A stretch of 64,000 nt of DNA, taken from positions 1,674,001 to 1,738,000 of the forward strand of contig SMLU01000001.1 in NCBI GenBank assembly GCA_007859745.1. Reading direction: 5' to 3'. The notes beneath the pieces were generated by a model. It was given only the letters and a program-made list of their open reading frames with translations, was not told the DNA's origin and did not search any database. Positions 1-64,000 of this stretch are shown here, piece by piece. This stretch comes from Phycisphaerae bacterium RAS1 (GTDB lineage: Bacteria; Planctomycetota; Phycisphaerae; UBA1845; Fen-1342). Position 1 is the first letter of the stretch. Every line of letters begins with the position of its first letter. A program made the translations under genes and the position numbers.

Positions 1-31
1 GCTCCGCGTCGCGACCGAAAAGAAAGACTGA
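1..31 (+). CDS. C-terminal end of an upstream gene (partial)
   Basis: From base 2 the window reads LRVATEKKD and then TGA at 29-31, and a strong hairpin follows 14 bases later. This is what the last codons of a gene starting outside the window would look like. Nothing can be said about its function, and the frame choice rests only on the stop and the adjacent hairpin. Confidence 0.35.
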   Translation, partial: LRVATEKKD

Positions 32-44
32 TTCGCCAACCCAC

Positions 45-70
45 GGGCGGGCCGCAAGGCCCGCCCATTT
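45..70 (+). terminator. Rho-independent-like hairpin
   Basis: Perfect 9-bp arms GGGCGGGCC (45-53) and GGCCCGCCC (58-66) enclose a GCAA tetraloop and are followed by ATTT. It lies between the stop at 31 and the start at 92. The short T tract makes it a weak intrinsic terminator; it could also be an mRNA processing or stability hairpin. Confidence 0.5.
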
Positions 71-91
71 CATCGAGAAAGGAATCTCACC

Positions 92-712
92 ATGACACAC
101 TTCACTGTCGCCATCATCATCCCTCCGCGTGTTAACGACATCGATGCCTTCATCGTGCATCAGATGGACCCGTTCAGCGAAAATACCGAAGTCGAACCGT
201 ACGTCTGCTACACGCCGGAACAGGCTGCCGCGGATATCGCGTCAAGCATCCACCGTCTCGAACTCATCATCAGCCGCAATGAGGACGGCTACGACATCGA
301 CAAATGCCGTCAGAACCTTGATGAGTTGCGTAGCACCACGCCTGAGCAACGCTACCAGGAACGGAGCAAGACCTACGAGACCTTCAACGAGAGCGGCGAG
401 CCGCTTTCAACGTACAACCCGGACAGCAAATGGGATTGGTACGTGATCGGCGGACGGTGGGACGGCTGGATCAATGACCTGGAGACCAGCCGGGAGCGGA
501 TTGATGACAACATCGCCTCCACCCGCGAGGCCATCGAGCGAAACAAAATCCCGCACGCCATCATCACGCCGGATGGCGAATGGCACGAACGCGGTCAAAT
601 GGGCTGGTGGGGAACCCTGCTTACCGAGAACGAGAATTGGGATGAACAGGCCCGCTGCATCTTTGCCGGATTCCCGGATGAGCGCGTCGTCGTCGTCGAT
701 GCGCATATATAG
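92..712 (+). CDS. Hypothetical protein, plasmid/phage type (206 aa)
   Basis: A soluble, acidic 206-aa protein with no signal peptide or membrane segment. It has an N-terminal beta-strand patch (FTVAIIIPP) and, near residues 112-125, a Trp-rich stretch KWDWYVIGGRWDGW. That kind of stretch recurs in small uncharacterised proteins of phages and plasmids. GAAAGGA precedes the ATG at good spacing. It is followed after 9 bases by a methylase-like gene with its own AGGAGG site, so the two are probably co-transcribed. Function is unknown; the family resemblance comes from the Trp motif only. Confidence 0.78.
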   Translation: MTHFTVAIIIPPRVNDIDAFIVHQMDPFSENTEVEPYVCYTPEQAAADIASSIHRLELIISRNEDGYDIDKCRQNLDELRSTTPEQRYQERSKTYETFNESGEPLSTYNPDSKWDWYVIGGRWDGWINDLETSRERIDDNIASTREAIERNKIPHAIITPDGEWHERGQMGWWGTLLTENENWDEQARCIFAGFPDERVVVVDAHI

Positions 713-721
713 GAGGCAACC

Positions 722-1477
722 ATGCACACGTCCATTGCGAACCCCTTCTACGCCTCCCGTCACCGTCAACCGCGCCTGTCACGGCGAGATACGCGACCGC
801 TGTACGCGAAGCTCCCGCTTGCCCCGATCAACGCGAGCCCCGTCCCTCACCTGACGAGTCTCTATCACAACGCGGATGCCGGCAACTACGGGCGCCGCGA
901 TTATCCCGGCAATTGCGGCGGCAATCTCATCCGCGACCTCCTCCGCTTCTTCGGACCGACGACGGTGCTCGACCTGATGACGGGCAGCGGCACTTGCCGT
1001 GACGTGTGCCAGGAACTCGGCGTTCTGTGCTGGTCCAGCGATCTGCACGAGGATGTTGATGCCTGCTCGCCTTCCGTCTTCCCCGCGGAGTCGTTCGACT
1101 TCTGCTGGCTGCATCCGCCGTACTGGCGGCAGAAGCTCTACACCGACGACCCGCGCGACCTGTCGCGAACGCCGACGCTCGGTGCGTTCCTGAACCGTTA
1201 CCGGAAACTGATCGCCAACTGCGCCACCGCAATTGTCCCAGGTGGCCGCCTTGCGATTCTCATGGGCGATTACTCGGATCGGGAGGTCGGATTCGTGCCC
1301 CTCGTCTATCACACGAAACAGCTTGCCTTCGAGACGGGGTTGCGGCAATGTTGCACGGACATCATCCGATTCAGCCACGGAGCGAGCAGCAGCCGCAAGG
1401 TGTATCGCTCCGCGTTCATCCCCGGCCTGCACGATGTGTGCGTGGTGTTTGAGAAAGGAACCGGATCGCCATCATGA
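722..1477 (+). CDS. DNA methyltransferase-like protein (N4/N6 amino type)
   Basis: A 251-aa protein that looks like a small S-adenosylmethionine-dependent DNA amino-methyltransferase. LDLMTGSGT around residues 83-91 matches the SAM-binding motif I, and HPPYW at 131-135 matches the catalytic (D/N/S)PPY/W motif IV with His in the first position. VPGGRLAILMGDY near 205-220 resembles motif V/VI. The start has a strong AGGAGG site. The stop overlaps the next start as ATGA. No target-recognition domain or partner nuclease is visible, so it looks like an orphan or anti-restriction methylase of a mobile element. The His in place of Asp/Asn makes activity uncertain. Confidence 0.72.
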   Translation: MHTSIANPFYASRHRQPRLSRRDTRPLYAKLPLAPINASPVPHLTSLYHNADAGNYGRRDYPGNCGGNLIRDLLRFFGPTTVLDLMTGSGTCRDVCQELGVLCWSSDLHEDVDACSPSVFPAESFDFCWLHPPYWRQKLYTDDPRDLSRTPTLGAFLNRYRKLIANCATAIVPGGRLAILMGDYSDREVGFVPLVYHTKQLAFETGLRQCCTDIIRFSHGASSSRKVYRSAFIPGLHDVCVVFEKGTGSPS

Positions 1478-1644
1478 GCACCGACGAATCGATCCTTGAT
1501 GACTTGTTCCACGGCTGTGCCCTGGCCGCGTTCGTGGAGCGGGCCATCGTCGAGAAGGGCTGGCCGGACCCGAAAGCCACCAACGCCTTGGCCTGTCGCA
1601 TCTACGAAGTCGAACTTGCCGCCCGGAATCGCCGCAAGCCCTGA
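1474..1644 (+). CDS. Small hypothetical protein (56 aa)
   Basis: Begins MSTDESILDDLFHGCALAAF at an ATG that overlaps the stop of the methylase-like gene (ATGA), which argues for translational coupling. The product is 56 aa, helical and acidic at the N terminus, ending in RNRRKP. No family was recognised. Its support is the overlap and the methylase gene before it. Confidence 0.5.
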   Translation: MSTDESILDDLFHGCALAAFVERAIVEKGWPDPKATNALACRIYEVELAARNRRKP

Positions 1645-1883
1645 CATCGAGCTTCAGTGCGTCGCGGGTCTCACCGCTTCTTCTCAGCCGCGCCCGCGGC
1701 CTTCTCATCGGCACGCTAGAGCCGTCGCCGGTCCGGGCAAGCTGCCAAAGCCGCTTTCCGCTGATCGCGGAAGCCTTCGGCTTTTCGCTTGCTCCGTGCG
1801 CTTCGCTCCGGCTTGCCGGCTCTTGATCACGTGCCGTAAGGCCGCGATGGTCGCGGCCCTCACTCAAAGAATGGAGACATATC
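1645..1883. other. Intergenic stretch, nothing recognised
   Basis: About 240 GC-rich bases between two small genes. Short repeated words (CGGCTT, GCTTGC, CGCGGCC) and GGCCGCGATGGTCGCGGCC, a 7-bp inverted repeat near 1840-1858, are present. No gene, RNA family or clear promoter was identified. The downstream start at 1884 is preceded by GGAGA. Confidence 0.3.
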
Positions 1884-2282
1884 ATGACTGAACGCAAGAA
1901 ATGTAAAGCACACAAAAGCTATCCACGCGACTTTCGAGAGCCAACTCCGGCCAAGTCACTCAAGCGATATCACGATACCTACGGCGGGATCGGCGCAACC
2001 GTCTACGAAACGCGGTTTATCGATGGAGCACGGCGATACAGCGTTGTGTTCCGACGTGATGTGGGCGACCTTGCCTTGGAGGGCGGGTTCTACTCTCTCG
2101 GCCAGGACGAACTGATGGACCTCGTTGCAGCCGCATCAAACGCCTATTATCATATTGGGCATCTGCGGTTTCTTCGGAAGTGCGGACACCTACCGGACGT
2201 TCCCTTCGACACACTCATCGAAGCTGAAGGCTGGGAACCGGCCGAACCGGAAGAATACTACGCCCAGCAGATCGAAGAGTAA
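1884..2282 (+). CDS. Hypothetical protein (132 aa)
   Basis: A 132-aa soluble protein with a basic N terminus (MTERKKCKAHKSYPR) and an acidic C terminus (EEYYAQQIEE). The middle alternates strands and a helix (RYSVVFRRD, ELMDLVAAASNAYYH). No domain was recognised. An ATGGAGACATATC context gives a modest ribosome site. It sits in a run of small genes of the plasmid-like left arm. Confidence 0.62.
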   Translation: MTERKKCKAHKSYPRDFREPTPAKSLKRYHDTYGGIGATVYETRFIDGARRYSVVFRRDVGDLALEGGFYSLGQDELMDLVAAASNAYYHIGHLRFLRKCGHLPDVPFDTLIEAEGWEPAEPEEYYAQQIEE

Positions 2283-2373
2283 TGCGGTCGTATGCGGGCC
2301 GGAGCCCATGAGGCACGGTCCGCGCACGGCGGTACTGCGGCCTGTCACGAACCCTGCACCTCATGAACCCTCG

Positions 2374-2471
2374 GGCTCAGGACCTTACCGGCAGGTGGGG
2401 TGGGCAGCCTGGCCGATCGCGTCGGGTCCCGGTTCTTGCGAGAACCCGACGGCGACGGCCTTAGACGGCAG
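2374..2471 (+). ncRNA. Candidate structured RNA element, copy A
   Basis: Opens with GGCTCAGGACCTTACCGG and closes with GACGGCGACGGCCTTAGACG. In between, GTCGGGT (2421-2427) pairs with ACCCGAC around an inner GGTTCT/TGCG/AGAACC hairpin. The two flanks recur almost unchanged at 36348-36466 around a different hairpin. Conserved flanks with a changing stem suggest a structured RNA or recognition element. It sits just upstream of short genes here and upstream of the helicase-nuclease there. No known RNA family was assigned. Confidence 0.35.
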
Positions 2472-2546
2472 ATGAACATTCCGATTTACAGCTTCAACGC
2501 GCTGAGGCATCCTGACCGGATGTTCGCAACGATGCACGCCGCCTGA
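2472..2546 (+). CDS. Possible 24-aa leader peptide
   Basis: An ATG directly after the repeated RNA-like element opens MNIPIYSFNALRHPDRMF and stops at 2546, 13 bases before the next likely start. It may be a leader peptide or chance. There is no clear ribosome site, and the second copy of the element has no matching ATG. Confidence 0.2.
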   Translation: MNIPIYSFNALRHPDRMFATMHAA

Positions 2547-2559
2547 AGGCTTCGTCTAC

Positions 2560-3069
2560 ATGAGTTCCGGCAAGCAGACACACGCCATCGGCCAGCTTTA
2601 TTTTGGCTGGTCCGAATCGAGGCCGACCGACGGCGATCCGCCGCAGGAGAATTCAAATCTGTCCGCTCCCTCGGGATGTTCGTACGGACCTGGCCATCCC
2701 TGGCATTACCTCCTGCAAGGCGACAATGCGCAGCCGGTCGCATTCGACGACATTCCCGCCAGCGAAGAATCGACGCGTGCGATGGCGCAGGAGCTGCCGA
2801 TGCCCCGTGTAAAGCGGATCATCGCAGTCCGGGAGCAGCTTGAATCGGAAAGACGCGAACTCGACGCCGCCCGCGTCCGCTACCAGGAGATCATCGACCG
2901 CGGCACCGCAGCACTCAGCCGCTATGACCGTGAGATCGCTTACGGCGGCAACGACGAGATGGCGCGGGCCGGCACGCTCGCCTTGCTATTCCAGCAGGCA
3001 GCCTGGCGGAAAGGTCGTATCGCGTGCCTCGAACGTGAACGCTCAGGCGGGCTTTCACGCACGAAATGA
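2560..3069 (+). CDS. Hypothetical protein with coiled-coil (169 aa)
   Basis: A 169-aa protein. The first 70 residues are polar and low in predicted structure. Residues about 80-150 form a long charged helix (REQLESERRELDAARVRYQE...) typical of a short coiled coil. No family was recognised. The start choice is weak because no strong ribosome site is visible. It ends shortly before the repeat-rich region upstream of parA. Confidence 0.55.
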   Translation: MSSGKQTHAIGQLYFGWSESRPTDGDPPQENSNLSAPSGCSYGPGHPWHYLLQGDNAQPVAFDDIPASEESTRAMAQELPMPRVKRIIAVREQLESERRELDAARVRYQEIIDRGTAALSRYDREIAYGGNDEMARAGTLALLFQQAAWRKGRIACLERERSGGLSRTK

Positions 3070-3210
3070 GGGACGAGGCATGAACCCGCCCACGCCCGGC
3101 AGGACACTGAGTTAGTCGGTTGACTCAGCCGCGCTTATCACGCGTTGCGTCACTCCGTACCAGTGGCGTTGAAACACGTCCGTTGAAGATAAGTTGACTC
3201 AGACGTCTCC
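3070..3210. other. Upstream part of partition region
   Basis: Contains two copies of GTTGACTCAG (near 3119 and 3193) in direct orientation about 75 bases apart. No gene was seen here. They may belong to the partition or replication control region that follows. Confidence 0.3.
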
Positions 3211-3474
3211 CCTAAGCAGTGCTTAGGACGATCTTTCACCGTGAAAGCTGGCATGAAAGCAATCCAGCCATCATTCATGATTTCATGATTGCAAGCTTGC
3301 AGTCCATCCAGCCAACATGAAAGCATGAATGACAGACGGAGTGTCAGAGTGATTGCTTGCTGGCAATCTGGCCGGCTTGCAGTCATTCATGCCGGCATGA
3401 CAGCCTGTGAGCAGGCCAGCATGAAATAGTGCTTGCCAGCCAGCAGGAAATCATGCTAGCAGTCTTGCATGATT
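3211..3474. promoter_or_regulatory. Partition centromere/operator region upstream of parA
   Basis: A dense set of short repeats runs into the parA start. CCTAAGC-AGT-GCTTAGG (3211-3227) and TTTCAC-C-GTGAAA (3234-3246) are inverted repeats. Words of the type CATGAAAGC, TTCATGA, CTTGCAGTC and GCCAGCATGAA then recur many times in both orientations. The last pair, AATCATGC (3449-3456) and GCATGATT (3467-3474), encloses the parA ribosome-site region and includes its ATG. Plasmid par loci commonly place the centromere and autoregulatory operator here; that role is inferred from position and repeats. Confidence 0.55.
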
Positions 3475-4149
3475 ATCGCGGTAGCAAACTCAAAGGGCGG
3501 CGTCGGAAAATCGACGCTCGCCGTACATCTGGCCGCCTGGCTCGACAAGCAGGGCCACCGGGTGACGCTGGCCGACTGCGACACGCAGCAATCATCATCG
3601 CAGTGGATTCGGGAGGCGGCACCGCAGGTCAGGGCGCTCTGCCTGCGCGACCCGGACGAGATCATCACCGAGCTGCCGATGCTGGCCCAGGACACGGATT
3701 ATGTCGTGGCCGACGGCCCGGGCAGCCTCGCTGAAACCAGCCGTGCGCTGCTGCTGGTTGCCGATTCGGCGATTGTCCCGTGCAAGGCATCCATGCTGGA
3801 GATTCGGGCTCTCGATTCCGCCACCAAGGTGCTGCGACAGGCACAGCAGATTCGTTCCGGGATGCCCAGGGCGAAGATCGTGCTCAGCATGGTCGGCAAG
3901 AACTACCGCCTTACGCAGGATATGCGGGAAGCCGCCGCGGTCCTCAAACTCCCGATTACGCCGACCGTCATGACGCTCCGCCAGATTTACGCCGATGCGC
4001 CCGGCCAGGCGGCCGTCGTGTGGAACATGGGATCGCGCGCCCGCGAAGCCGCCATCGAAGTAGACCGGCTCTTCCACGAGTTGCTCCCGGAGGCCGAAAG
4101 CAAGGCGGCGCGCGCACCCGCTCCAATGCGACATCTTGCAGCGACGTAG
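3469..4149 (+). CDS. parA: ParA-type partition ATPase
   Basis: A 226-aa ParA/Soj-family ATPase that would move plasmid or element copies apart by ATP-dependent DNA binding. The deviant Walker A KGGVGKST is at residues 9-16, the DCDTQQSS switch at about 37-44, and the Walker B-like VVADGPGS at about 79. It starts MIIAVANSKGG, the short form without an N-terminal HTH, as in type Ib plasmid ParA proteins. The start codon lies inside an inverted repeat, which suggests autoregulation by the partner protein. A small gene follows after 10 bases with an AGGAGAAGGAG site, forming a par operon. Confidence 0.93.
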   Translation: MIIAVANSKGGVGKSTLAVHLAAWLDKQGHRVTLADCDTQQSSSQWIREAAPQVRALCLRDPDEIITELPMLAQDTDYVVADGPGSLAETSRALLLVADSAIVPCKASMLEIRALDSATKVLRQAQQIRSGMPRAKIVLSMVGKNYRLTQDMREAAAVLKLPITPTVMTLRQIYADAPGQAAVVWNMGSRAREAAIEVDRLFHELLPEAESKAARAPAPMRHLAAT

Positions 4150-4159
4150 GAGAAGGAGC

Positions 4160-4468
4160 ATGGCTGAACGACGCTCACTAACCGACGGATTAAAGGCAAC
4201 GCCGACCGTCGATGCAGCCATCGCCCGCGAGTTTGTGCATGGCGGGAAGGCACCCAACACCACGCGACCGCCGTTGCAGCCGGTCGCCGGGCAGACATCC
4301 GCCGTGACCCGCGTGCCGATCAGCACACGGATGCGAACCGACTTCGCGGTGGCGCTCAAACGCGCGTCGCTCGAACGGCAGTTGAAGGCGATCGAGCCGA
4401 ACTCGCTTCAGGACATTCTCGAAGCCGCGGTCGAGCCGTGGCTCAGGCAGAACGGATACCTGTCCTGA
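4160..4468 (+). CDS. Putative ParB-like/centromere-binding partner (102 aa)
   Basis: A 102-aa protein right behind parA, with an AGGAGAAGGAG ribosome site that fixes the start at 4160. The N-terminal half is polar and rich in Pro and Thr. The C-terminal half (TDFAVALKRASLERQL ... DILEAAVEPWL) looks like the helix-rich end of small plasmid partition proteins that follow short ParA proteins. Family assignment rests on gene order and this helical tail. If correct, it binds the upstream repeats and stimulates ParA. Confidence 0.58.
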   Translation: MAERRSLTDGLKATPTVDAAIAREFVHGGKAPNTTRPPLQPVAGQTSAVTRVPISTRMRTDFAVALKRASLERQLKAIEPNSLQDILEAAVEPWLRQNGYLS

Positions 4469-4486
4469 TTGATGGGCCGACCGCGC

Positions 4487-6397
4487 TCATTGTCGCGTCA
4501 TGTGCTTTACCGTCAACGTCTTCATCTGATACACCGATCCAGCCACGTCGTTCGCGGCACACTCCCTGTAGGAATAGGTGAGCGTGTCCATCTGCTCCAA
4601 AACCAGCATCCCGCAGGAATCCGACGCATCGCGCTCAATGGCGTACAGGAATTTGTTGTCGGGAGAGAACGCCATCCCGGCGATGCCGCTGCCTGGAAAG
4701 TAGGTATCGAAGCCACCGTCGATCGTTACCGCGGACAGGGTCTCGCCGGCCGGGGTACTGTCGATGCGGTAAATCCCAATCATCGCGTCGATAGTGGCGT
4801 CGGCGGTCGCAATCGCGGATGCCAGGTATCCGCCATCGGCGGACAACGCCGTTACAGTCACCGGTCCGGCCAACCCGGAATAGTCCGGCATGTCCGGAAA
4901 CTCCGTCAGCGGGGCCAGCGCGTTATCCGACAACCGCCATAAGCGCACGTCGCCGACCGTGTCGGCTTGGGCGAGCAGGTTGCCTGCTTCGGCGAAACGA
5001 ATGTCGCTGCTGGGCGCGAGTACCGCGCTCAGCGGTCCCAGCTGGACAAACTCCGTCCCGTTCACGCGCCGGTAGAGGTAGGTTGCAACCGCGTTGCCCA
5101 GCGCGACATATTCGCCGAGCGGCGATACCGCCATATGTGTCGGAATTGCCAGGTTGTTCCAGGTGCCGCCCACCGGCAGCGTCCGCTGTGGAAAGGCAAT
5201 GGGCTGCGCAGCGAACTTCGCGTTGACGGGATCGTACTTCCACATCCTGAGATAGATCGTCTTGCCGGACAGGTTGTCCTTCGCGGTTCCGGAGGTGTCT
5301 GTCATGAACAGGTAGCCGTTGTCGGTAATCAGCGCCTTGTGTGCCGCGTTATAGGCGGGGCAGCCGGTCAGCGCGCCGACGGTTACGTCAGTAAACGTGT
5401 CGGCGTTGACCTTCCACAGTTCGCATCCCGTAGGCGTCGAATAGAGAAACAGGTGAGTATTGTCGGGCGTGAAGGACATCTGCGAGACGGTCTTCGGCGC
5501 AACGGGTGATCCCACATCCTGATTGACGTCCAGCCCGGAGCAGTTTTTCTTGTATGCAACGGAGGCATTTCCATCGACACTCAGATCGCTGAACCAGTAC
5601 CCGATCACGGCCTGTACGTTGACGAAGCTGGCCCAGTACCGGGAATCCGTTTCCGTCTGCAGTTGCCAGCGCTCCTTGTAGCGGACGGCATCGTCGAACG
5701 CGGTTGCACTGCCGATATCCCCGGCCGCTGATTTCTGCACCGTACGGTCATATGCCGTTGCCGCGGGGGGAGAGGCGCTGTTGCAGCGGCAGTTACGCAG
5801 CTCGTCCGCTTCAGCGGAACCGCTGCTCATTCTGGCTCCGTTGCCCAGATATGCGCCATGCCCGTTACGGCCGAAACTGACGATCGTATAGGCGGCGTTG
5901 CCATCGCTTATCACGTCCGATGCACCGCCTCCGCCGTAAACGGATGTGCCGCACTTCTGCGTGGGATGATGCGTGCTGAATGCGCGGTGCGACGTGAAAT
6001 ACTGCGGCACTGTGTAGCTGAACTTCCTGCCCCAGCCATCGAACGCGAACTCATTTGGAAGGCCGAGCGTTCTGACCGGTATGTCGCCCTCGGCATAGGT
6101 CGCGTCCCAGATGACAGCGCTGCGCGCGCCACCCGTGCAGATGCCCGCCGAATCCGCTTCCACGCCGAAATCGTAGTGCGTACTCGCAGTCGCGGGCTGA
6201 GCGGGGCAGGGTAGTCGATCATTGTGCTCCCTGAATGCCATCAGGGCGGCCTCCAGCGCGTCAAGTTTTCGCTCCGTCGCAACCCGGCGGGCAGACTCAA
6301 TCGCGCCTGTGGCGGTAACAACACCCATCGCGGTAATGACCCCGATGATGACCAGCACCACAGACAGTTCAAGGAGGCTGAAGCCACGGCGGAGCAT
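4487..6397 (-). CDS. Prepilin-like protein with C-terminal beta-propeller
   Basis: A 636-aa exported protein. It begins MLRRGFSLLELSVVLVII, a type IV pilin/type II secretion pseudopilin leader with the G|F cleavage site after residue 5 and the conserved Glu five residues on. The hydrophobic helix runs to about residue 28. The N-terminal third keeps the minor-pilin layout (RKLDALEAALMAFREHNDRLPCP). Residues about 290-620 contain repeated blade-like segments (SFTPDNTHLFLY, VSPLGEYVALGN, AFSPDNKFLYAIER), as in WD40 or YVTN-type propellers. A pilin head replaced by a propeller is unusual and suggests a surface adhesin or a large minor pilin. No other pilus gene is in the window. It lies opposite to parA, tail to tail. 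Confidence 0.8.
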   Translation of the reverse strand: MLRRGFSLLELSVVLVIIGVITAMGVVTATGAIESARRVATERKLDALEAALMAFREHNDRLPCPAQPATASTHYDFGVEADSAGICTGGARSAVIWDATYAEGDIPVRTLGLPNEFAFDGWGRKFSYTVPQYFTSHRAFSTHHPTQKCGTSVYGGGGASDVISDGNAAYTIVSFGRNGHGAYLGNGARMSSGSAEADELRNCRCNSASPPAATAYDRTVQKSAAGDIGSATAFDDAVRYKERWQLQTETDSRYWASFVNVQAVIGYWFSDLSVDGNASVAYKKNCSGLDVNQDVGSPVAPKTVSQMSFTPDNTHLFLYSTPTGCELWKVNADTFTDVTVGALTGCPAYNAAHKALITDNGYLFMTDTSGTAKDNLSGKTIYLRMWKYDPVNAKFAAQPIAFPQRTLPVGGTWNNLAIPTHMAVSPLGEYVALGNAVATYLYRRVNGTEFVQLGPLSAVLAPSSDIRFAEAGNLLAQADTVGDVRLWRLSDNALAPLTEFPDMPDYSGLAGPVTVTALSADGGYLASAIATADATIDAMIGIYRIDSTPAGETLSAVTIDGGFDTYFPGSGIAGMAFSPDNKFLYAIERDASDSCGMLVLEQMDTLTYSYRECAANDVAGSVYQMKTLTVKHMTRQ

Positions 6398-6538
6398 GTA
6401 CGGAGTAGCTGATAATGAACGAGATGTTAGATCGTATTATCGTTGCGGTGACGCCTGTGTCAACCTGTATGACCATTGCACCCGACTCGGCACCTGCGGT
6501 GCGGATGCGCGCATGAGGATACGGGGCAGTTCGGCCGC

Positions 6539-7150
6539 CTATTCGCCAGTAGCCGGAGGGGGAAGAAGTCCCGCCGGGTCGCCCAGCTGCAGCTCCTGCT
6601 GGCGCCCTGAGTCCTTCAGATGGTACGAGCGCACGAACGCAAGCCTGTCGCCGTTGAACATGAAGCGGATATTGACGAAGAACACGCCGTCGCTCGCGCT
6701 TCGGTACAGGAACTCCTTTTCGAGCAGCTCGCGCACGCCCCGCTGGTAGGTGCGGTCGCTGATCCCGTGATCCTTGGCGAGATACTGGTTGAGCTTGATT
6801 TCGTCGGAGCCGGGATTGGCCCGCATCTCGTGGTAGACCAGTTCGAAGACCTGCATCCCGGTCTTCGAGAGGTCGGCTGCCTGCTTGATGCCGTCGAGGA
6901 AGAGCTTGACGAAGCGGCTGCTGTCCACCTCCTCCTCCCACCAGAAGCCCATGCCGCCCAGGCCCTTGATCTCGCCGCTGCTGTTGTCCACGATGACGGA
7001 CGCCTTGCCTCCCGGAACATGGAAGCGTTTCGTGCGCGTGGACATGCCGCTTGTACTCGGGACGCTCGGATTTGTGCGGTAAACCGGGAAGCCGCGCTTC
7101 TCGCCTACCTGATTTGCGACGAGGACCGAATCTTGTCGGGGTTCCGTCAT
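6539..7150 (-). CDS. Putative plasmid replication initiator (RepL-like winged helix)
   Basis: A 203-aa protein whose start is set by GGAGG six bases before the ATG at 7150; the longer frame upstream lacks this. The middle reads VKLFLDGIKQAADLSKTGMQ, VFELVYHEMRANPG and ISDRTYQRGVRELLEKEFLY. This pattern of helix, winged helix and YRSASDGVFFVNIRFMFNGD resembles RepL/RepA-like plasmid replication proteins, where a helix-turn-helix is followed by a beta wing. The 430-base upstream gap has inverted repeats that may be its binding sites. Context (par operon, DarB-like gene) supports a replication role, but a transcription regulator is possible. Confidence 0.55.
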   Translation of the reverse strand: MTEPRQDSVLVANQVGEKRGFPVYRTNPSVPSTSGMSTRTKRFHVPGGKASVIVDNSSGEIKGLGGMGFWWEEEVDSSRFVKLFLDGIKQAADLSKTGMQVFELVYHEMRANPGSDEIKLNQYLAKDHGISDRTYQRGVRELLEKEFLYRSASDGVFFVNIRFMFNGDRLAFVRSYHLKDSGRQQELQLGDPAGLLPPPATGE

Positions 7151-7578
7151 TTTGTGCCTCCGTTTTTGGTGTTTGACAGACAGCACACTGGCAGATGAAC
7201 GACAATAGCGCAAGCAATTTGTGTCGGTTCTCCGACTGATCCTGACGGTTGCCCGACAGAATCTGTCGTTTCGGATTGAGCGAATTCAATCGGTTAGGGG
7301 GGGCTCTCTTTCTTATATTAAAAACCAGTGCATTGGCCGACCGCCAAGCGCGCATCCCACAGCGCTGGCGCAGGCGGCGGCTCAACTCACCCATCGAAAG
7401 AAGCGCGCGGGCGCAGCCCGCACGTACCAAACAGGCCCTTTTGTGATCGTGGCAAGGCTGCATTGCATTCAGGATGAATGCGGCACGGCTTTGCTCAACC
7501 CGTGGTGTCAGAACCGGCGGATAGACGCTACATAAAGTTGTGATTGACGCCTGCGCCGCGAATGCTGTAGGAGGGATA
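7151..7578. promoter_or_regulatory. Divergent control region with inverted repeats (candidate origin)
   Basis: Gap of about 430 bases between the Rep-like gene (minus) and the next plus-strand genes. GTCGG-TTCT-CCGAC lies at 7223-7236 and CGACAGA-A-TCTGTCG at 7254-7268, with more GACAG/TGTCGG words between and beside them (TGACAGACAG near 7173). The 15-bp palindrome and repeated half-sites look like operator or iteron sites. Further right, GCGGGC-GCA-GCCCGC (near 7408-7422) forms a hairpin. Function is inferred from position only. Confidence 0.4.
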
Positions 7579-7770
7579 ATGCAATCCCGTTTCGAAGTCC
7601 TCTTCCATGATGCCAATGCCCGAATCGCTCACCGACGCATGTCCTGCGAGTTGTCACCGTTGACCTATGCCCCGCCGGACCACGCGCCAACCGCACCATC
7701 CTCTCCTGCCGTTCTCAGACGCACCCGACGGTGCCGGCGTGGCGGTAGCCGATCCGCCGCAATCACCTGA
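7579..7770 (+). CDS. Small hypothetical protein (63 aa)
   Basis: A very good ribosome site (TAGGAGGGATA) stands right before the ATG at 7579. The frame gives 63 aa, MQSRFEVLFHDANARIAH..., with an Arg-rich end (LRRTRRCRRGG). It stops 11 bases before the next start at 7782. The strong ribosome site and tight spacing are the support; the composition is otherwise unremarkable and no family was recognised. Confidence 0.42.
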   Translation: MQSRFEVLFHDANARIAHRRMSCELSPLTYAPPDHAPTAPSSPAVLRRTRRCRRGGSRSAAIT

Positions 7771-7781
7771 CGGAGACAGCC

Positions 7782-8099
7782 ATGCAGTACAAGACCATCG
7801 CCCTCGAACTTCTGCACCGACAGCCGACGCTGCACGCGCGCCTGCGCCGCCAGCGGGCGCTGCTTTCGACGATCAATTTCCTGGCGGCCGAACTCAAGGA
7901 GCGGCACGCGGCCTGGACACGGACGCTGGCGGCAGCGCAGCCCGATCTCGACCCGATCCAGCTTCCGAGCGCGGCGATGGAAACGGCGCTTTCGGAGATG
8001 GAACGTCATTTACAGCTCGCATTTCCGCCGGACGGGCAGGGTCCGCACACGCTGGCCGCCAGCATGGCCTTTCTGCGCCGTCTCACGTCGCACGCCTGA
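7782..8099 (+). CDS. Small helical protein preceding the methylase-helicase (105 aa)
   Basis: A 105-aa, mostly alpha-helical protein (MQYKTIALELLHRQPTLHAR ... AAELKERHAAWTRTL). GGAGACAGCC lies before the ATG. Its TGA overlaps the next ATG (TGATG at 8097-8101), so it is translationally coupled to the 1714-aa methylase-helicase. Small proteins of this type often precede DarB-like genes in plasmids; the role is unknown. Confidence 0.65.
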   Translation: MQYKTIALELLHRQPTLHARLRRQRALLSTINFLAAELKERHAAWTRTLAAAQPDLDPIQLPSAAMETALSEMERHLQLAFPPDGQGPHTLAASMAFLRRLTSHA

Positions 8100-11000
8100 T
8101 GCGAAACGAAGGACCGACCCTCTTCGAGTTCTTTACAGCGGCCGCACCGCCGCCTGTCCCTGTTCAACCGTTCGCGCCCGCGGATGAAACGACCAGGCCC
8201 GCGCAAGCGGTGGCGACGGCACCGATTTCCGGCGGCGAGAAAGGCAAGGCCCGCGACATTATCGCGGCGATACGCACGCTCAGGCAGATCGAGCACGAGC
8301 ACCGGGCGGCGACGGCGGAAGAGAAGCAGGTGCTGTCCCGCTTCACTGGGTTCGGGGCGGTCGCACTCTCACTGTTTCCCGACCCGGTGACGGGCCGCTA
8401 CAGAAATGAGGGCTGGCGCGTACTCGGCGACGAGCTGAAGGCCCTGCTTGCGCCCGCCGAGTATGACAGCGCCAAGCGCACGACGTTCAACGCTTTCTAC
8501 ACGTCTCCCATTGTCATCGGTGCGATTCACGACGCGATTGCACGACTCGGAGTACCGGACGATGCGACGATCCTGGAACCCGGATGCGGCATCGGCAATT
8601 TCATGGGCCACGGGAGCGGCCGCCACCGCTTCATCGGCGTCGAGCTGGACTCGGTATCGGGACGGATCGCCAGGGCGCTGCATCCCGGCCACGACATCCG
8701 CATCGAGAATTTCCGCGACACGCAGATCCCCGAAGGCCGCATCGGGGCGGTCGTCGGCAACGTGCCGTTCGCCGACGTGAAGCTCGACTATCACGGCCAG
8801 AAGCTCGCCCTGCATGATTATTTCCTGGCCAAGTCCGTGGACGCGCTCAAGCCCGGCGGTGTGATGGCGCTCGTCACCTCGCACTACACGCTCGACAAGC
8901 AGAACGCGGCGATTCGCGAGTATCTCGGCTCGAAGGCGGATTTCGTCGGGGCGATCCGTCTGCCGTCGGACGCCTTCAAGCGGGAAGGGACGGCGGTCGT
9001 CACCGACATCCTGTTGCTTCGCAAGCGCGCCGGTGATGAGCCGGCTCATCACGCCGACGCCGACTGGCTTCGTACCGCGCCGCTTGTAGTGGACGGCGCC
9101 GAAGTCGCCGTCAACCGCTACTTCCTCAACCACCCGGAGATGGTCCTCGGCGAGTGGAGCCGCAAGGACACGCTGTATGGCGGCGAGGGCTACAGCCTCA
9201 AGAACAACGGCGACCTGGCCGCGCAGCTGCGAACCGCTATCGGCCGCCTGCCGCAGTTCAACGCACCGCAGGAGCGCCCGGGCGCATCGACGGTCGAGGC
9301 GATATTCACTCCGCCACCGCCCGAGAAGCACATCAACGAGGGGAGTTTCTTGGTCGGAACCGACCGGCAGATCAACCAGGTTGCCGGCGGCCAGTCCGTG
9401 CCTGTCACCTACGGCGGCGCCGCGCTCAAGGCGAACGGCACGCTGACCGGCAGGCGTTTTGCCGCCCTGATCGAGCTGCGCGACCGCGCCCGCCGCGTGC
9501 TGCAATCGCAGAATGAGGATTGGCCGGCCGGGCATCGCGACGAAGCCCGCCGCGAGTTGAACAGCGCTTATGACCGGTTCGTGCGCGCCTACGGGCCGAT
9601 CAACAAGACGACCTTCAGCGAGGCCCGCGACGGAAGCGTGATACGACGCCGCCCCAACCTGGTGAAATTCATCGAAGACCCCGATGCGATGCTGGTGATG
9701 TCGCTGGAGGATTACGACGAAGTGACGGGCAAGGCGGCGAAGGCCGCCATCATGACCAAGGACGTGGTGGGCCGGACGCCGCCCGTCACAAAAGTGCAAA
9801 ACGCCGAGGAGGGGTTGCTCGTTTCGCTTAACCAGCGGGGCCGGGTGGACCTTGCGTGCATCGCCGGGCTGTACGGCAAACCCGAAGATGACATCGTCCG
9901 CGAACTCGGCGACCTCATTTACCGCGACCCGGAATCGAAGGAATGGAAGACCGCCGACGACTACCTGTCGGGCAACGTCCGCGCCAAGTTGGCAGAGGCG
10001 GTAAGGGCAGGGGCAGCTTACGTTCGTAATGCAGAGGCCCTTAAGCGCGTGCAGCCGGAGGACGTGCTGCCCGGCGATATCGACGCCAATCTCGGCGCGC
10101 CGTGGATTCCGGCAAGCGACATTCAGGCTTTCGCGGCGGAGTTGTTTAACGTCGATCCGTCCGCCGTGCCGGTCGGCCACCTAGCGAAGGACGCGGTGTG
10201 GAGTTTCGAGGCCGGACACGCCGCCAAGGCGTCGGTTGCCGCCATGTCGGAGTACGGCACCGGCCGCGCCAACGGCACATGGCTGCTGGAACTCGCCCTC
10301 AACATGAAGTCGCCGGTCATCTATGACGTGATCGACGACGGCGACCGCGAGGAGCGGATCGTCAACCAGGACGAGACGCTTGCCGCGCGCGAGAAACAGA
10401 AACTCATCAAGGAACGCTTCCGCGCTTGGGTGTTCTCCGACCCCGAACGCACGGAGCGGCTGGTCCGCGTCTATAACGACACCTACAACAATCTGCGGCC
10501 GCGGCTCTTCGACGGCTCGCATCTCGATTTCCCCGGCATGAACCAGACCGTAAAGCTCCGGCCGCACCAGGCCGACGCCGTCTGGCGCGGCATGAGTTCG
10601 GGCAACACGCTGCTCGCCCACGCCGTCGGCGCCGGCAAGACGTTCACAATGGCCACCACCGGCATGAAGATGCGGCAGGCCGGACTTATCAAAAAGCCAA
10701 TGTATGTCGTGCCGAACCACCTGCTGGAGCAGTTCGCCCGCGAGTTCATGCAGCTCTACCCCAACGCCAGGCTGCTGGTCGCCACGAAGGAAGACCTTGC
10801 CCGCGACCGGCGGAAGCTCTTAACGGCCAAGATCGCCAGCGGCGACTGGGACGGCATCCTGGTCACGCATTCATCCTTCGAGCGGATCGGCATGTCCCGG
10901 GATTATCAGCAGAGATTCCTCACCGAGCAGATCGCTGAATATGACGAGCTGCTGCGCGAGCACGCCGGCGCCAAGGGCAGCAACCGCAACCTCATCAAAC

Positions 11001-13243
11001 AGATCGAAAAGCAGAAAGCCGCCCGCGAGGAGCGGCTGAAAGCCCTGCTTGCGCAGGAGAAAAAGGACGACGGGCTGGTCTTCGACGAGCTTGGCGTGGA
11101 CCACGTCTTCATCGACGAGGCGCATTTCTTCAAGAACCTGGAGACGCCGACCAAGATGGACCGCGTCGCCGGCATCCAGACCGGCGGCAGCGAGCGGGCG
11201 TTCGACGTGTACATGAAGGCCCGCTATCTCGGCGAGCAGCATCCCGGCCACGGCGTCACGTTCGCCACCGGCACGCCGATATCGAACACGATGGTCGAGA
11301 TGTACACGATGCAGCGCTTCCTCGACCCGGAGGGGCTGAAAAGCCGCGGGCTGGAGCATTTCGACGCCTGGGCGGCGACGTTCGGCGAGGTGATAGACAC
11401 GATGGAGATTTCGCCGGACGGTGCGTCGCTGCGCCCGCGCAGCCGTTTCGCCAAGTTCACCAATCTGCCGGAACTCCAGCAGATGTTCCGCTCATTCTCC
11501 GACGTACAGACGGCCGAAATGCTCAACCTGCCGCGGCCGAGGCTCGAAACCGGCAAGGCGATCGTCGTGGCCTGTCCAATGTCCGCCGAGCAGAACGACC
11601 TGCAACAAACGCTCGTGACGCGCTACGAGCGGCTGCGGTCGCAGAAGGTGGACCCGCGCCTCGACAACGCGCTCAATATCACGACCGACGGCCGCAAGCT
11701 TGCCCTCGATGCGAGAATGCTCTCCTCTACCGCGCCGGACATGGCAGGCTCCAAGATTAACCGCCTCGTCGAGAATGTCGCCGAAATCTGGGAAAGGACC
11801 GCCGACACGCGCGGCGCGCAGATGGTTTTCTGCGACATGGGCGTCCATCCGACGCCATGGGGTTACTCCGCCTATGACGACGTGATTGCGAAGCTCGTGG
11901 CCCGCGGCGTTCCCCGCGCGCAGATCGCCGCGATCGGCGACGCCGAGTCCGACGCCAAGAAGCAATCGCTATTCGACAAGGTGAGGAACGGTTCGGTGCG
12001 CGTGCTGATCGGCAGCACGCAGAAGATGGGTACCGGCACCAACGTCCAGCAGCGGCTGGTAGCCCTACATCACCTCGACGCCCCCTGGAAGCCGGCGGAG
12101 GTGGAGCAGCGGGAAGGGCGGATTCTCCGTCAGGGAAACACGAACGAAGAGGTAGCCGTCTATCGCTACGTCACCGAAGGATCGTTCGACGCCTATATGT
12201 GGCAGGCCCTTGAAACAAAAGCCCGATTCATCGGCCAGGTCATCACGGGCCACAACGCCGCCCGCGGCGCCGAGGATGTCGGCGGGCAGGAGCTTTCCTA
12301 CGCCGAAGTGAAAGCGATCGCCTCCGGGAACCCGGCGGTTCTCACGCTCGCCGAGGCCGATGCCGAGTTGCAGCGGCTGGCGCTGCTCAAGAAAAACCAC
12401 CTCGACGAACAGTATGTCGCCCGCCGGGCGGTGCGTGACCTGCCGGCGAAAATCGCGAGCCTGTCCAAGCGCTTGGCCGACCTGTCCACCGACCAGGCGA
12501 CACTCGCCGCACATGCCCGCGACCCGGTTTCGATCGGCGGGCACGAGCTGTCCCGCGACGAGGCGATTGCGGCGCTCGGCCGCGAAACGGAAAGGCTGCC
12601 GCGCAACGCGCCGCACGAATGGCGCGTGCCGATCGGCACATGGCGTGGACTGCAATTCGGATTTATCGTTGACCCGCACGACTCCGGCGCGGTCTATCTC
12701 GAAGGCGCCACGGTCCGTCATGAACGCTTCCTGCGCGACCGGCCGGGTCCGCGGGCCGTGCTCAACGCGCTGGAGCGCCTTACGGCCGAATGCACGACCG
12801 ACGTGGCTCGCACGCGCCAGGAGCTCTCAATCGCCGAGGGACAGCTGCGGGACTTTCAGGCGCGGATCGGCAAACCCTTCGGGCACGATGCATATCAGGC
12901 CGAACTTACCGACCTGCGTGACCGTCTCAAGGCGAGCCTCGCGGGGAAGGGACAACATTCGGGCGGCGGTACGCCGCCGGCTGACGTGGCCGAGCCGCAA
13001 GCGTCACCTGCCGACATCGCCGACCGGATCAAGGCACTCAAAGCCGGCCACACGATCGACGCAGCGCCGGAGCGTGCCGGCATCCGCCGCATCGATGCCG
13101 AGGAACCTGTGACGTCCCGCATTCGTCGTCATGCCCCGGCACCACGGCCGGCGGAAACCGCAGCGCAACCGGAGCATCCTCGACGGACGTTTCGCGAGTC
13201 GGTAGCCGAGCAGCAGTCAGGTGTCGCTATCGCGCGAGCGTAG
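8099..13243 (+). CDS. DarB-like methylase-helicase fusion (SNF2/N6-methylase)
   Basis: A 1714-aa protein that joins a DNA methylase-like domain to an SF2/SNF2-type helicase. ILEPGCGIGNFMG (about 158-170) is SAM motif I and GNVPF (about 219) stands in for NPPF/NPPY. The helicase has Walker A HAVGAGKTF (about 842), FIDEAHFFKN (about 1003) and motif VI QREGRILRQGN (about 1336). The C-terminal 250 residues are helical and end in a low-complexity tail. Proteins of this build include P1 DarB and related plasmid/ICE genes; DarB protects incoming DNA from type I restriction. The start at 8099 overlaps the upstream stop; the in-frame extension to 7667 lacks coding character. It is probably an anti-restriction or transfer-associated gene. 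Confidence 0.9.
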   Translation: MRNEGPTLFEFFTAAAPPPVPVQPFAPADETTRPAQAVATAPISGGEKGKARDIIAAIRTLRQIEHEHRAATAEEKQVLSRFTGFGAVALSLFPDPVTGRYRNEGWRVLGDELKALLAPAEYDSAKRTTFNAFYTSPIVIGAIHDAIARLGVPDDATILEPGCGIGNFMGHGSGRHRFIGVELDSVSGRIARALHPGHDIRIENFRDTQIPEGRIGAVVGNVPFADVKLDYHGQKLALHDYFLAKSVDALKPGGVMALVTSHYTLDKQNAAIREYLGSKADFVGAIRLPSDAFKREGTAVVTDILLLRKRAGDEPAHHADADWLRTAPLVVDGAEVAVNRYFLNHPEMVLGEWSRKDTLYGGEGYSLKNNGDLAAQLRTAIGRLPQFNAPQERPGASTVEAIFTPPPPEKHINEGSFLVGTDRQINQVAGGQSVPVTYGGAALKANGTLTGRRFAALIELRDRARRVLQSQNEDWPAGHRDEARRELNSAYDRFVRAYGPINKTTFSEARDGSVIRRRPNLVKFIEDPDAMLVMSLEDYDEVTGKAAKAAIMTKDVVGRTPPVTKVQNAEEGLLVSLNQRGRVDLACIAGLYGKPEDDIVRELGDLIYRDPESKEWKTADDYLSGNVRAKLAEAVRAGAAYVRNAEALKRVQPEDVLPGDIDANLGAPWIPASDIQAFAAELFNVDPSAVPVGHLAKDAVWSFEAGHAAKASVAAMSEYGTGRANGTWLLELALNMKSPVIYDVIDDGDREERIVNQDETLAAREKQKLIKERFRAWVFSDPERTERLVRVYNDTYNNLRPRLFDGSHLDFPGMNQTVKLRPHQADAVWRGMSSGNTLLAHAVGAGKTFTMATTGMKMRQAGLIKKPMYVVPNHLLEQFAREFMQLYPNARLLVATKEDLARDRRKLLTAKIASGDWDGILVTHSSFERIGMSRDYQQRFLTEQIAEYDELLREHAGAKGSNRNLIKQIEKQKAAREERLKALLAQEKKDDGLVFDELGVDHVFIDEAHFFKNLETPTKMDRVAGIQTGGSERAFDVYMKARYLGEQHPGHGVTFATGTPISNTMVEMYTMQRFLDPEGLKSRGLEHFDAWAATFGEVIDTMEISPDGASLRPRSRFAKFTNLPELQQMFRSFSDVQTAEMLNLPRPRLETGKAIVVACPMSAEQNDLQQTLVTRYERLRSQKVDPRLDNALNITTDGRKLALDARMLSSTAPDMAGSKINRLVENVAEIWERTADTRGAQMVFCDMGVHPTPWGYSAYDDVIAKLVARGVPRAQIAAIGDAESDAKKQSLFDKVRNGSVRVLIGSTQKMGTGTNVQQRLVALHHLDAPWKPAEVEQREGRILRQGNTNEEVAVYRYVTEGSFDAYMWQALETKARFIGQVITGHNAARGAEDVGGQELSYAEVKAIASGNPAVLTLAEADAELQRLALLKKNHLDEQYVARRAVRDLPAKIASLSKRLADLSTDQATLAAHARDPVSIGGHELSRDEAIAALGRETERLPRNAPHEWRVPIGTWRGLQFGFIVDPHDSGAVYLEGATVRHERFLRDRPGPRAVLNALERLTAECTTDVARTRQELSIAEGQLRDFQARIGKPFGHDAYQAELTDLRDRLKASLAGKGQHSGGGTPPADVAEPQASPADIADRIKALKAGHTIDAAPERAGIRRIDAEEPVTSRIRRHAPAPRPAETAAQPEHPRRTFRESVAEQQSGVAIARA

Positions 13244-13472
13244 CAGCACGGCGTAATCGGCTCTCGAATTCTCGGCGGGTTCGAGTGTGGTAGCTTTGTT
13301 CGGCGTGGGCACAGCGATTCCTCAGCGGAGGCCGACCGGCATCGACGCGGCTTGTCTGATTGTCACGTCCTCGTGCAGGCGCGCGTTGCGGGTTCTTCTC
13401 ACGTCGTTTAATCTCCTGGAGTTGAGCAGATCGCTTACTTTTCCCACGCCGGGTCGGCGTTCTACTGCCTGG

Positions 13473-13640
13473 ATGCCATCGACGGAACCCATCCAGGCGC
13501 AGACCTTTTCCGGCCACGAGAGCTTTCCGCTTCGTTTCCACGGCTAACCGAGGCTGTTCGCGGCTGCGAACCCCCAAAGCAACGGAATTTGTTCGCACGC
13601 GACGACGCGATCGTGCGGCGCGTGCACGTGCGGAAGCTCG
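13473..13640 (+). pseudogene. DUF4007 N-terminal remnant (frameshifted, truncated)
   Basis: From the ATG at 13473 the frame reads MPSTEPIQAQTFSGHESFPL, then RFHG and a stop. One base short at about 13543, a shifted frame continues LTEAVRGCE ... LFARDDAIV to about 13620. FSGHESFPLR, a Trp-Leu-Thr-Lys-Ala-Val-Arg segment and FARDDAIV, in this order, are the start of DUF4007 proteins, which occur near DNA phosphorothioation and other defence genes. Homology fades after RDDAIV. The gene is therefore a broken fragment of about 50 codons. Confidence 0.5.
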
Positions 13641-14355
13641 CGCACCCGCGCTATGAGCTCCGGACAGAGTCCCGGATGTTCCTGCGGCTGCTACGGCCGG
13701 CGGCTTGGGGAGCAGCGTACGAACCGCGCAACGAGCCATGATGGCGAGAGCGGTTGGCGGTCAGCTACCTACTTTGAGCCCGCGGCTGGGTCAACTCGCG
13801 CAACAGCGCGCAGAATTCCACAGGCCCGGTGTAAGCACCCACGAGAAAGCCAGTTACGCGCGGGATGAGTCTCGGCTACTCCATGGGCGCTGAGCGACGC
13901 GCGCGGCAGCCAACCACGACGCCGGATCACGTCGATATCCAACGGGCTTACTCGTCAGCATCAGAGGGGTGTCGTAACTCGTTTGACGTCATAGCACTAA
14001 CACGCTTCGGATTGATCAGCCCGGTCCTGGGTTACTGGGGTCATTTTCCCCGGCCGCAATCGCGCGTTCGTCAAGGATCGCGTCGGGAATTGGGGCATTT
14101 TCCGCACCGTGCGTACGTTTGAGCCCATTCAACCGACCGCACGACACTCCCAGTCTCCACTTGTCACAACTTGTACGGGAACGAGGATTGCCTGACGATC
14201 TGATGAGCCCTGCGCGGTCGGGCGGCGGTGCGGCGGTCACGAGGCAGCGCCAACGCGTGGTGTGCGTCCGCGGGCAGATGACCGCCAGGGCAGTGGACAT
14301 CGCCTGCCGGAGATTCGCGACGATCGCTGGGACACACAACGTACGGAGAGCTCCA
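13641..14355. other. Long non-coding stretch with possible IS-end remnants
   Basis: Roughly 700 bases without convincing coding. Near the right end, GGGGTCATTTTCCCCGG (about 14038) and TTGGGGCATTTTCCGCAC (about 14092) are spaced imperfect repeats. Such CATTTTC words are found in the multiple end repeats of some IS21-family elements, so this may be a leftover IS end. GGAGAG lies before the RHS start at 14356. Confidence 0.3.
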
Positions 14356-17300
14356 ATGCACCCACGTCCATTCAACGCACTGCGTCACCTCCCGTTTCTC
14401 CGCCCGACCCTCCTATTCGGTATGCTTCTGCTTTCGCGACCGTCACTCAGTGTCGCCGATCCGCCGCAAGGTCTTCCATGTGACGCGAATTGCGATGGGG
14501 TCGTTAACTGCCTTGACTATGACTGGATATTGGATGTACTTAACGGCGGTCCCGGCTTTCCAGAGTGCGACTTGGTTTGGTGGGATCCCACAAGCGGTGA
14601 CGAGGAACTCACTGATTTTGATTTCTGCTTCTGCACCTGCGGCTGCACGCCAGATCCCCCGCCGCCGCCATCGGACTGCGGCCCACCGGCTCCGCCGGCC
14701 GGCACATGCGACACGCCCGAGCCAGCTGCTTTGTGCGGAGTTGAGTATGCCTGGACGCCGACACCACAAATCTGCCCGCGCGGCACTGCCGATCTTCTCG
14801 CCATCGCGTGCACACAGGCGAAGTGGTCGATACAAGGTGCTAGTAACGGCTGCCGGCTGATCACCTACGCTGACGATTGTAACGATGCCCTCACTGGTGC
14901 GATGCTCGTGGCAGGTGATAAGCCATGCACCGTCGTTGTGCAGGTCACCAAGGGGAGCTGTTCCGCAAACGTGGTCGTCACCGTTGGCTGCGGCGACGCC
15001 GGCGGGTGTCCAAGCGGCGGGTGTGGAAGCGGCGGTGTCCCCGGTGCTGGAAGCGCCAGCGTTAAGAGCAGCGTTGAGCTCCGCTTCGCAATGGGCGCGG
15101 CATCCGACGACCAGAGCGCCGGCTTTCTTCGTGTTTTCGCGGAAACCCCGACGGAAGCCCTCTCCAAGCCGGCATCCCTGCAGTACGCCTTCGAGCCGGA
15201 AGGCGTAACGGTGCGACGCAACGGGACGACCGGGCAGATTGAGCAAGTGCGATCGCTCGATGTGCTCGCCAACATCCGCGACGATGATCCGGATGATGAC
15301 ACGTATTATATCGAGTATTTTCTTCCCGGAGAGGTGTCTGACTGGTCGAGCGATCCGGTCGGCCCTTGGGACACGACGGGCACTCCGGCCGTCGTGTGGA
15401 CGATTGAAAGTGCTGACGGTGCACCAGACTTCCATCATCTTCGAGCGACCAAGACGGTCGGTACAACCACTCAGGTTGTCTATGACTTCGAGTACGACGA
15501 CATCCTGCCGACTCCGGATCTGGCGTGGTCATGGACGCTGACAACCAGCGATGGCTCAGAGACGCTGCGCACCGAAGGCGTCACTCATGAGGTTGACAGC
15601 GAAGCACACACGGAGACAACGAACTACGTCCGCACAGAAGACGACGAGATCGTTGAGCATGTGCGCGAGATCATCCAGAACTACGGCGGCAACGAGGCCG
15701 TTATCGAGCACGTCGTCGACCCGAATGGGCTGAATCTCGCCACGCAATATGAGTACTACACAGACAACCTCTCTGTTCTGCGCCTGAAATCAAGGCGGAA
15801 TCCAGACGGCGCCTGGGCCTGGTACAATTATGCGTCCGGCGGTGGGAATGTCACTGTCACCGAAATTACGGGCATCTTGGATCAAAGCTTCGTCTCCGAT
15901 CCCGATCCAGACGATCCAGGGATGCGCGCCATTGAAACGACTACGAACTCGAATGGTCAGCTCGTCAGCATTGTCGAGCGGATCGAAGGCGCGATTGTCG
16001 CTCAGGCGGACTTCCAACAGTCCGCGACTCAGCAGATCGAATTGCGATGCGTCGATGCGGCTTGTAATGACGTTCTTGTCACTACGACGACGTGGACGGC
16101 CGCTGATCGGCGGCACGTTGACCTGGTTGTCTATCCCGACGGTACGCGTAGCGACCATGCGTATGAGCAGGGCACATACTCTTTCAGCGGCGGAAACCCC
16201 ACGTTCACCCCGTCTTCGAGCGGCACGTTCTCGCGTCATTCAGTCGCCAAACTGGCACACGGTGGAGCCAGCGTTACGGGCAAGACTACGATTGATGGGA
16301 CCATTGAAGATGCGAGCGGCCGGGTCGTGCTGAATGAAACCCTGGCAGTCACGGCAAGCGGCACCGCGCGCGTGTCGTGGACGGCCAGAGAATATGATGG
16401 GTTGGGCAGAGTCACATCAACGATCTCGTTGAATGGAGAGCAGTCGAGCGTCAGCTACGGCTCCTCTACCTGCTGTGATACGCGCACCGTCACCGACAGT
16501 TCCGGCATTGTCACATCGTATCACTACGACGTCCTCGGAAGACTGACGCAAACCGTCAAAACAGCGGACACCAACGTGGTCCGCGTCATCCAATACCTGG
16601 CGGAAGATGTAGAAGGGACCATCCTCCGCGTCGAGTTGACGACCACGTCAGCCGGCGCGCTGTCGCTGGAAACCGTGCGCAAATTCGACCGAGCGGGCCG
16701 TCTCGTGGCTGACGTCGACGACGCGGGATTGCCCACGGAGCTCGCGTATACCAGTGCTGGAAGAACAAGGACCATCACGCGTCCCGGCGGGCTGACCGAG
16801 GTCACCGAGTACTACCGCGACGGACGCGTCAAGTCGGTCACGGGCGACGTGATCGAGCAGCACTACACGTATGGCGTCGAGAGCAGCGGCCGGACCTGGA
16901 CCAAGGTCGTCACGGGCGCGTCGAACTCCACGCGTTACGTCAAGACGTTGTACGACGCGCTTGGCCGCGTGGTCGAGGAAGAGCGGCCGGCCTTCTCGCC
17001 GGACGTGGAAAACCCGCTTGAGCCGTTGGTGAGCACCTACGAGTACTACGACTCCGGCACTGGCGCCGGGCAACTCAAAAAGGTCAGCCAGCCAGGGCGG
17101 GCTCCAACTGTCTACGTCTATGACGTTTTAGGCAGCCTTAGCCGAACGGGATTGGACGTGGGAAACGACGGCCTGAACTTGCAGAGCGAAGACCGCATCA
17201 CTGACACTGAAGCGCTCTACCAGTTGTGCGGCTCGTCCATCTGTCGAGAAACGACCACGACCGTCTACACGACCGTCGACGAGACCGACACTGTTGCCAC

Positions 17301-20300
17301 CGTTCAACGCGAGTACCTCACGGCGCTTCCCAGCGGCACCGTGCGCTGGACCGAGACCGAGGACGCGGACCAGAACGTCACCACCTCGAAAACACACATC
17401 AACGCGGCGACAAAAACCGTCACGCAGTACATGCAGTACCCAGGCCAATCGACACCCTTTGCCGCGAGCGTCACGATCAACGGCTTGCTGCAGTCCACGA
17501 CCAGCCGGGCCGGCATCGTGACGGATTACGGCTACGACGCCCTGGAGCGCCGAGCCGATGTAACTGACGGCCGCGACAACACGACGACGACCGCCTACGA
17601 CGAAGGAACGACGCGCGTGGACTTCGTCGCCAACGCCAACGGCGACGTGGCCGACTACGTCTACGACGAGGAAGCGGGCCGGCTGATCGCCGTCGGCAAC
17701 CTGCTCGACGACGACGAGTCCTACGTCTGGACGCGCTACGCATACGACACCAACAAGCCCGGCCACCCGCTCTACCGTGTCTGGGGCCACGTGCCGCAGC
17801 CGGTGCAGTTCGATTTCAACAGCCTGGGCGAGCGCGTCGGCCTGCACACTTACCGGATCGACGCCAATGGTCCCGGCGGCGGGCCGGACTGGAACGGCAC
17901 GACCTGGCCCAGCGGCGCGGGCGACGGCGACGAAACCGAGTGGGCCTTCGACCCCGCCACCGGCCTGCTGACCGCCAAGACGTACGACGACGCGACTCAG
18001 ACGAAGTACAGCTACACGCCCGAAGGCCGGCTCTACACGCGCACCTGGGCGCGGCTCGTCAACGGCAACCCGCTTGTCACGACCTACACCTACGACGAAA
18101 ACACGGGCGAGCTCGCGACCATCAACTACTCCGACACGGCCGCCAGCCCGGATGCCGTCTTCACCTACACCCGCACCGGCCTGACCGACGTCGTCACCGA
18201 CAACCGCCTCGAAATCACGCATGACTACGACTACGACGCACTGCTCCAGCTTGAAACCGAGACGATCAGCGAGCTGACCGCCGGCGTTCTGTACGAGAAA
18301 GTCATCACCCGCGGCTACAGCGAGATCGCCCCCGGCCGGCTGGAGAGCCTGCAGGTCGGCACGACCGGCGACCTCGACGCCGACTACGCCGCGGCGTATG
18401 CCTACAACGGCCCGACCGCGCGCATGACGCGCGTCACCGGCCCCGGCCTGCCCAGCGGCGGCGGGTCGGACTTCGGCGCGTGGTACAGCTACCTCGCCAG
18501 CAGCGAGCTGCTCGAGAAGACCGAGATCAAGAGCGCCGCCAACGCCGTCCTGCTGCGGACGACACGCAGCTTCGAAGCTGACCGCGACCTGCTCACAACG
18601 ATCGAGAACAAGTGGGACCCGGCCGGGACGCCGGTGGTGAAGTCGAGGTATACCTACACGAACGACCGCCTGGCCCGTCGGACATCGGTGTTGAACGAGG
18701 GCACGGCGTTTTCGCTGCCGTCGCCGCACACGGCGGCGTATAATCGGTACGGCTACAACGACCGCAACGAGCTGACGACGGCGTATCGCTATCTCGGCGA
18801 CGATCCGAGCGAGTTTGAGACGGACGATCCCGTGCCCAACGAGCATTTCAAGTACGATTACGATCCGATCGGCAACCGCCGCGGGGCGTGGATGGGGCCG
18901 GAAGGCGAGGATCCGCTGGTCGGCTCGGAATACAATCCGACCAACGGCCTGAATCAGTACGAGCGCGTCGCGACCGTCTCGGGCATCGAGGAGTCGCCGA
19001 GCATTTCGAACTGGATCGAGCATGACGAAGACGGCAACCTCTCGCTGACACACGTTGCCGGCGACATGAACTGCGACGGGCAATTAAACGTGCTCGACAT
19101 CAACATCTTTACGATGGCGATCCTCGACCCGGAGCAGTACATCGAGTTGTACCCCGACTGCCGCATCGGCAACGGCGATATGAACGGCGACGGCGAAGTG
19201 GACATTCTGGACGTGAACACGTTCGTCTACCTGGTCGGTGCAAACAACGGCACCTACACGCGCTACGTCTGGAACGCCGAGAACCGGCTGATCGAAGTAT
19301 GGCCAGCCGCGAACGGGGCGGATTGGCCTGACGACACGCTTCGCAGCGAGTATGTTTATGATTATCTCGGCCGGCGGGTCATCAAGCGCGTCTACACGTG
19401 GACAACCGGCTCACCCGGCTCGTGGTCGCTGACCCTCGATCGCCGGTTCGTCTACGACGGCTGGCTGCTGCTATTGGAACTTGACGGCCTGGACGAGAAC
19501 GCGGTTATCCGCAAGTACACGTGGGGGCTGGACCTCAGCGGCCTGAGCGGCGGCTCTGTGGGATCGGCCTCCGGCCGGTCATCTGACGACGGCCGGTCTT
19601 CCGCCGGCGGCATCGGCGGCCTGCTGGCGATGGAACAAGCCTCCGGCGTCCAATCCGGCTACTCCGGCGGCTATCTCTACTGCTACGATGCTAACGGCAA
19701 CGTGACGCAGTTGCTCGACGCCGACGACGGCGCGATCGCGGTCAAGTACGAGTATGACCCGTACGGAAATTGCGTGAACACGGCGACGAGCGGCGAACTC
19801 GACCAGCCGATGAAATTCAGCACGCGACCGTTTGATGCTGAAACCGGCTTCGGCGCGTGGTTGTACCGGCCTTACGATCCGAGGGCGGGCAGGTGGGTGA
19901 GTCGGGAGCCTCTGGAACCGAGTCCGGACGGAACACGATCGCACGCGTATGTGTTTGCCATGAACGCACCATTGGACCTTGTCGATCCAGACGGCAGACA
20001 AATTATGCGCCCGCCCCCACGCCGCGTTGCACCAGCTCGCCCGACCCCACGTATTGTGGTTCCGGATCCGGGCAGACCAATAACGGCAAATCCCGAATGC
20101 TGTGATCGCTGCGAGGTCGAGATTGCTATGCGGGTAGTGCTTCGGAATATCACTGGAGATACCCCATTTGTTCCGGGAGAGCGGACGCATCGCCAAGATA
20201 TTCACTTCTCAGCCCGCGTCTGGCGACTCGGATGCAAGTGCTCTGGCGAAGTCGGAGCGCTTATTGATGCGCCAAACGTCATCACATACGGTCCCGTTAG

Positions 20301-20619
20301 AACACAGCCGGGCGAATGGCCGCGCCTCGGAGGTACGGACGCTCCGCTCACAAATGCCGACACGCTGACGCAGGCTGTTGCCATCCCTTGCTGCATAGCT
20401 AATTGCCTCGTCGCAAATGCGATGCGCCAATACACTGCTGCCTACAACCCCCTTGGCCCAAACTCGACAAGCGCATTAGAAGATGTGTTCAAGGATTGTG
20501 GACTAGTGCTCCAGACATCCGGTTCGACAAGCGGCCTTCCGCCACACGGCTCCGGCGATGATCCTGGACCCTCCACTCATGATGAAGAGGACTTCAACAA
20601 GCACTGTCGCCCACAGTAG
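14356..20619 (+). CDS. RHS/YD-repeat secreted protein with dockerin-type loops
   Basis: A 2087-aa surface or secreted polymorphic-toxin-type protein. The start at 14356 has GGAGAG upstream and opens a Sec signal peptide (LLFGMLLLSRPSLSVA, cut near residue 36). A dockerin-like calcium loop pair follows (CDANCDGVVNCLDYDW, residues about 42-60), then a Cys/Pro-rich linker. From about 350 to 1800 there are many YD repeats (YDALGRV, YDVLGRL). A second dockerin pair interrupts them at about 1569-1632 (GDMNCDGQLNVLDIN, GDMNGDGEVDILDVN). The RHS core is at about 1798-1878 (YDPYGN, FDAETGFGAWLYRPYDPRAG, DPDG). The last 200 residues are variable and Cys-rich and may be the toxin tip. A small membrane-protein gene follows after 6 bases. 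Confidence 0.87.
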   Translation: MHPRPFNALRHLPFLRPTLLFGMLLLSRPSLSVADPPQGLPCDANCDGVVNCLDYDWILDVLNGGPGFPECDLVWWDPTSGDEELTDFDFCFCTCGCTPDPPPPPSDCGPPAPPAGTCDTPEPAALCGVEYAWTPTPQICPRGTADLLAIACTQAKWSIQGASNGCRLITYADDCNDALTGAMLVAGDKPCTVVVQVTKGSCSANVVVTVGCGDAGGCPSGGCGSGGVPGAGSASVKSSVELRFAMGAASDDQSAGFLRVFAETPTEALSKPASLQYAFEPEGVTVRRNGTTGQIEQVRSLDVLANIRDDDPDDDTYYIEYFLPGEVSDWSSDPVGPWDTTGTPAVVWTIESADGAPDFHHLRATKTVGTTTQVVYDFEYDDILPTPDLAWSWTLTTSDGSETLRTEGVTHEVDSEAHTETTNYVRTEDDEIVEHVREIIQNYGGNEAVIEHVVDPNGLNLATQYEYYTDNLSVLRLKSRRNPDGAWAWYNYASGGGNVTVTEITGILDQSFVSDPDPDDPGMRAIETTTNSNGQLVSIVERIEGAIVAQADFQQSATQQIELRCVDAACNDVLVTTTTWTAADRRHVDLVVYPDGTRSDHAYEQGTYSFSGGNPTFTPSSSGTFSRHSVAKLAHGGASVTGKTTIDGTIEDASGRVVLNETLAVTASGTARVSWTAREYDGLGRVTSTISLNGEQSSVSYGSSTCCDTRTVTDSSGIVTSYHYDVLGRLTQTVKTADTNVVRVIQYLAEDVEGTILRVELTTTSAGALSLETVRKFDRAGRLVADVDDAGLPTELAYTSAGRTRTITRPGGLTEVTEYYRDGRVKSVTGDVIEQHYTYGVESSGRTWTKVVTGASNSTRYVKTLYDALGRVVEEERPAFSPDVENPLEPLVSTYEYYDSGTGAGQLKKVSQPGRAPTVYVYDVLGSLSRTGLDVGNDGLNLQSEDRITDTEALYQLCGSSICRETTTTVYTTVDETDTVATVQREYLTALPSGTVRWTETEDADQNVTTSKTHINAATKTVTQYMQYPGQSTPFAASVTINGLLQSTTSRAGIVTDYGYDALERRADVTDGRDNTTTTAYDEGTTRVDFVANANGDVADYVYDEEAGRLIAVGNLLDDDESYVWTRYAYDTNKPGHPLYRVWGHVPQPVQFDFNSLGERVGLHTYRIDANGPGGGPDWNGTTWPSGAGDGDETEWAFDPATGLLTAKTYDDATQTKYSYTPEGRLYTRTWARLVNGNPLVTTYTYDENTGELATINYSDTAASPDAVFTYTRTGLTDVVTDNRLEITHDYDYDALLQLETETISELTAGVLYEKVITRGYSEIAPGRLESLQVGTTGDLDADYAAAYAYNGPTARMTRVTGPGLPSGGGSDFGAWYSYLASSELLEKTEIKSAANAVLLRTTRSFEADRDLLTTIENKWDPAGTPVVKSRYTYTNDRLARRTSVLNEGTAFSLPSPHTAAYNRYGYNDRNELTTAYRYLGDDPSEFETDDPVPNEHFKYDYDPIGNRRGAWMGPEGEDPLVGSEYNPTNGLNQYERVATVSGIEESPSISNWIEHDEDGNLSLTHVAGDMNCDGQLNVLDINIFTMAILDPEQYIELYPDCRIGNGDMNGDGEVDILDVNTFVYLVGANNGTYTRYVWNAENRLIEVWPAANGADWPDDTLRSEYVYDYLGRRVIKRVYTWTTGSPGSWSLTLDRRFVYDGWLLLLELDGLDENAVIRKYTWGLDLSGLSGGSVGSASGRSSDDGRSSAGGIGGLLAMEQASGVQSGYSGGYLYCYDANGNVTQLLDADDGAIAVKYEYDPYGNCVNTATSGELDQPMKFSTRPFDAETGFGAWLYRPYDPRAGRWVSREPLEPSPDGTRSHAYVFAMNAPLDLVDPDGRQIMRPPPRRVAPARPTPRIVVPDPGRPITANPECCDRCEVEIAMRVVLRNITGDTPFVPGERTHRQDIHFSARVWRLGCKCSGEVGALIDAPNVITYGPVRTQPGEWPRLGGTDAPLTNADTLTQAVAIPCCIANCLVANAMRQYTAAYNPLGPNSTSALEDVFKDCGLVLQTSGSTSGLPPHGSGDDPGPSTHDEEDFNKHCRPQ

Positions 20620-20625
20620 TGCGAT

Positions 20626-20871
20626 ATGCTCAAAAAGTGCCCACTCTGTGGCCTGCACACAGAGGAGAAATACAGGTACTGCGACTGCGGGTACGATTGG
20701 AATGATCCCGACCCCAGCATCGCACGGCGCGTAATGCACCGCCTGTCGCAATGGCATGCACTAGCTAGACTAGGTCCGTGGGAGGTTGTTATTGTCGGTA
20801 TTGGTGGTGCCGTTGTGCTGGTGATGTTGGTTGTATTAGCATGGGCCGTAGCCGTCCTGTGCAGCGATTGA
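20626..20871 (+). CDS. Zinc-ribbon/one-TM small protein, possible immunity protein
   Basis: An 81-aa protein starting six bases after the RHS stop. MLKKCPLCGLHTEEKYRYCDCGYDW carries CxxC and CxC pairs of a zinc ribbon. Residues about 52-78 (VVIVGIGGAVVLVMLVVLAW) form one transmembrane helix. Genes directly behind RHS toxins often encode the cognate immunity protein, and a small membrane protein would fit. That role is inferred from position alone; no family was recognised. Confidence 0.52.
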   Translation: MLKKCPLCGLHTEEKYRYCDCGYDWNDPDPSIARRVMHRLSQWHALARLGPWEVVIVGIGGAVVLVMLVVLAWAVAVLCSD

Positions 20872-21028
20872 GTACGGGCGGATGGCATGCTCGGTAAGTA
20901 ACGTCGGGGTTGAGAAAAAGCCCCTTACGAGTACGAGTATGAGTACGATTCGCCACTCCGTGCCGGATACCTGATCTGAATGCGCACACGCAGAAATACT
21001 CTCACACGACGCGGGAGCCGGACATCGA

Positions 21029-21402
21029 GTTCACCTACACCCGCACCGGCTTGACCGACGTCGTCACCGACAACCGGCTCGAAGCCACGCATGACTACGA
21101 CTACGACTGCCTTGCTCCAGCTTGAAACCGAGACGATCAGCGAGCTGACGGCCGGCGTGCTTTACGAAAAGGTCATCACCCGCGGCTACAGCGAGATTGC
21201 CCCGAATCGGCTGGAGAACCTGCAGGTCGGCACGAGCGGCGACCTCGACGCCGACTACGCCGCGGCGTACGCCTACGACGGCCCGACCGCGCGCATGACG
21301 CGCGTCACAGGCCCGGGCCTGCCGACGGGCAGCGGGTCGGACTATGGTGCGTGGTACTCGTACCGGGCGAACAGCGAGCTGGTAGAGAAGACCGAGATCA
21401 AG
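21029..21402 (+). pseudogene. RHS gene fragment, left part (interrupted by IS)
   Basis: Closely repeats the intact RHS gene at about 18157-18530 (FTYTRTGLTDVVTDNRLE, RGYSEIAPNRLENLQVGT). One extra base at about 21108 shifts the frame, and no start or upstream part is present. The match stops exactly where the IS21-family element begins and resumes at 24083 after it. This is therefore a partial duplication of the RHS middle region, later split by transposition. Confidence 0.87.
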
Positions 21403-21518
21403 TGTCAGCGGGCGAGCAAAACCAGCCATGCGGGGGCGGGTCAATACCAGCCACTTGAGGAGATTCCGTTTCGCGGCGACAGCCGGCGCAGCCAGTGGTT
21501 GGCTGCAGGAGGCTGTGC

Positions 21519-23090
21519 ATGGCGAATCGGCTCAGGATGGCCAAGATTCACTCCATTCAGACTTTACATGCGCGGGGCTGGTCGCAGCGGCGGATCGCGC
21601 GGGCGTTGGGCGTCGATCGTGAGACAGTCGCCCGGTACGTCCGCGCTGACGCGGCCGGCGATCAAAACCAGCCAAACCCGCCCACCGGGTCGGACGGGCA
21701 TCACGATCCGCCGACAGACCAAAACCAGCCAAACCCGCCCGCCGGGTCGAGCGGTCCCGTCAGCCGCTGCGAACCGTTTCGCGAGCGGATTGGCAGTGCG
21801 CTGCAGCACGGTCTCTCGGCCAAGCGCATCTGGCAGGACCTGCGGGTCGAGCAGGGCTTTGAAGGCGGCTACGACGCGGTCAAACGCTTTTGTCGGCGCC
21901 TGCAATTCAGCCAGCCGCTGCCGTTCCGGCGCATTGAAGTCGCTCCGGGCGAGGAAGCCCAGGTCGATTTCGGGCGCGGCGCGCCGGTTTTGGCGCCGGG
22001 ATCCAAGAGCAGCAAGCCCCGTTATCGCCGCCCGCACGTCCTGCGGGTCGTGTTGAGTCACTCGCGCAAGGGTTACAGCGAAGCCGTCGATCGCCAGACC
22101 ACCGACAACTTCATCCGCTGCCTGGAGAACGCGTTCCAGCAGTTCGGCGGCGTACCCAGGACGCTGGTGATCGACAACCTGAAGGCCGCGGTGACGAAGG
22201 CCGACTGGTTCGAGCCGGAGCTCAACCCCAAGCTGCAGGCGTTCGCCGAGCACTGCGGCACGGTGATCCTGCCGACCAAGCCGTACACGCCACGTCACAA
22301 AGGCAAGGTTGAACGCGGTGTCGATTACGTGCAGGAGAACGGCCTCAAAGGCCGCACGTTCGACAGCCTGGCGGCGCAGAACCGCTTTCTGGCCGAGTGG
22401 GAGACCACCGTCGCCGATACGCGCATTCACGGCACGACTCGCCAGCAGGTTGGCAAGATCTTCGACCAGGTCGAGAGGCCTGCGCTGCTGCCGTTGCCGG
22501 CGACGCGTTTTCCGTGCTTCCAGGAGGGCCAGCGGGTCGTCAATCGCGATGGGCACGTGGAAGTGGCACACGCGTACTACTCCGTACCGCCCGAACATGG
22601 CGGCCGACGCGTGTGGGTGCGCTGGGACAACCAGGTCGTGCGCATCTTCAATCAGCGGCTGGTGCAGATCGCGATCCACGCACGGCGCGAACCCGGGCGG
22701 TTTGCGACGGACGACCGGCACATCGCCCCCGAGAAGCGCCGTGGAATCGAGCGCGGCACGGCCTGGTGGCTGCACAAGGCCGCCGCCATCGGCGACGAAG
22801 CCGGCCGCTGGGCCCAGACGCTCATCGAGCAGCGCGGCATCCACGCCCTGCGGGCCGTCATGGGGCTGGTCAGTCTGACGCAACGCCATCGCGACGCCGA
22901 GATCGAGCAGGCCTGCCGCATCGCGCGTTCCCACGCCGCCTGGCGGCTGCGCGACGTTCGCAACCTGCTCAAACGCCAGGATGCGCCGCAGCAGGATCGA
23001 TTCGAGTTTACCGCCGAGCACCCGCTGATCCGGTCCCTGTCGGACTACGGTCGGCTGGTGCAGTCCGCCTTCGAGGAGGTTCACGCATGA
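21519..23090 (+). CDS. istA: IS21-family transposase IstA
   Basis: A 523-aa DDE transposase. The start at 21519 follows AGGAGG at ideal spacing. A helix-turn-helix (WSQRRIARALGVDRETVARY, residues 21-40) would bind the IS ends. The catalytic core has AQVDFG (D150), LVIDNLKA (D219) and HKGKVERGVDY (E265), the DDE triad of the rve fold. The C-terminal half has the beta-barrel and Mu-C-like region (HVEVAHAYYSVP). A Pro-rich insert repeats NQPNPP twice at about 50-74, next to the helix-turn-helix. All catalytic residues are present, so it is probably active. istB follows in the same transcript. Confidence 0.96.
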   Translation: MANRLRMAKIHSIQTLHARGWSQRRIARALGVDRETVARYVRADAAGDQNQPNPPTGSDGHHDPPTDQNQPNPPAGSSGPVSRCEPFRERIGSALQHGLSAKRIWQDLRVEQGFEGGYDAVKRFCRRLQFSQPLPFRRIEVAPGEEAQVDFGRGAPVLAPGSKSSKPRYRRPHVLRVVLSHSRKGYSEAVDRQTTDNFIRCLENAFQQFGGVPRTLVIDNLKAAVTKADWFEPELNPKLQAFAEHCGTVILPTKPYTPRHKGKVERGVDYVQENGLKGRTFDSLAAQNRFLAEWETTVADTRIHGTTRQQVGKIFDQVERPALLPLPATRFPCFQEGQRVVNRDGHVEVAHAYYSVPPEHGGRRVWVRWDNQVVRIFNQRLVQIAIHARREPGRFATDDRHIAPEKRRGIERGTAWWLHKAAAIGDEAGRWAQTLIEQRGIHALRAVMGLVSLTQRHRDAEIEQACRIARSHAAWRLRDVRNLLKRQDAPQQDRFEFTAEHPLIRSLSDYGRLVQSAFEEVHA

Positions 23091-23228
23091 AGATTGTGGT
23101 CGCAGCCTGCTGCGCGTTCTCAAGCTCACTCGCGCGGCACGTTTTGGGGGAAACCAGCTTCGCAGTTTTCCCCCAAACCCCCTTCCTTGAGCTTCTTCCC
23201 CTCCACCGGAAGAGCGGAGGACCTTCCC

Positions 23229-24014
23229 ATGAATGATGCGCTTCGCACCGCCCTGACCCGCCTGCGCCTGTCAGGCCTGGCCGGCTCGCTCGATGTTCGA
23301 CTTCAGGAAGCGACTGGCAATCGCCTCGGCCACGCCGAGTTCCTCGAGCTGGTGCTCCAGGATGAGCTGCTCGTCCGCAACGACCGGCTGATCAGCCGCC
23401 GCACCAAGGCCGCCGGCTTCCGTGAACACAAGACGCTCGACGACTTCGACTGGCAGTTCAACCCATCCATCAAGCGCAAGCCGGTATTCGATCTGGCCGC
23501 CGGCCGCTTCATCCGCGAAGCCCGCGACGTGCTGCTGCTCGGTCCGCCCGGCACGGGCAAGAGCCATCTGGCTCAGGCCATCGGCCACGCCGTCATCAAG
23601 GCCGGCTGCACCGTGCTCTACCGTTCGATCTTCGACCTGGTCCGCGACTTCCTCTCCGACGAGGCCCTCGGCGGACAGGACAAAACGCTGGAACGCTACC
23701 TGCGGCCCGACCTCGTGATCATCGACGACATGGGCATGAAGCAGTTGCCGAAACGGTCGGGCGAATACCTGTTCGAGATCATCATGCGCCGCTACCAGGT
23801 CCGCTCGACCATGATGACCAGCAACCGGCCGCTGGAAGACTGGGGCAAACTCATCGGCGACGTGCCCAGCGCCACCGCCATCCTCGACCGTTTCCTGCAC
23901 AACGCCGAAGTCATCACCATCAACAGCCGCAGCTACCGACTCAAGGATCACAAACCGGCCCCCGGCAGCGAGAAAGCGAAAGCAGAGGCCGCTTGCGAAC
24001 CCGTGGAGAAATGA
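23229..24014 (+). CDS. istB: IS21-family helper ATPase IstB
   Basis: A 261-aa AAA+ ATPase of the DnaC/IstB type that helps IstA choose targets. GPPGTGKS (105-112) is Walker A and LVIIDDMG (162-169) is Walker B; a YRSIFDLVRDF stretch and the C-terminal SYRLKDH are typical of the family. GGAGG stands 7 bases before the ATG. The 138-base gap from istA is unusually long for this pair and lacks a clear promoter. The domain layout and length match complete family members. Confidence 0.96.
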   Translation: MNDALRTALTRLRLSGLAGSLDVRLQEATGNRLGHAEFLELVLQDELLVRNDRLISRRTKAAGFREHKTLDDFDWQFNPSIKRKPVFDLAAGRFIREARDVLLLGPPGTGKSHLAQAIGHAVIKAGCTVLYRSIFDLVRDFLSDEALGGQDKTLERYLRPDLVIIDDMGMKQLPKRSGEYLFEIIMRRYQVRSTMMTSNRPLEDWGKLIGDVPSATAILDRFLHNAEVITINSRSYRLKDHKPAPGSEKAKAEAACEPVEK

Positions 24015-24082
24015 GCATCATGCAAACTACTGGCTGGCTTTAACCCGCCCCTCAATGGCTGGATTCAACCCGCCCGGTGACA

Positions 24083-24341
24083 CAAGAACGCCGCGAACGC
24101 CGTGCTGCTGCAAACCACGCGCGGGTTAGAGCAGCATCGCGACCTGCTGACGTCGGTCGAGAACAAGTGGGATCCGGCCGGAACGCCGGTAGTGAAGTCC
24201 CGGTACACGTACACGAACGATCGCCTGGCCCGCCGGACGTCGGTGCTGAACGAGGGCACGGCGTTTTCGCTGCCGTCGCCGCACACGGCGGCGTATAATC
24301 GGTACGGCTACAACGACCGGAACGAGTTGACGATGACATAA
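24083..24341 (+). pseudogene. RHS gene fragment, right part
   Basis: Continues the duplicated RHS fragment after the IS. From about 24090 it matches the intact gene at about 18532-18780 (SVENKWDPAGTPVVKSRYTY, RRTSVLNEGTAFSLPSPH). The match ends at about 24332 and a TAA follows, so the C-terminal core is missing. No promoter or start remains. Confidence 0.87.
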
Positions 24342-24474
24342 TCCCAACGCCGGGCGCTCGGCGAAGCCACCGATCCCACTAGTGAGTCCGAGAAGAATGA
24401 TTCCTGCGCCGATTCTGCGCTGACGTTGCATCGCCGTCGGCAAGCGTACGCTCGCAGCAGCCGATCAAACCTGC
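24342..24474. other. Upstream region of the cas operon
   Basis: About 130 bases between the RHS remnant and cas4-cas1. It should carry the adaptation-operon promoter, but no convincing -35/-10 pair or ribosome site was found. Confidence 0.25.
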
Positions 24475-26277
24475 ATGGACGCCTCCCACTGGCCATGCCG
24501 CGGCGTGGCCGAGCACGCATATTGTCCGCGCCTCTTCTACTACATGACAGTAGAAGGTGTCTTCCTGCCCAGCGCGGATACCGAGCAGGGCGCCGGCGTT
24601 CACACGAGAGTAGATCGACCGAGCGAAGCCCCGCCCGCACCTGCAACCAACGGTAACAACGGTCGCCGCAAGAAAACGGTCGAGAAGCTGGAGGAGTCGG
24701 AACCGACGGCCGACCCAGACCGGCCGCGATCCGTCAGAAGTCTCGCTCTGACCAGCGACCGGCTCGGCCTGACCGCCAAGCTCGACATAGCCGAGATTCA
24801 GGGCACCACGGCCATCCCGGTCGAGTACCGCAAGGGGCGGCCGAAACGCTCCGGCGAAATTGCCGAACCCACCGACGAGATGATGGAGCAACCCCGTTTG
24901 CTCCCAGGCCCCGAGCCGTGGCCGACCGACCGGGTGCAGATCGGCTTGCAGGCGATTCTGCTTGAAGAGGCCGGATACACCGTCACGGAGGCGTACCTCT
25001 ATTACGCCGCCGAGCGGCTGAAACTCCGTGTGCCCGTTGACGATGAGCTGAAGCGCGAAGCGCTCGCTGAATTGGACGCAGCCAAACGAGACGCCGGGGG
25101 ACAGCGCCCGCCGCCGCTGGTCAACGATCCACGCTGCCCGCGATGTTCACTCCAGCCGATCTGCCTGCCCGACGAGATCAACCACCAACGCCTTACAGCG
25201 CTTACTATCAACGGTCAGGCGACGGACGAGCAGACGACGCCACGAAAGCTCTGGCCGCCGCGTGACGACGGCATTCATGTGGTTCTCCAGCGCGAGGGCA
25301 TCCGGATCGGAGTACGCGGACAATCTGTCCGCGTCACCGACAAGGATGGAGAGCTGGTCCGCGATTTCCCGCTCGCCAACCTGGAATCGCTGGCCGTGCT
25401 CGGGGGCGTGCAGATATCGACGCAGGCGCTCTCCGTCTTCGCGGACAATGAAGTACCTGTTGCATACCTGACAGCTGCCGGCCGCCTGGTCGCGATGATG
25501 GACCCGCTCGGACCCACCAGTGCCGCCGTTCGCGCCGCTCAAATCCGCGTGCTCGACCGCCCGGAGAAGGCGCTTGAACTCGCACGCGCCGTCACCGTGG
25601 CGAAGATCGCCAACCAGCGCACGCTGTTGATGCGTAACCACGCCGCGCTTCCGTCGCGCGTTGCCGCCGACATGCAGGAGAGCGTTTCCGCCGCGGAGCG
25701 AGCGACCACGTTGGACGAACTTCGCGGACACGAAGGCAATGCCGCCGCTATTTACTTCGCTCACTTCGCCGGGATGTTCAAGGAAGGCGTCAAGGGGATC
25801 GCCGCTCGTTTCGACACCAACGGCCGTCAGCGCCGGCCGCCGCCCGATCCGGTTAACGCCGTGCTGTCGTTCGCGTATTCGATGCTGACCAACGAATGCA
25901 CGGCGGCGTGCCGGCTCGCAAGCCTGGAGCCAACACTCGGGGCACTCCACGCCACGCGACCCGGCCGCCCCGCGCTCGCCTTGGACCTCATGGAGCCATT
26001 CCGACCGCTCATCGCCGATTCCATCGCCGTCTCCGCATTCAACCGCGGCGAACTGACCGAAGGGCACTTCCTCGACACGGCCGCAGGCTGCGCCCTGACC
26101 GACGCCGGACGCAAGGGGTTTTTCTCCGCGTACGGCCGGCGGATGGACACCGAAGTGTCTCACCCGGCCTTCGAGTACCGGCTCAGCTACCGCCGGATGC
26201 TCATTCTTCACGCCCGCCTTGTCGCCGCGTGGCTGCTCGGCGAGGTGCCGACGCTGGCGTTCCTGACGACGAGGTAA
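24475..26277 (+). CDS. cas4-cas1: Cas4-Cas1 fusion (CRISPR adaptation)
   Basis: A 600-aa fusion that trims and integrates new spacers together with Cas2. The Cas4 part (1-235) has HAYCPRLFYY (C17), GVHTRVD (H43), AKLDIAEI (D104) and PVEYRKG (117-119), and the iron-sulfur cysteines C221, C224 and C230 (RCPRCSLQPIC). The usual catalytic Lys of the (D/E)xK motif reads Arg here, next to a Lys. The Cas1 part (about 260-600) has the metal ligands E420 (GHEGNAAAIYF), H492 (LHATRPGRPAL) and E507 (DLMEPFRPL). Such fusions are typical of type I-U/I-G and V-B systems. A charged linker (about 50-90, RRKKTVEKLEESE) interrupts Cas4. cas2 starts 4 bases after the stop. Confidence 0.96.
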   Translation: MDASHWPCRGVAEHAYCPRLFYYMTVEGVFLPSADTEQGAGVHTRVDRPSEAPPAPATNGNNGRRKKTVEKLEESEPTADPDRPRSVRSLALTSDRLGLTAKLDIAEIQGTTAIPVEYRKGRPKRSGEIAEPTDEMMEQPRLLPGPEPWPTDRVQIGLQAILLEEAGYTVTEAYLYYAAERLKLRVPVDDELKREALAELDAAKRDAGGQRPPPLVNDPRCPRCSLQPICLPDEINHQRLTALTINGQATDEQTTPRKLWPPRDDGIHVVLQREGIRIGVRGQSVRVTDKDGELVRDFPLANLESLAVLGGVQISTQALSVFADNEVPVAYLTAAGRLVAMMDPLGPTSAAVRAAQIRVLDRPEKALELARAVTVAKIANQRTLLMRNHAALPSRVAADMQESVSAAERATTLDELRGHEGNAAAIYFAHFAGMFKEGVKGIAARFDTNGRQRRPPPDPVNAVLSFAYSMLTNECTAACRLASLEPTLGALHATRPGRPALALDLMEPFRPLIADSIAVSAFNRGELTEGHFLDTAAGCALTDAGRKGFFSAYGRRMDTEVSHPAFEYRLSYRRMLILHARLVAAWLLGEVPTLAFLTTR

Positions 26278-26281
26278 CGCC

Positions 26282-26572
26282 ATGCGCCGCTGCTATCTCG
26301 TCTGCTACGACGTGCGGAACGACAAGCGCCTCCGCCGCATCCATAAGGTGATGAAGGCGTACGGCGAGCCGTGGCAGTATTCCGTGTTCTACTGCACGCT
26401 CAAGGCCATCGACCGCGTCCGCCTTGAGAACGCCGCTCGTGAGGTGCTGAACCTGAGAGAAGATCAGCTCCTCATTGTGGACTTGGGCAGCAACGAGGAA
26501 GCCGCCCGCGAAGCCGCGACGGTTCTGGGGGAAAGTTTGCCCGACGCGGAGACCGGAACCGTCGTGATCTGA
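26282..26572 (+). CDS. cas2: CRISPR-associated endoribonuclease-fold protein Cas2
   Basis: A 96-aa Cas2 that forms the centre of the Cas1-Cas2 integrase. MRRCYLVCYDV shows the first beta strand with the conserved Asp at position 10, followed by NDKRLRRIHKVMKAYG and the strand WQYSVFYCTL. The ferredoxin-like layout and size match the family. It lies between cas4-cas1 (4-base gap) and cas12b (24-base gap), one operon. Confidence 0.96.
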   Translation: MRRCYLVCYDVRNDKRLRRIHKVMKAYGEPWQYSVFYCTLKAIDRVRLENAAREVLNLREDQLLIVDLGSNEEAAREAATVLGESLPDAETGTVVI

Positions 26573-26596
26573 TCGACTTCCGGATATTCTTCGTGC

Positions 26597-29500
26597 ATGG
26601 CCCGTAGTCCGGACTCCGCAGCCAATCCACCCGTTCTCGATACGCCGCTGACCCAGCGGGCGTACACGCTTCGCCTGCGCGGCGTCGATCCCAGCGACAG
26701 CGCTTGGCGCAACGCCCTCTGGGCAACCCACGAAGCCATCAATCACGGGACCAGGGCATTCGGGAACTGGCTGCTGACGCTTCGCGGCGGATTGAGCCAC
26801 GAACTGGCCGAGCCGCCACTTGCCAAGGGCAAGCGACGCACTGACGAGGAAACGGCCGCGCTCCGGAAGAACCGACGCACCCTGCTTGCGCTCTCATGGC
26901 TGAGTGTCGAGGATGAGCGCGGAGCACCAGAGAACCTTGCACGAGTTGCGACCGGCGCGGACAGCGATGCCCCCCGTCGGGAAAAAGTCATCGCCGCCCT
27001 GCGAGCGATCCTCACCGCCCGCCGGGTTGCCAAGAAGGAAGTCGAATCGTGGATCGCGGACTGTGGCGACTCACTCTCGTCGAGAATCCGCGACGACGCG
27101 GCTTGGATCAATCGTAGCGCCGCGTTCGACGCCGCGAAGGCGGAAGTCGGCCCCTCGCTCACGCGCGACGAAGTGTGGGACGTTCTCGAACCGTTCTTCG
27201 CCAGCCGAGAATCGTACTTCGCTCAAATTGAGTTGGCGGACGATGACTCGGGCGCGGAGGAGAAGGCCAAAGACCTGGTGCAGAAGGCGGGGCAGTGGCT
27301 GAGCAGTCGGTTCGGCACGGGGACCGGGGCTGATTTCGAGTCAATGGCCAAGGTGTACTCGGCGATGGCGAAGTGGGCCGCGGGTGCGCCGTCGTTTCGG
27401 TCCGGCGTGGATGCTCTGCGCGAATTGGGCGAATCGCTCTCGCGATTCAAACCCGGATCGACCGACACCGACGGGATTCTCGCGCTCATCAGCGGACCGG
27501 GCTATAAGAGTGCGACCCGCAACATCGTCAGGACGTGGGGAGAGCGTGCGGGCACGGTGCCGAAGGCCGATCTCGCGAAGTTCGCCGGTGTCGCGGCTGA
27601 GGACGAAGCCAAGTGCAAGGCCAATGTTGGGGGCAAAGGCCGCCGCCCGTGGTCGGACCAGGTTCTCGCCAGCGTCGAGAGGGCGTGCGGCTTCACATAT
27701 CTCCAGAAGAACGGCCCCGCGCGTCATTCCGAGTTTGCGGTCATGCTCGATCATGCCGCACGCCGCGTGTCAATCGGTCATTCATGGATCAAGCGGGCAG
27801 AGGCGGAGCGCAGGCGATTTGAAGCCGATGCGCAGCGACTCAGCCAGGTTCCCGCCGCGACCAAGGTCTGGCTCGACAAGTTCGTGCATGTCCGCAGCGG
27901 AACGTCGGGCGCTGCCGCGGCAGGAGGCGAGTATCGAATCCGCCGCCGCGCGATTGAAGGATGGGATGAGATCGTAAAGCGATGGAAACGTGCGGCATGC
28001 AAGTCCAAGGAAGACCGAGTTTCCGTTGCACGGGAGGTTCAGTCCGATCCCGACATCGACAAGTTCGGCGATATCCAACTCTTCGAGGCTCTCGCGGCCG
28101 ACGACGCGGAGTGCGTCTGGAGACTTGACGGCAAGGCCGACTCACAGTCGCTCAAAGACTATGTATTCGGCCACGATGCGCGCGACAAGATGCGCCGTTT
28201 CAAGGTACCCGCCTTCCGTCACCCCGACCCGCTCAGACATCCCGTATTCGGCGACTTTGGCAACTCACGTTGGGCCATCGAGTACGCCGTCCATCAGGCA
28301 GCGAAGGCCGGCAGGAGCAAACGCGCTCCTGCCACGGGCGACGAAGAATGGCTGAAAAGCAGGCATGGTCTTCGTATGGGGCTTTGGGACGGTGAAGCCG
28401 TCCGCGAAGTGCCCTTGCGATGGTCGTCCAAGCGGCTCTCGAACGACCTTGCGCTTGGATCGCCGGCCGCTGGCGGGCCAGTCCGTAACGTAGCGCGCGC
28501 CGATCGGCTCGGGCGCGCTGCGTCGGGTCTCAAACCGGGCGAGCGTCCGGCCACGGCTGGCTTGTTCGCGCTTGCTGACTGGAACGGACGCCTGCAAGCC
28601 CCGCGCGCACAACTCGATGCCATCGCAGCCTGTATTGAAAGGAACGCCGGGAAGTGGGACGAGAAGGCCAGGAAGCTGCGAGATCATATCGAATGGCTCG
28701 TCACGTTCTCCGCGAAACTGGAGTGCCAAGGGCCGTTCATGGCGTATGCCGCTCAGTTCGGCGATGACGCCCCCGCAAAGCCGTTTGTCTCCCGAAAGGG
28801 CGAACTCGCAGTCAAGCACGCCACAAACGACGATCGCCACGGCCACGCGAAACTTATCCTTTCGCGCCTTCCCGGTCTGCGCGTGCTGTCCGTGGACCTT
28901 GGCCATCGCTACGCCGCGTCTTGCGCGGTGTGGGAGACGCTCTCGCTGTCGGCATTGAAGAAAGAAACTGCGGGACGGGCCGTTGGCGGCGGAGGCGCCG
29001 CCAAGCAACACCTGTTCCTTCACACCCGGCACACCGATGCGAGGGGCAATGAGCGCACGACCATCTACCGTCGAATCGGCGGCGACAGGCTCCCCGACGG
29101 CTCAGAGCATCCCGCCCCGTGGGCGCGGCTCGACCGCCAGTTCCTCATCAAGTTGCAGGGAGAGGAGGCGCCGGCTCGCAAGGCGTCGCCGGAGGAGATC
29201 AACGCGGTTCGAGGCATGGAGACCGAACTCGGGCGCCTTCGTGACGAGCGCAATCCGCTTCCAATGCGCGTAGATGAACTCATGGCCGAGGCGACACGGA
29301 CAATCCGCCTCGGTTTGCGCCGTCTCGGTGACAGCGCCCGCATCGCCTACGCCTTCAAGCCCGACGCAGCGCGACTCTTACCGGGCGGGGGTGCGGCGGA
29401 GCACACGCCCGAAACCCGAAAGGACGCGATGCTGGACGCGCTCATGCGCTGGCATGATTTAGCGACTGGCGACCGATGGACTGATCCGGTCGCTAAGACG

Positions 29501-31024
29501 ACATGGACGCAGCACATCGTGCCGAGGCTGTCCGCTGAACTGCCAACGCTCTCGGAGGAAGCCGACCGCTGGGAGCGCAAGCGCCATCGAGTCGCCCTGG
29601 AGGTTGCGCTTGATCCTGTCGCTTTTGCACTCGTCAGCGACGGCGCAGCGCGGCTGCACACGCTTTGGTCGGATCGATGGAAGACCGACAACTCGGCATG
29701 GCGCCCTCGATTGAAGTGGCTGCGACGCTGGGTGCTGCCTCGCAGCCTGCGTCCAGTTCCCGGTGAGTCCGCGCAGCAGGGTGCGAACCGCAAGGCGCGT
29801 CGTGGGGCCGCGCGACACGTTGGCGGACTGTCGCTCACGCGTATTGCCACCATCCGGGAGCTGTACCAGGCTCAGAAGGCGTACGCCATGCGCCCGGAGC
29901 CGGACGACCTCCGAAAGAACATCGCCGCCAAGGACGATGATCGGTTCGACGAGTTTGGCCGTTCGGTTCTGGAGGTGGTCGAGCGCTTACGCGAGCAACG
30001 TGTCAAACAACTCGCGAGCCGAATCGCTGAGGCTGCGCTGGGTATCGGGCGGATGTCGCGGGTTCCCGACCGGGACCGTATGCGGCCGACCGAACAGGTT
30101 GATGAGCCTTGCCACGCCGTCGTCATTGAGAATCTTCGCAACTACCGGCCCGACGAACTCCAGACGCGGCGCGAGAATCGATCGCTCATGAACTGGTCCG
30201 CCGGCAAGGTGCGCAAGTACCTGGGCGAGGCTTGCCAACTCCGCGGCCTGCACCTGCGCGAGGTCATGCCCAACTACACCAGCCGCCAGTGCAGTCGAAC
30301 TGGCCTTCCAGGTCTGCGCTGCGACGACGTTCCGATCGCGGACTTCCTCAACTCGCCGTGGTGGACGAAGCTGGTGAACGCGGCCGAGAAGCGGCTCAAC
30401 GAGAACGGAATCGACTCGCTCGACCGGTTCTTGGTTGCCTTGCGAAAGCGATGGACGACTGCGAACGACACGGAAAAGTCGAAGCAGCGTACGCTTCGCG
30501 TTCCGCGGCTGGGAGGCGACCTGTTCATCGCTGCCGCCCCGGCGGACAGTACCAACGGCTCGCTCAGTCGAGTTATTCAAGCCGATCTTAACGCCGCAGC
30601 GAACATCGGCCTGCGTGCCATCATCGACCCGGACTTTCCGGCCAAGTGGTGGTACGTGCCGTGCATCGACGACAAGGCGGCCGGCACGGCGTTGCCGAGA
30701 ACAGACAAGGTGAAAGGCTCGGCTTGCTTCGGGCCGGACCCAGCGAAGCCCGAGCAGTTTGGATCGTTCATCACGCCCGGTGCTGCGGCGGCGCCAGATG
30801 GAAAAGCCGGCAAGAAGAAACGCACCGCGGATGCGGAAGCGAAGGAGACGACCAACTTCTGGTCCGACCCCAAAGCTGCATCGCTTCGTAACGCGGCTGA
30901 TCAAGGGTTCTGGCTTCGCACGCCCGCCTACTGGCGGTGGGTTCGAAAGCGCGTCGTCGCGTCGCTGTGGGACGCAAATGGGCTGACGAGCGGCCCTCCT
31001 GATCTTGTCCCCGACCCTGAATAA
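26597..31024 (+). CDS. cas12b: Type V-B effector Cas12b (large form)
   Basis: A 1475-aa single RNA-guided DNA nuclease, the interference effector. The split RuvC site is intact: GLRVLSVDLGHRYAAS (D767), HAVVIENLRNYRPD (E1178) and SRVIQADLNAAANIG (D1330). Before motif III it has NYTSRQCSRTGLPGLRCDDV, matching the Cas12b segment SSRFDARTGAPGIRCRRV. The N terminus (RAYTLRLRGVD ... ALWATHEAINHGTRAFGNWL) matches the Cas12b OBD/REC start, and FWLRTPAYWRWVRKR matches the end. Compared with the 1129-aa Alicyclobacillus protein (D570/E848/D977, recalled), the part before D767 is about 200 residues longer and the RuvC I-II span about 130 longer. An Ala/Lys-rich insert lies at 1393-1420. Neighbouring cas4-cas1, cas2, tracrRNA and array confirm type V-B. 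Confidence 0.94.
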   Translation: MARSPDSAANPPVLDTPLTQRAYTLRLRGVDPSDSAWRNALWATHEAINHGTRAFGNWLLTLRGGLSHELAEPPLAKGKRRTDEETAALRKNRRTLLALSWLSVEDERGAPENLARVATGADSDAPRREKVIAALRAILTARRVAKKEVESWIADCGDSLSSRIRDDAAWINRSAAFDAAKAEVGPSLTRDEVWDVLEPFFASRESYFAQIELADDDSGAEEKAKDLVQKAGQWLSSRFGTGTGADFESMAKVYSAMAKWAAGAPSFRSGVDALRELGESLSRFKPGSTDTDGILALISGPGYKSATRNIVRTWGERAGTVPKADLAKFAGVAAEDEAKCKANVGGKGRRPWSDQVLASVERACGFTYLQKNGPARHSEFAVMLDHAARRVSIGHSWIKRAEAERRRFEADAQRLSQVPAATKVWLDKFVHVRSGTSGAAAAGGEYRIRRRAIEGWDEIVKRWKRAACKSKEDRVSVAREVQSDPDIDKFGDIQLFEALAADDAECVWRLDGKADSQSLKDYVFGHDARDKMRRFKVPAFRHPDPLRHPVFGDFGNSRWAIEYAVHQAAKAGRSKRAPATGDEEWLKSRHGLRMGLWDGEAVREVPLRWSSKRLSNDLALGSPAAGGPVRNVARADRLGRAASGLKPGERPATAGLFALADWNGRLQAPRAQLDAIAACIERNAGKWDEKARKLRDHIEWLVTFSAKLECQGPFMAYAAQFGDDAPAKPFVSRKGELAVKHATNDDRHGHAKLILSRLPGLRVLSVDLGHRYAASCAVWETLSLSALKKETAGRAVGGGGAAKQHLFLHTRHTDARGNERTTIYRRIGGDRLPDGSEHPAPWARLDRQFLIKLQGEEAPARKASPEEINAVRGMETELGRLRDERNPLPMRVDELMAEATRTIRLGLRRLGDSARIAYAFKPDAARLLPGGGAAEHTPETRKDAMLDALMRWHDLATGDRWTDPVAKTTWTQHIVPRLSAELPTLSEEADRWERKRHRVALEVALDPVAFALVSDGAARLHTLWSDRWKTDNSAWRPRLKWLRRWVLPRSLRPVPGESAQQGANRKARRGAARHVGGLSLTRIATIRELYQAQKAYAMRPEPDDLRKNIAAKDDDRFDEFGRSVLEVVERLREQRVKQLASRIAEAALGIGRMSRVPDRDRMRPTEQVDEPCHAVVIENLRNYRPDELQTRRENRSLMNWSAGKVRKYLGEACQLRGLHLREVMPNYTSRQCSRTGLPGLRCDDVPIADFLNSPWWTKLVNAAEKRLNENGIDSLDRFLVALRKRWTTANDTEKSKQRTLRVPRLGGDLFIAAAPADSTNGSLSRVIQADLNAAANIGLRAIIDPDFPAKWWYVPCIDDKAAGTALPRTDKVKGSACFGPDPAKPEQFGSFITPGAAAAPDGKAGKKKRTADAEAKETTNFWSDPKAASLRNAADQGFWLRTPAYWRWVRKRVVASLWDANGLTSGPPDLVPDPE

Positions 31025-31033
31025 TGATAGATT
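31005..31033 (+). promoter_or_regulatory. Possible promoter of the tracrRNA
   Basis: TTGTCC (31005-31010) and TAGATT (31028-31033) are 17 bases apart and each match four of six bases of the sigma-70 consensus. They would start transcription at about 31040, just before the first tracrRNA hairpin. The -35 lies inside the end of cas12b. Weak by sequence alone. Confidence 0.3.
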
Positions 31034-31035
31034 CG

Positions 31036-31144
31036 TACAGCCCCTACAGGGGGCCGCAACTCCGAGCATGTGTCTTCCCCTTCGATGGGCTCGGCACTCG
31101 GCATTTATCAGGTTCGCGTTGGCCCCGTCGGGGCCTTTGATCTT
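31036..31144 (+). ncRNA. tracrRNA of the type V-B system
   Basis: The stretch 31102-31124 pairs with repeat positions 31 down to 9: 19 Watson-Crick pairs, 3 G-U wobbles and 1 mismatch in 23. GTGTC at 31070-31074 also pairs perfectly with GACAC, the last five bases of the repeat. Before these come a CCCC-TACA-GGGG hairpin (31041-31052) and a stem CCGAGC (31062-31067)/GCTCGG (31089-31094) that encloses the GTGTC. This order (5' hairpin, closed stem holding the second anti-repeat, long anti-repeat) is that of known Cas12b tracrRNAs. It ends in GGCCCC-GTC-GGGGCC and TTTGATCTTT, a likely terminator. The exact ends are estimates. Confidence 0.84.
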
Positions 31145-31352
31145 TGACAAGTCGGTTTTCGCGGCCCCGCCGCGAGTGCGATGGTGGTGACGGGGAGTCC
31201 CGGCCACGCTCGCACTCGCAGAATCTCGGCTGATTCTCGCGGTTTTTGCCGCGTCCGGAGTGCAGAAAGTGACCGTCCGATTGTTCCAAAATCGCCCATG
31301 CTCGCCAGAGGCCACGCAAGTGGCCTGTTTTCAAGGGTTTGCGAGAGCGGCA
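31145..31352 (+). promoter_or_regulatory. CRISPR leader with several hairpins
   Basis: About 210 bases between the tracrRNA and the first repeat. GCGAGTGCGA (31172-31181) and TCGCACTCGC (31210-31219) form a perfect 10-bp inverted repeat. GAATC/GATTC (31221-31236), CGCGG-TTTTTG-CCGCG (31238-31253) and GGCCAC-GCAA-GTGGCC (31310-31325) with TGTTTT follow. New spacers would be added next to the right edge. The hairpins may be protein-binding sites or control of tracrRNA and pre-crRNA transcription; this is inferred. Confidence 0.5.
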
Positions 31353-34157
31353 GCCGCGGAGGCCGACGCGGCCCTGATGAATGGACACTTTGGCTCTAAT
31401 CCAGTCCGCGCGACCACATCCGCCGCGGAGGCCGACGCGGCCCTGATGAATGGACACCGCGCGGCTTTCCGCGAATGCACCGATCAGGGATGCCGCGGAG
31501 GCCGACGCGGCCCTGATGAATGGACACCGGAACGCGGCCGGAGACGCGCGCATGCACGTCAGCGCCGCGGAGGCCGACGCGGCCCTGATGAATGGACACA
31601 TTGAGCAGCGGCCACGCCGGGCGTCGGAAGTGGGCCGCGGAGGCCGACGCGGCCCTGATGAATGGACACGTCCGCTCGTGCGCTGGTCTCCATTTGTTCA
31701 TGGCCGCGGAGGCCGACGCGGCCCTGATGAATGGACACTCGAGTTCCATGTGTTCGAGGGCGCGCAGCAACCGCCGCGGAGGCCGACGCGGCCCTGATGA
31801 ATGGACACCGGGCAGGATGGATCTGTACGTCACGAACCGCATTTCCGCCGCGGAGGCCGACGCGGCCCTGATGAATGGACACCGCGGTCTTTGGCCCGAC
31901 CCACTTAACCACCTCGCCGCGGAGGCCGACGCGGCCCTGATGAATGGACACATTACCTTCTCGCAGAACGTTGCCGTGCAACGCCACGCCGCGGAGGCCG
32001 ACGCGGCCCTGATGAATGGACACAAGTCGCCGGCGGCCAGTGCATCACGGATGCCGCCGCCGCGGAGGCCGACGCGGCCCTGATGAATGGACACTGAAGG
32101 CCGGACTTGTGTTCGTCGGGTCCGCGTTCGCCGCGGAGGCCGACGCGGCCCTGATGAATGGACACTCCGCGCACGCCGTAAATATATACAGTCTCCGAGC
32201 TGCCGCGGAGGCCGACGCGGCCCTGATGAATGGACACTGTACGGCGTCTGACGGTTGACTGGTGCACGCCGATCGCCGCGGAGGCCGACGCGGCCCTGAT
32301 GAATGGACACTCGGTCATCGTCGCAACCGGCGTGCTGGCGGCGGTGCCGCGGAGGCCGACGCGGCCCTGATGAATGGACACAATTGCTCCGGCTCGTTCT
32401 GGACGCCGCCCAGCCGCGCCGCGGAGGCCGACGCGGCCCTGATGAATGGACACCTGAAGGCCGCGGCTGCGAACGGCTACAACGATGGCGCCGCGGAGGC
32501 CGACGCGGCCCTGATGAATGGACACAAAAGCGCGACGTTCTCGTTGCCACCGAACGTCCCGCCGCGGAGGCCGACGCGGCCCTGATGAATGGACACCTCG
32601 ATAATCAGTCTCGTCGTCGTCATTGTCCTGCGCCGCGGAGGCCGACGCGGCCCTGATGAATGGACACTTCCCTCCTCCTCGATCGCGGGCGCGCGTAATG
32701 AGCCGCGGAGGCCGACGCGGCCCTGATGAATGGACACAAGCACGGCCTGGGACTTCAGGAACTCTTGCTGAGCCGCGGAGGCCGACGCGGCCCTGATGAA
32801 TGGACACCCCATTGTGGTTTCCTATTCGTCCAGTTCGGAGTCGCCGCGGAGGCCGACGCGGCCCTGATGAATGGACACGCGGCGTTCAAGCGGAAGTGAG
32901 CCAGGGAGGCCGGAGCCGCGGAGGCCGACGCGGCCCTGATGAATGGACACAAAAATTGGAGTTGCCATAGTGTCCTTTCAAAAGTGCCGCGGAGGCCGAC
33001 GCGGCCCTGATGAATGGACACTCTAGCCAGTCAGCACGTCGTGCTCACGGACGCGCCGCCGCGGAGGCCGACGCGGCCCTGATGAATGGACACGACCTTA
33101 AACTCGGAATTCGGAATGATCTCGAAGGCCGCGGAGGCCGACGCGGCCCTGATGAATGGACACGATGCGCCGCTCACAACTCCGGGGCACCCAGGGGCCG
33201 CGGAGGCCGACGCGGCCCTGATGAATGGACACTAGACCCGGGCATCGGCCAAGCGCTTCGCGCCGTGCCGCGGAGGCCGACGCGGCCCTGATGAATGGAC
33301 ACAACTCGATCGCGCGGACGAACGTCGCCGCGAGCTGGGGCCGCGGAGGCCGACGCGGCCCTGATGAATGGACACGTTACCTCTTGCTACGCTGTACTTC
33401 ACGCGGAAAAGCGCCGCGGAGGCCGACGCGGCCCTGATGAATGGACACGATTCGCCCGCCGCCCGCGTGGCGTCGGCGCGTGCCGCGGAGGCCGACGCGG
33501 CCCTGATGAATGGACACTGGCAGACGGAGACCATTGCGACCGTGCGCTTCGAAGCCGCGGAGGCCGACGCGGCCCTGATGAATGGACACGGCGCGGGCGG
33601 CGCTGCCAAGCAGACTGTCACGGGGCCGCGGAGGCCGACGCGGCCCTGATGAATGGACACTTCTCTGGCGGAAAGCAGCGGACGGTTCGCGAGGCGGCCG
33701 CGGAGGCCGACGCGGCCCTGATGAATGGACACTGCGTAGCGAGTCGTGGGACGGGACGGGCGTGCGACGCCGCGGAGGCCGACGCGGCCCTGATGAATGG
33801 ACACCGTTGGTCGGAAACGAGAGCCGGAACCCGAGCTTCGCCGCGGAGGCCGACGCGGCCCTGATGAATGGACACTCGAATCCGAAGGCTCGTCGGTGTA
33901 ACCGAAGAGCCGCGGAGGCCGACGCGGCCCTGATGAATGGACACCGTCACGTCGCCGCTCACGTCGACGCGCTTCATCCGCCGCGGAGGCCGACGCGGCC
34001 CTGATGAATGGACACCCATCCCCTGGATATACCACTCGCGCCAGGGGTAGTGCCGCGGAGGCCGACGCGGCCCTGATGAATGGACACGGCGGTTTCGCGC
34101 CCTTGGTCCCTCGATCCCTTGGCCGCGGAGGCCGACGCGGCCCTGATGAATGGACAC
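31353..34157 (+). CRISPR. Type V-B CRISPR array, 40 repeats and 39 spacers
   Basis: A 36-bp repeat beginning GCCGCGGAGGCC and ending GATGAATGGACAC occurs 40 times; unit starts are 69-74 bases apart, so spacers are 33-38 bases. All repeats appear identical on reading, including the last (34122-34157). The 3' end GAATGGACAC resembles the GAAGTGGCAC end of other V-B repeats, and the tracrRNA pairs with this strand, so the array is read on the plus strand from the leader at its left. Spacers are all different. I did not see a spacer matching elsewhere in the window, but only by eye. Confidence 0.99.
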
Positions 34158-34183
34158 CAGTCCATTGCGGCCTGGTAACATTC

Positions 34184-34495
34184 CTAGCGCGTCGAGTGTG
34201 CCGGCTCAACCGTAAGCGTCAGGCCCAGCGCCTTCGTAATCGCCATGATGGTCGAGAATCGCGGATTGCCGTTCGGCGAGAGCGCGCGATAGAGACTTTC
34301 ACGCTCGATACGTGCCTTCTTGGCCACCCTCGCGACGCCTTGGGCCTTCGCCAGCTGGCGAAGCGCGATGAGCAGCACTTTCGGCTCCTCGCTGTCTTCC
34401 ATCGCTGCCTTGAGGTACTCCGCCGCGTAGTCGGGGTCGTCGCGAAGCTCCTTCACGATCGCGTCTTCGTGCAGAATGCTGGCCTTGCGCTTCAT
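34184..34495 (-). CDS. HigA-like antitoxin (XRE-type)
   Basis: A 103-aa antitoxin of the 'putative addiction module antidote' family. It starts MKRKASILHEDAIVKELRDD and has a helix-turn-helix near residues 45-70 (IALRQLAKAQGVARVAKKARIERESLYRAL, seen as two segments), then FSTIMAITKALGLTLTV. Its ATG overlaps the toxin stop (ATGA at 34492-34495), so the order is toxin first, as in HigBA. It ends 26 bases from the last CRISPR repeat, on the opposite strand. It should bind its toxin and the promoter at about 34840. Confidence 0.87.
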   Translation of the reverse strand: MKRKASILHEDAIVKELRDDPDYAAEYLKAAMEDSEEPKVLLIALRQLAKAQGVARVAKKARIERESLYRALSPNGNPRFSTIMAITKALGLTLTVEPAHSTR

Positions 34496-34818
34496 GTTTC
34501 TGTCGTCCTCCGCCTGTAGTCTTTCCGTAGCGCTACCGCCTTCCGAATATCGGCCGGCTGCCTCCGCTTGTCGCCGCCGCAGAGTAGCAGAACGACTTCG
34601 GACCCCACGCTCGCGTAGTACACGCGGTACCCAGGACCCCAATCGATCCGCAACTCCCAGACGCCCTCGCCCACGGGCTTGCAATCTCCGAAGTTCCCGG
34701 CTTCCAGCCGCGCGATCCGCGTCGTTATTCTCGCGCGCGCCTGCGCGTCCTTGAGGCCCGCCAGCCACTCGCCGACGACATCGTTGCCCGAGGCGGTGAG
34801 ATAGCGCCGTACTTCCAT
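34492..34818 (-). CDS. HigB/RelE-superfamily toxin
   Basis: A 108-aa RelE/ParE-fold toxin of the 'addiction module killer protein' type, probably a ribosome-dependent mRNA nuclease. MEVRRYLTASGNDVVGEWLA opens the helical hairpin, followed by ITTRIARLEAGNFGD, GVWELRIDWGPGYRVYYA and VVLLLCGGDKRRQPADI, the beta-sheet and basic end typical of this family. It comes first in the operon, with the antitoxin stop-start overlapping by four bases. Plasmids and islands often carry such pairs for maintenance. Confidence 0.88.
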   Translation of the reverse strand: MEVRRYLTASGNDVVGEWLAGLKDAQARARITTRIARLEAGNFGDCKPVGEGVWELRIDWGPGYRVYYASVGSEVVLLLCGGDKRRQPADIRKAVALRKDYRRRTTET

Positions 34819-34829
34819 CGTCCACCAGG

Positions 34830-34858
34830 AGTGTAACGTATAAGTTACAACATGTCAA
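34830..34858 (-). promoter_or_regulatory. Toxin-antitoxin promoter with palindromic operator
   Basis: On the minus strand TTGACA (34858-34853) and TACACT (34835-34830) are 17 bases apart. Between them TGTAAC-GTATAA-GTTACA (34832-34849) is a perfect 6-bp-arm palindrome overlapping the -10. This is the expected place for antitoxin autorepression. The predicted start would lie only a few bases before the toxin ATG, so the real start may differ. Confidence 0.48.
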
Positions 34859-34880
34859 GGCAGCACACCGTGCATCGCCA

Positions 34881-34943
34881 CGGCAATGTCGATAGACGGC
34901 CATCGCCGTGACGCAGAATGCGACCGTGCCTGTCGGCTTTGCC
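34881..34943. repeat. 62-bp direct repeat, copy 1 (downstream of fic)
   Basis: Starts CGGCAATGTCGATAGACGG and ends CCTGTCGGCTTTGCC. It matches 36237-36298 with a one-base insertion and one substitution. The two copies flank the fic gene and its control region in the same orientation. Copy 1 lies 4 bases beyond the fic stop. Confidence 0.82.
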
Positions 34944-34946
34944 TCA

Positions 34947-36116
34947 TCATCGGTCACGCGGATTCGCAATGATGTCGCCGTGCTCGTCGATCCTGATCCG
35001 TGCCGCCGTCCGCAATCGAAACGGAAGGTGGTAGCGCGCGTGACGCTTTTCGCCGGTGCGGGTGAGAGCCCCGCGGTCCACCATGTCGGCCAGATCGCGC
35101 GTGGCCGTCGCGGGCGACGCCTTGGAAACCGTCGCGTAATTGCCGGCGCTGAGTCCGCCCTTGAAACCCTCCGGCCCCTCTCTCAGCACGCGGAGCAGCA
35201 CCTTCAGCTGGCGGGGATTCAGCACGGTGCGGAAGCGATCAAGCAGCTTCGCTTTCTCCAACACGAAATCCACGTGGGCAAGGGTTCGCTCCTGCGCCTC
35301 AAGGCCGATTCCGGCAAACCACGCCAGCCAACCGGTAATCTCGTTATCTTTGTTCGCCGCCTCCAAGGCGTCGTAATACGCCTTCCGATGCGCCAGCATG
35401 GTTGCGGCGAGCGCCGTCAGCGACGCCTGCCCCAGGCCCTGCGCCAGTGCTTTTTCCGCGATGCCGCGGCCGATGCGCCCGTTCCCGTCCTCAAACGGGT
35501 GGATGCTCTCGAAATAGAGGTGCGCGATTCCGGCGCGCGTCAGCGCGGGCAGGGGGCTCGAACCGTTCGGACCCGTATCGTTGAACCACGCCAGAAACCG
35601 CTGCATTTCCTTCGGAACCCGTGCGGACGGCGGCGCCTCGAAGTGAATCTCGGGGTCGTGGGGGGGCCCGGATACCACCTGCATCGGCTCAGCGTGCGTC
35701 CGGTAGCGCCCGATGTCCTCAAGATCGGTCCGCCCGTTCATGATCATCTTGTGCCATGAGAGCAGCGTTCGCTCCGTGAGCGGCTTCGCGTGATGCCGGA
35801 ACAGGTCCACCATCATCTCGCTGATGCCCTGCTCCGCGGGTTGAACGCGACGATGATCGGATGCAAGCCCCAACTGCCGCCGAATCGAGGATTGGACGCT
35901 GTCGCGGTTGAGAAGCTCGCCTTCAATCTCGGAGGTGGTGACCGCCTCGTCGCTCATCGCTTCCACGACGATCTGGTCGCGGTCCGGCGCCGCCAGGTGC
36001 TTGATCGTGCCAAGGAACTGCCCGCCGCCCAGGAGGAACCGCTCCTCAGCCTTCGTCAGCCGCGCCTCGTTCCACTCGAAATTTGGCCAACTCGGCCGCT
36101 GCCAGTTCCAGCGCAT
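34947..36116 (-). CDS. Fic-domain protein (AMPylase-like)
   Basis: A 389-aa Fic protein that may transfer AMP or another nucleotide group to target proteins. The N-terminal domain (MRWNWQRPSWPNFEWNE) is of the DUF4172 type. TTSEIEGELLN at about 60-70 matches the inhibitory helix motif (S/T)xxxE(G/N). The catalytic motif HPFEDGNGRIGR (about 205-216) is complete, so the enzyme should be active once relieved of inhibition. A C-terminal winged helix (LNPRQLKVLLRVLREG ... STVSKASPATATRDL-like) may bind DNA. The start at 36116 has AGGAG inside a palindrome. The gene lies between 62-bp direct repeats, as if it had moved as a cassette. Confidence 0.94.
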   Translation of the reverse strand: MRWNWQRPSWPNFEWNEARLTKAEERFLLGGGQFLGTIKHLAAPDRDQIVVEAMSDEAVTTSEIEGELLNRDSVQSSIRRQLGLASDHRRVQPAEQGISEMMVDLFRHHAKPLTERTLLSWHKMIMNGRTDLEDIGRYRTHAEPMQVVSGPPHDPEIHFEAPPSARVPKEMQRFLAWFNDTGPNGSSPLPALTRAGIAHLYFESIHPFEDGNGRIGRGIAEKALAQGLGQASLTALAATMLAHRKAYYDALEAANKDNEITGWLAWFAGIGLEAQERTLAHVDFVLEKAKLLDRFRTVLNPRQLKVLLRVLREGPEGFKGGLSAGNYATVSKASPATATRDLADMVDRGALTRTGEKRHARYHLPFRLRTAARIRIDEHGDIIANPRDR

Positions 36117-36143
36117 GAGCGATAGCGCTCCTTTCTATCGCTC
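36117..36143 (-). promoter_or_regulatory. Palindromic operator at the fic start
   Basis: GAGCGATAG (36117-36125) and CTATCGCTC (36135-36143) are perfect 9-bp arms directly before the fic ATG. The centre contains the AGGAG ribosome site. A DNA-binding protein, possibly the winged helix of Fic itself, or an mRNA hairpin here would block expression. Which one applies cannot be told from sequence. Confidence 0.5.
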
Positions 36144-36236
36144 AGAATTAGCACGTAATGTGATTGATAGCAAGCGCGTCCATCGCTCAACCGGCAATCG
36201 CCGGTGCTTTCTAGCGAGCCCGTCATCGCGCAAGCG

Positions 36237-36298
36237 CGGCAATGTCGATAGACGGCCATGCCGTGACGCAGAATGCGACGGTGCCTGTCGGCTTTGCC
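36237..36298. repeat. 62-bp direct repeat, copy 2 (upstream of fic)
   Basis: Second copy of the repeat at 34881-34943, from CGGCAATGTCGATAGACGG to GGCTTTGCC, same orientation. The distance from copy 1 is about 1.36 kb and spans exactly fic and its operator. Confidence 0.82.
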
Positions 36299-36347
36299 CA
36301 CCTTGGTATCTCGCTCCGCTCAAATCAACGAACCGATAAACCGCTCC

Positions 36348-36466
36348 GGCTCAGGACTTACCGGCAGGAAGGAATCGGAGCCTGCCTCCGCCGCCCCCAT
36401 CGCGGCCCCAGGGGCCTGCCGGCCTGCTCGCGCGAGGACCGCGACGGTGACGGCTTAAACGGCAGG
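36348..36466 (+). ncRNA. Candidate structured RNA element, copy B
   Basis: Shares GGCTCAGGACTTACCGGCAG at its start and GACGGTGACGGCTTAAACGG at its end with the element at 2374-2471. The inner hairpin differs (GGCCCC-AG-GGGCC near 36404 and CTCGCGCGAG near 36427). It lies about 180 bases before the helicase-nuclease start. Part of it (36401-36420) also matches 39230-39249 in 18 of 20 bases. Confidence 0.35.
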
Positions 36467-36645
36467 TTTCCGAACAGGCGATTGAATCTCAACGCGGCTA
36501 CCCCCCCACGCCTCGCACGCGATAATGCCTTCGCTATCATTGGGTTGACGGCTTCATGCCTCCCGTGCGATCTGCGCGATATGCAGGGGGTGCAGCGTAG
36601 AAGCCGGCGCTCGACCTGCGGCCACTGTCTGTTGGCGGAGACCGA

Positions 36646-39188
36646 ATGGATCTGTCAAAGCTCAAGCTCGACCTCGGCACAAAGAAGCGGGAGATCGATC
36701 CGATTCGAATATTCGGGGGGCTCACGCAGCGCGGACAAGTGGAGACGCTCTACGGCCCCCAACAGGAGGCACTAAACGTCTGGCACAGGACTCTTCGGGA
36801 CAAGCCAGATGTTCTGTTCTCGATGAACACAGGTGGGGGGAAGACGCTCGTTGGCCTCCTCGCCGCGCAATCGTTGATGAACGAGACGCGAGGCAAGGTC
36901 TTATACATTTGCCCCACCAACCAACTCGTGCAGCAGACGGCCGCGCAGGCCGCAGACTGCGGTATCACCGTGGCGACCTACGGCTACCAGAACTGGACCA
37001 ACAAGGACGGCTACGACTCCACCGAATGCTGCTGTGTGACGAACTACCACGCCGCGTTCCGCGGAGGCAGTCCGTTCCTGAGCGACTCAATCCGAGCTGT
37101 ACTGTTGGACGATGCGCATGTGGCACCCGCGACGATCCGATCTTGCTTCACCATGTTCATTCCGCCGGATCACGCCGCATGGGGCCGCTCATGGGTATCT
37201 TCCGCGCCCACTTCGACCACTCGCAGTTCTCCACCCGGTTCTCCCGCCTTGCTCAACGAGATCGGTTCGACGCCGGCGTGTTGTTCGTTCCGGCATGGTT
37301 CGTCTGGGAGCACCGCTCGGAAATCGAGCGGGCACTCGCGGAAAATGGCGTGGACGCTCAAGGCTCGGACTCGACTCGGTTCGCCTATCGGCACCTGCGT
37401 GACCACGTGGCAGCCTGCGCGTTCTTCCTTTCGCGAGGTGGAATCGAGATCACGCCACCTCTCATCCCCACGCACTCACTCTCCTATTTCGGTCAGAACG
37501 TGCGGCGTCTGTATCTGACGGCGACGCTCCCTTCCCGGTACGAGTGCATTAGAACCTTCGGCGTAGACCGCGCGGATGTTGTATCACCATCCGGCAAGAT
37601 CGGTGCGGCGCAGCGCCTGTTCGCTTTCGCTCAGGGCGACCTGAAGGAGACCGCCTACGACCAGACGCGAACGATGATTGACGGGCACAAAGCCTGCATC
37701 ATCGTCCCGTCCAAGCACGCGGCGGAGAGATGGGAAGACATCGGGACAGTCTACGATAGCCGGACCGGGCACGCGGGTATCACCGCATTCGCCGACGCAA
37801 CGGATACGCGCAAGTTGATCCTCGCGGGCATCTTTGACGGCATCGACCTCCCCGGAAAGGCGTGCAAAGTCTTGGTGCTGGACGGCATCCCGCGGGGCGC
37901 CTGCCTCCATGATCGGTTCGTAGAGGACCAGTTGGACTCGAAGAACTTCCGGCTCTCGCAGACAGCGGGACGATTGACGCAGGCAATCGGCCGGATATTC
38001 CGTAGCAACACCGACCATGGCGTGGTCATACTGGCCGACAAGGCGTTGCAGGGCTGGTTACGCCAGCCGGAGCACCTGGCGTACCTGTCTGAGTTACTCC
38101 AACAACAGGTGTTGCTCGGGGCGGCGATCCGCAGATCGCTCGACGAGAGTGGCGAGAAAGAAGGGGCGTACCCGGACCTCATGCTCAAGGTCATCCAAGG
38201 CCAGAAGGATTGGGACGACCTCTACAACGCCAAGCTCGCCGAGATCGCGACCGAGAAGCGGCCGAAAGAACCCTCGTGGGGCGACGGCGCGGCACGGAAG
38301 GAGTACGACGCCTGGATTCACCTGTGGGACGGTCGCCACCGTCCAGCCGCGGATGCCTTGAACGGACTCGGTAACGACCTGACCGAAAAGGACCGCGGGT
38401 TGGCGGCATGGCACTTCCATTGGTGCGGCGTGGCGCACCTTCTGGAGGGGGACAAACACGCAGCGGCCATCGCCTTCCAACAGGCCGCGAACCTGAAGGC
38501 GATGCTGGGCCGTCCCGCGCCATCCGGCGCCACAGCCGGAGCCGCGAGCCTGCCCCCGACGATATCACCACAGGCGAAGCGCTCGGTCGTTGCTGCGAAG
38601 GGTTCGCTCGAAACGGCGGCGAAGACCGTCCTGGAACGGTTGCAGGGAAACGGAGGGAAGAACGCGGAGGAGCACGAGCAGGCGCTGTGCGATCTCGGTT
38701 CACTGCTTGGGCTCGAATCCGGCAGACCGGAGAAGAAGGCCGACAAGAAGGGGCCGGATGTGACTTGGGCTTGCCCCGAGTCGAACGACGCTATCGGACT
38801 AGAGGCGAAGACCCAGAAGACGAAGCCCGTTGTCTACAAGAAGCGCGACATCGGCCAATCCCTCGATAGCCGCGAGTGGTTGAGGCAGAATTACGCTCAA
38901 TCTAAGCATCAAATGTGGATGGTGGGCGACCTCGGTGACGTTGTGATGCAGGCGAATCCGCCTTCCGACCTGAAGGTGGTCACTCTGGAGTCGATGATCG
39001 AAGTGGCGCAGCGGCTTATCAACGTGGGGCGGCGGATCATCGTCCGTCCGTCAGGAGCGTCGTTGGAATCCGCGACCCAAGAAGCGTTCACCTATTACGG
39101 ACTGCTCTGGCCGCAGGTCGCGGAATCCCTCGAGTACCGCATGGCTGTTGACCTCCAAGACAATGCCGTCAAGGATGATGAGGCCTGA
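36646..39188 (+). CDS. SF2 helicase with C-terminal PD-(D/E)xK nuclease (one frameshift)
   Basis: About 847 aa if one frameshift is repaired. The first frame (from 36646, GGCGGAG before the ATG) has Walker A MNTGGGKTLVGLLA and a DDAH box (LLDDAHVA), ending near DHAAWG. The second frame resumes GPLMGIFRAHFDHSQF from about 37184 and contains LYLTATLP, ACIIVPSKHA and RLTQAIGRIFRS (motif VI). The C terminus reads KGPDVTWACP ... IGLEAKTQK, a PD-(D/E)xK nuclease core. One G missing in the GGGG run at 37181-37184 explains the shift. A helicase-nuclease alone among defence genes suggests an antiphage or DNA-clearance role; no known system name was assigned. Confidence 0.78.
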
Positions 39189-39368
39189 TTTTGAGAGCGG
39201 CGCGGCAAGCGCCCATCGCACTCCACCCTCGCGGTCCCAGGGACCTGCCAACCTTCTCTCGCGCGGTCGTGAGAGACGCCGCGTCGAAATTTGTGCGACT
39301 ATCGACAATTCCCGCTTGACCCTGGCCGCCAACCGGCGATTATCAGATGGCACGGGCAACGGAGACCG
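39189..39368. other. Intergenic region with hairpin related to copy B
   Basis: CGCGGTCCCAGGGACCTGCC (39230-39249) is a self-complementary GGTCCC/GGGACC hairpin and matches the centre of the 36348 element in 18 of 20 bases. CTCTCGCGCGGTCGTGAGAG follows. No gene was seen. Confidence 0.35.
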
Positions 39369-39671
39369 ATGATGGCAGAACCGGACGCACCGCCCTTCGT
39401 GGCGCATAGTGTTGCAAGCGACGATATCGAGGCGACGCTCACCGCGGAAGAGATGGCTGAGATCGATGCCCACGAACGCAAATATCACGAAAGGTTGGCC
39501 GATCTTAGCGAGATGGAGAAAAACGGCTGGAAGTCGGACGGCAACGGAGGACTTTGCCATCCCGATGATCCTGAGGTGAGCGTATGGTTTAATCCGTACA
39601 CGCTCGACCTGTATCTGTCTCCCAAGTTCATCGAGCGCCTCAAAGCAATGCTTCCGCTGAAGCAGGAATAG
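39369..39671 (+). CDS. Small acidic hypothetical protein (100 aa)
   Basis: A 100-aa acidic protein, MMAEPDAPPFVAHSVASDD..., with a helical middle (TAEEMAEIDAHERKYHERLA) and a C terminus VWFNPYTLDLYLSPKFIERL. GGAGACCG lies before the ATG. No family was recognised. It follows the helicase-nuclease by 180 bases and may be its partner or unrelated. Confidence 0.5.
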   Translation: MMAEPDAPPFVAHSVASDDIEATLTAEEMAEIDAHERKYHERLADLSEMEKNGWKSDGNGGLCHPDDPEVSVWFNPYTLDLYLSPKFIERLKAMLPLKQE

Positions 39672-39875
39672 CAGCGTTTGCCTCGGCCTTGCCACTTTCA
39701 CGGTTTCACGGCCGCTCGTTACGCTGCTGGTACGAAGCGCAGCCAGAAAACCGCCCGGATTGATCGCAGAACCAGCGTTCTTTCGCTCTCCGGGGCATGA
39801 TGATGGCGGGCATAGCGGGCCCCCGCTAGTTGAAGGGTCGTCGCGAAATCGCGCGGCCCGTGGGTTAACGCTGAC

Positions 39876-39910
39876 CGCCGCCCGAGAGCCCGGGCGGCGT
39901 TCTTGTTTCT
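39876..39910 (+). terminator. Intrinsic terminator
   Basis: CGCCGCCCG (39876-39884) and CGGGCGGCG (39891-39899) form a perfect 9-bp stem with a 6-base loop, followed by TTCTTGTTT. It lies about 200 bases after the small gene at 39369 and would end transcripts from the left. Confidence 0.6.
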
Positions 39911-40369
39911 ATCGCAAGGATTCACAGAGGGTTACCGCTCTGCTGCTCGCGAGTGCGTCTCTCGGCGCCGGCGTCTCGCGCGCCTGAATCGACCGCCGCC
40001 GACGCGCCGCCGACGCCCTCCGGCCGGAAGTCTCTGAGTCTCTGCGCATCGCCGACCGCGTGGTTAACGCGGTACATAACCGACCGGGCGGCGCTGTCTC
40101 GCGCTGCCATAACCCGTCACCAAGTCGCGAAAGAAAAGTCTCGGGTTATGTCGGTTGAGACATAACCCGGCGCAGTGGTATCGAAATTGCGACCGGCGGG
40201 TTATTGGCGCGTACCGGTTTTGAGGGCGAATCGTGACGCGGCACGGTGTCGAAACTGACGGATGCTCTGATCGTCGTGGCCCACATCATGCTCGTCTCCG
40301 CAACGAAACCGTTCGCGGCTCCATTGCAGCGCTTATCAAAGCTGGTCGACGTCGGCCTCGCGCTCACCC
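39911..40369. other. Non-coding stretch with CATAACC repeats
   Basis: About 460 bases without a gene. CATAACC words occur at 40074, 40108, 40141 (inverted) and 40161. CGGGTTATG (40142-40150) and CATAACCCG (40161-40169) form a 9-bp inverted repeat with a 10-base spacer. The left side is rich in CGCCGCCGACG words. Confidence 0.4.
40106..40131. repeat. Direct repeat, left copy (possible attachment site)
   Basis: GCCATAACCCG, then TCACCAAGTCGCG. The same words, GCCATAACCCG and GTCACCAGTCGCG, separated by GCG, occur at 60640-60667 in the same orientation. The two copies bracket the 20-kb segment that holds the serine recombinase. Short and imperfect, so tentative. Confidence 0.33.
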
Positions 40370-42981
40370 TCAGCGCGTAGCAAAGACGTCCTCGATCTCT
40401 TTGAGCAACACCCGGATGGGTAACTCGCGTTTGCCCGCCAGTGTCGTCCAACTAAGCGCGTCATTATTCTCAACTAGGGTTCGAAGCCTCCTGATCGCCA
40501 TCAGAACCGTTGCGTGGTTCTTTCGGCCCATCCGTCGCCCGATCTCAGGGTAACTGAGCTGCGTATGCTTGCGAATCAAGTACATCGCCAGGCTGCGCGC
40601 AAGCGTCACTGTGCGGTCGCGTGACTGGGAGTGCAGTGCTTCCTGTGTCACGCCGAAGCGGGCCGCCACGAGTTGCGCGATTTCGGTGGGTTCTGGGGCG
40701 CGAGGGACGTCGTCGCCGTAGTCCTCAACGACCTTGCCCGCCATATCGAGGTTGATCTTCTGCCTGTGGAGCGACGCCATCGCCATGAGCTTGTAGAGCG
40801 CGCCCTCGAGCTCGCGGACATTCTGCGTGACGCGGTGCGCCAGGAACTCGAGCACGTCCTCCGGCAGTTCAGCATGTATTGCCGCGGCGCGGCGGCGCAG
40901 GATCTCGCGGCGGGTAGCGAAGTCGGGCGCGTCGATCTGGACGACAACTCCGCCCATGATCAGGTTGATGAGCCGCTCGGAAAGCTCGGCGATGGTACGC
41001 GGGTGGCGGTCGGAGGAAATCACAGTGGCCTTTCCGGTCACGTCGATGGCGCGCATGGTATGTAAGAACTCCTCCTGCGTCGCCTTCCTGTTAGCGAGGA
41101 ACTGGATGTCATCGATCGCGAGCAGGTCGAGCTTGCGAAATCGGGCGCGGAACAGATCGATCTGGCCGGACTTCACCGCGTACACGAACTCATTGGTGAA
41201 CTGCTCGCCTGAGATGTAACTCCAGTTCAGCCGCGGGTGCTGGCCTCGCACGGCGTTGCAGACACCCTGCAACAGATGCGTCTTGCCAACGCCGGACTTG
41301 CCATGCACGACCACCAGCCTGAAAATTCCGCCCGGCGCGCGGGCAAGCTCCATCGCGGCAGAGTAGGCGAGCTCGTTCGACGGACCGACGACGAAGGTCT
41401 CGAGGTCGCCGCGCAGCGCCGCCGCCGTGCGCCCGCCCTCAGGAGTTCCGCGCGCTCGTCGGGTTGTTGGGAGGTCGCCGCCGGCCTCGCGGCCTGTCAC
41501 GCTGTCGGAGTGGGAAGCCACCCGCAAATCGATGCTTGGCTCAGCACCGATCACGTCCCGCGTCACGACGACCAACTCTTTCATGAAGTTGGCACTGATC
41601 CAACCGCTCACGAACGCGTTATCGATCGTAACTCTCAGCCGCCTGCCGCGTAGCTCGAAATCTGCTGTGTCGCCGAACCAGGTCCGGTACCGTTCTTCTC
41701 CAATGAGGCTCGAAAAGCGTTCCCGTATGGTCCTGACTTTCTCCGCGACTCCCGTCTCGCTGCGGAGCGCCTCAGGCGCCAGCGCGCTCGAAGGCAGGGG
41801 AGGTTTCATTTGCCGTCCGGACTCTATGACGCGCTCCTTACTCGACCGCACCGATTCGACAACCAATCTCGCGTCGTGAACGCCAAAGCGCGCGAAATCA
41901 CCGGCCTTCACAGCCCACAGCAACCGCTCAGCTTGTTTTGGTGTTAGCTCCAGCGTGATTATCGTGCTGCCCCTGCGAATGTTCTTGATCGTGACGTTCG
42001 GAAGTTCCAGGAGGTCGGCCACCGCCCGCATGAGTGCCTCACGCTGTTCCGGCGGCAACTCTGAAGGCCTAATTTCGGGGAGGATCAACTCAATGTCGGC
42101 CGTTCGCCTGGCTGTTTCCACAGCCACGGACGGTCCGCTCCGCGGAGGCGCCGTGGTCACCTGATCATCGTTCGAGGTACAGTCGGCGATCGCCTGCACA
42201 GGTCCACTCTTTAGGAAATGGACCAAGTAGTTCGCGGGCGCGAGACAAGCATATTCCCGCCATTGCTTGGTCTCCTTTGAATCCTTCGCGTCGTCTGCGA
42301 GGTCGGACACGCCTCGGATCATGAAAAAACCCGGCTTGCTTGCTGCCTGGAAAGATGCCGCGGCAGCCCCACCGGCCTCCATCTCGACACCGATCAACTT
42401 GGGCCAATCTTCACGATACCTGTCGAGTAGCTGCTTGACGGCTATGACCTTGTCTCCTGTTGCGATAGTGCCGATGTGTCGCTTCGGATTTCCAACGCAG
42501 GGCCTAATTGCACGCACTCTTGCATGCCATCGCGTTTTCACATTCTTGGATGCGTTAAGCAGTCGGGCGTCGGCGCGATGGACGCTATAGCGAATCGATT
42601 TCCTTCGGGAAGTTGCTTTTGGAGTTCATAATCGACAATCTGATCGGCGATCAGAATGTCCCCGAGCGCTATCCCCTCCTCCGCAATGCCGCCTGCGATC
42701 CCGATCATCATTACATACCGTGGTTTCCAGAAGCGAATTGCGTCATTCGTCGCGTTGGCTGCTTCTACCCGGCCCATGTTCGGCAACGTCATCATGGCGA
42801 GCTCATATCGAGTCTTCGCTCCATCGGGCATTACGATTGGGAGCGTACAGCGCCAGTAGACCCTGGTATCCTCGTCCGTAGGGTTCTCCTTCCGAGGATT
42901 GGGCAGGAACCTAAGTGCGGCAGCGAGTTCCTCCTCCAGCGCGGTGATCACGATGAAATCGACGCGGTTTGTCGCCATCAT
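40370..42981 (-). CDS. Nucleoside phosphorylase-like/DnaA fusion protein (one frameshift)
   Basis: About 870 aa once a frameshift is repaired. The N-terminal domain (from 42981, MATNRVDFIVITALEEEL) is an MTA/SAH-nucleosidase or PNP-fold enzyme with MIGIAGG and, after the shift, GVEMEAGGAAAASF and FFMIRGVSDLADD. A small domain follows (STIITLELTPKQAERLLWAV), like the modules that link effectors to sensors. Then comes a whole DnaA: domain I (ERFSSLIGEERYRTWF), AAA+ with VVHGKSGVGKTHLLQ and LLAIDDIQFL, and domain IV with SYPEIGRRMGRKNHATVL. The frame changes at about 42601, where one A is missing in an AAA run. No stop or ribosome site separates phosphorylase and DnaA. The build suggests a DnaA-type sensor controlling a nucleoside-cleaving effector. 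Confidence 0.82.
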
Positions 42982-43306
42982 CCTACCTTACAGCGCTCCG
43001 TCAAATCGGCCACCGCTGCGACAAGCTACCGCGGTCCGCCGCCTGCGACCCCGATACACTCAAGGACGGCTTCCCGATAGGTGGTGTCCATATGCACGTG
43101 TTCCCAGTTCTAGCGCGAGTCCGCGGTGCGTTCCCGAGATCGTCGGATCGATCATGTGGTCCTCCGGATCAGACATTCTAATCGCAAGCCAGCCCGGGTA
43201 ACCAGCAGGATGCGCCCCAACCGGGCGCGCCGCTTTATCCGAAACCTCTCCGACATGCGCAGTCCGGGGCGGCGTACGTAAGGAGCAGACGACGCGGAGA
43301 CTGCTC
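42982..43306. other. Intergenic region upstream of recombinase operon
   Basis: About 325 bases between the divergent phosphorylase-DnaA gene and the recombinase operon. It should hold both promoters and perhaps the recombinase attachment core. No clear repeat or promoter was found; short frames here lack support. Confidence 0.3.
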
Positions 43307-43543
43307 ATGCCACCGAACCGCCTGCCTCATTGTTCGCGCGCCGAACGCCGCCAACAGGTCGCGTCGATTCTCGCACGTGGCGTCATTCGCTGGCGTCGGC
43401 ACGCGAAGTCGACCGCGATCGTCGATGCTCAAGAATCTGCTCCCGGCGCCGAAAATCGCCTTGAGCTTTCCGGCAAGACGAGGCTCAGTGTGTCTGACGG
43501 TACCCGCGGGTTCACGATGCGGGCCGACGGAGACGACGCATGA
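43307..43543 (+). CDS. Small basic protein at head of recombinase operon (78 aa)
   Basis: A 78-aa protein, MPPNRLPHCSRAERRQQVAS..., basic at the N terminus and polar at the C terminus. Its TGA overlaps the DUF2924 start (ATGA at 43540-43543). Four-gene recombinase units of this make-up seem recurrent in planctomycetes (recalled, not checked), which supports it being real. Function unknown; possibly a recombination directionality or DNA-binding factor. Confidence 0.5.
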   Translation: MPPNRLPHCSRAERRQQVASILARGVIRWRRHAKSTAIVDAQESAPGAENRLELSGKTRLSVSDGTRGFTMRADGDDA

Positions 43544-44010
43544 AACTGAACCTCGTCAAGGAGCTGGCGGCGCTCGAGCAGATGACGGTCGGCCAGCTCC
43601 AGCAACGGTATGCCGACGTCTTCGGCGAGGCCGTGCGCAGCCGGCACAAGCAGTATCTGATCCGCCGCATCGCGTGGCGGCTCCAGGCAAACGCCGAGGG
43701 CGGGCTTTCCGAACGAGCGCTCCGGCGCGCGGAGGAACTCGCCGACGTAGCCGACGTTCGCGTCACGCCGCCACGGGGCGGAGTTTCTGCCAACCCGGGG
43801 GTGGCCGCGACGCGCCCCGACCCGCGTCTTCCGCCCGTCGGTGCCGCGATCACCCGCAAATACAAGGGGCGGACGCTCACGGTGACTGTGCTGGCCGACG
43901 GATTCGAGCACGCTGGCGACCGGTACCCGTCGCTCACGGCCGTGGCCAAGGCGATCACCGGCTCGCACATGAACGGGTTTCGCTTCTTCCAGATCGAGGG
44001 CAAGCCGTGA
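43540..44010 (+). CDS. DUF2924 protein
   Basis: A 156-aa DUF2924 protein. The N-terminal half (ELAALEQMTVGQLQQRYADV, RHKQYLIRRIAWRLQ) is helical; the C-terminal half (ITRKYKGRTLTVTVLADGFE, YPSLTAVAKAITGSHMNGFR, FF) is the conserved DUF2924 domain, related to short DNA-binding folds. It overlaps the genes on both sides (ATGA, GTGA) and precedes the serine recombinase, as is usual for this family. It is probably an accessory factor for site-specific recombination. Confidence 0.9.
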   Translation: MKLNLVKELAALEQMTVGQLQQRYADVFGEAVRSRHKQYLIRRIAWRLQANAEGGLSERALRRAEELADVADVRVTPPRGGVSANPGVAATRPDPRLPPVGAAITRKYKGRTLTVTVLADGFEHAGDRYPSLTAVAKAITGSHMNGFRFFQIEGKP

Positions 44011-45590
44011 GCCGACGCCAGGCCAGCGTGAAAAAGCCGGCGACGCCGACGACGCGCTGCGCGATCTACACGCGCAAGAGCAGCGACGAGGGCCTCCAGC
44101 AGGAGTTCAACTCGCTCGACGCCCAGCGCGAGGCGGCCGAGGCCTACATCGCGAGTCAGAAGAACGAAGGCTGGCGTTGCCTGCCCGATCGGTATGACGA
44201 TGGCGGCTTCACCGGCGGGAACACGGATCGACCGGCGCTCCAGCGCCTTCTGGCCGACATCGAGGCCGCCAAGGTCGACACGGTGGTCGTCTACAAGATT
44301 GACCGATTCAGCCGCTCGCTCGCCGACTTCATGCGGATGATGACGGTGTTCGAGCAACACGGCGTGGCCTTTGTCAGCGTCACGCAGGCGTTCGACACCA
44401 GCAGCTCAATGGGCCGGCTGACGCTCAACATCCTGTTGAGCTTCGCGCAGTTCGAACGTGAAATCATCGGCGAGCGCATCCGCGACAAGATCGCGGCGTC
44501 GCGTCAGCGCGGGAAGTGGACCGGCGGAACGCCGGTGCTGGGCTACGACGTGGACCGATCCGGCCCCAGCCCGAAGCTCGTCGTCAATCCAACCGAGGCC
44601 GCCCGCGTCCTCCAGATATTTGAGCTCTACCTCGAACTCGGCGCACTTCTGCCCGTCGTGGCGGAACTCGAGCGCCGCGGTTGGCTGAACAAGGCGTGGA
44701 CGACGCGCGACGGTCGCAAGCGTGGCGGGTTGCAGTTCGACAAATGTCGGCTGCACGACCTGCTCACGAGCGTCGTCTACACCGGCAAGACCCGCCACAA
44801 GGACCAGGTGTACGTCGGCGAGCACGAGGCGATCGTCCCCGACAATGTCTTCGCCCGCGTCCAGCGACAACTCCAGCAGAACGGCCGGCGCGGAAATGCC
44901 GACCTTCGAAACAAACACGGCTCACTACTGCGCGGCATACTGTTCTGCAAAGCCTGCGATCGCGCGATGTCGCACACGTTCACGACCAGCGGGAACCAGC
45001 GCTATCGCTACTACGCCTGCACCAATGCGTCCAAACGCGGACGGGGCGCCTGCCCGAGCCGGTCCCTTCCGGCCGCCGAAATCGAGCGCGCCATCGTCGA
45101 CCAGATTCGCTGCATTGCGAACGACCCCGGAGTCCTCCGTGAAACGCTCGCGCAGGCACGCGCGCAGACGGAGGCTGCCCTCCGCCGTCTCGCGGACGAG
45201 CGACGGGCGCTCGAACGCGCTCTGACCCGCCTCCAAGCCGACCTTCGCCGTGCGGCAACCACTGAACGAGGCGCCGGCGGCGTCGCGGCCAGGATCGCCG
45301 ATCTGAACGACCAGGTACGCGACGCCGAACGTCGCGTGGTCGAAATCGACGCGAGCGTGGCCGAACTCCGGCGAGAACTGGTCAACGAGGCGGACGTCGC
45401 GGCCGCGTTCGCGGATTTCGACGGCCTCTGGGCGATGCTCAGCCCGCGCGAGCAAGCGCGAATTCTTCACCTGCTCGTTCGCCGCGTGGACTTCAACGGA
45501 GCCGACGCGACTATCGAGGTCTCGTTTCACGCGGCGGGGATCAAGGCGCTGGCCGACGGAAACGGCCTCGGCGCGGAGGAGGCGGCGTGA
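44007..45590 (+). CDS. Large serine recombinase
   Basis: A 527-aa site-specific recombinase starting at a GTG that overlaps the DUF2924 stop (GTGA). The resolvase domain opens CAIYTRKSSDEG with the catalytic Ser near 25, then DRYDDGGFTGGNTDRPALQ and VVYKIDRFSRSL. The recombinase domain reads GYDVDRSG ... VVAELERRGWLN. A zinc ribbon follows (GILFCKACDRAMSH ... YYACTN ... GACPSR), then a coiled coil (residues about 390-470). All family parts are present. It probably integrates and excises the surrounding element. The next gene also overlaps (GTGA). Confidence 0.95.
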   Translation: MSRRQASVKKPATPTTRCAIYTRKSSDEGLQQEFNSLDAQREAAEAYIASQKNEGWRCLPDRYDDGGFTGGNTDRPALQRLLADIEAAKVDTVVVYKIDRFSRSLADFMRMMTVFEQHGVAFVSVTQAFDTSSSMGRLTLNILLSFAQFEREIIGERIRDKIAASRQRGKWTGGTPVLGYDVDRSGPSPKLVVNPTEAARVLQIFELYLELGALLPVVAELERRGWLNKAWTTRDGRKRGGLQFDKCRLHDLLTSVVYTGKTRHKDQVYVGEHEAIVPDNVFARVQRQLQQNGRRGNADLRNKHGSLLRGILFCKACDRAMSHTFTTSGNQRYRYYACTNASKRGRGACPSRSLPAAEIERAIVDQIRCIANDPGVLRETLAQARAQTEAALRRLADERRALERALTRLQADLRRAATTERGAGGVAARIADLNDQVRDAERRVVEIDASVAELRRELVNEADVAAAFADFDGLWAMLSPREQARILHLLVRRVDFNGADATIEVSFHAAGIKALADGNGLGAEEAA

Positions 45591-45997
45591 TCACGGTGAA
45601 ACGCAAGGTCAGGTTCGTCCGGCGCCCGGACAAGTCGCATGCGATCGTCGCAGCGGACGACTACCGGAAGCCGCCGGTCCCAGCGGGCCGAGTTCCTCGA
45701 GTTTCGCGGCTGATGGCGCTGGCGATCCACTTCGACCGGCTTATCCGTGAGGGCAAGGTCGCGGACCTATCAGAGCTGGCCCGACTTGCACACGTCACCC
45801 AGCCGCGGATGACGCAGATCATGAATCTGAACCACCTTGCGCCGGACATCCAAGAGCAACTCCTTTTCCTGCCAGCAGTTACCACCGGCCGCGGCGCTAT
45901 CGGCGAACGCCATCTCCGACCGCTCGCGAGCGCCGTTTCGTGGAGCAAACAACGGCGTCAGTGGCGCTCGATCGCGGCCACCCCCATCCCGCGATAA
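45587..45997 (+). CDS. Recombinase-associated helix-turn-helix protein
   Basis: A 136-aa basic protein starting at GTG inside the recombinase stop (GTGA). ELARLAHVTQPRMTQIMNLN at about 64-83 is a helix-turn-helix, followed by LAPDIQEQLLFLP. The basic N terminus (VKRKVRFVRRPDK) may contact DNA. Fourth gene of the recombinase operon; it may regulate it or act as an excision factor. No named family was recognised. Confidence 0.68.
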   Translation: MITVKRKVRFVRRPDKSHAIVAADDYRKPPVPAGRVPRVSRLMALAIHFDRLIREGKVADLSELARLAHVTQPRMTQIMNLNHLAPDIQEQLLFLPAVTTGRGAIGERHLRPLASAVSWSKQRRQWRSIAATPIPR

Positions 45998-46085
45998 TGT
46001 CTGTGGACATAACCGCCGGGTCATGCTATGTTCACTGTTCAGTAGACGCGCACGGCTGTGCGTGGGCGTCGGAAAGTGGACAAGT

Positions 46086-46913
46086 ATGAACTGCTTCCAG
46101 TTGATCAAAAGCGTGCTCGACGAGGCCTATGCCGAAATCCCGGGGAAGGTCGCGCAGAAGGACAGTGCGATAAACGCTCAATTGACCTCGCTCAGCGCGG
46201 AGTATTCGAACCTGCGAAAGAAGGGATGTCTCGACTACACCGACCCTGCACGCCGATTCGCGTATCTATTCGCGTACACAACGGCGCACGCAAACCTCGT
46301 GTACGGCCGAATCTGCGGTTCGAAGCAGCTTCGATCGGTTTTCGACCGCGACCAAGTGCTCGTGAGCTGCATCGGCGGAGGGCCGGGGAGCGACTTTCTC
46401 GGGTTATTGAAGTACTGCGAGCGCATGAACAAGAAGCCGGATGTTACGTGTCATCTGCTGGACCGTGATCCAGCTTGGGGCGAGTCGTGGAGCGATGTGG
46501 GACAAAAGGTCGGCGCCACGATGAAGCTCGCGACGCACTTCAACCCGTTCGACGTCACCGATCCGAAAAAGTGGATGGTCTTCAAGAAGCACTTTCAAGC
46601 CGACTTGTTCACGCTCATCTATTTCATGTCCGAGGTCTACGCCAAGCGATCTGAAGCTTCCGCGTATTTCGACACGCTGTTCTCCAGCATGAAAAAAGGC
46701 TCGTTCCTGCTCTTCGTCGACAACAACGCACCGTCGTTCTACGAGTGGTTTGACGCGTACGCGACTAAGTTCGGCCTGACCGTCCTGGAAAGTCAGGCTG
46801 CCGTCTCGAAGATGCCGCTCGATGAGGACAAGGACGATCTCAAACCGTATCTTGACAAGTTCCGGTGCCCAAAACTGACCAGCGACATTGCTTGGCGTGT
46901 CGTGCAGAAATGA
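46086..46913 (+). CDS. Class I SAM methyltransferase-like protein
   Basis: A 275-aa protein beginning MNCFQLIKSVLDEAYAEIPG at 46086. SCIGGGPGSDFLGLLKY at about 97-113 is a Rossmann motif I, LLDRDPAWGESW an acidic motif II, and FTLIYFMSEVYAKRS with GSFLLFVDNNAP the later strands. No DPPY motif, so DNA amino-methylation is unlikely; an RNA, protein or small-molecule target is open. It is followed after 7 bases by a DUF1848 gene, making a two-gene unit between the recombinase and restriction operons. The N-terminal 60 residues are helical and of unknown role. Confidence 0.68.
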   Translation: MNCFQLIKSVLDEAYAEIPGKVAQKDSAINAQLTSLSAEYSNLRKKGCLDYTDPARRFAYLFAYTTAHANLVYGRICGSKQLRSVFDRDQVLVSCIGGGPGSDFLGLLKYCERMNKKPDVTCHLLDRDPAWGESWSDVGQKVGATMKLATHFNPFDVTDPKKWMVFKKHFQADLFTLIYFMSEVYAKRSEASAYFDTLFSSMKKGSFLLFVDNNAPSFYEWFDAYATKFGLTVLESQAAVSKMPLDEDKDDLKPYLDKFRCPKLTSDIAWRVVQK

Positions 46914-46920
46914 CCGGCGC

Positions 46921-47898
46921 ATGATTATCTCGGCAAGCTACAAGACTGACATCCCGACGTTCTACGGCGAGTGGTTCATGAATCGCCTGCGCGCCGGGTA
47001 CTGCAAGATGGTCAACCCGTACAACCGCACCGCGTATCGCGTGTCGTTAGATCGGGCGGAGGTCGACGGGATCGTCTTCTGGACGAAGAACCTGGGCCCA
47101 TTTCTGCGCCACCTCCCCGAGGTTCGTACGCGCGGGTTTCCGTTCATCGTGCAGTACACAATCAACGGTTATCCGCGATCGCTCGAATACGCGGTCGTCG
47201 ACGCCGCCCGAAGCGTGGATCACGTGCGCCGCGTGAGCGACGAATACGGCCGGCGGGTTTGCATCTGGCGCTACGACACCGTCGTCGTATCGACGGAGAC
47301 GCCAGTAGATTTCCACCTGCGAAACTTCGAGTCGCTCGCCGCTGCGCTCCAGGGTGCCGTGGACGAGGTTGTAATCTCGTTCGTCCAGCTCTATCGGAAG
47401 ACGCTGCGGAACATGAACTGGGCGGCCTCCGAATTTGGTTTTTCCTGGCGGGATCCATCCGAAGACGAGAAGCGCAAGCTGGCAGCCGACTTGGTCGCGA
47501 TCGCCGCGTCGCGCGGGATGTGGCTCTCCGTGTGCTCACAGCGAAACTTCCTCGTCCCCGGCGCCAGCGACGCCAGATGCATCGATGCTGACCGGCTGGG
47601 TGACGTGGCCGGACAGCGGGTCAGGGCCGAACTCCGTGGCATGCGGAAGGAATGTGGTTGCTTCGCGTCACGGGATATCGGTGAGTACGACACATGCCCC
47701 CACGGTTGCGTGTACTGCTACGCGGTGCAAAATCGAGACCTGGCGCAGCGGCGATATCGTGAGCACCAGCCGCAATCGGAGTTTCTTTTTCAGCCGACCG
47801 GCGATGTAGTCGAGGCTGCGGACAAGACCCAGAGCGGGGTGACGCTGCCGCTCTTTGACCAGGGCTGGAAACAGGAAACATCCGGCGATAACGAGTGA
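46921..47898 (+). CDS. DUF1848 iron-sulfur protein
   Basis: A 325-aa DUF1848 protein, a TIM-barrel-like family with a 4Fe-4S site near the C terminus. MIISASYKTDIPTFYGEWF is the conserved start. IVFWTKNLGPF, IVQYTINGY and VCIWRYDTV are typical barrel strands. CPHGCVYCYA (about 262-271) is a CxxxCxxC cluster site, with CGC about 20 residues earlier. Members resemble radical-SAM enzymes and spore photoproduct lyase and may act on DNA or nucleotides; biochemistry is little known. It is co-transcribed with the methyltransferase. Confidence 0.88.
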   Translation: MIISASYKTDIPTFYGEWFMNRLRAGYCKMVNPYNRTAYRVSLDRAEVDGIVFWTKNLGPFLRHLPEVRTRGFPFIVQYTINGYPRSLEYAVVDAARSVDHVRRVSDEYGRRVCIWRYDTVVVSTETPVDFHLRNFESLAAALQGAVDEVVISFVQLYRKTLRNMNWAASEFGFSWRDPSEDEKRKLAADLVAIAASRGMWLSVCSQRNFLVPGASDARCIDADRLGDVAGQRVRAELRGMRKECGCFASRDIGEYDTCPHGCVYCYAVQNRDLAQRRYREHQPQSEFLFQPTGDVVEAADKTQSGVTLPLFDQGWKQETSGDNE

Positions 47899-47921
47899 AC
47901 TGATCAATATCCAAGCGGCAA

Positions 47922-47938
47922 CGTCTCTGAAAGAGACG
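47922..47938. promoter_or_regulatory. Inverted repeat upstream of the restriction operon
   Basis: CGTCTCT-GAA-AGAGACG is a perfect 7-bp-arm inverted repeat about 70 bases before the DUF262 start at 48009. It may be an operator or a hairpin closing the DUF1848 transcript. Confidence 0.3.
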
Positions 47939-48008
47939 CGCTTACGAAGTTGAGGCTCGTGATCTATTCCGGAACGTCTCGGCGGTCGTTCGGAGTGGAG
48001 AATCAAGT

Positions 48009-49967
48009 ATGAAGATCTCGACGATCCTAGATCACATCGACAACGGCCACATGGCGCTTCCCGAGTTCCAGCGCGGCTACGTGTGGAACCGCGACCAGGT
48101 CCGCGGCCTGTTCGATTCGCTGTACCGTCGCCATCCGGTGGGCGGATTACTGGTGTGGGCGACTGAGTCGAAGACGGCGACGCATCGCGGAGAAGGTCCC
48201 TTGGCGGCGGGCGTGGTGAAGCTGCTGCTCGACGGACAGCAGCGCATGACGACACTCTACGGCGTCGTGCGTGGCAAGCCGCCGCAATTCTTCGACGGCC
48301 ACGCGCAGGCCTTCACGGGGCTGCGATTCCATCTCGACTCCGAGGCCTTCGCGTTCTATCAGCCGCTGAAGATGCAGGACGACCCGCTTTGGATTGACCT
48401 CACCGAATTGATGCGCAAGGGCACAGCGGGGCTGGGCGAATACGTGGCGCGGCTGAGCCAGCACCCGGCGCACACCATGAAAGTGGGCGAGTACGTCGGC
48501 CGGTTGAGCAAGCTGCTGGGCATCGTGGACGTCGATCTGCACGTCGAGGAGGTCACCGGCGCCGACAAGTCGCTCGACATCGTGGTGGACATTTTCAACC
48601 GCGTGAACAGCGGCGGAACCAAGCTCTCAAAAGGCGATCTGGCGCTCGCGAAGATCTGCGCCGATTGGCCGGACGCGCGCGATGAGATGAAGAAGGCGCT
48701 GAAGGGCTGGGCGGCGAACGGATACCACTTCAACCTCGACTGGCTGCTGCGCTCCGTGAACACGGCCCTCACCGGCGAGGCCAAATTCAGCTTCCTGCAC
48801 GACAAGACGTCTGAGCAGGTGCAGGACGGGCTGCGCCGGGCGACGAAGCGCATCGACACCTGCCTCAATTTGATCGGCGGGCGGCTCGGCCTGGATCACG
48901 ACAAGGTGCTCTTCGGCCGCTTCGCCGTGCCCGTGATGGTGCGGTACCTCGACCAGCGCGGCGGATCGCTGGACGCGAAGGAGCGCGACAAGCTCCTGTT
49001 CTGGTTTGCGCAGGCGGGCATGTGGGGCCGCTTCTCGGGCTCGACCGAGTCGTATATCGACCAGGATCTGGCGGCGCTGGAGGGTGACGGCGATCCGGTC
49101 GAGCGGCTGCTGGAGCAGTTGCGACTCTGGCACGGCGGCCTCCGCGTGGAGCCGGGCAATTTCAGCGGCTGGAGCATGGGGGCGCGGTTTTATCCGGTGC
49201 TGTACCTGCTGACGCGAATGGGCGAGGCGCGCGACTGGGGAACGGGGCTTCCGCTCAAGGCGAACCTGCTCGGTAAGCACAGTCGGCTGGAAGAGCACCA
49301 CATCTTTCCGAAGGCGCAGCTCTACAAGCGCAAATACAAGCGCCCGGAAGTGAACGCGCTCGCCAACTTCTGCTTCCAGACGAAGGCGACCAATCTCGAC
49401 ATTACCGATCGGCTGCCGGAGGAGTATTTCCCGGAGATCGAAGGCAGCCATCCCGGCGCGCTGGCCTCGCAGTGGATACCGATGGACGAAAAGCTCCTGA
49501 AGATCGAAAACTACCGCGATTTCCTTGAAGCCCGGCGCGAATTGCTGGCGGCCGAGTCAAACCGCAGGATGGCGGAACTGCTGCACGGCGATACGCGCTG
49601 GCTGGAAGGACCGATCAAGCCCGCCGCTGTGCCTGCGCCGGTTGCGATCGCCGGCGGAATCACCAGCGAGGCGGAGGAGGACGATCTGGCGGCGCTTAAC
49701 GACTGGGTCGAAGAGCGGGGTCTGCCGCGCGGGCAGTTGGCTTTCGAGCACATGGATGCCGGCACTGGAGAGCCGAAGGCCGTATTCGATCTCGCATGGC
49801 CGGACGGCCTTCAGGAAGGGCTGAGTCAGCCCGTGGCCGTGCTGCTGAATGAAGGCGCGGACACGCTCGCCCTCGCCAGCAGCGCGGGGTTCCGATGTTT
49901 CACCGACATCGAGAGTTTCAAGCGGTACGTCGCGAAAGAGGTTCTTAGCGAGGTCGCGACGTCATGA
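48009..49967 (+). CDS. DUF262/DUF1524 protein (GmrSD-type restriction)
   Basis: A 652-aa protein of the GmrSD type IV-like restriction family. The DUF262 part has LPEFQRGYVWNRDQ (17-30) and LLLDGQQRMTTLYG (72-85), the NTP-binding/ParB-like motif. HPVGGLLVWA is typical. Near residue 428, RLEEHHIFPKAQLYK is the His-Asn-His-like nuclease motif of DUF1524. The C-terminal 150 residues form a further domain of unknown type. Such proteins cut modified or foreign DNA. The stop overlaps the hsdM start (ATGA), so it heads the restriction operon. Similar genes are often inserted in type I loci. Confidence 0.93.
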   Translation: MKISTILDHIDNGHMALPEFQRGYVWNRDQVRGLFDSLYRRHPVGGLLVWATESKTATHRGEGPLAAGVVKLLLDGQQRMTTLYGVVRGKPPQFFDGHAQAFTGLRFHLDSEAFAFYQPLKMQDDPLWIDLTELMRKGTAGLGEYVARLSQHPAHTMKVGEYVGRLSKLLGIVDVDLHVEEVTGADKSLDIVVDIFNRVNSGGTKLSKGDLALAKICADWPDARDEMKKALKGWAANGYHFNLDWLLRSVNTALTGEAKFSFLHDKTSEQVQDGLRRATKRIDTCLNLIGGRLGLDHDKVLFGRFAVPVMVRYLDQRGGSLDAKERDKLLFWFAQAGMWGRFSGSTESYIDQDLAALEGDGDPVERLLEQLRLWHGGLRVEPGNFSGWSMGARFYPVLYLLTRMGEARDWGTGLPLKANLLGKHSRLEEHHIFPKAQLYKRKYKRPEVNALANFCFQTKATNLDITDRLPEEYFPEIEGSHPGALASQWIPMDEKLLKIENYRDFLEARRELLAAESNRRMAELLHGDTRWLEGPIKPAAVPAPVAIAGGITSEAEEDDLAALNDWVEERGLPRGQLAFEHMDAGTGEPKAVFDLAWPDGLQEGLSQPVAVLLNEGADTLALASSAGFRCFTDIESFKRYVAKEVLSEVATS

Positions 49968-51514
49968 CACGAATGCACGCCGGCAGGGGCAACGGACCGA
50001 CGGCCGCGCCACCGCGCAGTGGTGGCGCCGTCACTTTGAACCAACTCGAATCTCACCTTTGGGAGGCGGCCAACATCCTGCGCGGGTCGGTCGATGCGGC
50101 CGACTTCAAGACCTACGTGTTCCCGTTGCTGTTTTTCAAACGAATCTCCGACGTGTACGACGAGGAGTACGCCGCGGCGCTGGCTGAGTCCGGCGGCGAC
50201 GAGGAATACGCCCAGTTTCCGCAAAACTACCGGTTCCAGGTGCCGAAGCGCTGCCACTGGCGCGATGTTCGCGTCGTCACGAGTAACGTCGGGCAGGCCC
50301 TTCAGAAGGCGATGCGCGGCATCGAGAAAGCGAATCCCGAGATCCTCTACGGCATCTTCGGCGACGCCGCGTGGACCAACAAGGAGCGGCTGTCGGACCC
50401 GCTGCTTCGCGACCTGATCGAACACTTTTCGCGCATCTCGCTCGGCAACGAAGCGGCCCAGGCCGATGTGCTCGGCCAGTCGTACGAATACCTGATCAAG
50501 AAATTCGCCGACGCAACTAACAAGAAGGCGGGCGAGTTCTACACGCCACGCGCGGTCGTTCGATTGCTGGTCAACATCTTGGACCCGAAAGAGGGCGAGT
50601 CGATTTACGATCCGGCCTGCGGCACGGGCGGCATGCTGCTCGAAGCCGTCCACCACGTTCGCGACAACCACGGCGACGATCGGACGCTCTGGGGGAAGCT
50701 GTTCGGGCAGGAGAAGAATCTCACTACGTCCGCAATCGCACGGATGAACCTGTTCCTGCACGGCGCGTCCGACTTCCAGATCGTGCGCGGCGACACGCTC
50801 CGTCAGCCGGCGTTCTTCTCAGGCGACAACCTGGCTACGTTCGACTGCGTCATCGCCAATCCGCCGTTCTCGCTCGAAAAATGGGGCGACGATGTCTGGG
50901 CGAGCGACCCTTATGGCCGCAACTTCGCGGGAATGCCGCCGGCGAAGAGCGGCGACTACGCTTGGGTGCAGCACATGATCAAGTCGATGGCGCCGGCGAC
51001 CGGGCGCATGGCGGTCGTGTTGCCACACGGCGCGCTCTTTCGTATGGGGAAGGAAGGCGAAATTCGGCGGAAGATCCTTCAGATGGACATCCTCGACGCC
51101 GTCATCGGGCTCGGGCCGAATCTCTTCTACGGCACGGGGCTGGCGGCGTGCATCCTCGTTCTGCGCCAGCGCAAGAAGCGCGACCGGAAGAAGAAGGTGC
51201 TGATTCTCGACGCGTCACGGGAGTTCAAGACCGGGCGCGCCCAAAACGAGCTACTTCCGGCGCACGTCGAACGTATTCACGGCTGGTACAGCGACTACCA
51301 GGACGTCGCGGGCGTTGCGCGCGTCGTCTCACTCGACGACATCGCATCCAATGATCACAACCTCAACATCCCGCGCTACGTCGAACGGAAGAACGACCAG
51401 CCGGTTCTCACTGTGGAACAGGCGATGGCGCAGCTACGCGAGAGCGCCGCGGCGGCATTCGCCGCGGAGGACAAGCTTATCGAGATTCTGAAACAAGAGG
51501 GGCTGCTGGCGTGA
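49964..51514 (+). CDS. hsdM: Type I restriction-modification methylase subunit HsdM (first)
   Basis: A 516-aa N6-adenine methylase subunit. NQLESHLWEAANILRG starts the HsdM N-terminal domain (about 25-170). DPACGTGGMLLEA (216-228) is SAM motif I and ANPPFSLEKW (298-307) the catalytic NPPF. The first 20 residues are a non-conserved tail. It shares about half its residues in places with the methylase half of the next gene, so the operon encodes two methylase subunits. It overlaps the genes on both sides by four bases. Confidence 0.95.
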   Translation: MTRMHAGRGNGPTAAPPRSGGAVTLNQLESHLWEAANILRGSVDAADFKTYVFPLLFFKRISDVYDEEYAAALAESGGDEEYAQFPQNYRFQVPKRCHWRDVRVVTSNVGQALQKAMRGIEKANPEILYGIFGDAAWTNKERLSDPLLRDLIEHFSRISLGNEAAQADVLGQSYEYLIKKFADATNKKAGEFYTPRAVVRLLVNILDPKEGESIYDPACGTGGMLLEAVHHVRDNHGDDRTLWGKLFGQEKNLTTSAIARMNLFLHGASDFQIVRGDTLRQPAFFSGDNLATFDCVIANPPFSLEKWGDDVWASDPYGRNFAGMPPAKSGDYAWVQHMIKSMAPATGRMAVVLPHGALFRMGKEGEIRRKILQMDILDAVIGLGPNLFYGTGLAACILVLRQRKKRDRKKKVLILDASREFKTGRAQNELLPAHVERIHGWYSDYQDVAGVARVVSLDDIASNDHNLNIPRYVERKNDQPVLTVEQAMAQLRESAAAAFAAEDKLIEILKQEGLLA

Positions 51515-54234
51515 GCATGCGGATTTCGCAACAGCAGCTGGAGTCGTATCTGTGGGGCGCCGCGACGCTTTTGCGCGGCACCATTGATGCCGGCGACTAC
51601 AAGCAGTTCATCTTCCCGTTGCTCTTCTTCAAGAGACTCTGCGACGTCTTCGACGAGGAAACGCAGGCCGCGCTGAAGGAATCCGGCGGCGACAAGCGTT
51701 ACGCTGCGGGCCGCGAGCAGCACCGGTTTCAGATTCCGGCCGATGCCCATTGGCGCCAAGTTCGCAAAGAGGCGAAGAATGTCGGCGCGGCGCTGCAAAC
51801 AGCGATGCGAACCATCGAAACCGCCAACGCGGACAAGCTCTTCGGCATCTTCGGTGACGCCCAGTGGACGAACAAAGATCGCCTTTCCGATGCAATGCTG
51901 CGCGACCTGATCGAGCATTTCTCGTCGCTGGAACTGACGGTTGCGAACCTGCCCGAAGACGAGCTCGGCAACGGCTACGAGTACTTGATCAAGAAATTCG
52001 CCGATGATTCGGGTCACACGGCCGCGGAGTTCTACACAAACCGCACCGTCGTGCATCTCATGACCGAGATCCTACAGCCACAGCCGGGTGATGCGATCTA
52101 TGACCCAACCTGCGGCTCCGGCGGCATGCTGCTTTCCTGTGTCGCCCACCTGCGGCGTAACGAACAGGAATGGCGCAACGTCCGCCTGTACGGCCAGGAA
52201 CGCAACCTGATGACCTCGTCGATCGCCCGGATGAACTGCTTCCTGCATGGGCTCGAGGACTTTCAGATCGTTCGCGGCGACACGCTGTCCGACCCGAAGC
52301 TGGTCCGCGGCGATCGGCTGATGCAGTTTGACGTTGCGCTCGCAAATCCGCCGTACTCGATCAAGCAGTGGGATCGTGATGCGTTCGGGTCGGACCCCTG
52401 GGGCCGCAACTTGTACGGCACGCCGCCACAAGGGCGGGCCGACTACGCGTTCTGGCAGCACATCCTGTGCAGCCTGAAGCCGAAGACCGGGCGCTGCGCA
52501 ATCCTCTTCCCGCATGGCGTGCTGTTCCGCCAGGAAGAAGCCGACATGCGGCGCAAGCTCGTCGACGCTGACCTGATCGACTGCGTGATCGGCCTCGGCC
52601 CGAATCTCTTCTACAACTCGCCGATGGAGGCGTGCGTCGTCATTTGCCGTACCGCCAAGCCGAAGGCTCGAAGGGGCCGCATTCTCTTTATCAACGCCGT
52701 CGACGAAGTGACGCGCGAGCGAGCTCAGAGCTTTCTGACGGACGAGCACATCGCGCGCATCGTCGGCGCGTACAAAGGCTTCAAGGACGAAGGCGGGTTC
52801 ACGCGTGCTGCGGCGCTGGAGGCAATTCGGGCCAAGGACGCGAACCTGAGCATCCCGCTGTACGTGGCGCCGGTGACAAATGGCAATGGCCCGCGCAACG
52901 ACAAAAATGGGGACATGCTTCCCGCTGCGCTGTCCGCGTGGCTAACGAGCGTTCGTGAAGTACGAACATCACTGAAGGACCTTCTTGCACAGGTTGCCGC
53001 AGGGAGGCGTGGGGCCGGGAACAGGGCTACTTCTCTCGATCGACTCCGGCCCAACGCTGACTCGGCGAAGTTGCCGATGCTCAGCCGTAAGGGCTGGTCG
53101 CGCGCTCGATTCGGTGACATGGTGGAAAACGTCAACGAGCGCGTTGAGCCGGCGGATGCCGCGGAGGAGATTTACGTGGGGCTCGATGACCTCGACTCAG
53201 GCAGTCTGCACATTCGCCGTTGGGGAAAAGGCAGCGACGTCATAGGCACCAAGCTGCGGTTCCGCAAGGGAGACATTATTTTCGGGCGTCGCCGCGCGTA
53301 TCAACGCAAGCTGGCGGTGGCAGACGTGGACGGGATCTGCTCGGCACATGCGATGGTTGTGCGGGCCAAGCCCGACAAGGTGCTACCCGAGTTTCTTCCG
53401 TTCTTGATGATGAGCGACAAGTTCATGAATCGGGCCGTCGAGATTTCGATCGGCTCGCTCTCGCCCACGATCAATTGGACAACCATGAAGTTGGAGGAGT
53501 TCGACCTTCCGCCACTCGACCAACAGCGCCGCCTTGCCGACGTTCTCGGAGCACTGGACGACGCGAATGAACAGTATCAACAAACCACTGAAGCGGTGCA
53601 GCGAAGTCGCTCTGCGTGTATTGACGAGCATTTCACTGAATCCCTGCGACGCGCGGATAGCGCACGACTTGTGGAGCGCGCCGACATCGTCTACGGCATT
53701 ACGCTCGGTGGATACCGCAGTAGCTTGCCTATTGAGAAGCGCTACTTGCGTGTTGCAAACGTCGGCCGCGAACGATTCGACCTGGATGAGGTAAAGACAA
53801 TCAAATGTACGGAAGATGAGTCTTTGAAGTTCGCTTTGCAGCGAGGTGACGTGCTCATTGTAGAAGGTCATGCAAGCGTGGACGAGATTGGGCGCAGCGC
53901 TGTCTGGCTTGCAGAGCAGGACGGCGTTCTTCACCAAAACCATCTCATTCGCGCTCGCTGTTCACCGCAGCTCGTGCCAGAGTATCTGAACCTGTACGTG
54001 AACAGTGCCGTAGGCCGAAACTACTTTCGAAGTCGAGCAAAAAGCTCGAGTGGGCTTAACACTATAAATTCGACCGTAGTAAAGGAGTTCCCCGTACCGC
54101 TGGAAGACGTCGCACAGCAGTCAGAACTCGTGCAGCGTGTTCGGCGATTCGACGTCACATTAACGACTATGGTCGAGAGCATGTTACGGCTTCGCCAGAC
54201 CCTCACTGGGATTCTAAATACGGTGGTTGCATGA
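51511..54234 (+). CDS. hsdM-hsdS: HsdM-HsdS fusion (methylase and specificity subunit)
   Basis: A 907-aa fusion. Residues 1-480 are a second HsdM: DPTCGSGGML (198-207) and ANPPYSIKQW (278-287). From about 525 an HsdS follows, with one target domain (GWSRARFGDMVENVNERV ... GDIIFGRRRAYQRKL), a conserved coiled region (LPPLDQQRRLADVLGALDD, about 668-686), and a second target domain (YLRVANVGRERFDLDEV, GDVLIVEGHASVDEIG). The bipartite HsdS predicts a split recognition site. The start may be GTG 51511 (GTGA overlap) or ATG 51517. The final part has lower GC than its neighbours, as is common where specificity domains are exchanged. Confidence 0.94.
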   Translation: MSMRISQQQLESYLWGAATLLRGTIDAGDYKQFIFPLLFFKRLCDVFDEETQAALKESGGDKRYAAGREQHRFQIPADAHWRQVRKEAKNVGAALQTAMRTIETANADKLFGIFGDAQWTNKDRLSDAMLRDLIEHFSSLELTVANLPEDELGNGYEYLIKKFADDSGHTAAEFYTNRTVVHLMTEILQPQPGDAIYDPTCGSGGMLLSCVAHLRRNEQEWRNVRLYGQERNLMTSSIARMNCFLHGLEDFQIVRGDTLSDPKLVRGDRLMQFDVALANPPYSIKQWDRDAFGSDPWGRNLYGTPPQGRADYAFWQHILCSLKPKTGRCAILFPHGVLFRQEEADMRRKLVDADLIDCVIGLGPNLFYNSPMEACVVICRTAKPKARRGRILFINAVDEVTRERAQSFLTDEHIARIVGAYKGFKDEGGFTRAAALEAIRAKDANLSIPLYVAPVTNGNGPRNDKNGDMLPAALSAWLTSVREVRTSLKDLLAQVAAGRRGAGNRATSLDRLRPNADSAKLPMLSRKGWSRARFGDMVENVNERVEPADAAEEIYVGLDDLDSGSLHIRRWGKGSDVIGTKLRFRKGDIIFGRRRAYQRKLAVADVDGICSAHAMVVRAKPDKVLPEFLPFLMMSDKFMNRAVEISIGSLSPTINWTTMKLEEFDLPPLDQQRRLADVLGALDDANEQYQQTTEAVQRSRSACIDEHFTESLRRADSARLVERADIVYGITLGGYRSSLPIEKRYLRVANVGRERFDLDEVKTIKCTEDESLKFALQRGDVLIVEGHASVDEIGRSAVWLAEQDGVLHQNHLIRARCSPQLVPEYLNLYVNSAVGRNYFRSRAKSSSGLNTINSTVVKEFPVPLEDVAQQSELVQRVRRFDVTLTTMVESMLRLRQTLTGILNTVVA

Positions 54235-57152
54235 CATTCACCGAATCAAACACTGTCGAGCAGATGATTCTCGATGCCGCAAGTGTAAGCGGGAGCGCGG
54301 GATCGTCCTGGGCATACTGTCCGGGCGTCGAGCTGCCGCGCCAGCGCAGCGACGTGATGGTAGAGCCGTGGTTGCGGGAGGCGCTGATTCGGCTCAACCC
54401 CGAGATCGCGGCGCAGCCGGACCGAGCAGACGAAGTCATCTACAACCTGCGGGCCTGCATTCTGTCGGTCCAGGCGGACGGCGTCGTGCGGGCAAACGAG
54501 AACTTCATGGCCTGGCTGCGCGGCGAAAAGACGATGCCGTTCGGCCCCCACGGCGAGCACGTTTCCATCCGGTTGATCGACGCTGCCAAGCCCGCCAACA
54601 ATCGCCTGACGGTGTGCAACCAATGGACGTATCAGGCCGGCGCCGTCGAGAAGCGCTTCGACGTGGTATTTCTGGTCAACGGCCTGCCGCTGGTCATCGG
54701 TGAGGCGAAGACGCCCACGCGCAGCTCTGTGACGTGGTTCGATGGCGCGTTCCAGATCAACGAGATCTATGAAAAGCAGGTTCCGGCCATGTTCGTGCCG
54801 AACGTGTACTCGTTCGCCACGGAGGGGCGGGTGTTTCGCTACGGCTCCGTTCGCATGCCGATTGAAATGTGGGGGCCCTGGCGGGACGAGGAGAATCAGG
54901 AAGAGGGGCAGCTTCATCACGTCCGAGCCTCGGTCGCGAGCATGCTCAAGCCCGAGGTCGTGCTCGACATCCTGCAGAACTTCACGCTCTTCGCCACGGA
55001 CAAGAAGCACCGCCGGATCAAGATCATCGGGCGCTATCAGCAGTATTTCACGACGAACCAGATCGTCGACCGCGTCGTCAAGGGTTACCCGAAGAAGGGC
55101 CTGATCTGGCACTTTCAGGGCAGCGGCAAGTCGCTGTTGATGGTTTTTGCGGCTCAGAAACTCCGCATGCACCCCAAACTGGGCAATCCGACCGTGATGA
55201 TCGTCGTGGATCGCATCGACCTGGACACGCAGATCACGGCCACGTTCAACGCCGCCGACGTTCCGAACATGGTCGGCGTGGCCACGCGGCAGGAACTGCA
55301 GACCCTGCTGGCGCAGGATGTCCGCAAGGTGCTGATCACGACGATCCACAAGTTCGGCGAGGCGGGCGGGAAGCTGAATGAGCGTTCCAACATCATCGTG
55401 ATGGTCGACGAAGCGCATCGCACACAGGAAGGCGATCTCGGTCGGAAGATGCGCGAGGCGCTGCCGAACGCTTTCCTTTTCGGCCTGACGGGCACGCCAA
55501 TCAACCGGGCCGACAAGAACACGTTCTGGGCGTTCGGCGCGGACGAGGACACGAAGGGCTACATGAGCCGCTACTCGTTCCAGGAGTCGATTCGCGACAA
55601 AGCCACGCTGCCGCTTCACTTCGAGGCGCCGGAAGTGAAGCTGAAGATCGACAAGGCGGCGATCGATGAGGCGTATCAGCAGATCACCGGCGACCTCAGT
55701 GAGCAGGATCGCGACGACCTCGCCAAGCGCGCCGCCAAGATGGCTGTGCTGGTGAAGAACCCCGAGCGTGTCCGCGCTGTCGTGTCGCACATCGTCAAGC
55801 ACTTCCAGGCCAAGGTGGAGCCGAACGGCTTCAAGGCGCAGGTCGTGGTGTTCGATCGTGAATGCTGCGTGCTGTACAAGGCGATCATGGACGAGCTGGT
55901 CGGCCCCGACGCCAGCGCCATCGTGATGACGTCGGCGCAGGGCGACCCGCCGGAGTGGAAGCAGCACGTGCGCGACAAGGATGCGGAAGAGAAACTGCTG
56001 GATCGGTTCCGCGACCCGGCCGACCCGCTGAAGTACGTGATCGTCACGAGCAAGTTGCTGACAGGCTTTGACGCACCGATCCTGCAGGTGATGTACCTCG
56101 ACAAACCGATGAAGGATCACAACCTGCTGCAGGCGATCTGTCGCACCAACCGCACCTTTGGCCAGGAGAAAACGCACGGGCTGATCGTCGATTACATCGG
56201 CATTTTCGACGACGTGGCCCGCGCCCTCGATTTCGATGAGAAGGCCGTCCAGCAGGTGGTGTCCAACATCGACGAACTGCGGAAGGCGCTGCCGCTTCAA
56301 GTGCAAAAGTGCCTGGCGTTTTTCGTCGGCATTGACCGCAGCGTAGGCGGATACGAGGGATTGATGGCGGCGCAGCAGTGCCTGCCGAACAACGACAAGC
56401 GTGACAAGTACGCCGCGGAGTATTCGGTCCTCGGGACGATCTGGGAGGCGCTTTCGCCTGACCCGGTGCTCAGTCCATACGAGAAAGACTACCGCTGGCT
56501 GACCCAGGTTTACGAATCCGTGAAGCCGCCGAGCGGCAACGGCAAGCTGCTCTGGCACGCGCTCGGTGCGAAGACGGTCGAGCTAATCAACGAAAACGTA
56601 CACGTCGAATCGGTGCGTGACGATGTGGAGACGCTCGTGATGGATGCGCAAGTGCTCGAACAGATCCTCAAGGACGCGGAGCCGGAGAAAAAAGCGCGCG
56701 AGATCGAGATCAAACTGATCGCGCGACTGCGAAAGCACCTGGGCAACCCCAAGTTCACGGCGCTGGGGGAGCGACTGGAGAAGGTGAAAGAGCGTCACGA
56801 ACAGGGCTTCCTCACGAGCCTGGAGTTCCTGAAGGCGATGCTGGAGATCGCCAAGGAAGTCGTGGAAGCCGAGAAGGCCGTCGATCCGGTCGAAGATCGC
56901 GATCGGGCGAAGGAAGCGCTGACCGAACTGTTCAAGGAGGCGAAGGGCGCCAACACGCCCGTCATCGTCGAGCGCATCGTCACGGACATCGACGACATCG
57001 TGAAAAAGGTGCGGTTCCCGGATTGGCAGCATACGAGCCAGGGCGAACGGCTCGTGCAGAAAGAGCTGCGGCGCACGCTGCTCAAATACAAGCTGCACAC
57101 GGACCAGGAGCTGTTTGACAAGGCGTACGAGTACATCCGGCAGTATTACTGA
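54231..57152 (+). CDS. hsdR: Type I restriction enzyme subunit HsdR
   Basis: A 973-aa motor and nuclease subunit. The nuclease core reads RFDVVFLVNGLPLVIGEAKT with the ExK residues at 158-160. WHFQGSGKSLLMVF (Walker A, about 293-306), VMVDEAHRTQEG (DEAH at 393-396) and LTGFDAPILQVMYLDKP with ICRTNRTFG (motif VI) make up the translocase. The last 250 residues are helical, as usual for HsdR-HsdM contact. Start overlaps the HsdM-S stop (ATGA). All expected parts of an active enzyme are present. Confidence 0.96.
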   Translation: MTFTESNTVEQMILDAASVSGSAGSSWAYCPGVELPRQRSDVMVEPWLREALIRLNPEIAAQPDRADEVIYNLRACILSVQADGVVRANENFMAWLRGEKTMPFGPHGEHVSIRLIDAAKPANNRLTVCNQWTYQAGAVEKRFDVVFLVNGLPLVIGEAKTPTRSSVTWFDGAFQINEIYEKQVPAMFVPNVYSFATEGRVFRYGSVRMPIEMWGPWRDEENQEEGQLHHVRASVASMLKPEVVLDILQNFTLFATDKKHRRIKIIGRYQQYFTTNQIVDRVVKGYPKKGLIWHFQGSGKSLLMVFAAQKLRMHPKLGNPTVMIVVDRIDLDTQITATFNAADVPNMVGVATRQELQTLLAQDVRKVLITTIHKFGEAGGKLNERSNIIVMVDEAHRTQEGDLGRKMREALPNAFLFGLTGTPINRADKNTFWAFGADEDTKGYMSRYSFQESIRDKATLPLHFEAPEVKLKIDKAAIDEAYQQITGDLSEQDRDDLAKRAAKMAVLVKNPERVRAVVSHIVKHFQAKVEPNGFKAQVVVFDRECCVLYKAIMDELVGPDASAIVMTSAQGDPPEWKQHVRDKDAEEKLLDRFRDPADPLKYVIVTSKLLTGFDAPILQVMYLDKPMKDHNLLQAICRTNRTFGQEKTHGLIVDYIGIFDDVARALDFDEKAVQQVVSNIDELRKALPLQVQKCLAFFVGIDRSVGGYEGLMAAQQCLPNNDKRDKYAAEYSVLGTIWEALSPDPVLSPYEKDYRWLTQVYESVKPPSGNGKLLWHALGAKTVELINENVHVESVRDDVETLVMDAQVLEQILKDAEPEKKAREIEIKLIARLRKHLGNPKFTALGERLEKVKERHEQGFLTSLEFLKAMLEIAKEVVEAEKAVDPVEDRDRAKEALTELFKEAKGANTPVIVERIVTDIDDIVKKVRFPDWQHTSQGERLVQKELRRTLLKYKLHTDQELFDKAYEYIRQYY

Positions 57153-57254
57153 GGTGCGGCCGGAGCGGAGCGTTTCGGATGATTAACAAGGGTTACCTCG
57201 AGGTAGACGCAGGATGACGCCGCCTCGAGTTGATGGTGGAACGAGAGACCGCAA

Positions 57255-57617
57255 ATGAGCCAGGACGGCAAGACATTCGGTCAGGTGTTGCGTGAGCGAA
57301 GGGTCGCAAAGGGATTCAGTCTGCGAAAATTCGCCGAGATGGTGGGCGTGAGCCCGACGTATCTGTCGCAGGTAGAGCAGAACAAGGTCGAAAAGCCGCC
57401 GACTGCTGAGCGCGTGCGACGCATGGCGGAGCTGCTGGGCGAAAACGTCGATGAACTCAGCGCGCTGGCGGGACGTATGGCGGAGGACATTCAGGGCATC
57501 ATCAAGCAACAGCCGACGCAGATGCCTGAACTGTTGCGCGAGGCGAGCGGGCTTACTCCTGAGCAGCTCAAGAAGTTCATTGCGAGCATGCGTCGGGCGA
57601 AGGAGAAGGATCAATAG
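57255..57617 (+). CDS. XRE-family transcriptional regulator
   Basis: A 120-aa DNA-binding protein. Residues 8-62 are a full XRE helix-turn-helix (FGQVLRERRVAKGFSLRKFA, SPTYLSQVEQNKVEKPPTAE). The C-terminal half is helical (DIQGIIKQQPTQMPELLREA). It lies 3 bases before the ImmA/IrrE gene. Such pairs act as a repressor and its protease in phages and integrative elements; this pair may control the neighbouring restriction or mobility genes. Confidence 0.88.
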   Translation: MSQDGKTFGQVLRERRVAKGFSLRKFAEMVGVSPTYLSQVEQNKVEKPPTAERVRRMAELLGENVDELSALAGRMAEDIQGIIKQQPTQMPELLREASGLTPEQLKKFIASMRRAKEKDQ

Positions 57618-57619
57618 CC

Positions 57620-58336
57620 ATGAGCCCACGCGTTGCGGTCGCGCGAGACGACGTTCCATATCTTCCAAAGCAGCACATCGAGCGAGAGGCGGAGCTCGTT
57701 CTGGCTGAGTACGCTGAGTCGCACCGCGCCGTGACCGCGCCGCCGGTGCCGATCGACGAGATCGTCGAGATGCATCTGAAGTTGGTGGTCGAAATGATCA
57801 CCATGCGAGACCTGTCTCCATTCGGAGACGTACACGGCGCCATCTGGATGCGCGAACGAAAGGTCGGCGTTGATACCAGCCTCGATCCGGCGGTCAACCC
57901 GCGCAAACGCGGCCGCTATCACTTCACGCTCGCGCACGAAGCCGGCCACTGGCGGCTCCACCGCAAGTACTACCTCGAGGACGTCGCACAGGGGCGACTC
58001 TTCGGCGACGACCTCGCCAAGCCCGTGTACGTCTGCCGATCCGGCGACACGAAACCCGTGGAATGGCAGGCAAACCAATTCGCTGCCAACCTGCTCATGC
58101 CGAGGAAGATGGTTTACTCGGCCTGGGAGAACTGGCGCGGAAATCCCCACACCGTCGCCGTCGCTGAGGTTCGGCACGAGCGCGCCGGCGCCGCGGGCAT
58201 GGCCGACGAGGACGTCATGGAAGAGTTCTGCCGGCCGCTGGCAGGCACGTTTCAGGTGTCGCCAGAGGCGATGCGCATTCGCCTGAACGAACTAGAACTG
58301 CTCGTGAAAACCAAAACCGGATCGCTGTTCGGATAA
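57620..58336 (+). CDS. ImmA/IrrE-family metallopeptidase
   Basis: A 238-aa zinc peptidase. FTLAHEAGHWRLH (HEAGH at 106-110) is the HExxH zinc site, and KPVEWQANQFAANLLMP about 40 residues on supplies the third ligand, as in ImmA and IrrE. IDEIVEMHLKLVVEM is the conserved N-terminal part. Family members cut XRE repressors on DNA damage. The upstream XRE protein is the likely target, giving an inducible switch. Confidence 0.92.
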   Translation: MSPRVAVARDDVPYLPKQHIEREAELVLAEYAESHRAVTAPPVPIDEIVEMHLKLVVEMITMRDLSPFGDVHGAIWMRERKVGVDTSLDPAVNPRKRGRYHFTLAHEAGHWRLHRKYYLEDVAQGRLFGDDLAKPVYVCRSGDTKPVEWQANQFAANLLMPRKMVYSAWENWRGNPHTVAVAEVRHERAGAAGMADEDVMEEFCRPLAGTFQVSPEAMRIRLNELELLVKTKTGSLFG

Positions 58337-58401
58337 CAGCGCTGTTTTTTTCGACCGGGTGTTTGCTGTTTACGGTACATGGACATCAGGAGAACGACTG
58401 A

Positions 58402-59583
58402 ATGGCAAAGCACTTTGACCCGCGGAAGATTCTCAAGCAGATCTCCAACCAGTTGCTCAAGCAGTTCTTCACCGAGCGCGGCGAGCTTCTCGACATCCCC
58501 TGGGACGAGCTCACCGAAACCAAGATCGAACCCATCTTCGAGCGTTGGCAGAACCTGACGGAGGCGCAGCGCACCGACGTGCAGTTGATCCTGCAGCACG
58601 TCAATGAACTGGCCGACGACCGCGGTCTCAGCGTCCTCGCCGAAGAGATCGGTTCGCGTTTTCCCGATCGCGTGGCGGAGGTCACCGCGTGGGAGGCCCG
58701 CGCCGACAAGGTGATGTGGGCCTACCTCAATGTGCGCGAGGCGTTCGACGAGGCGGCGATGTTCGCGAGCGCCGATGCGCTTGCGGCCGGACGCTACTGG
58801 ATCAAGCGGAACGGATTGCCCAAAACGGCGATCACTGTTTCGCCGAAGATGAAGTCCGATCTCGGCGCCGCGATGACGGGCTTCTACTGGCCCAATCAGA
58901 TGCGCGGCCTGCACTGCGCGGTCGAGCACTACCGCCGGGCCAGCGGCGCCGAGTACTTTTTCGCCTACCTGGACGACTATCCGGACCACCAATTGGTGTT
59001 CGAGGACAGCGGGCAGATCGTGAAACGCTCGGACCGGTACGCGTTCGAGAACGTGTTCGTCTTCAGCCCTGCTGACGGTTCGTTGGAGTTCTTCGTTCGC
59101 GGCGGGAAGAAGGTGTACCAGCCGTTGCAGGTTGCGTTCTGCCGTGCGGTTCTCGGTGCCGACGTCGATCCCACCGATCCGCTGAAGCCGGCGTACCGGC
59201 TCGACCACCTGCTCGACCCGAACTTCCAGCTGCGCGCGGACCCTGGAGACCGCATCGCGGAAGCGCGGATCGTCCGGATGCGACTCGAACCCAAGGCGGC
59301 GCCGCTCAGCTACATCGAGCTGAAGGCTGACCTCAAGGGTCACGCCTCCGAGATCCATCAGATGATCGCGCACTACCTGAACGAGCAGAACGCGTCGGCA
59401 TCCCGCATGCGCGTCGGGCAGGTTGGCTTCCGAATCACGTTCATGAGCGATGGTCGCGCCAAGCCGAAAACGCTGCCGTTCAACGTGAGCCTGCCGAGCT
59501 CATGTGACCTGAAGAGCAAGACGGACGAGATGCGCACGATCGGTGAGCGCTGCCTCAAACTCTGGGGGATCGTCAATGAATGA
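58402..59583 (+). CDS. Unknown protein, two-domain (393 aa)
   Basis: A 393-aa soluble protein with AGGAG before the ATG. The N-terminal half is helical (MAKHFDPRKILKQISNQLLK, QFFTERGEL, WDELTETKIEPIFERW). The C-terminal half is mixed (SYIELKADLKGHASEIHQMI, VGQVGFRITFMSDGRAK, TIGERCLKLWGIV). No catalytic motif or family was recognised. Its stop overlaps the next start by 8 bases, so the two are coupled and probably work together. It lies between the XRE/ImmA switch and the recombination operon. Confidence 0.82.
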   Translation: MAKHFDPRKILKQISNQLLKQFFTERGELLDIPWDELTETKIEPIFERWQNLTEAQRTDVQLILQHVNELADDRGLSVLAEEIGSRFPDRVAEVTAWEARADKVMWAYLNVREAFDEAAMFASADALAAGRYWIKRNGLPKTAITVSPKMKSDLGAAMTGFYWPNQMRGLHCAVEHYRRASGAEYFFAYLDDYPDHQLVFEDSGQIVKRSDRYAFENVFVFSPADGSLEFFVRGGKKVYQPLQVAFCRAVLGADVDPTDPLKPAYRLDHLLDPNFQLRADPGDRIAEARIVRMRLEPKAAPLSYIELKADLKGHASEIHQMIAHYLNEQNASASRMRVGQVGFRITFMSDGRAKPKTLPFNVSLPSSCDLKSKTDEMRTIGERCLKLWGIVNE

Positions 59584-60556
59584 CCCGCTGGAAGTCATCT
59601 GGTCGTGTTTCGACGCACCGTCTGTGGCGTTCGCGGCGGAGGAGACCTCGCGCTGGCCGGCAGGCGCGCTTGAACGCTTGATCGCGCTCGGCGTCATTTG
59701 TGACGCAGAGCCGGCACAGCACGCCGTCTGTCCGAACTGCCCCGACCATCACGTCGAGAAAGTGCTTTTCCGTACTGGCCCGAATGGAGTGCGATATTTC
59801 GTCCCTTGCCCAGAGACTCTGCGAGTTGAGGTACCAGTCCAGCAGCTCCGCCGCTGGACGATCGACTTCGACGCCGTTGCGAGCATGGCGTCAGGCGCGA
59901 TTGTGGAATCTGGTCGCTGCACTTCGATCGTTGCGGGGCGACTCTGGCGGCTTGGCCGCGTGAATTGGCAGGGGTCGCATCGGGACGTCGTCTTGGTGCG
60001 CGGGTTGATGTGGCCCGACGGCGCACAGCTCGCTCCGCGCATCGACGGCACCGGGCGCGCGATCTTGGTTGTCGCCGACCGCGTCCCGCCTCGGCAGTTC
60101 TGGCCGGACCTACCGCCGCCCGTTGTGGCGCTCTCGGCGATAGCTCGGTCGTCGGATGCTGCGATCTTGATCGATCGCGCGGACATCGTTGCGACAGTCC
60201 AGGAGGTTGATGCCGCAAATCGGCAGGTTCGCCCGCTCGCGCTGACGCCGAAGCAGCAGAAGCAGGTGTTCCGATCCGCAGCTGCCGACGTTCTCAAGTC
60301 TGCCGTCAAGGACGAGGACTTCGTAAGCGCATATCGCGAACACGGCAGCTATCGCAAAGCCGCAAAGGCACTGAGTGAACGTCTCGGTGTGACCGTCTCG
60401 AAGGACGCGGTACAGCGCGCAGTCGCGAGCGCTGGCGGAATCGAGGCTGTGAAGTCCGACGACAGCAGTGAATCCGTTCAACGCACTGTCGCGTCGCAGC
60501 GCCACGACAGGCAGAGGAAATTCGCATCCCCATCGCAACCCCCTGATTTGGAGTGA
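59576..60556 (+). CDS. Unknown protein with zinc-like motif and C-terminal HTH
   Basis: A 326-aa protein starting MNDPLEVIWSCFDAPSVAFA inside the end of the previous gene. CPNCPDHHVEKV at about 50-61 could bind metal. The middle is beta-rich (RAILVVADRVPPRQFWPDL). Residues about 250-290 (SAYREHGSYRKAAKALSERL, TVSKDAVQRAVA) form a helix-turn-helix. The tail is polar. No family was recognised; a DNA-binding partner of the upstream protein is possible. Confidence 0.78.
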   Translation: MNDPLEVIWSCFDAPSVAFAAEETSRWPAGALERLIALGVICDAEPAQHAVCPNCPDHHVEKVLFRTGPNGVRYFVPCPETLRVEVPVQQLRRWTIDFDAVASMASGAIVESGRCTSIVAGRLWRLGRVNWQGSHRDVVLVRGLMWPDGAQLAPRIDGTGRAILVVADRVPPRQFWPDLPPPVVALSAIARSSDAAILIDRADIVATVQEVDAANRQVRPLALTPKQQKQVFRSAAADVLKSAVKDEDFVSAYREHGSYRKAAKALSERLGVTVSKDAVQRAVASAGGIEAVKSDDSSESVQRTVASQRHDRQRKFASPSQPPDLE

Positions 60557-60768
60557 CTTGCGCGCTTCAGCGAAGCGCGGGCAAGCACTGATCCAATCGC
60601 CAATTCCGCGACACCAGAGCCGGCGGGTGAGGCCGTGAGGCCATAACCCGGCGGTCACCAGTCGCGCCTGTGCCGGCGAATTTGCGGCGCGTGCCGCAGC
60701 ACAGCGATTCCGCGCGCATCGGATTCTGATCGTATCTGGGTGCATGCCTCCGGCCGCCGGAGGTCTCA
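60557..60768. promoter_or_regulatory. Intergenic region before the recombination operon
   Basis: About 210 bases. It holds the CATAACCCG repeat at 60640 and GCGCGTGCCGCAG words. GGAGG stands five bases before the sigma-like start at 60769. It probably carries the promoter for the right-hand operon; no clear -35/-10 was found. Confidence 0.35.
60640..60667. repeat. Direct repeat, right copy (possible attachment site)
   Basis: GCCATAACCCG-GCG-GTCACCAGTCGCG, related to 40106-40131 in the same orientation. See the left copy. A related but weaker word (ACATAACCGCCGGGTCA) occurs at about 46009, right behind the recombinase operon. Confidence 0.33.
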
Positions 60769-61431
60769 ATGGGTCGCGCACCCGCCCGCAATGCCGTTTT
60801 CACGCCGTACGCCGAAGAAGTCATCAAGCACAAGGCCCGCCAACTCGCCCGCCGCACCGACTTGTGCCGGTTGGACGAGGATGACTTCGCCCAGGAAATG
60901 CGGCGTCACCTGCTCAGCCGCTTCCACCATTTCGATCCGAAGCGCTCGTGCTACAGCACGTTTGTCGCCCGCGTAGTCGATTCGTGGATCGCGTCCCTGC
61001 TGCGTGAGCGGCGGCGCCAAAAGCGCGCCGCAGCCCGCCACGCGATGTCGCTCGAGGGGTCGCGCGTTTTCACCGGCGGCGTGAACACGACGCTGCGCGA
61101 CGCGCTCAGCTCCGAGAACGTGCCCGGCCGCACCGACGCACAACCCGACGACGAGATCAGTCGCCAAGAGTTGATCGCCGCCGTGGCGCGGGTCGTCAGC
61201 GCGCTCCCGCCGCTGCTGCGCGACATCTGCTCCCGCCTCCCCGACCAGAGCGACGTCGCCATCAAGCGCGAATTGAAGCTCTCTCGACGCCAGTTCGAGA
61301 GCGCCAAGGCTCGCATTCGCCAAACCTTCGCGGACGCGCGGCTGGGGAATCCGGCGGACACGTCGGCGCAGGACGGCGTACGTAACGAGCGGAGGCCGCG
61401 TGGCCTCGATCGCACGGAGAACGGCGAATGA
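60769..61431 (+). CDS. Sigma-70-like factor (ECF type)
   Basis: A 220-aa protein with sigma region 2 features: DEDDFAQEMRRHLLSRFHHF, then STFVARVVDSWIASLLRERR with the RRQKR basic end. Region 4-like helices appear at about 135-185 (RVVSALPPLLRDICSRLPDQ, IKRELKLSRRQFESAKARIR). GGAGG precedes the ATG. Its place at the head of a phage-like operon suggests it directs late or element-specific transcription. A sigma-like DNA-binding regulator without polymerase contact cannot be excluded. Confidence 0.75.
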   Translation: MGRAPARNAVFTPYAEEVIKHKARQLARRTDLCRLDEDDFAQEMRRHLLSRFHHFDPKRSCYSTFVARVVDSWIASLLRERRRQKRAAARHAMSLEGSRVFTGGVNTTLRDALSSENVPGRTDAQPDDEISRQELIAAVARVVSALPPLLRDICSRLPDQSDVAIKRELKLSRRQFESAKARIRQTFADARLGNPADTSAQDGVRNERRPRGLDRTENGE

Positions 61432-61733
61432 CCCCCAATGTGTACCGCTTCGAGTTCGAACGATCGGTTCCGATCGAAGAGGCGGAGATGTCGCTGCATC
61501 TGGCGCTCTTCGCCGTTGAGGGCCTGTTCGGCGAGGCGCGCGTCCGGCTGGACGCCAGCTACCACGTCGTTGAGCCCTGCAGCGCGATCGTCGTCGATGC
61601 AACGACCGAAGTCGGCGCCGCTGTCGTCCGCGTGTTCACCAGCCTGCTGCTGCACGAATTCGGCGGAGACGGTTTCAGCGTCCGTCGCGCTGAGCCCGCG
61701 CCGCCGGCGGCCGTGGAGGGCAAGGCGGCGTGA
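61428..61733 (+). CDS. Small hypothetical protein (101 aa)
   Basis: A 101-aa protein, MTPNVYRFEFERSVPIEEAE..., overlapping the sigma-like gene (ATGA) and the nuclease gene (GTGA). Alternating strands and one helix (SLHLALFAVEGLFG) suggest a compact alpha/beta fold. No family was recognised; coupling puts it in the recombination operon. Confidence 0.68.
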   Translation: MTPNVYRFEFERSVPIEEAEMSLHLALFAVEGLFGEARVRLDASYHVVEPCSAIVVDATTEVGAAVVRVFTSLLLHEFGGDGFSVRRAEPAPPAAVEGKAA

Positions 61734-62881
61734 GCGATTCACCGGCGAGTTTCCCAGAACTCCGCACCTTCGACGAGCCCGTACCGCTCGTGCGGCTGGG
61801 TCAGGGCGATTACACGCGGGATATATGCCACGCCGATCTTGGCGGCACCGCGGCGCGCTGCACGAAAGCCGTGCTCACGTTTTCGGCGCTGAATACGTTT
61901 CGCAACTGCCCGCGGAAGTACAAGCACCGCTACGTCGATCATCTCCAGCCGCGCGAGAAGCCTGAAAACTTGTCGTTCGGCAGCGTCATCCACGGCGCGC
62001 TGGAGCGTTGGTATCGCTTGACCGGCGACGCCAACCGACTGTGGAAGGTGCTCGATTTCATCGACGCACAGTTCCCGCAGCGCGGCTCCGATCCCGTCCA
62101 GAAAGACCGCTGGCACCGGGCGCGGGCCATGCTTGTCGGATACGCGGCGCGCTACCCGACCGAGAACTTCGAGGTCGTTGAGATTGAGAAGGTCTTCCAC
62201 GGTGAGATTCGCAACCCCGACACCGGCCGCCCGAGCCAGACGTTTGTCATGTCCGGCAAGGCGGACGGCATCGTGCGGCTCGACGGTGAGCTGTACCTGC
62301 TCGAGCACAAGACCGCACGCTCGATCGACGCGAATTACCTGGACAAACTGTGGACCGACACGCAAATCGCGCTCTACAGCTATTACCTGCGCCAGGTCGG
62401 CTATCCGATTGTGGGCGTCCTCTACAACGTGCTGCTGAAGACGCGCCTGAAGCAGCGCGAGGGTGAATCGCAGGAAGAATACGAAGCGCGACGTGCCGAG
62501 TTGGCCGCGAAGAACAAGAGCGGCAAATCGACGGCGCAGCGGCAACTCCCCGAGACCGACGAGGAATTCCAAGCCCGCCTGGCCGAGTGGTACGCCAAGC
62601 CCGAGGCGTTCCACCGCGAACGCATCTATCTCTCCGAAGACCGCCTGGCGATGTTGCAGGAGGAAGTCTGGGAGATCACGCAGCAGTATCTCGATGCGCG
62701 GCGCCGCGGGAAGTGGTTGCTGAACACGTCGAACTGCTTCGCCTACGACCGGCCGTGTGAGTACCTGCCGTACTGCCAGTCCAACTTCAACCCCAACGTG
62801 CGCGACAACCTGTTCGAGATCGCCCCGCCGCACGAAGAGCTCGCGGTCGGCGCCGCGAGCGAGGCCGAGTCCACGTTTTGA
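61730..62881 (+). CDS. Cas4/RecB-like PD-(D/E)xK nuclease
   Basis: A 383-aa nuclease of the PDDEXK_1/RecB type starting at GTG (GTGA overlap). ALNTFRNCPRKYKHRY holds the first iron-sulfur Cys (C60), FGSVIHGALERW gives H88, SGKADGIVRLDGELYLLEHK has D179, E192 and K194, and SNCFAYDRPCEYLPYC near the end gives the other cysteines. This is a 5'-3' exonuclease-like protein as in phage recombination modules. It is not part of the CRISPR locus 30 kb away. Confidence 0.9.
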   Translation: MSDSPASFPELRTFDEPVPLVRLGQGDYTRDICHADLGGTAARCTKAVLTFSALNTFRNCPRKYKHRYVDHLQPREKPENLSFGSVIHGALERWYRLTGDANRLWKVLDFIDAQFPQRGSDPVQKDRWHRARAMLVGYAARYPTENFEVVEIEKVFHGEIRNPDTGRPSQTFVMSGKADGIVRLDGELYLLEHKTARSIDANYLDKLWTDTQIALYSYYLRQVGYPIVGVLYNVLLKTRLKQREGESQEEYEARRAELAAKNKSGKSTAQRQLPETDEEFQARLAEWYAKPEAFHRERIYLSEDRLAMLQEEVWEITQQYLDARRRGKWLLNTSNCFAYDRPCEYLPYCQSNFNPNVRDNLFEIAPPHEELAVGAASEAESTF

Positions 62882-62892
62882 AGGAGCACCCC

Positions 62893-63681
62893 ATGCCCGT
62901 CACACTGCCTACCGATCGCACGAAACCCGCTGCGGACCTGTCGCAGCAGACGATCCTGGCGTACGGCCCACCGAAAATCGGCAAGAGCACGTTCGCGAGC
63001 CGGTTTCCCGAGGTGCTGTTTTTCGAGTGCGAACCGGGCCTCAACCAGCTCGAAGTGTTCAAGATTCCGACCTACACCTGGGAGGATTTCCTGGCGGCGT
63101 GCAAATTGGTCGCCGCCGGCAACCACCGCTTCAAGACCATCGTCATCGACACGGTCGACAACGCCTTCAAGTACTGCTCGGACCACGTCTGCGGCAAGAA
63201 CAGCATCGAGTACGAGGGCGACATGGCCCACGGCAAGGGCTGGGCGCTCGTGAAGAACGAGTGGCACCGCGTGCTGACGCGTCTGGCCAGCCTGCCCTAT
63301 GGGCTGATTCTCATCTCGCACGCGCAGGACAAGACGGTCGAGACGCGGACCGGCCAGTACACGAAAACGCAGCCCAGCCTGCCGGATCGGGCGCGCGGCG
63401 TTGTGCTCGGTCTGGTGGACATGATCCTCTTCTGCGACGCGACGGCGCGCAAGGACGCGGACAGCAACCTCACCGTCGAGCGCGTCATCCGCACCAAGCC
63501 GCACCCAACGTACGAAGCCGGCGATCGCACGGGCCGCCTGCCCGAGCTGTTGCCGCTGGATTTCGACGCCTTTTTCGCAGCGTTCACTTCCGCAGCGCCC
63601 GGAGGTCGTCCCGGAGCCGGGCCGGCGAGCGGCAACAACGGTCATCCGGGCAGCACCCAGAACCAGAAGGTGAAATCATGA
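62893..63681 (+). CDS. Sak4-like RecA-fold ATPase (phage recombination)
   Basis: A 262-aa ATPase. AYGPPKIGKSTFASRFP (Walker A at 25-32), FFECEPGLNQL and FKTIVIDTVDNAF (Walker B) followed by GLILISHAQDK show the short RecA-core build of Sak4-type annealing proteins (AAA_24). AAGGAGCACCCC stands before the ATG at 62893. It lies between the Cas4-like nuclease and a DUF669 protein, the common phage order for single-strand annealing modules. Confidence 0.88.
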   Translation: MPVTLPTDRTKPAADLSQQTILAYGPPKIGKSTFASRFPEVLFFECEPGLNQLEVFKIPTYTWEDFLAACKLVAAGNHRFKTIVIDTVDNAFKYCSDHVCGKNSIEYEGDMAHGKGWALVKNEWHRVLTRLASLPYGLILISHAQDKTVETRTGQYTKTQPSLPDRARGVVLGLVDMILFCDATARKDADSNLTVERVIRTKPHPTYEAGDRTGRLPELLPLDFDAFFAAFTSAAPGGRPGAGPASGNNGHPGSTQNQKVKS

Positions 63682-64000
63682 CTGACTCTGGCACCGCTTT
63701 CGATCCGCAGGCCCCGTCGCCTTATGCGGCGCCGCCGGACCTCAGCGCGTTCGACGATGAGTACGGAACCGTGCAGCCGGCGGACAGCGACGAAGTCCCC
63801 GACGGCAAGTATCAGGCGCGCGTGCATGCGGTGAAGCTTGATCGCAGCCAAAAGGGCGACCCGATGCTCAAGTGGGATCTGATCGTCCTTTCTGGTCAGC
63901 ACACGGGCCGCCACATCTTCAAGAACGCGGTGATCACGCAGGCCTCGCTGCCGTTCGTGAAGGGCGACCTGAAGACGCTCGGGCTGGAGCTGCCGAAGCT
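63678..64000 (+). CDS. DUF669-like protein, N-terminal part (runs off window)
   Basis: At least 107 aa, starting inside the previous stop (ATGA). After an acidic N-terminal stretch it reads DEVPDGKYQARVHAVKLDRS, GDPMLKWDLIVLSGQHTGRH and IFKNAVITQ, the start of a DUF669 OB-fold-like domain. DUF669 proteins lie next to Sak4-like ATPases in phages and are thought to bind single-stranded DNA. The C terminus lies outside the window. Confidence 0.74.
   Translation, partial: MTDSGTAFDPQAPSPYAAPPDLSAFDDEYGTVQPADSDEVPDGKYQARVHAVKLDRSQKGDPMLKWDLIVLSGQHTGRHIFKNAVITQASLPFVKGDLKTLGLELPK

Follow-up and report, generated by a model that had tools for sequence, protein, structure and literature searches.

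Published Cas12b guides combine a bulged long duplex with a short duplex of 5-7 bp and a pseudoknot (PMC11246509), and in the systems tested the tracrRNA is encoded in the interval from Cas12b to the array (PMC6342934). The window, meaning the whole 64,000-nt stretch of DNA analysed here, carries a complete type V-B locus in which a cas4-cas1 fusion, cas2, Cas12b and a CRISPR array adjoin (Table 1). The RuvC residues of the effector were assigned by motif as D767, E1178 and D1330, and the motifs DLGHR, IEN and DLNAAAN were all found. A 328-nt gap separates the stop codon of cas12b (31024) from the first repeat (31353). It includes the region of interest and, judged from sequence, positions 31040 to about 31135-31144 are very probably the tracrRNA gene of this locus. 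The original prediction was of an RNA that pairs with the repeat in two places in the manner of characterised Cas12b guides; it holds when set against the published layout (PMC11246509) and is supported by covariation of the long duplex, compensatory change in the short duplex, a promoter-like element, the position of the gene and its co-occurrence with Cas12b. No family in an Rfam search of the window covers the tracrRNA. An RNase III gene is present, and a gene for an IS21-like helper ATPase, IstB (23094-24014; NF038214, 241 bits), lies directly upstream of the cas genes.

Table 1. Positions, in the window, of the putative tracrRNA elements and of the surrounding type V-B locus
Feature	Position	Strand	Evidence or remark
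cas4-cas1 fusion	24475..26277	+	NF049935, 619 bits
cas2	26282..26572	+	TIGR01573, 36 bits (cut-off 24.5)
Cas12b effector, 1475 aa	26597..31024	+	NF033949, 1201 bits (cut-off 150)
-35-like TTGTCC	31005..31010	+	within end of cas12b
-10-like TAGATT with TG extension	31028..31033	+	predicted start near 31040
5' hairpin GCCCCT-ACA-GGGGGC	31040..31054	+	
P1 stem, 5' arm CCGAG	31062..31066	+	pairs with arm at anti-repeat, 21/21 systems
Short anti-repeat GTGTC	31070..31074	+	complement of repeat bases 32-36 (GACAC), 21/21 systems
Inner hairpin CCC-TTCGAT-GGG	31078..31089	+	CCC/GGG, GCC/GGC, CGC/GCG in relatives
GGCAC, internal look-alike of repeat end	31093..31097	+	can pair with short anti-repeat
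P1 stem, 3' arm CTCGG	31097..31101	+	abuts anti-repeat
Long anti-repeat CATTTATCAGGTTCGCGTTGGCC	31102..31124	+	pairs with repeat bases 31-9; pairing, genome-wide uniqueness, covariation
3' hairpin GGCCCC-GTC-GGGGCC	31121..31135	+	overlaps last four anti-repeat bases; possible terminator
CRISPR array	31353..34157	+	40 identical 36-nt repeats, 39 spacers of 33-38 nt

For the long anti-repeat, the original prediction counted 22 pairs, three of them wobbles, over the 23 positions facing repeat bases 31-9; a letter-by-letter check of the coordinates confirmed this, giving 19 Watson-Crick pairs, three G-U pairs and a single mismatch at repeat base 20. In a pattern search of the 5.5-Mb genome with G-U pairs allowed, this was the one site to match repeat bases 31-10 without a mismatch, besides the repeats' own minus strand. 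Relatives were collected by searching for Cas12b, which gave a match in 7 of the 392 genomes sampled from the phylum and in 21 of 397 of the class, to which two MAGs were added; for each locus the repeat was derived and the preceding DNA scanned for an anti-repeat. The two-duplex layout was found in 21 type V-B loci, 20 from Planctomycetota and one from Alicyclobacillus. In the 20 non-redundant Planctomycetota systems the anti-repeat starts at the partner of repeat base 31, so that exactly the five final bases of the repeat stay free, and it lies about 200-300 nt 5' of the first repeat in all of them except G694, where it directly follows cas12b, 2.4 kb from the array. The anti-repeat of Alicyclobacillus dauci is shifted in register by one base and contains an internal loop.

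The repeats vary widely among these systems and the anti-repeats change along with them. Across 15 aligned systems, 16 of the 23 pairs are altered on both sides, with none of 500 shuffles as good, and register-slid controls leave at most 41% of cells paired, against 91% in the true register; given that related sequences are counted repeatedly as cells, the slid control and the differing sequences of distant systems weigh more than the shuffle count. The mismatch at repeat base 20 recurs as an unpaired position in 11 of these 15 systems, indicating that it is a conserved interruption. Given that the repeat and the region are GC-rich, it is conceivable that the complementarity arose by chance and that the real tracrRNA lies elsewhere or that none is needed: eight shuffled repeats score up to 37 in the window, where the repeat itself scores 58, and shuffled repeats exceed 40 in some relatives. 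This scenario is exceedingly improbable for three reasons: the site is unique in the genome, the register is fixed and accompanied by compensatory changes in about 20 systems, and the co-occurrence with Cas12b is exact. A tracrRNA on the minus strand was also considered and rejected, since in most systems the minus-strand anti-repeat scores stayed close to those of shuffled repeats. Co-folding of the repeat with the tracrRNA, proposed as a check on the original prediction, set the pair apart from 200 shuffled repeats only at z = -4, with one shuffle equalling it; the pseudoknot is beyond folding programs.

The second proposed contact, between GTGTC at 31070-31074 and the GACAC end of the repeat, is likewise supported by sequence. 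The short anti-repeat complements the last five repeat bases in all 21 systems, including A. dauci, which belongs to another phylum, and GACAC/GTGTC is replaced by GGCAC/GTGCC in G166, G505 and A. dauci. The duplex is invariant within the 15-sequence alignment, so that the support comes from these three divergent loci. Together, complementarity and compensatory change support a short duplex between crRNA and tracrRNA in the window. Within the free RNA, the same five bases are predicted to be closed by the internal GGCAC in most Planctomycetota systems, with a pairing of 0.90 in the window, and GGCA is conserved in 14 of the 15 aligned systems, more than stem P1 requires. This predicted fold, and the constancy of GTGTC within the alignment, raise the possibility that GTGTC serves mainly an internal hairpin with GGCAC, or a protein contact, and that the short crRNA duplex is minor. 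This is improbable, given that GTGTC becomes GTGCC exactly where the repeat ends in GGCAC, with no GGCAC partner retained in those three loci, and that one relative (L010) has lost GGCAC but kept GTGTC. Furthermore, the published Cas12b guides include a short duplex, and scrambling the anti-repeats removed activity in all cases but one (PMC11246509).

The short anti-repeat lies 1-3 nt after stem P1 (9 nt in G505), and P1 is kept in 21 of 21 systems in at least nine different sequences, for example CCGAG/CTCGG, CCACGG/CCGTGG, CCGCGGT/ACCGCGG, CTCGGGA/TCCCGAG and CCAACGG/CCGTTGG. Its 3' arm is at most 2 nt from the long anti-repeat in every system, and is 2 nt off in G368 and G615. A different partner had been proposed for the 5' arm, namely a nested stem of CCGAGC (31062-31067) with GCTCGG (31089-31094). 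The letters are present and pair perfectly in this genome; nevertheless this is very unlikely to be the functional stem, since no pair in it is altered on both sides and 80% of its cells are paired, no better than shuffles, while the alternative stem to 31097-31101 is kept with altered sequence in all 21 systems. Covariation and conservation thus identify P1 of the window as 31062-31066 with 31097-31101. The 5' hairpin, originally described as CCCC-TACA-GGGG, is present in the slightly longer form given in Table 1; most relatives have one, with a 5-10 bp stem of changing sequence and a 3-nt loop, but none was found in G368 and G615, where the inner hairpin is about 70-80 nt.

A covariance model (R1) of the scaffold alone was trained on eight systems, and the search for homologues suggested with the original prediction returned one match each in 17 of the 397 class genomes, all of which carry Cas12b. 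These 17 belong to the 21 genomes in which Cas12b was found, and the other 376 gave no match (Fisher p = 2e-26); ten of the 17 were outside the training set, although one of them (G454) differs very little from a sequence used in training. Four genomes with Cas12b escaped the model: G368 and G615, which have a different scaffold, G505, whose scaffold is distant, and G441 (L048), for which no anti-repeat was found on a 20-kb contig. In G060 (L049) there is an anti-repeat of somewhat different register and the layout does not clearly fit; the repeats of G441 and G060 end in GGCGG, not GACAC. In two loci, L068 (G368) and L070 (G615), the Cas12b is about 27-28% identical to that of the window in an otherwise related locus. 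In the annotation of the A. dauci plasmid, Cas12b (L050:3680-7044) is split into two reading frames that overlap, which may reflect a frameshift.

Upstream of the 5' hairpin, the pattern TGnTAnnnT was called by script in 13 of 21 systems, where 2.5% is expected from shuffles, and is visible in two more; in 12 of the 13 with a called extended -10, TTG lies exactly 17 nt before the -10. The window has the corresponding TTGTCC-17-TAGATT, an element that a strict consensus scan did not call. Just 3' of the tracrRNA, TTTGACAAGTCGG at 31143-31155 is conserved in nearly all relatives. Its TTTGACA (31143-31149) was considered as the -35 of an array promoter and rejected, as no -10 was seen by eye about 17 nt downstream in the window or in relatives. 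A dyad, GCGAGTGCGA...TCGCACTCGC, spans 31172-31219 around a conserved GGTGGTG-rich loop. Such a CGAG/CTCG dyad occurs about 124-152 nt before the first repeat in all but one of 22 systems, A. dauci among them, whereas its distance to the tracrRNA varies, which assigns it to the leader, where it is perhaps a site for spacer integration. Within the array, the spacer at 32095-32129 ends in TGTTCGTCGGGTCCGCGTTC. Together with the repeat bases that follow, this end can pair with repeat bases 31-9 in the register of the tracrRNA and with the same mismatch at base 20. All 39 spacers were tested; the score of 43 is attained by about 0.1% of shuffled ones, and no viral contig exactly matched the last 27 bases of the spacer. 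The match may be due to chance, or the spacer may come from a tracrRNA-like source.

The original prediction also held that the 3' part of the anti-repeat overlaps a terminator hairpin, such that the free RNA may fold on itself until displaced by the crRNA. The hairpin exists, but it is not conserved and is marginal as a terminator: it is the sole terminator-like site in the region, where 0.7 are expected by chance, and its tail, TTTGATCTTT, is a weak T-tract. Some relatives share it, and others use other closing partners or do without. Self-folding by this hairpin is plausible from the predicted structures, in which it is one way of closing the later anti-repeat; a better-conserved mask, covering the short anti-repeat, would be the internal GGCAC. 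The first nine anti-repeat bases are predicted to be mostly open (0.95 in the window, 0.64 on average) and the later ones mostly closed (0.31 open on average), and the repeat alone is predicted to fold in its 5' half, its 3' half being more open. This pattern fits pairing that begins at the exposed start and proceeds by strand exchange, which is close to the earlier idea.

In the proposed pathway, a promoter of its own, near the 3' end of cas12b, would drive the tracrRNA, and within the array transcript the unpaired 3' half of a repeat would first be contacted by the exposed anti-repeat bases 31102-31110. The contact may then grow by strand exchange into a duplex of about 23-29 bp, broken by the mismatch at repeat base 20, and the last five repeat bases could take the place of the internal GGCAC as partner of GTGTC, forming a pseudoknot with P1. 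The long duplex is presumably trimmed by RNase III, and Cas12b would bind the scaffold of 5' hairpin, P1 and inner hairpin, with the spacer as guide. As GGCAC resembles the end of the repeat, it may act as a gate on guide assembly.

Such a division of labour between scaffold and anti-repeat predicts that the scaffold may be exchanged together with the effector. The window and G368 share cas2 and have cas4-1 proteins of 89.5% amino-acid identity, whereas their Cas12b proteins are 28.5% identical with no nucleotide match. Between G368 and G534, whose Cas12b proteins are 27.1% identical, nucleotide similarity sets in one base ahead of the anti-repeat: identity is 93.5% over the 230 nt from that point, against 53.8% over the 80 nt preceding it, the shuffled level being about 53%. 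G615, from another genus, has an effector and scaffold of the G368 type (Cas12b 83% identical to that of G368). The simplest reading of these pairwise identities, which are neutral as to direction, is that in G368 and G615 cas12b and the tracrRNA scaffold were exchanged as one unit while the anti-repeat stayed with the leader and repeats. It can tentatively be suggested that the whole tracrRNA family is two-part, the scaffold travelling with cas12b and the anti-repeat with leader, repeats, cas4-1 and cas2, that natural hybrids arise at a joint at the first anti-repeat base, and that the near-copy GGCAC keeps the short anti-repeat closed until the crRNA arrives. The swap and the look-alike are the less expected parts of this account, the two-duplex layout being already known; a literature search of small and incomplete coverage found neither a swap at the anti-repeat joint nor a look-alike of the repeat end. 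The swap would show where a tracrRNA can be cut and rejoined, and it predicts that the scaffold accepts any anti-repeat.

Among described systems, the Bacillus hisashii / B. thermoamylovorans guide (PMC11246509; structure 5WTI) resembles that of the window in its interrupted long duplex, its 5-bp short duplex beside the guide and its pseudoknot; the sequences differ, and the likeness is one of duplex layout. The A. dauci plasmid (NZ_CP104065, L050) has the same order of 5' hairpin, P1, short anti-repeat, inner hairpin and P1' against the long anti-repeat, and its tracrRNA lies about 180 nt before the array, as that of the window lies between effector and array. It differs in its repeat end, GGCAC, in its short anti-repeat, GTGCC, in having no GGCAC look-alike and in its longer inner hairpin. 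At the protein level, the Cas12b (C2c1) of PDB 9KLN-9KLQ (1496 aa) aligns with that of the window over nearly its full length (1285 bits), both being unusually long at about 1.5 thousand residues. For the long-form Cas12b group of Planctomycetota, the layout given here is detailed enough that crRNA/tracrRNA pairs could be designed for about 20 apparently uncharacterised effectors. In summary, given the known Cas12b layout and a near full-length homologue with solved structures (9KLN), the putative tracrRNA of the window represents a further case of an established type.
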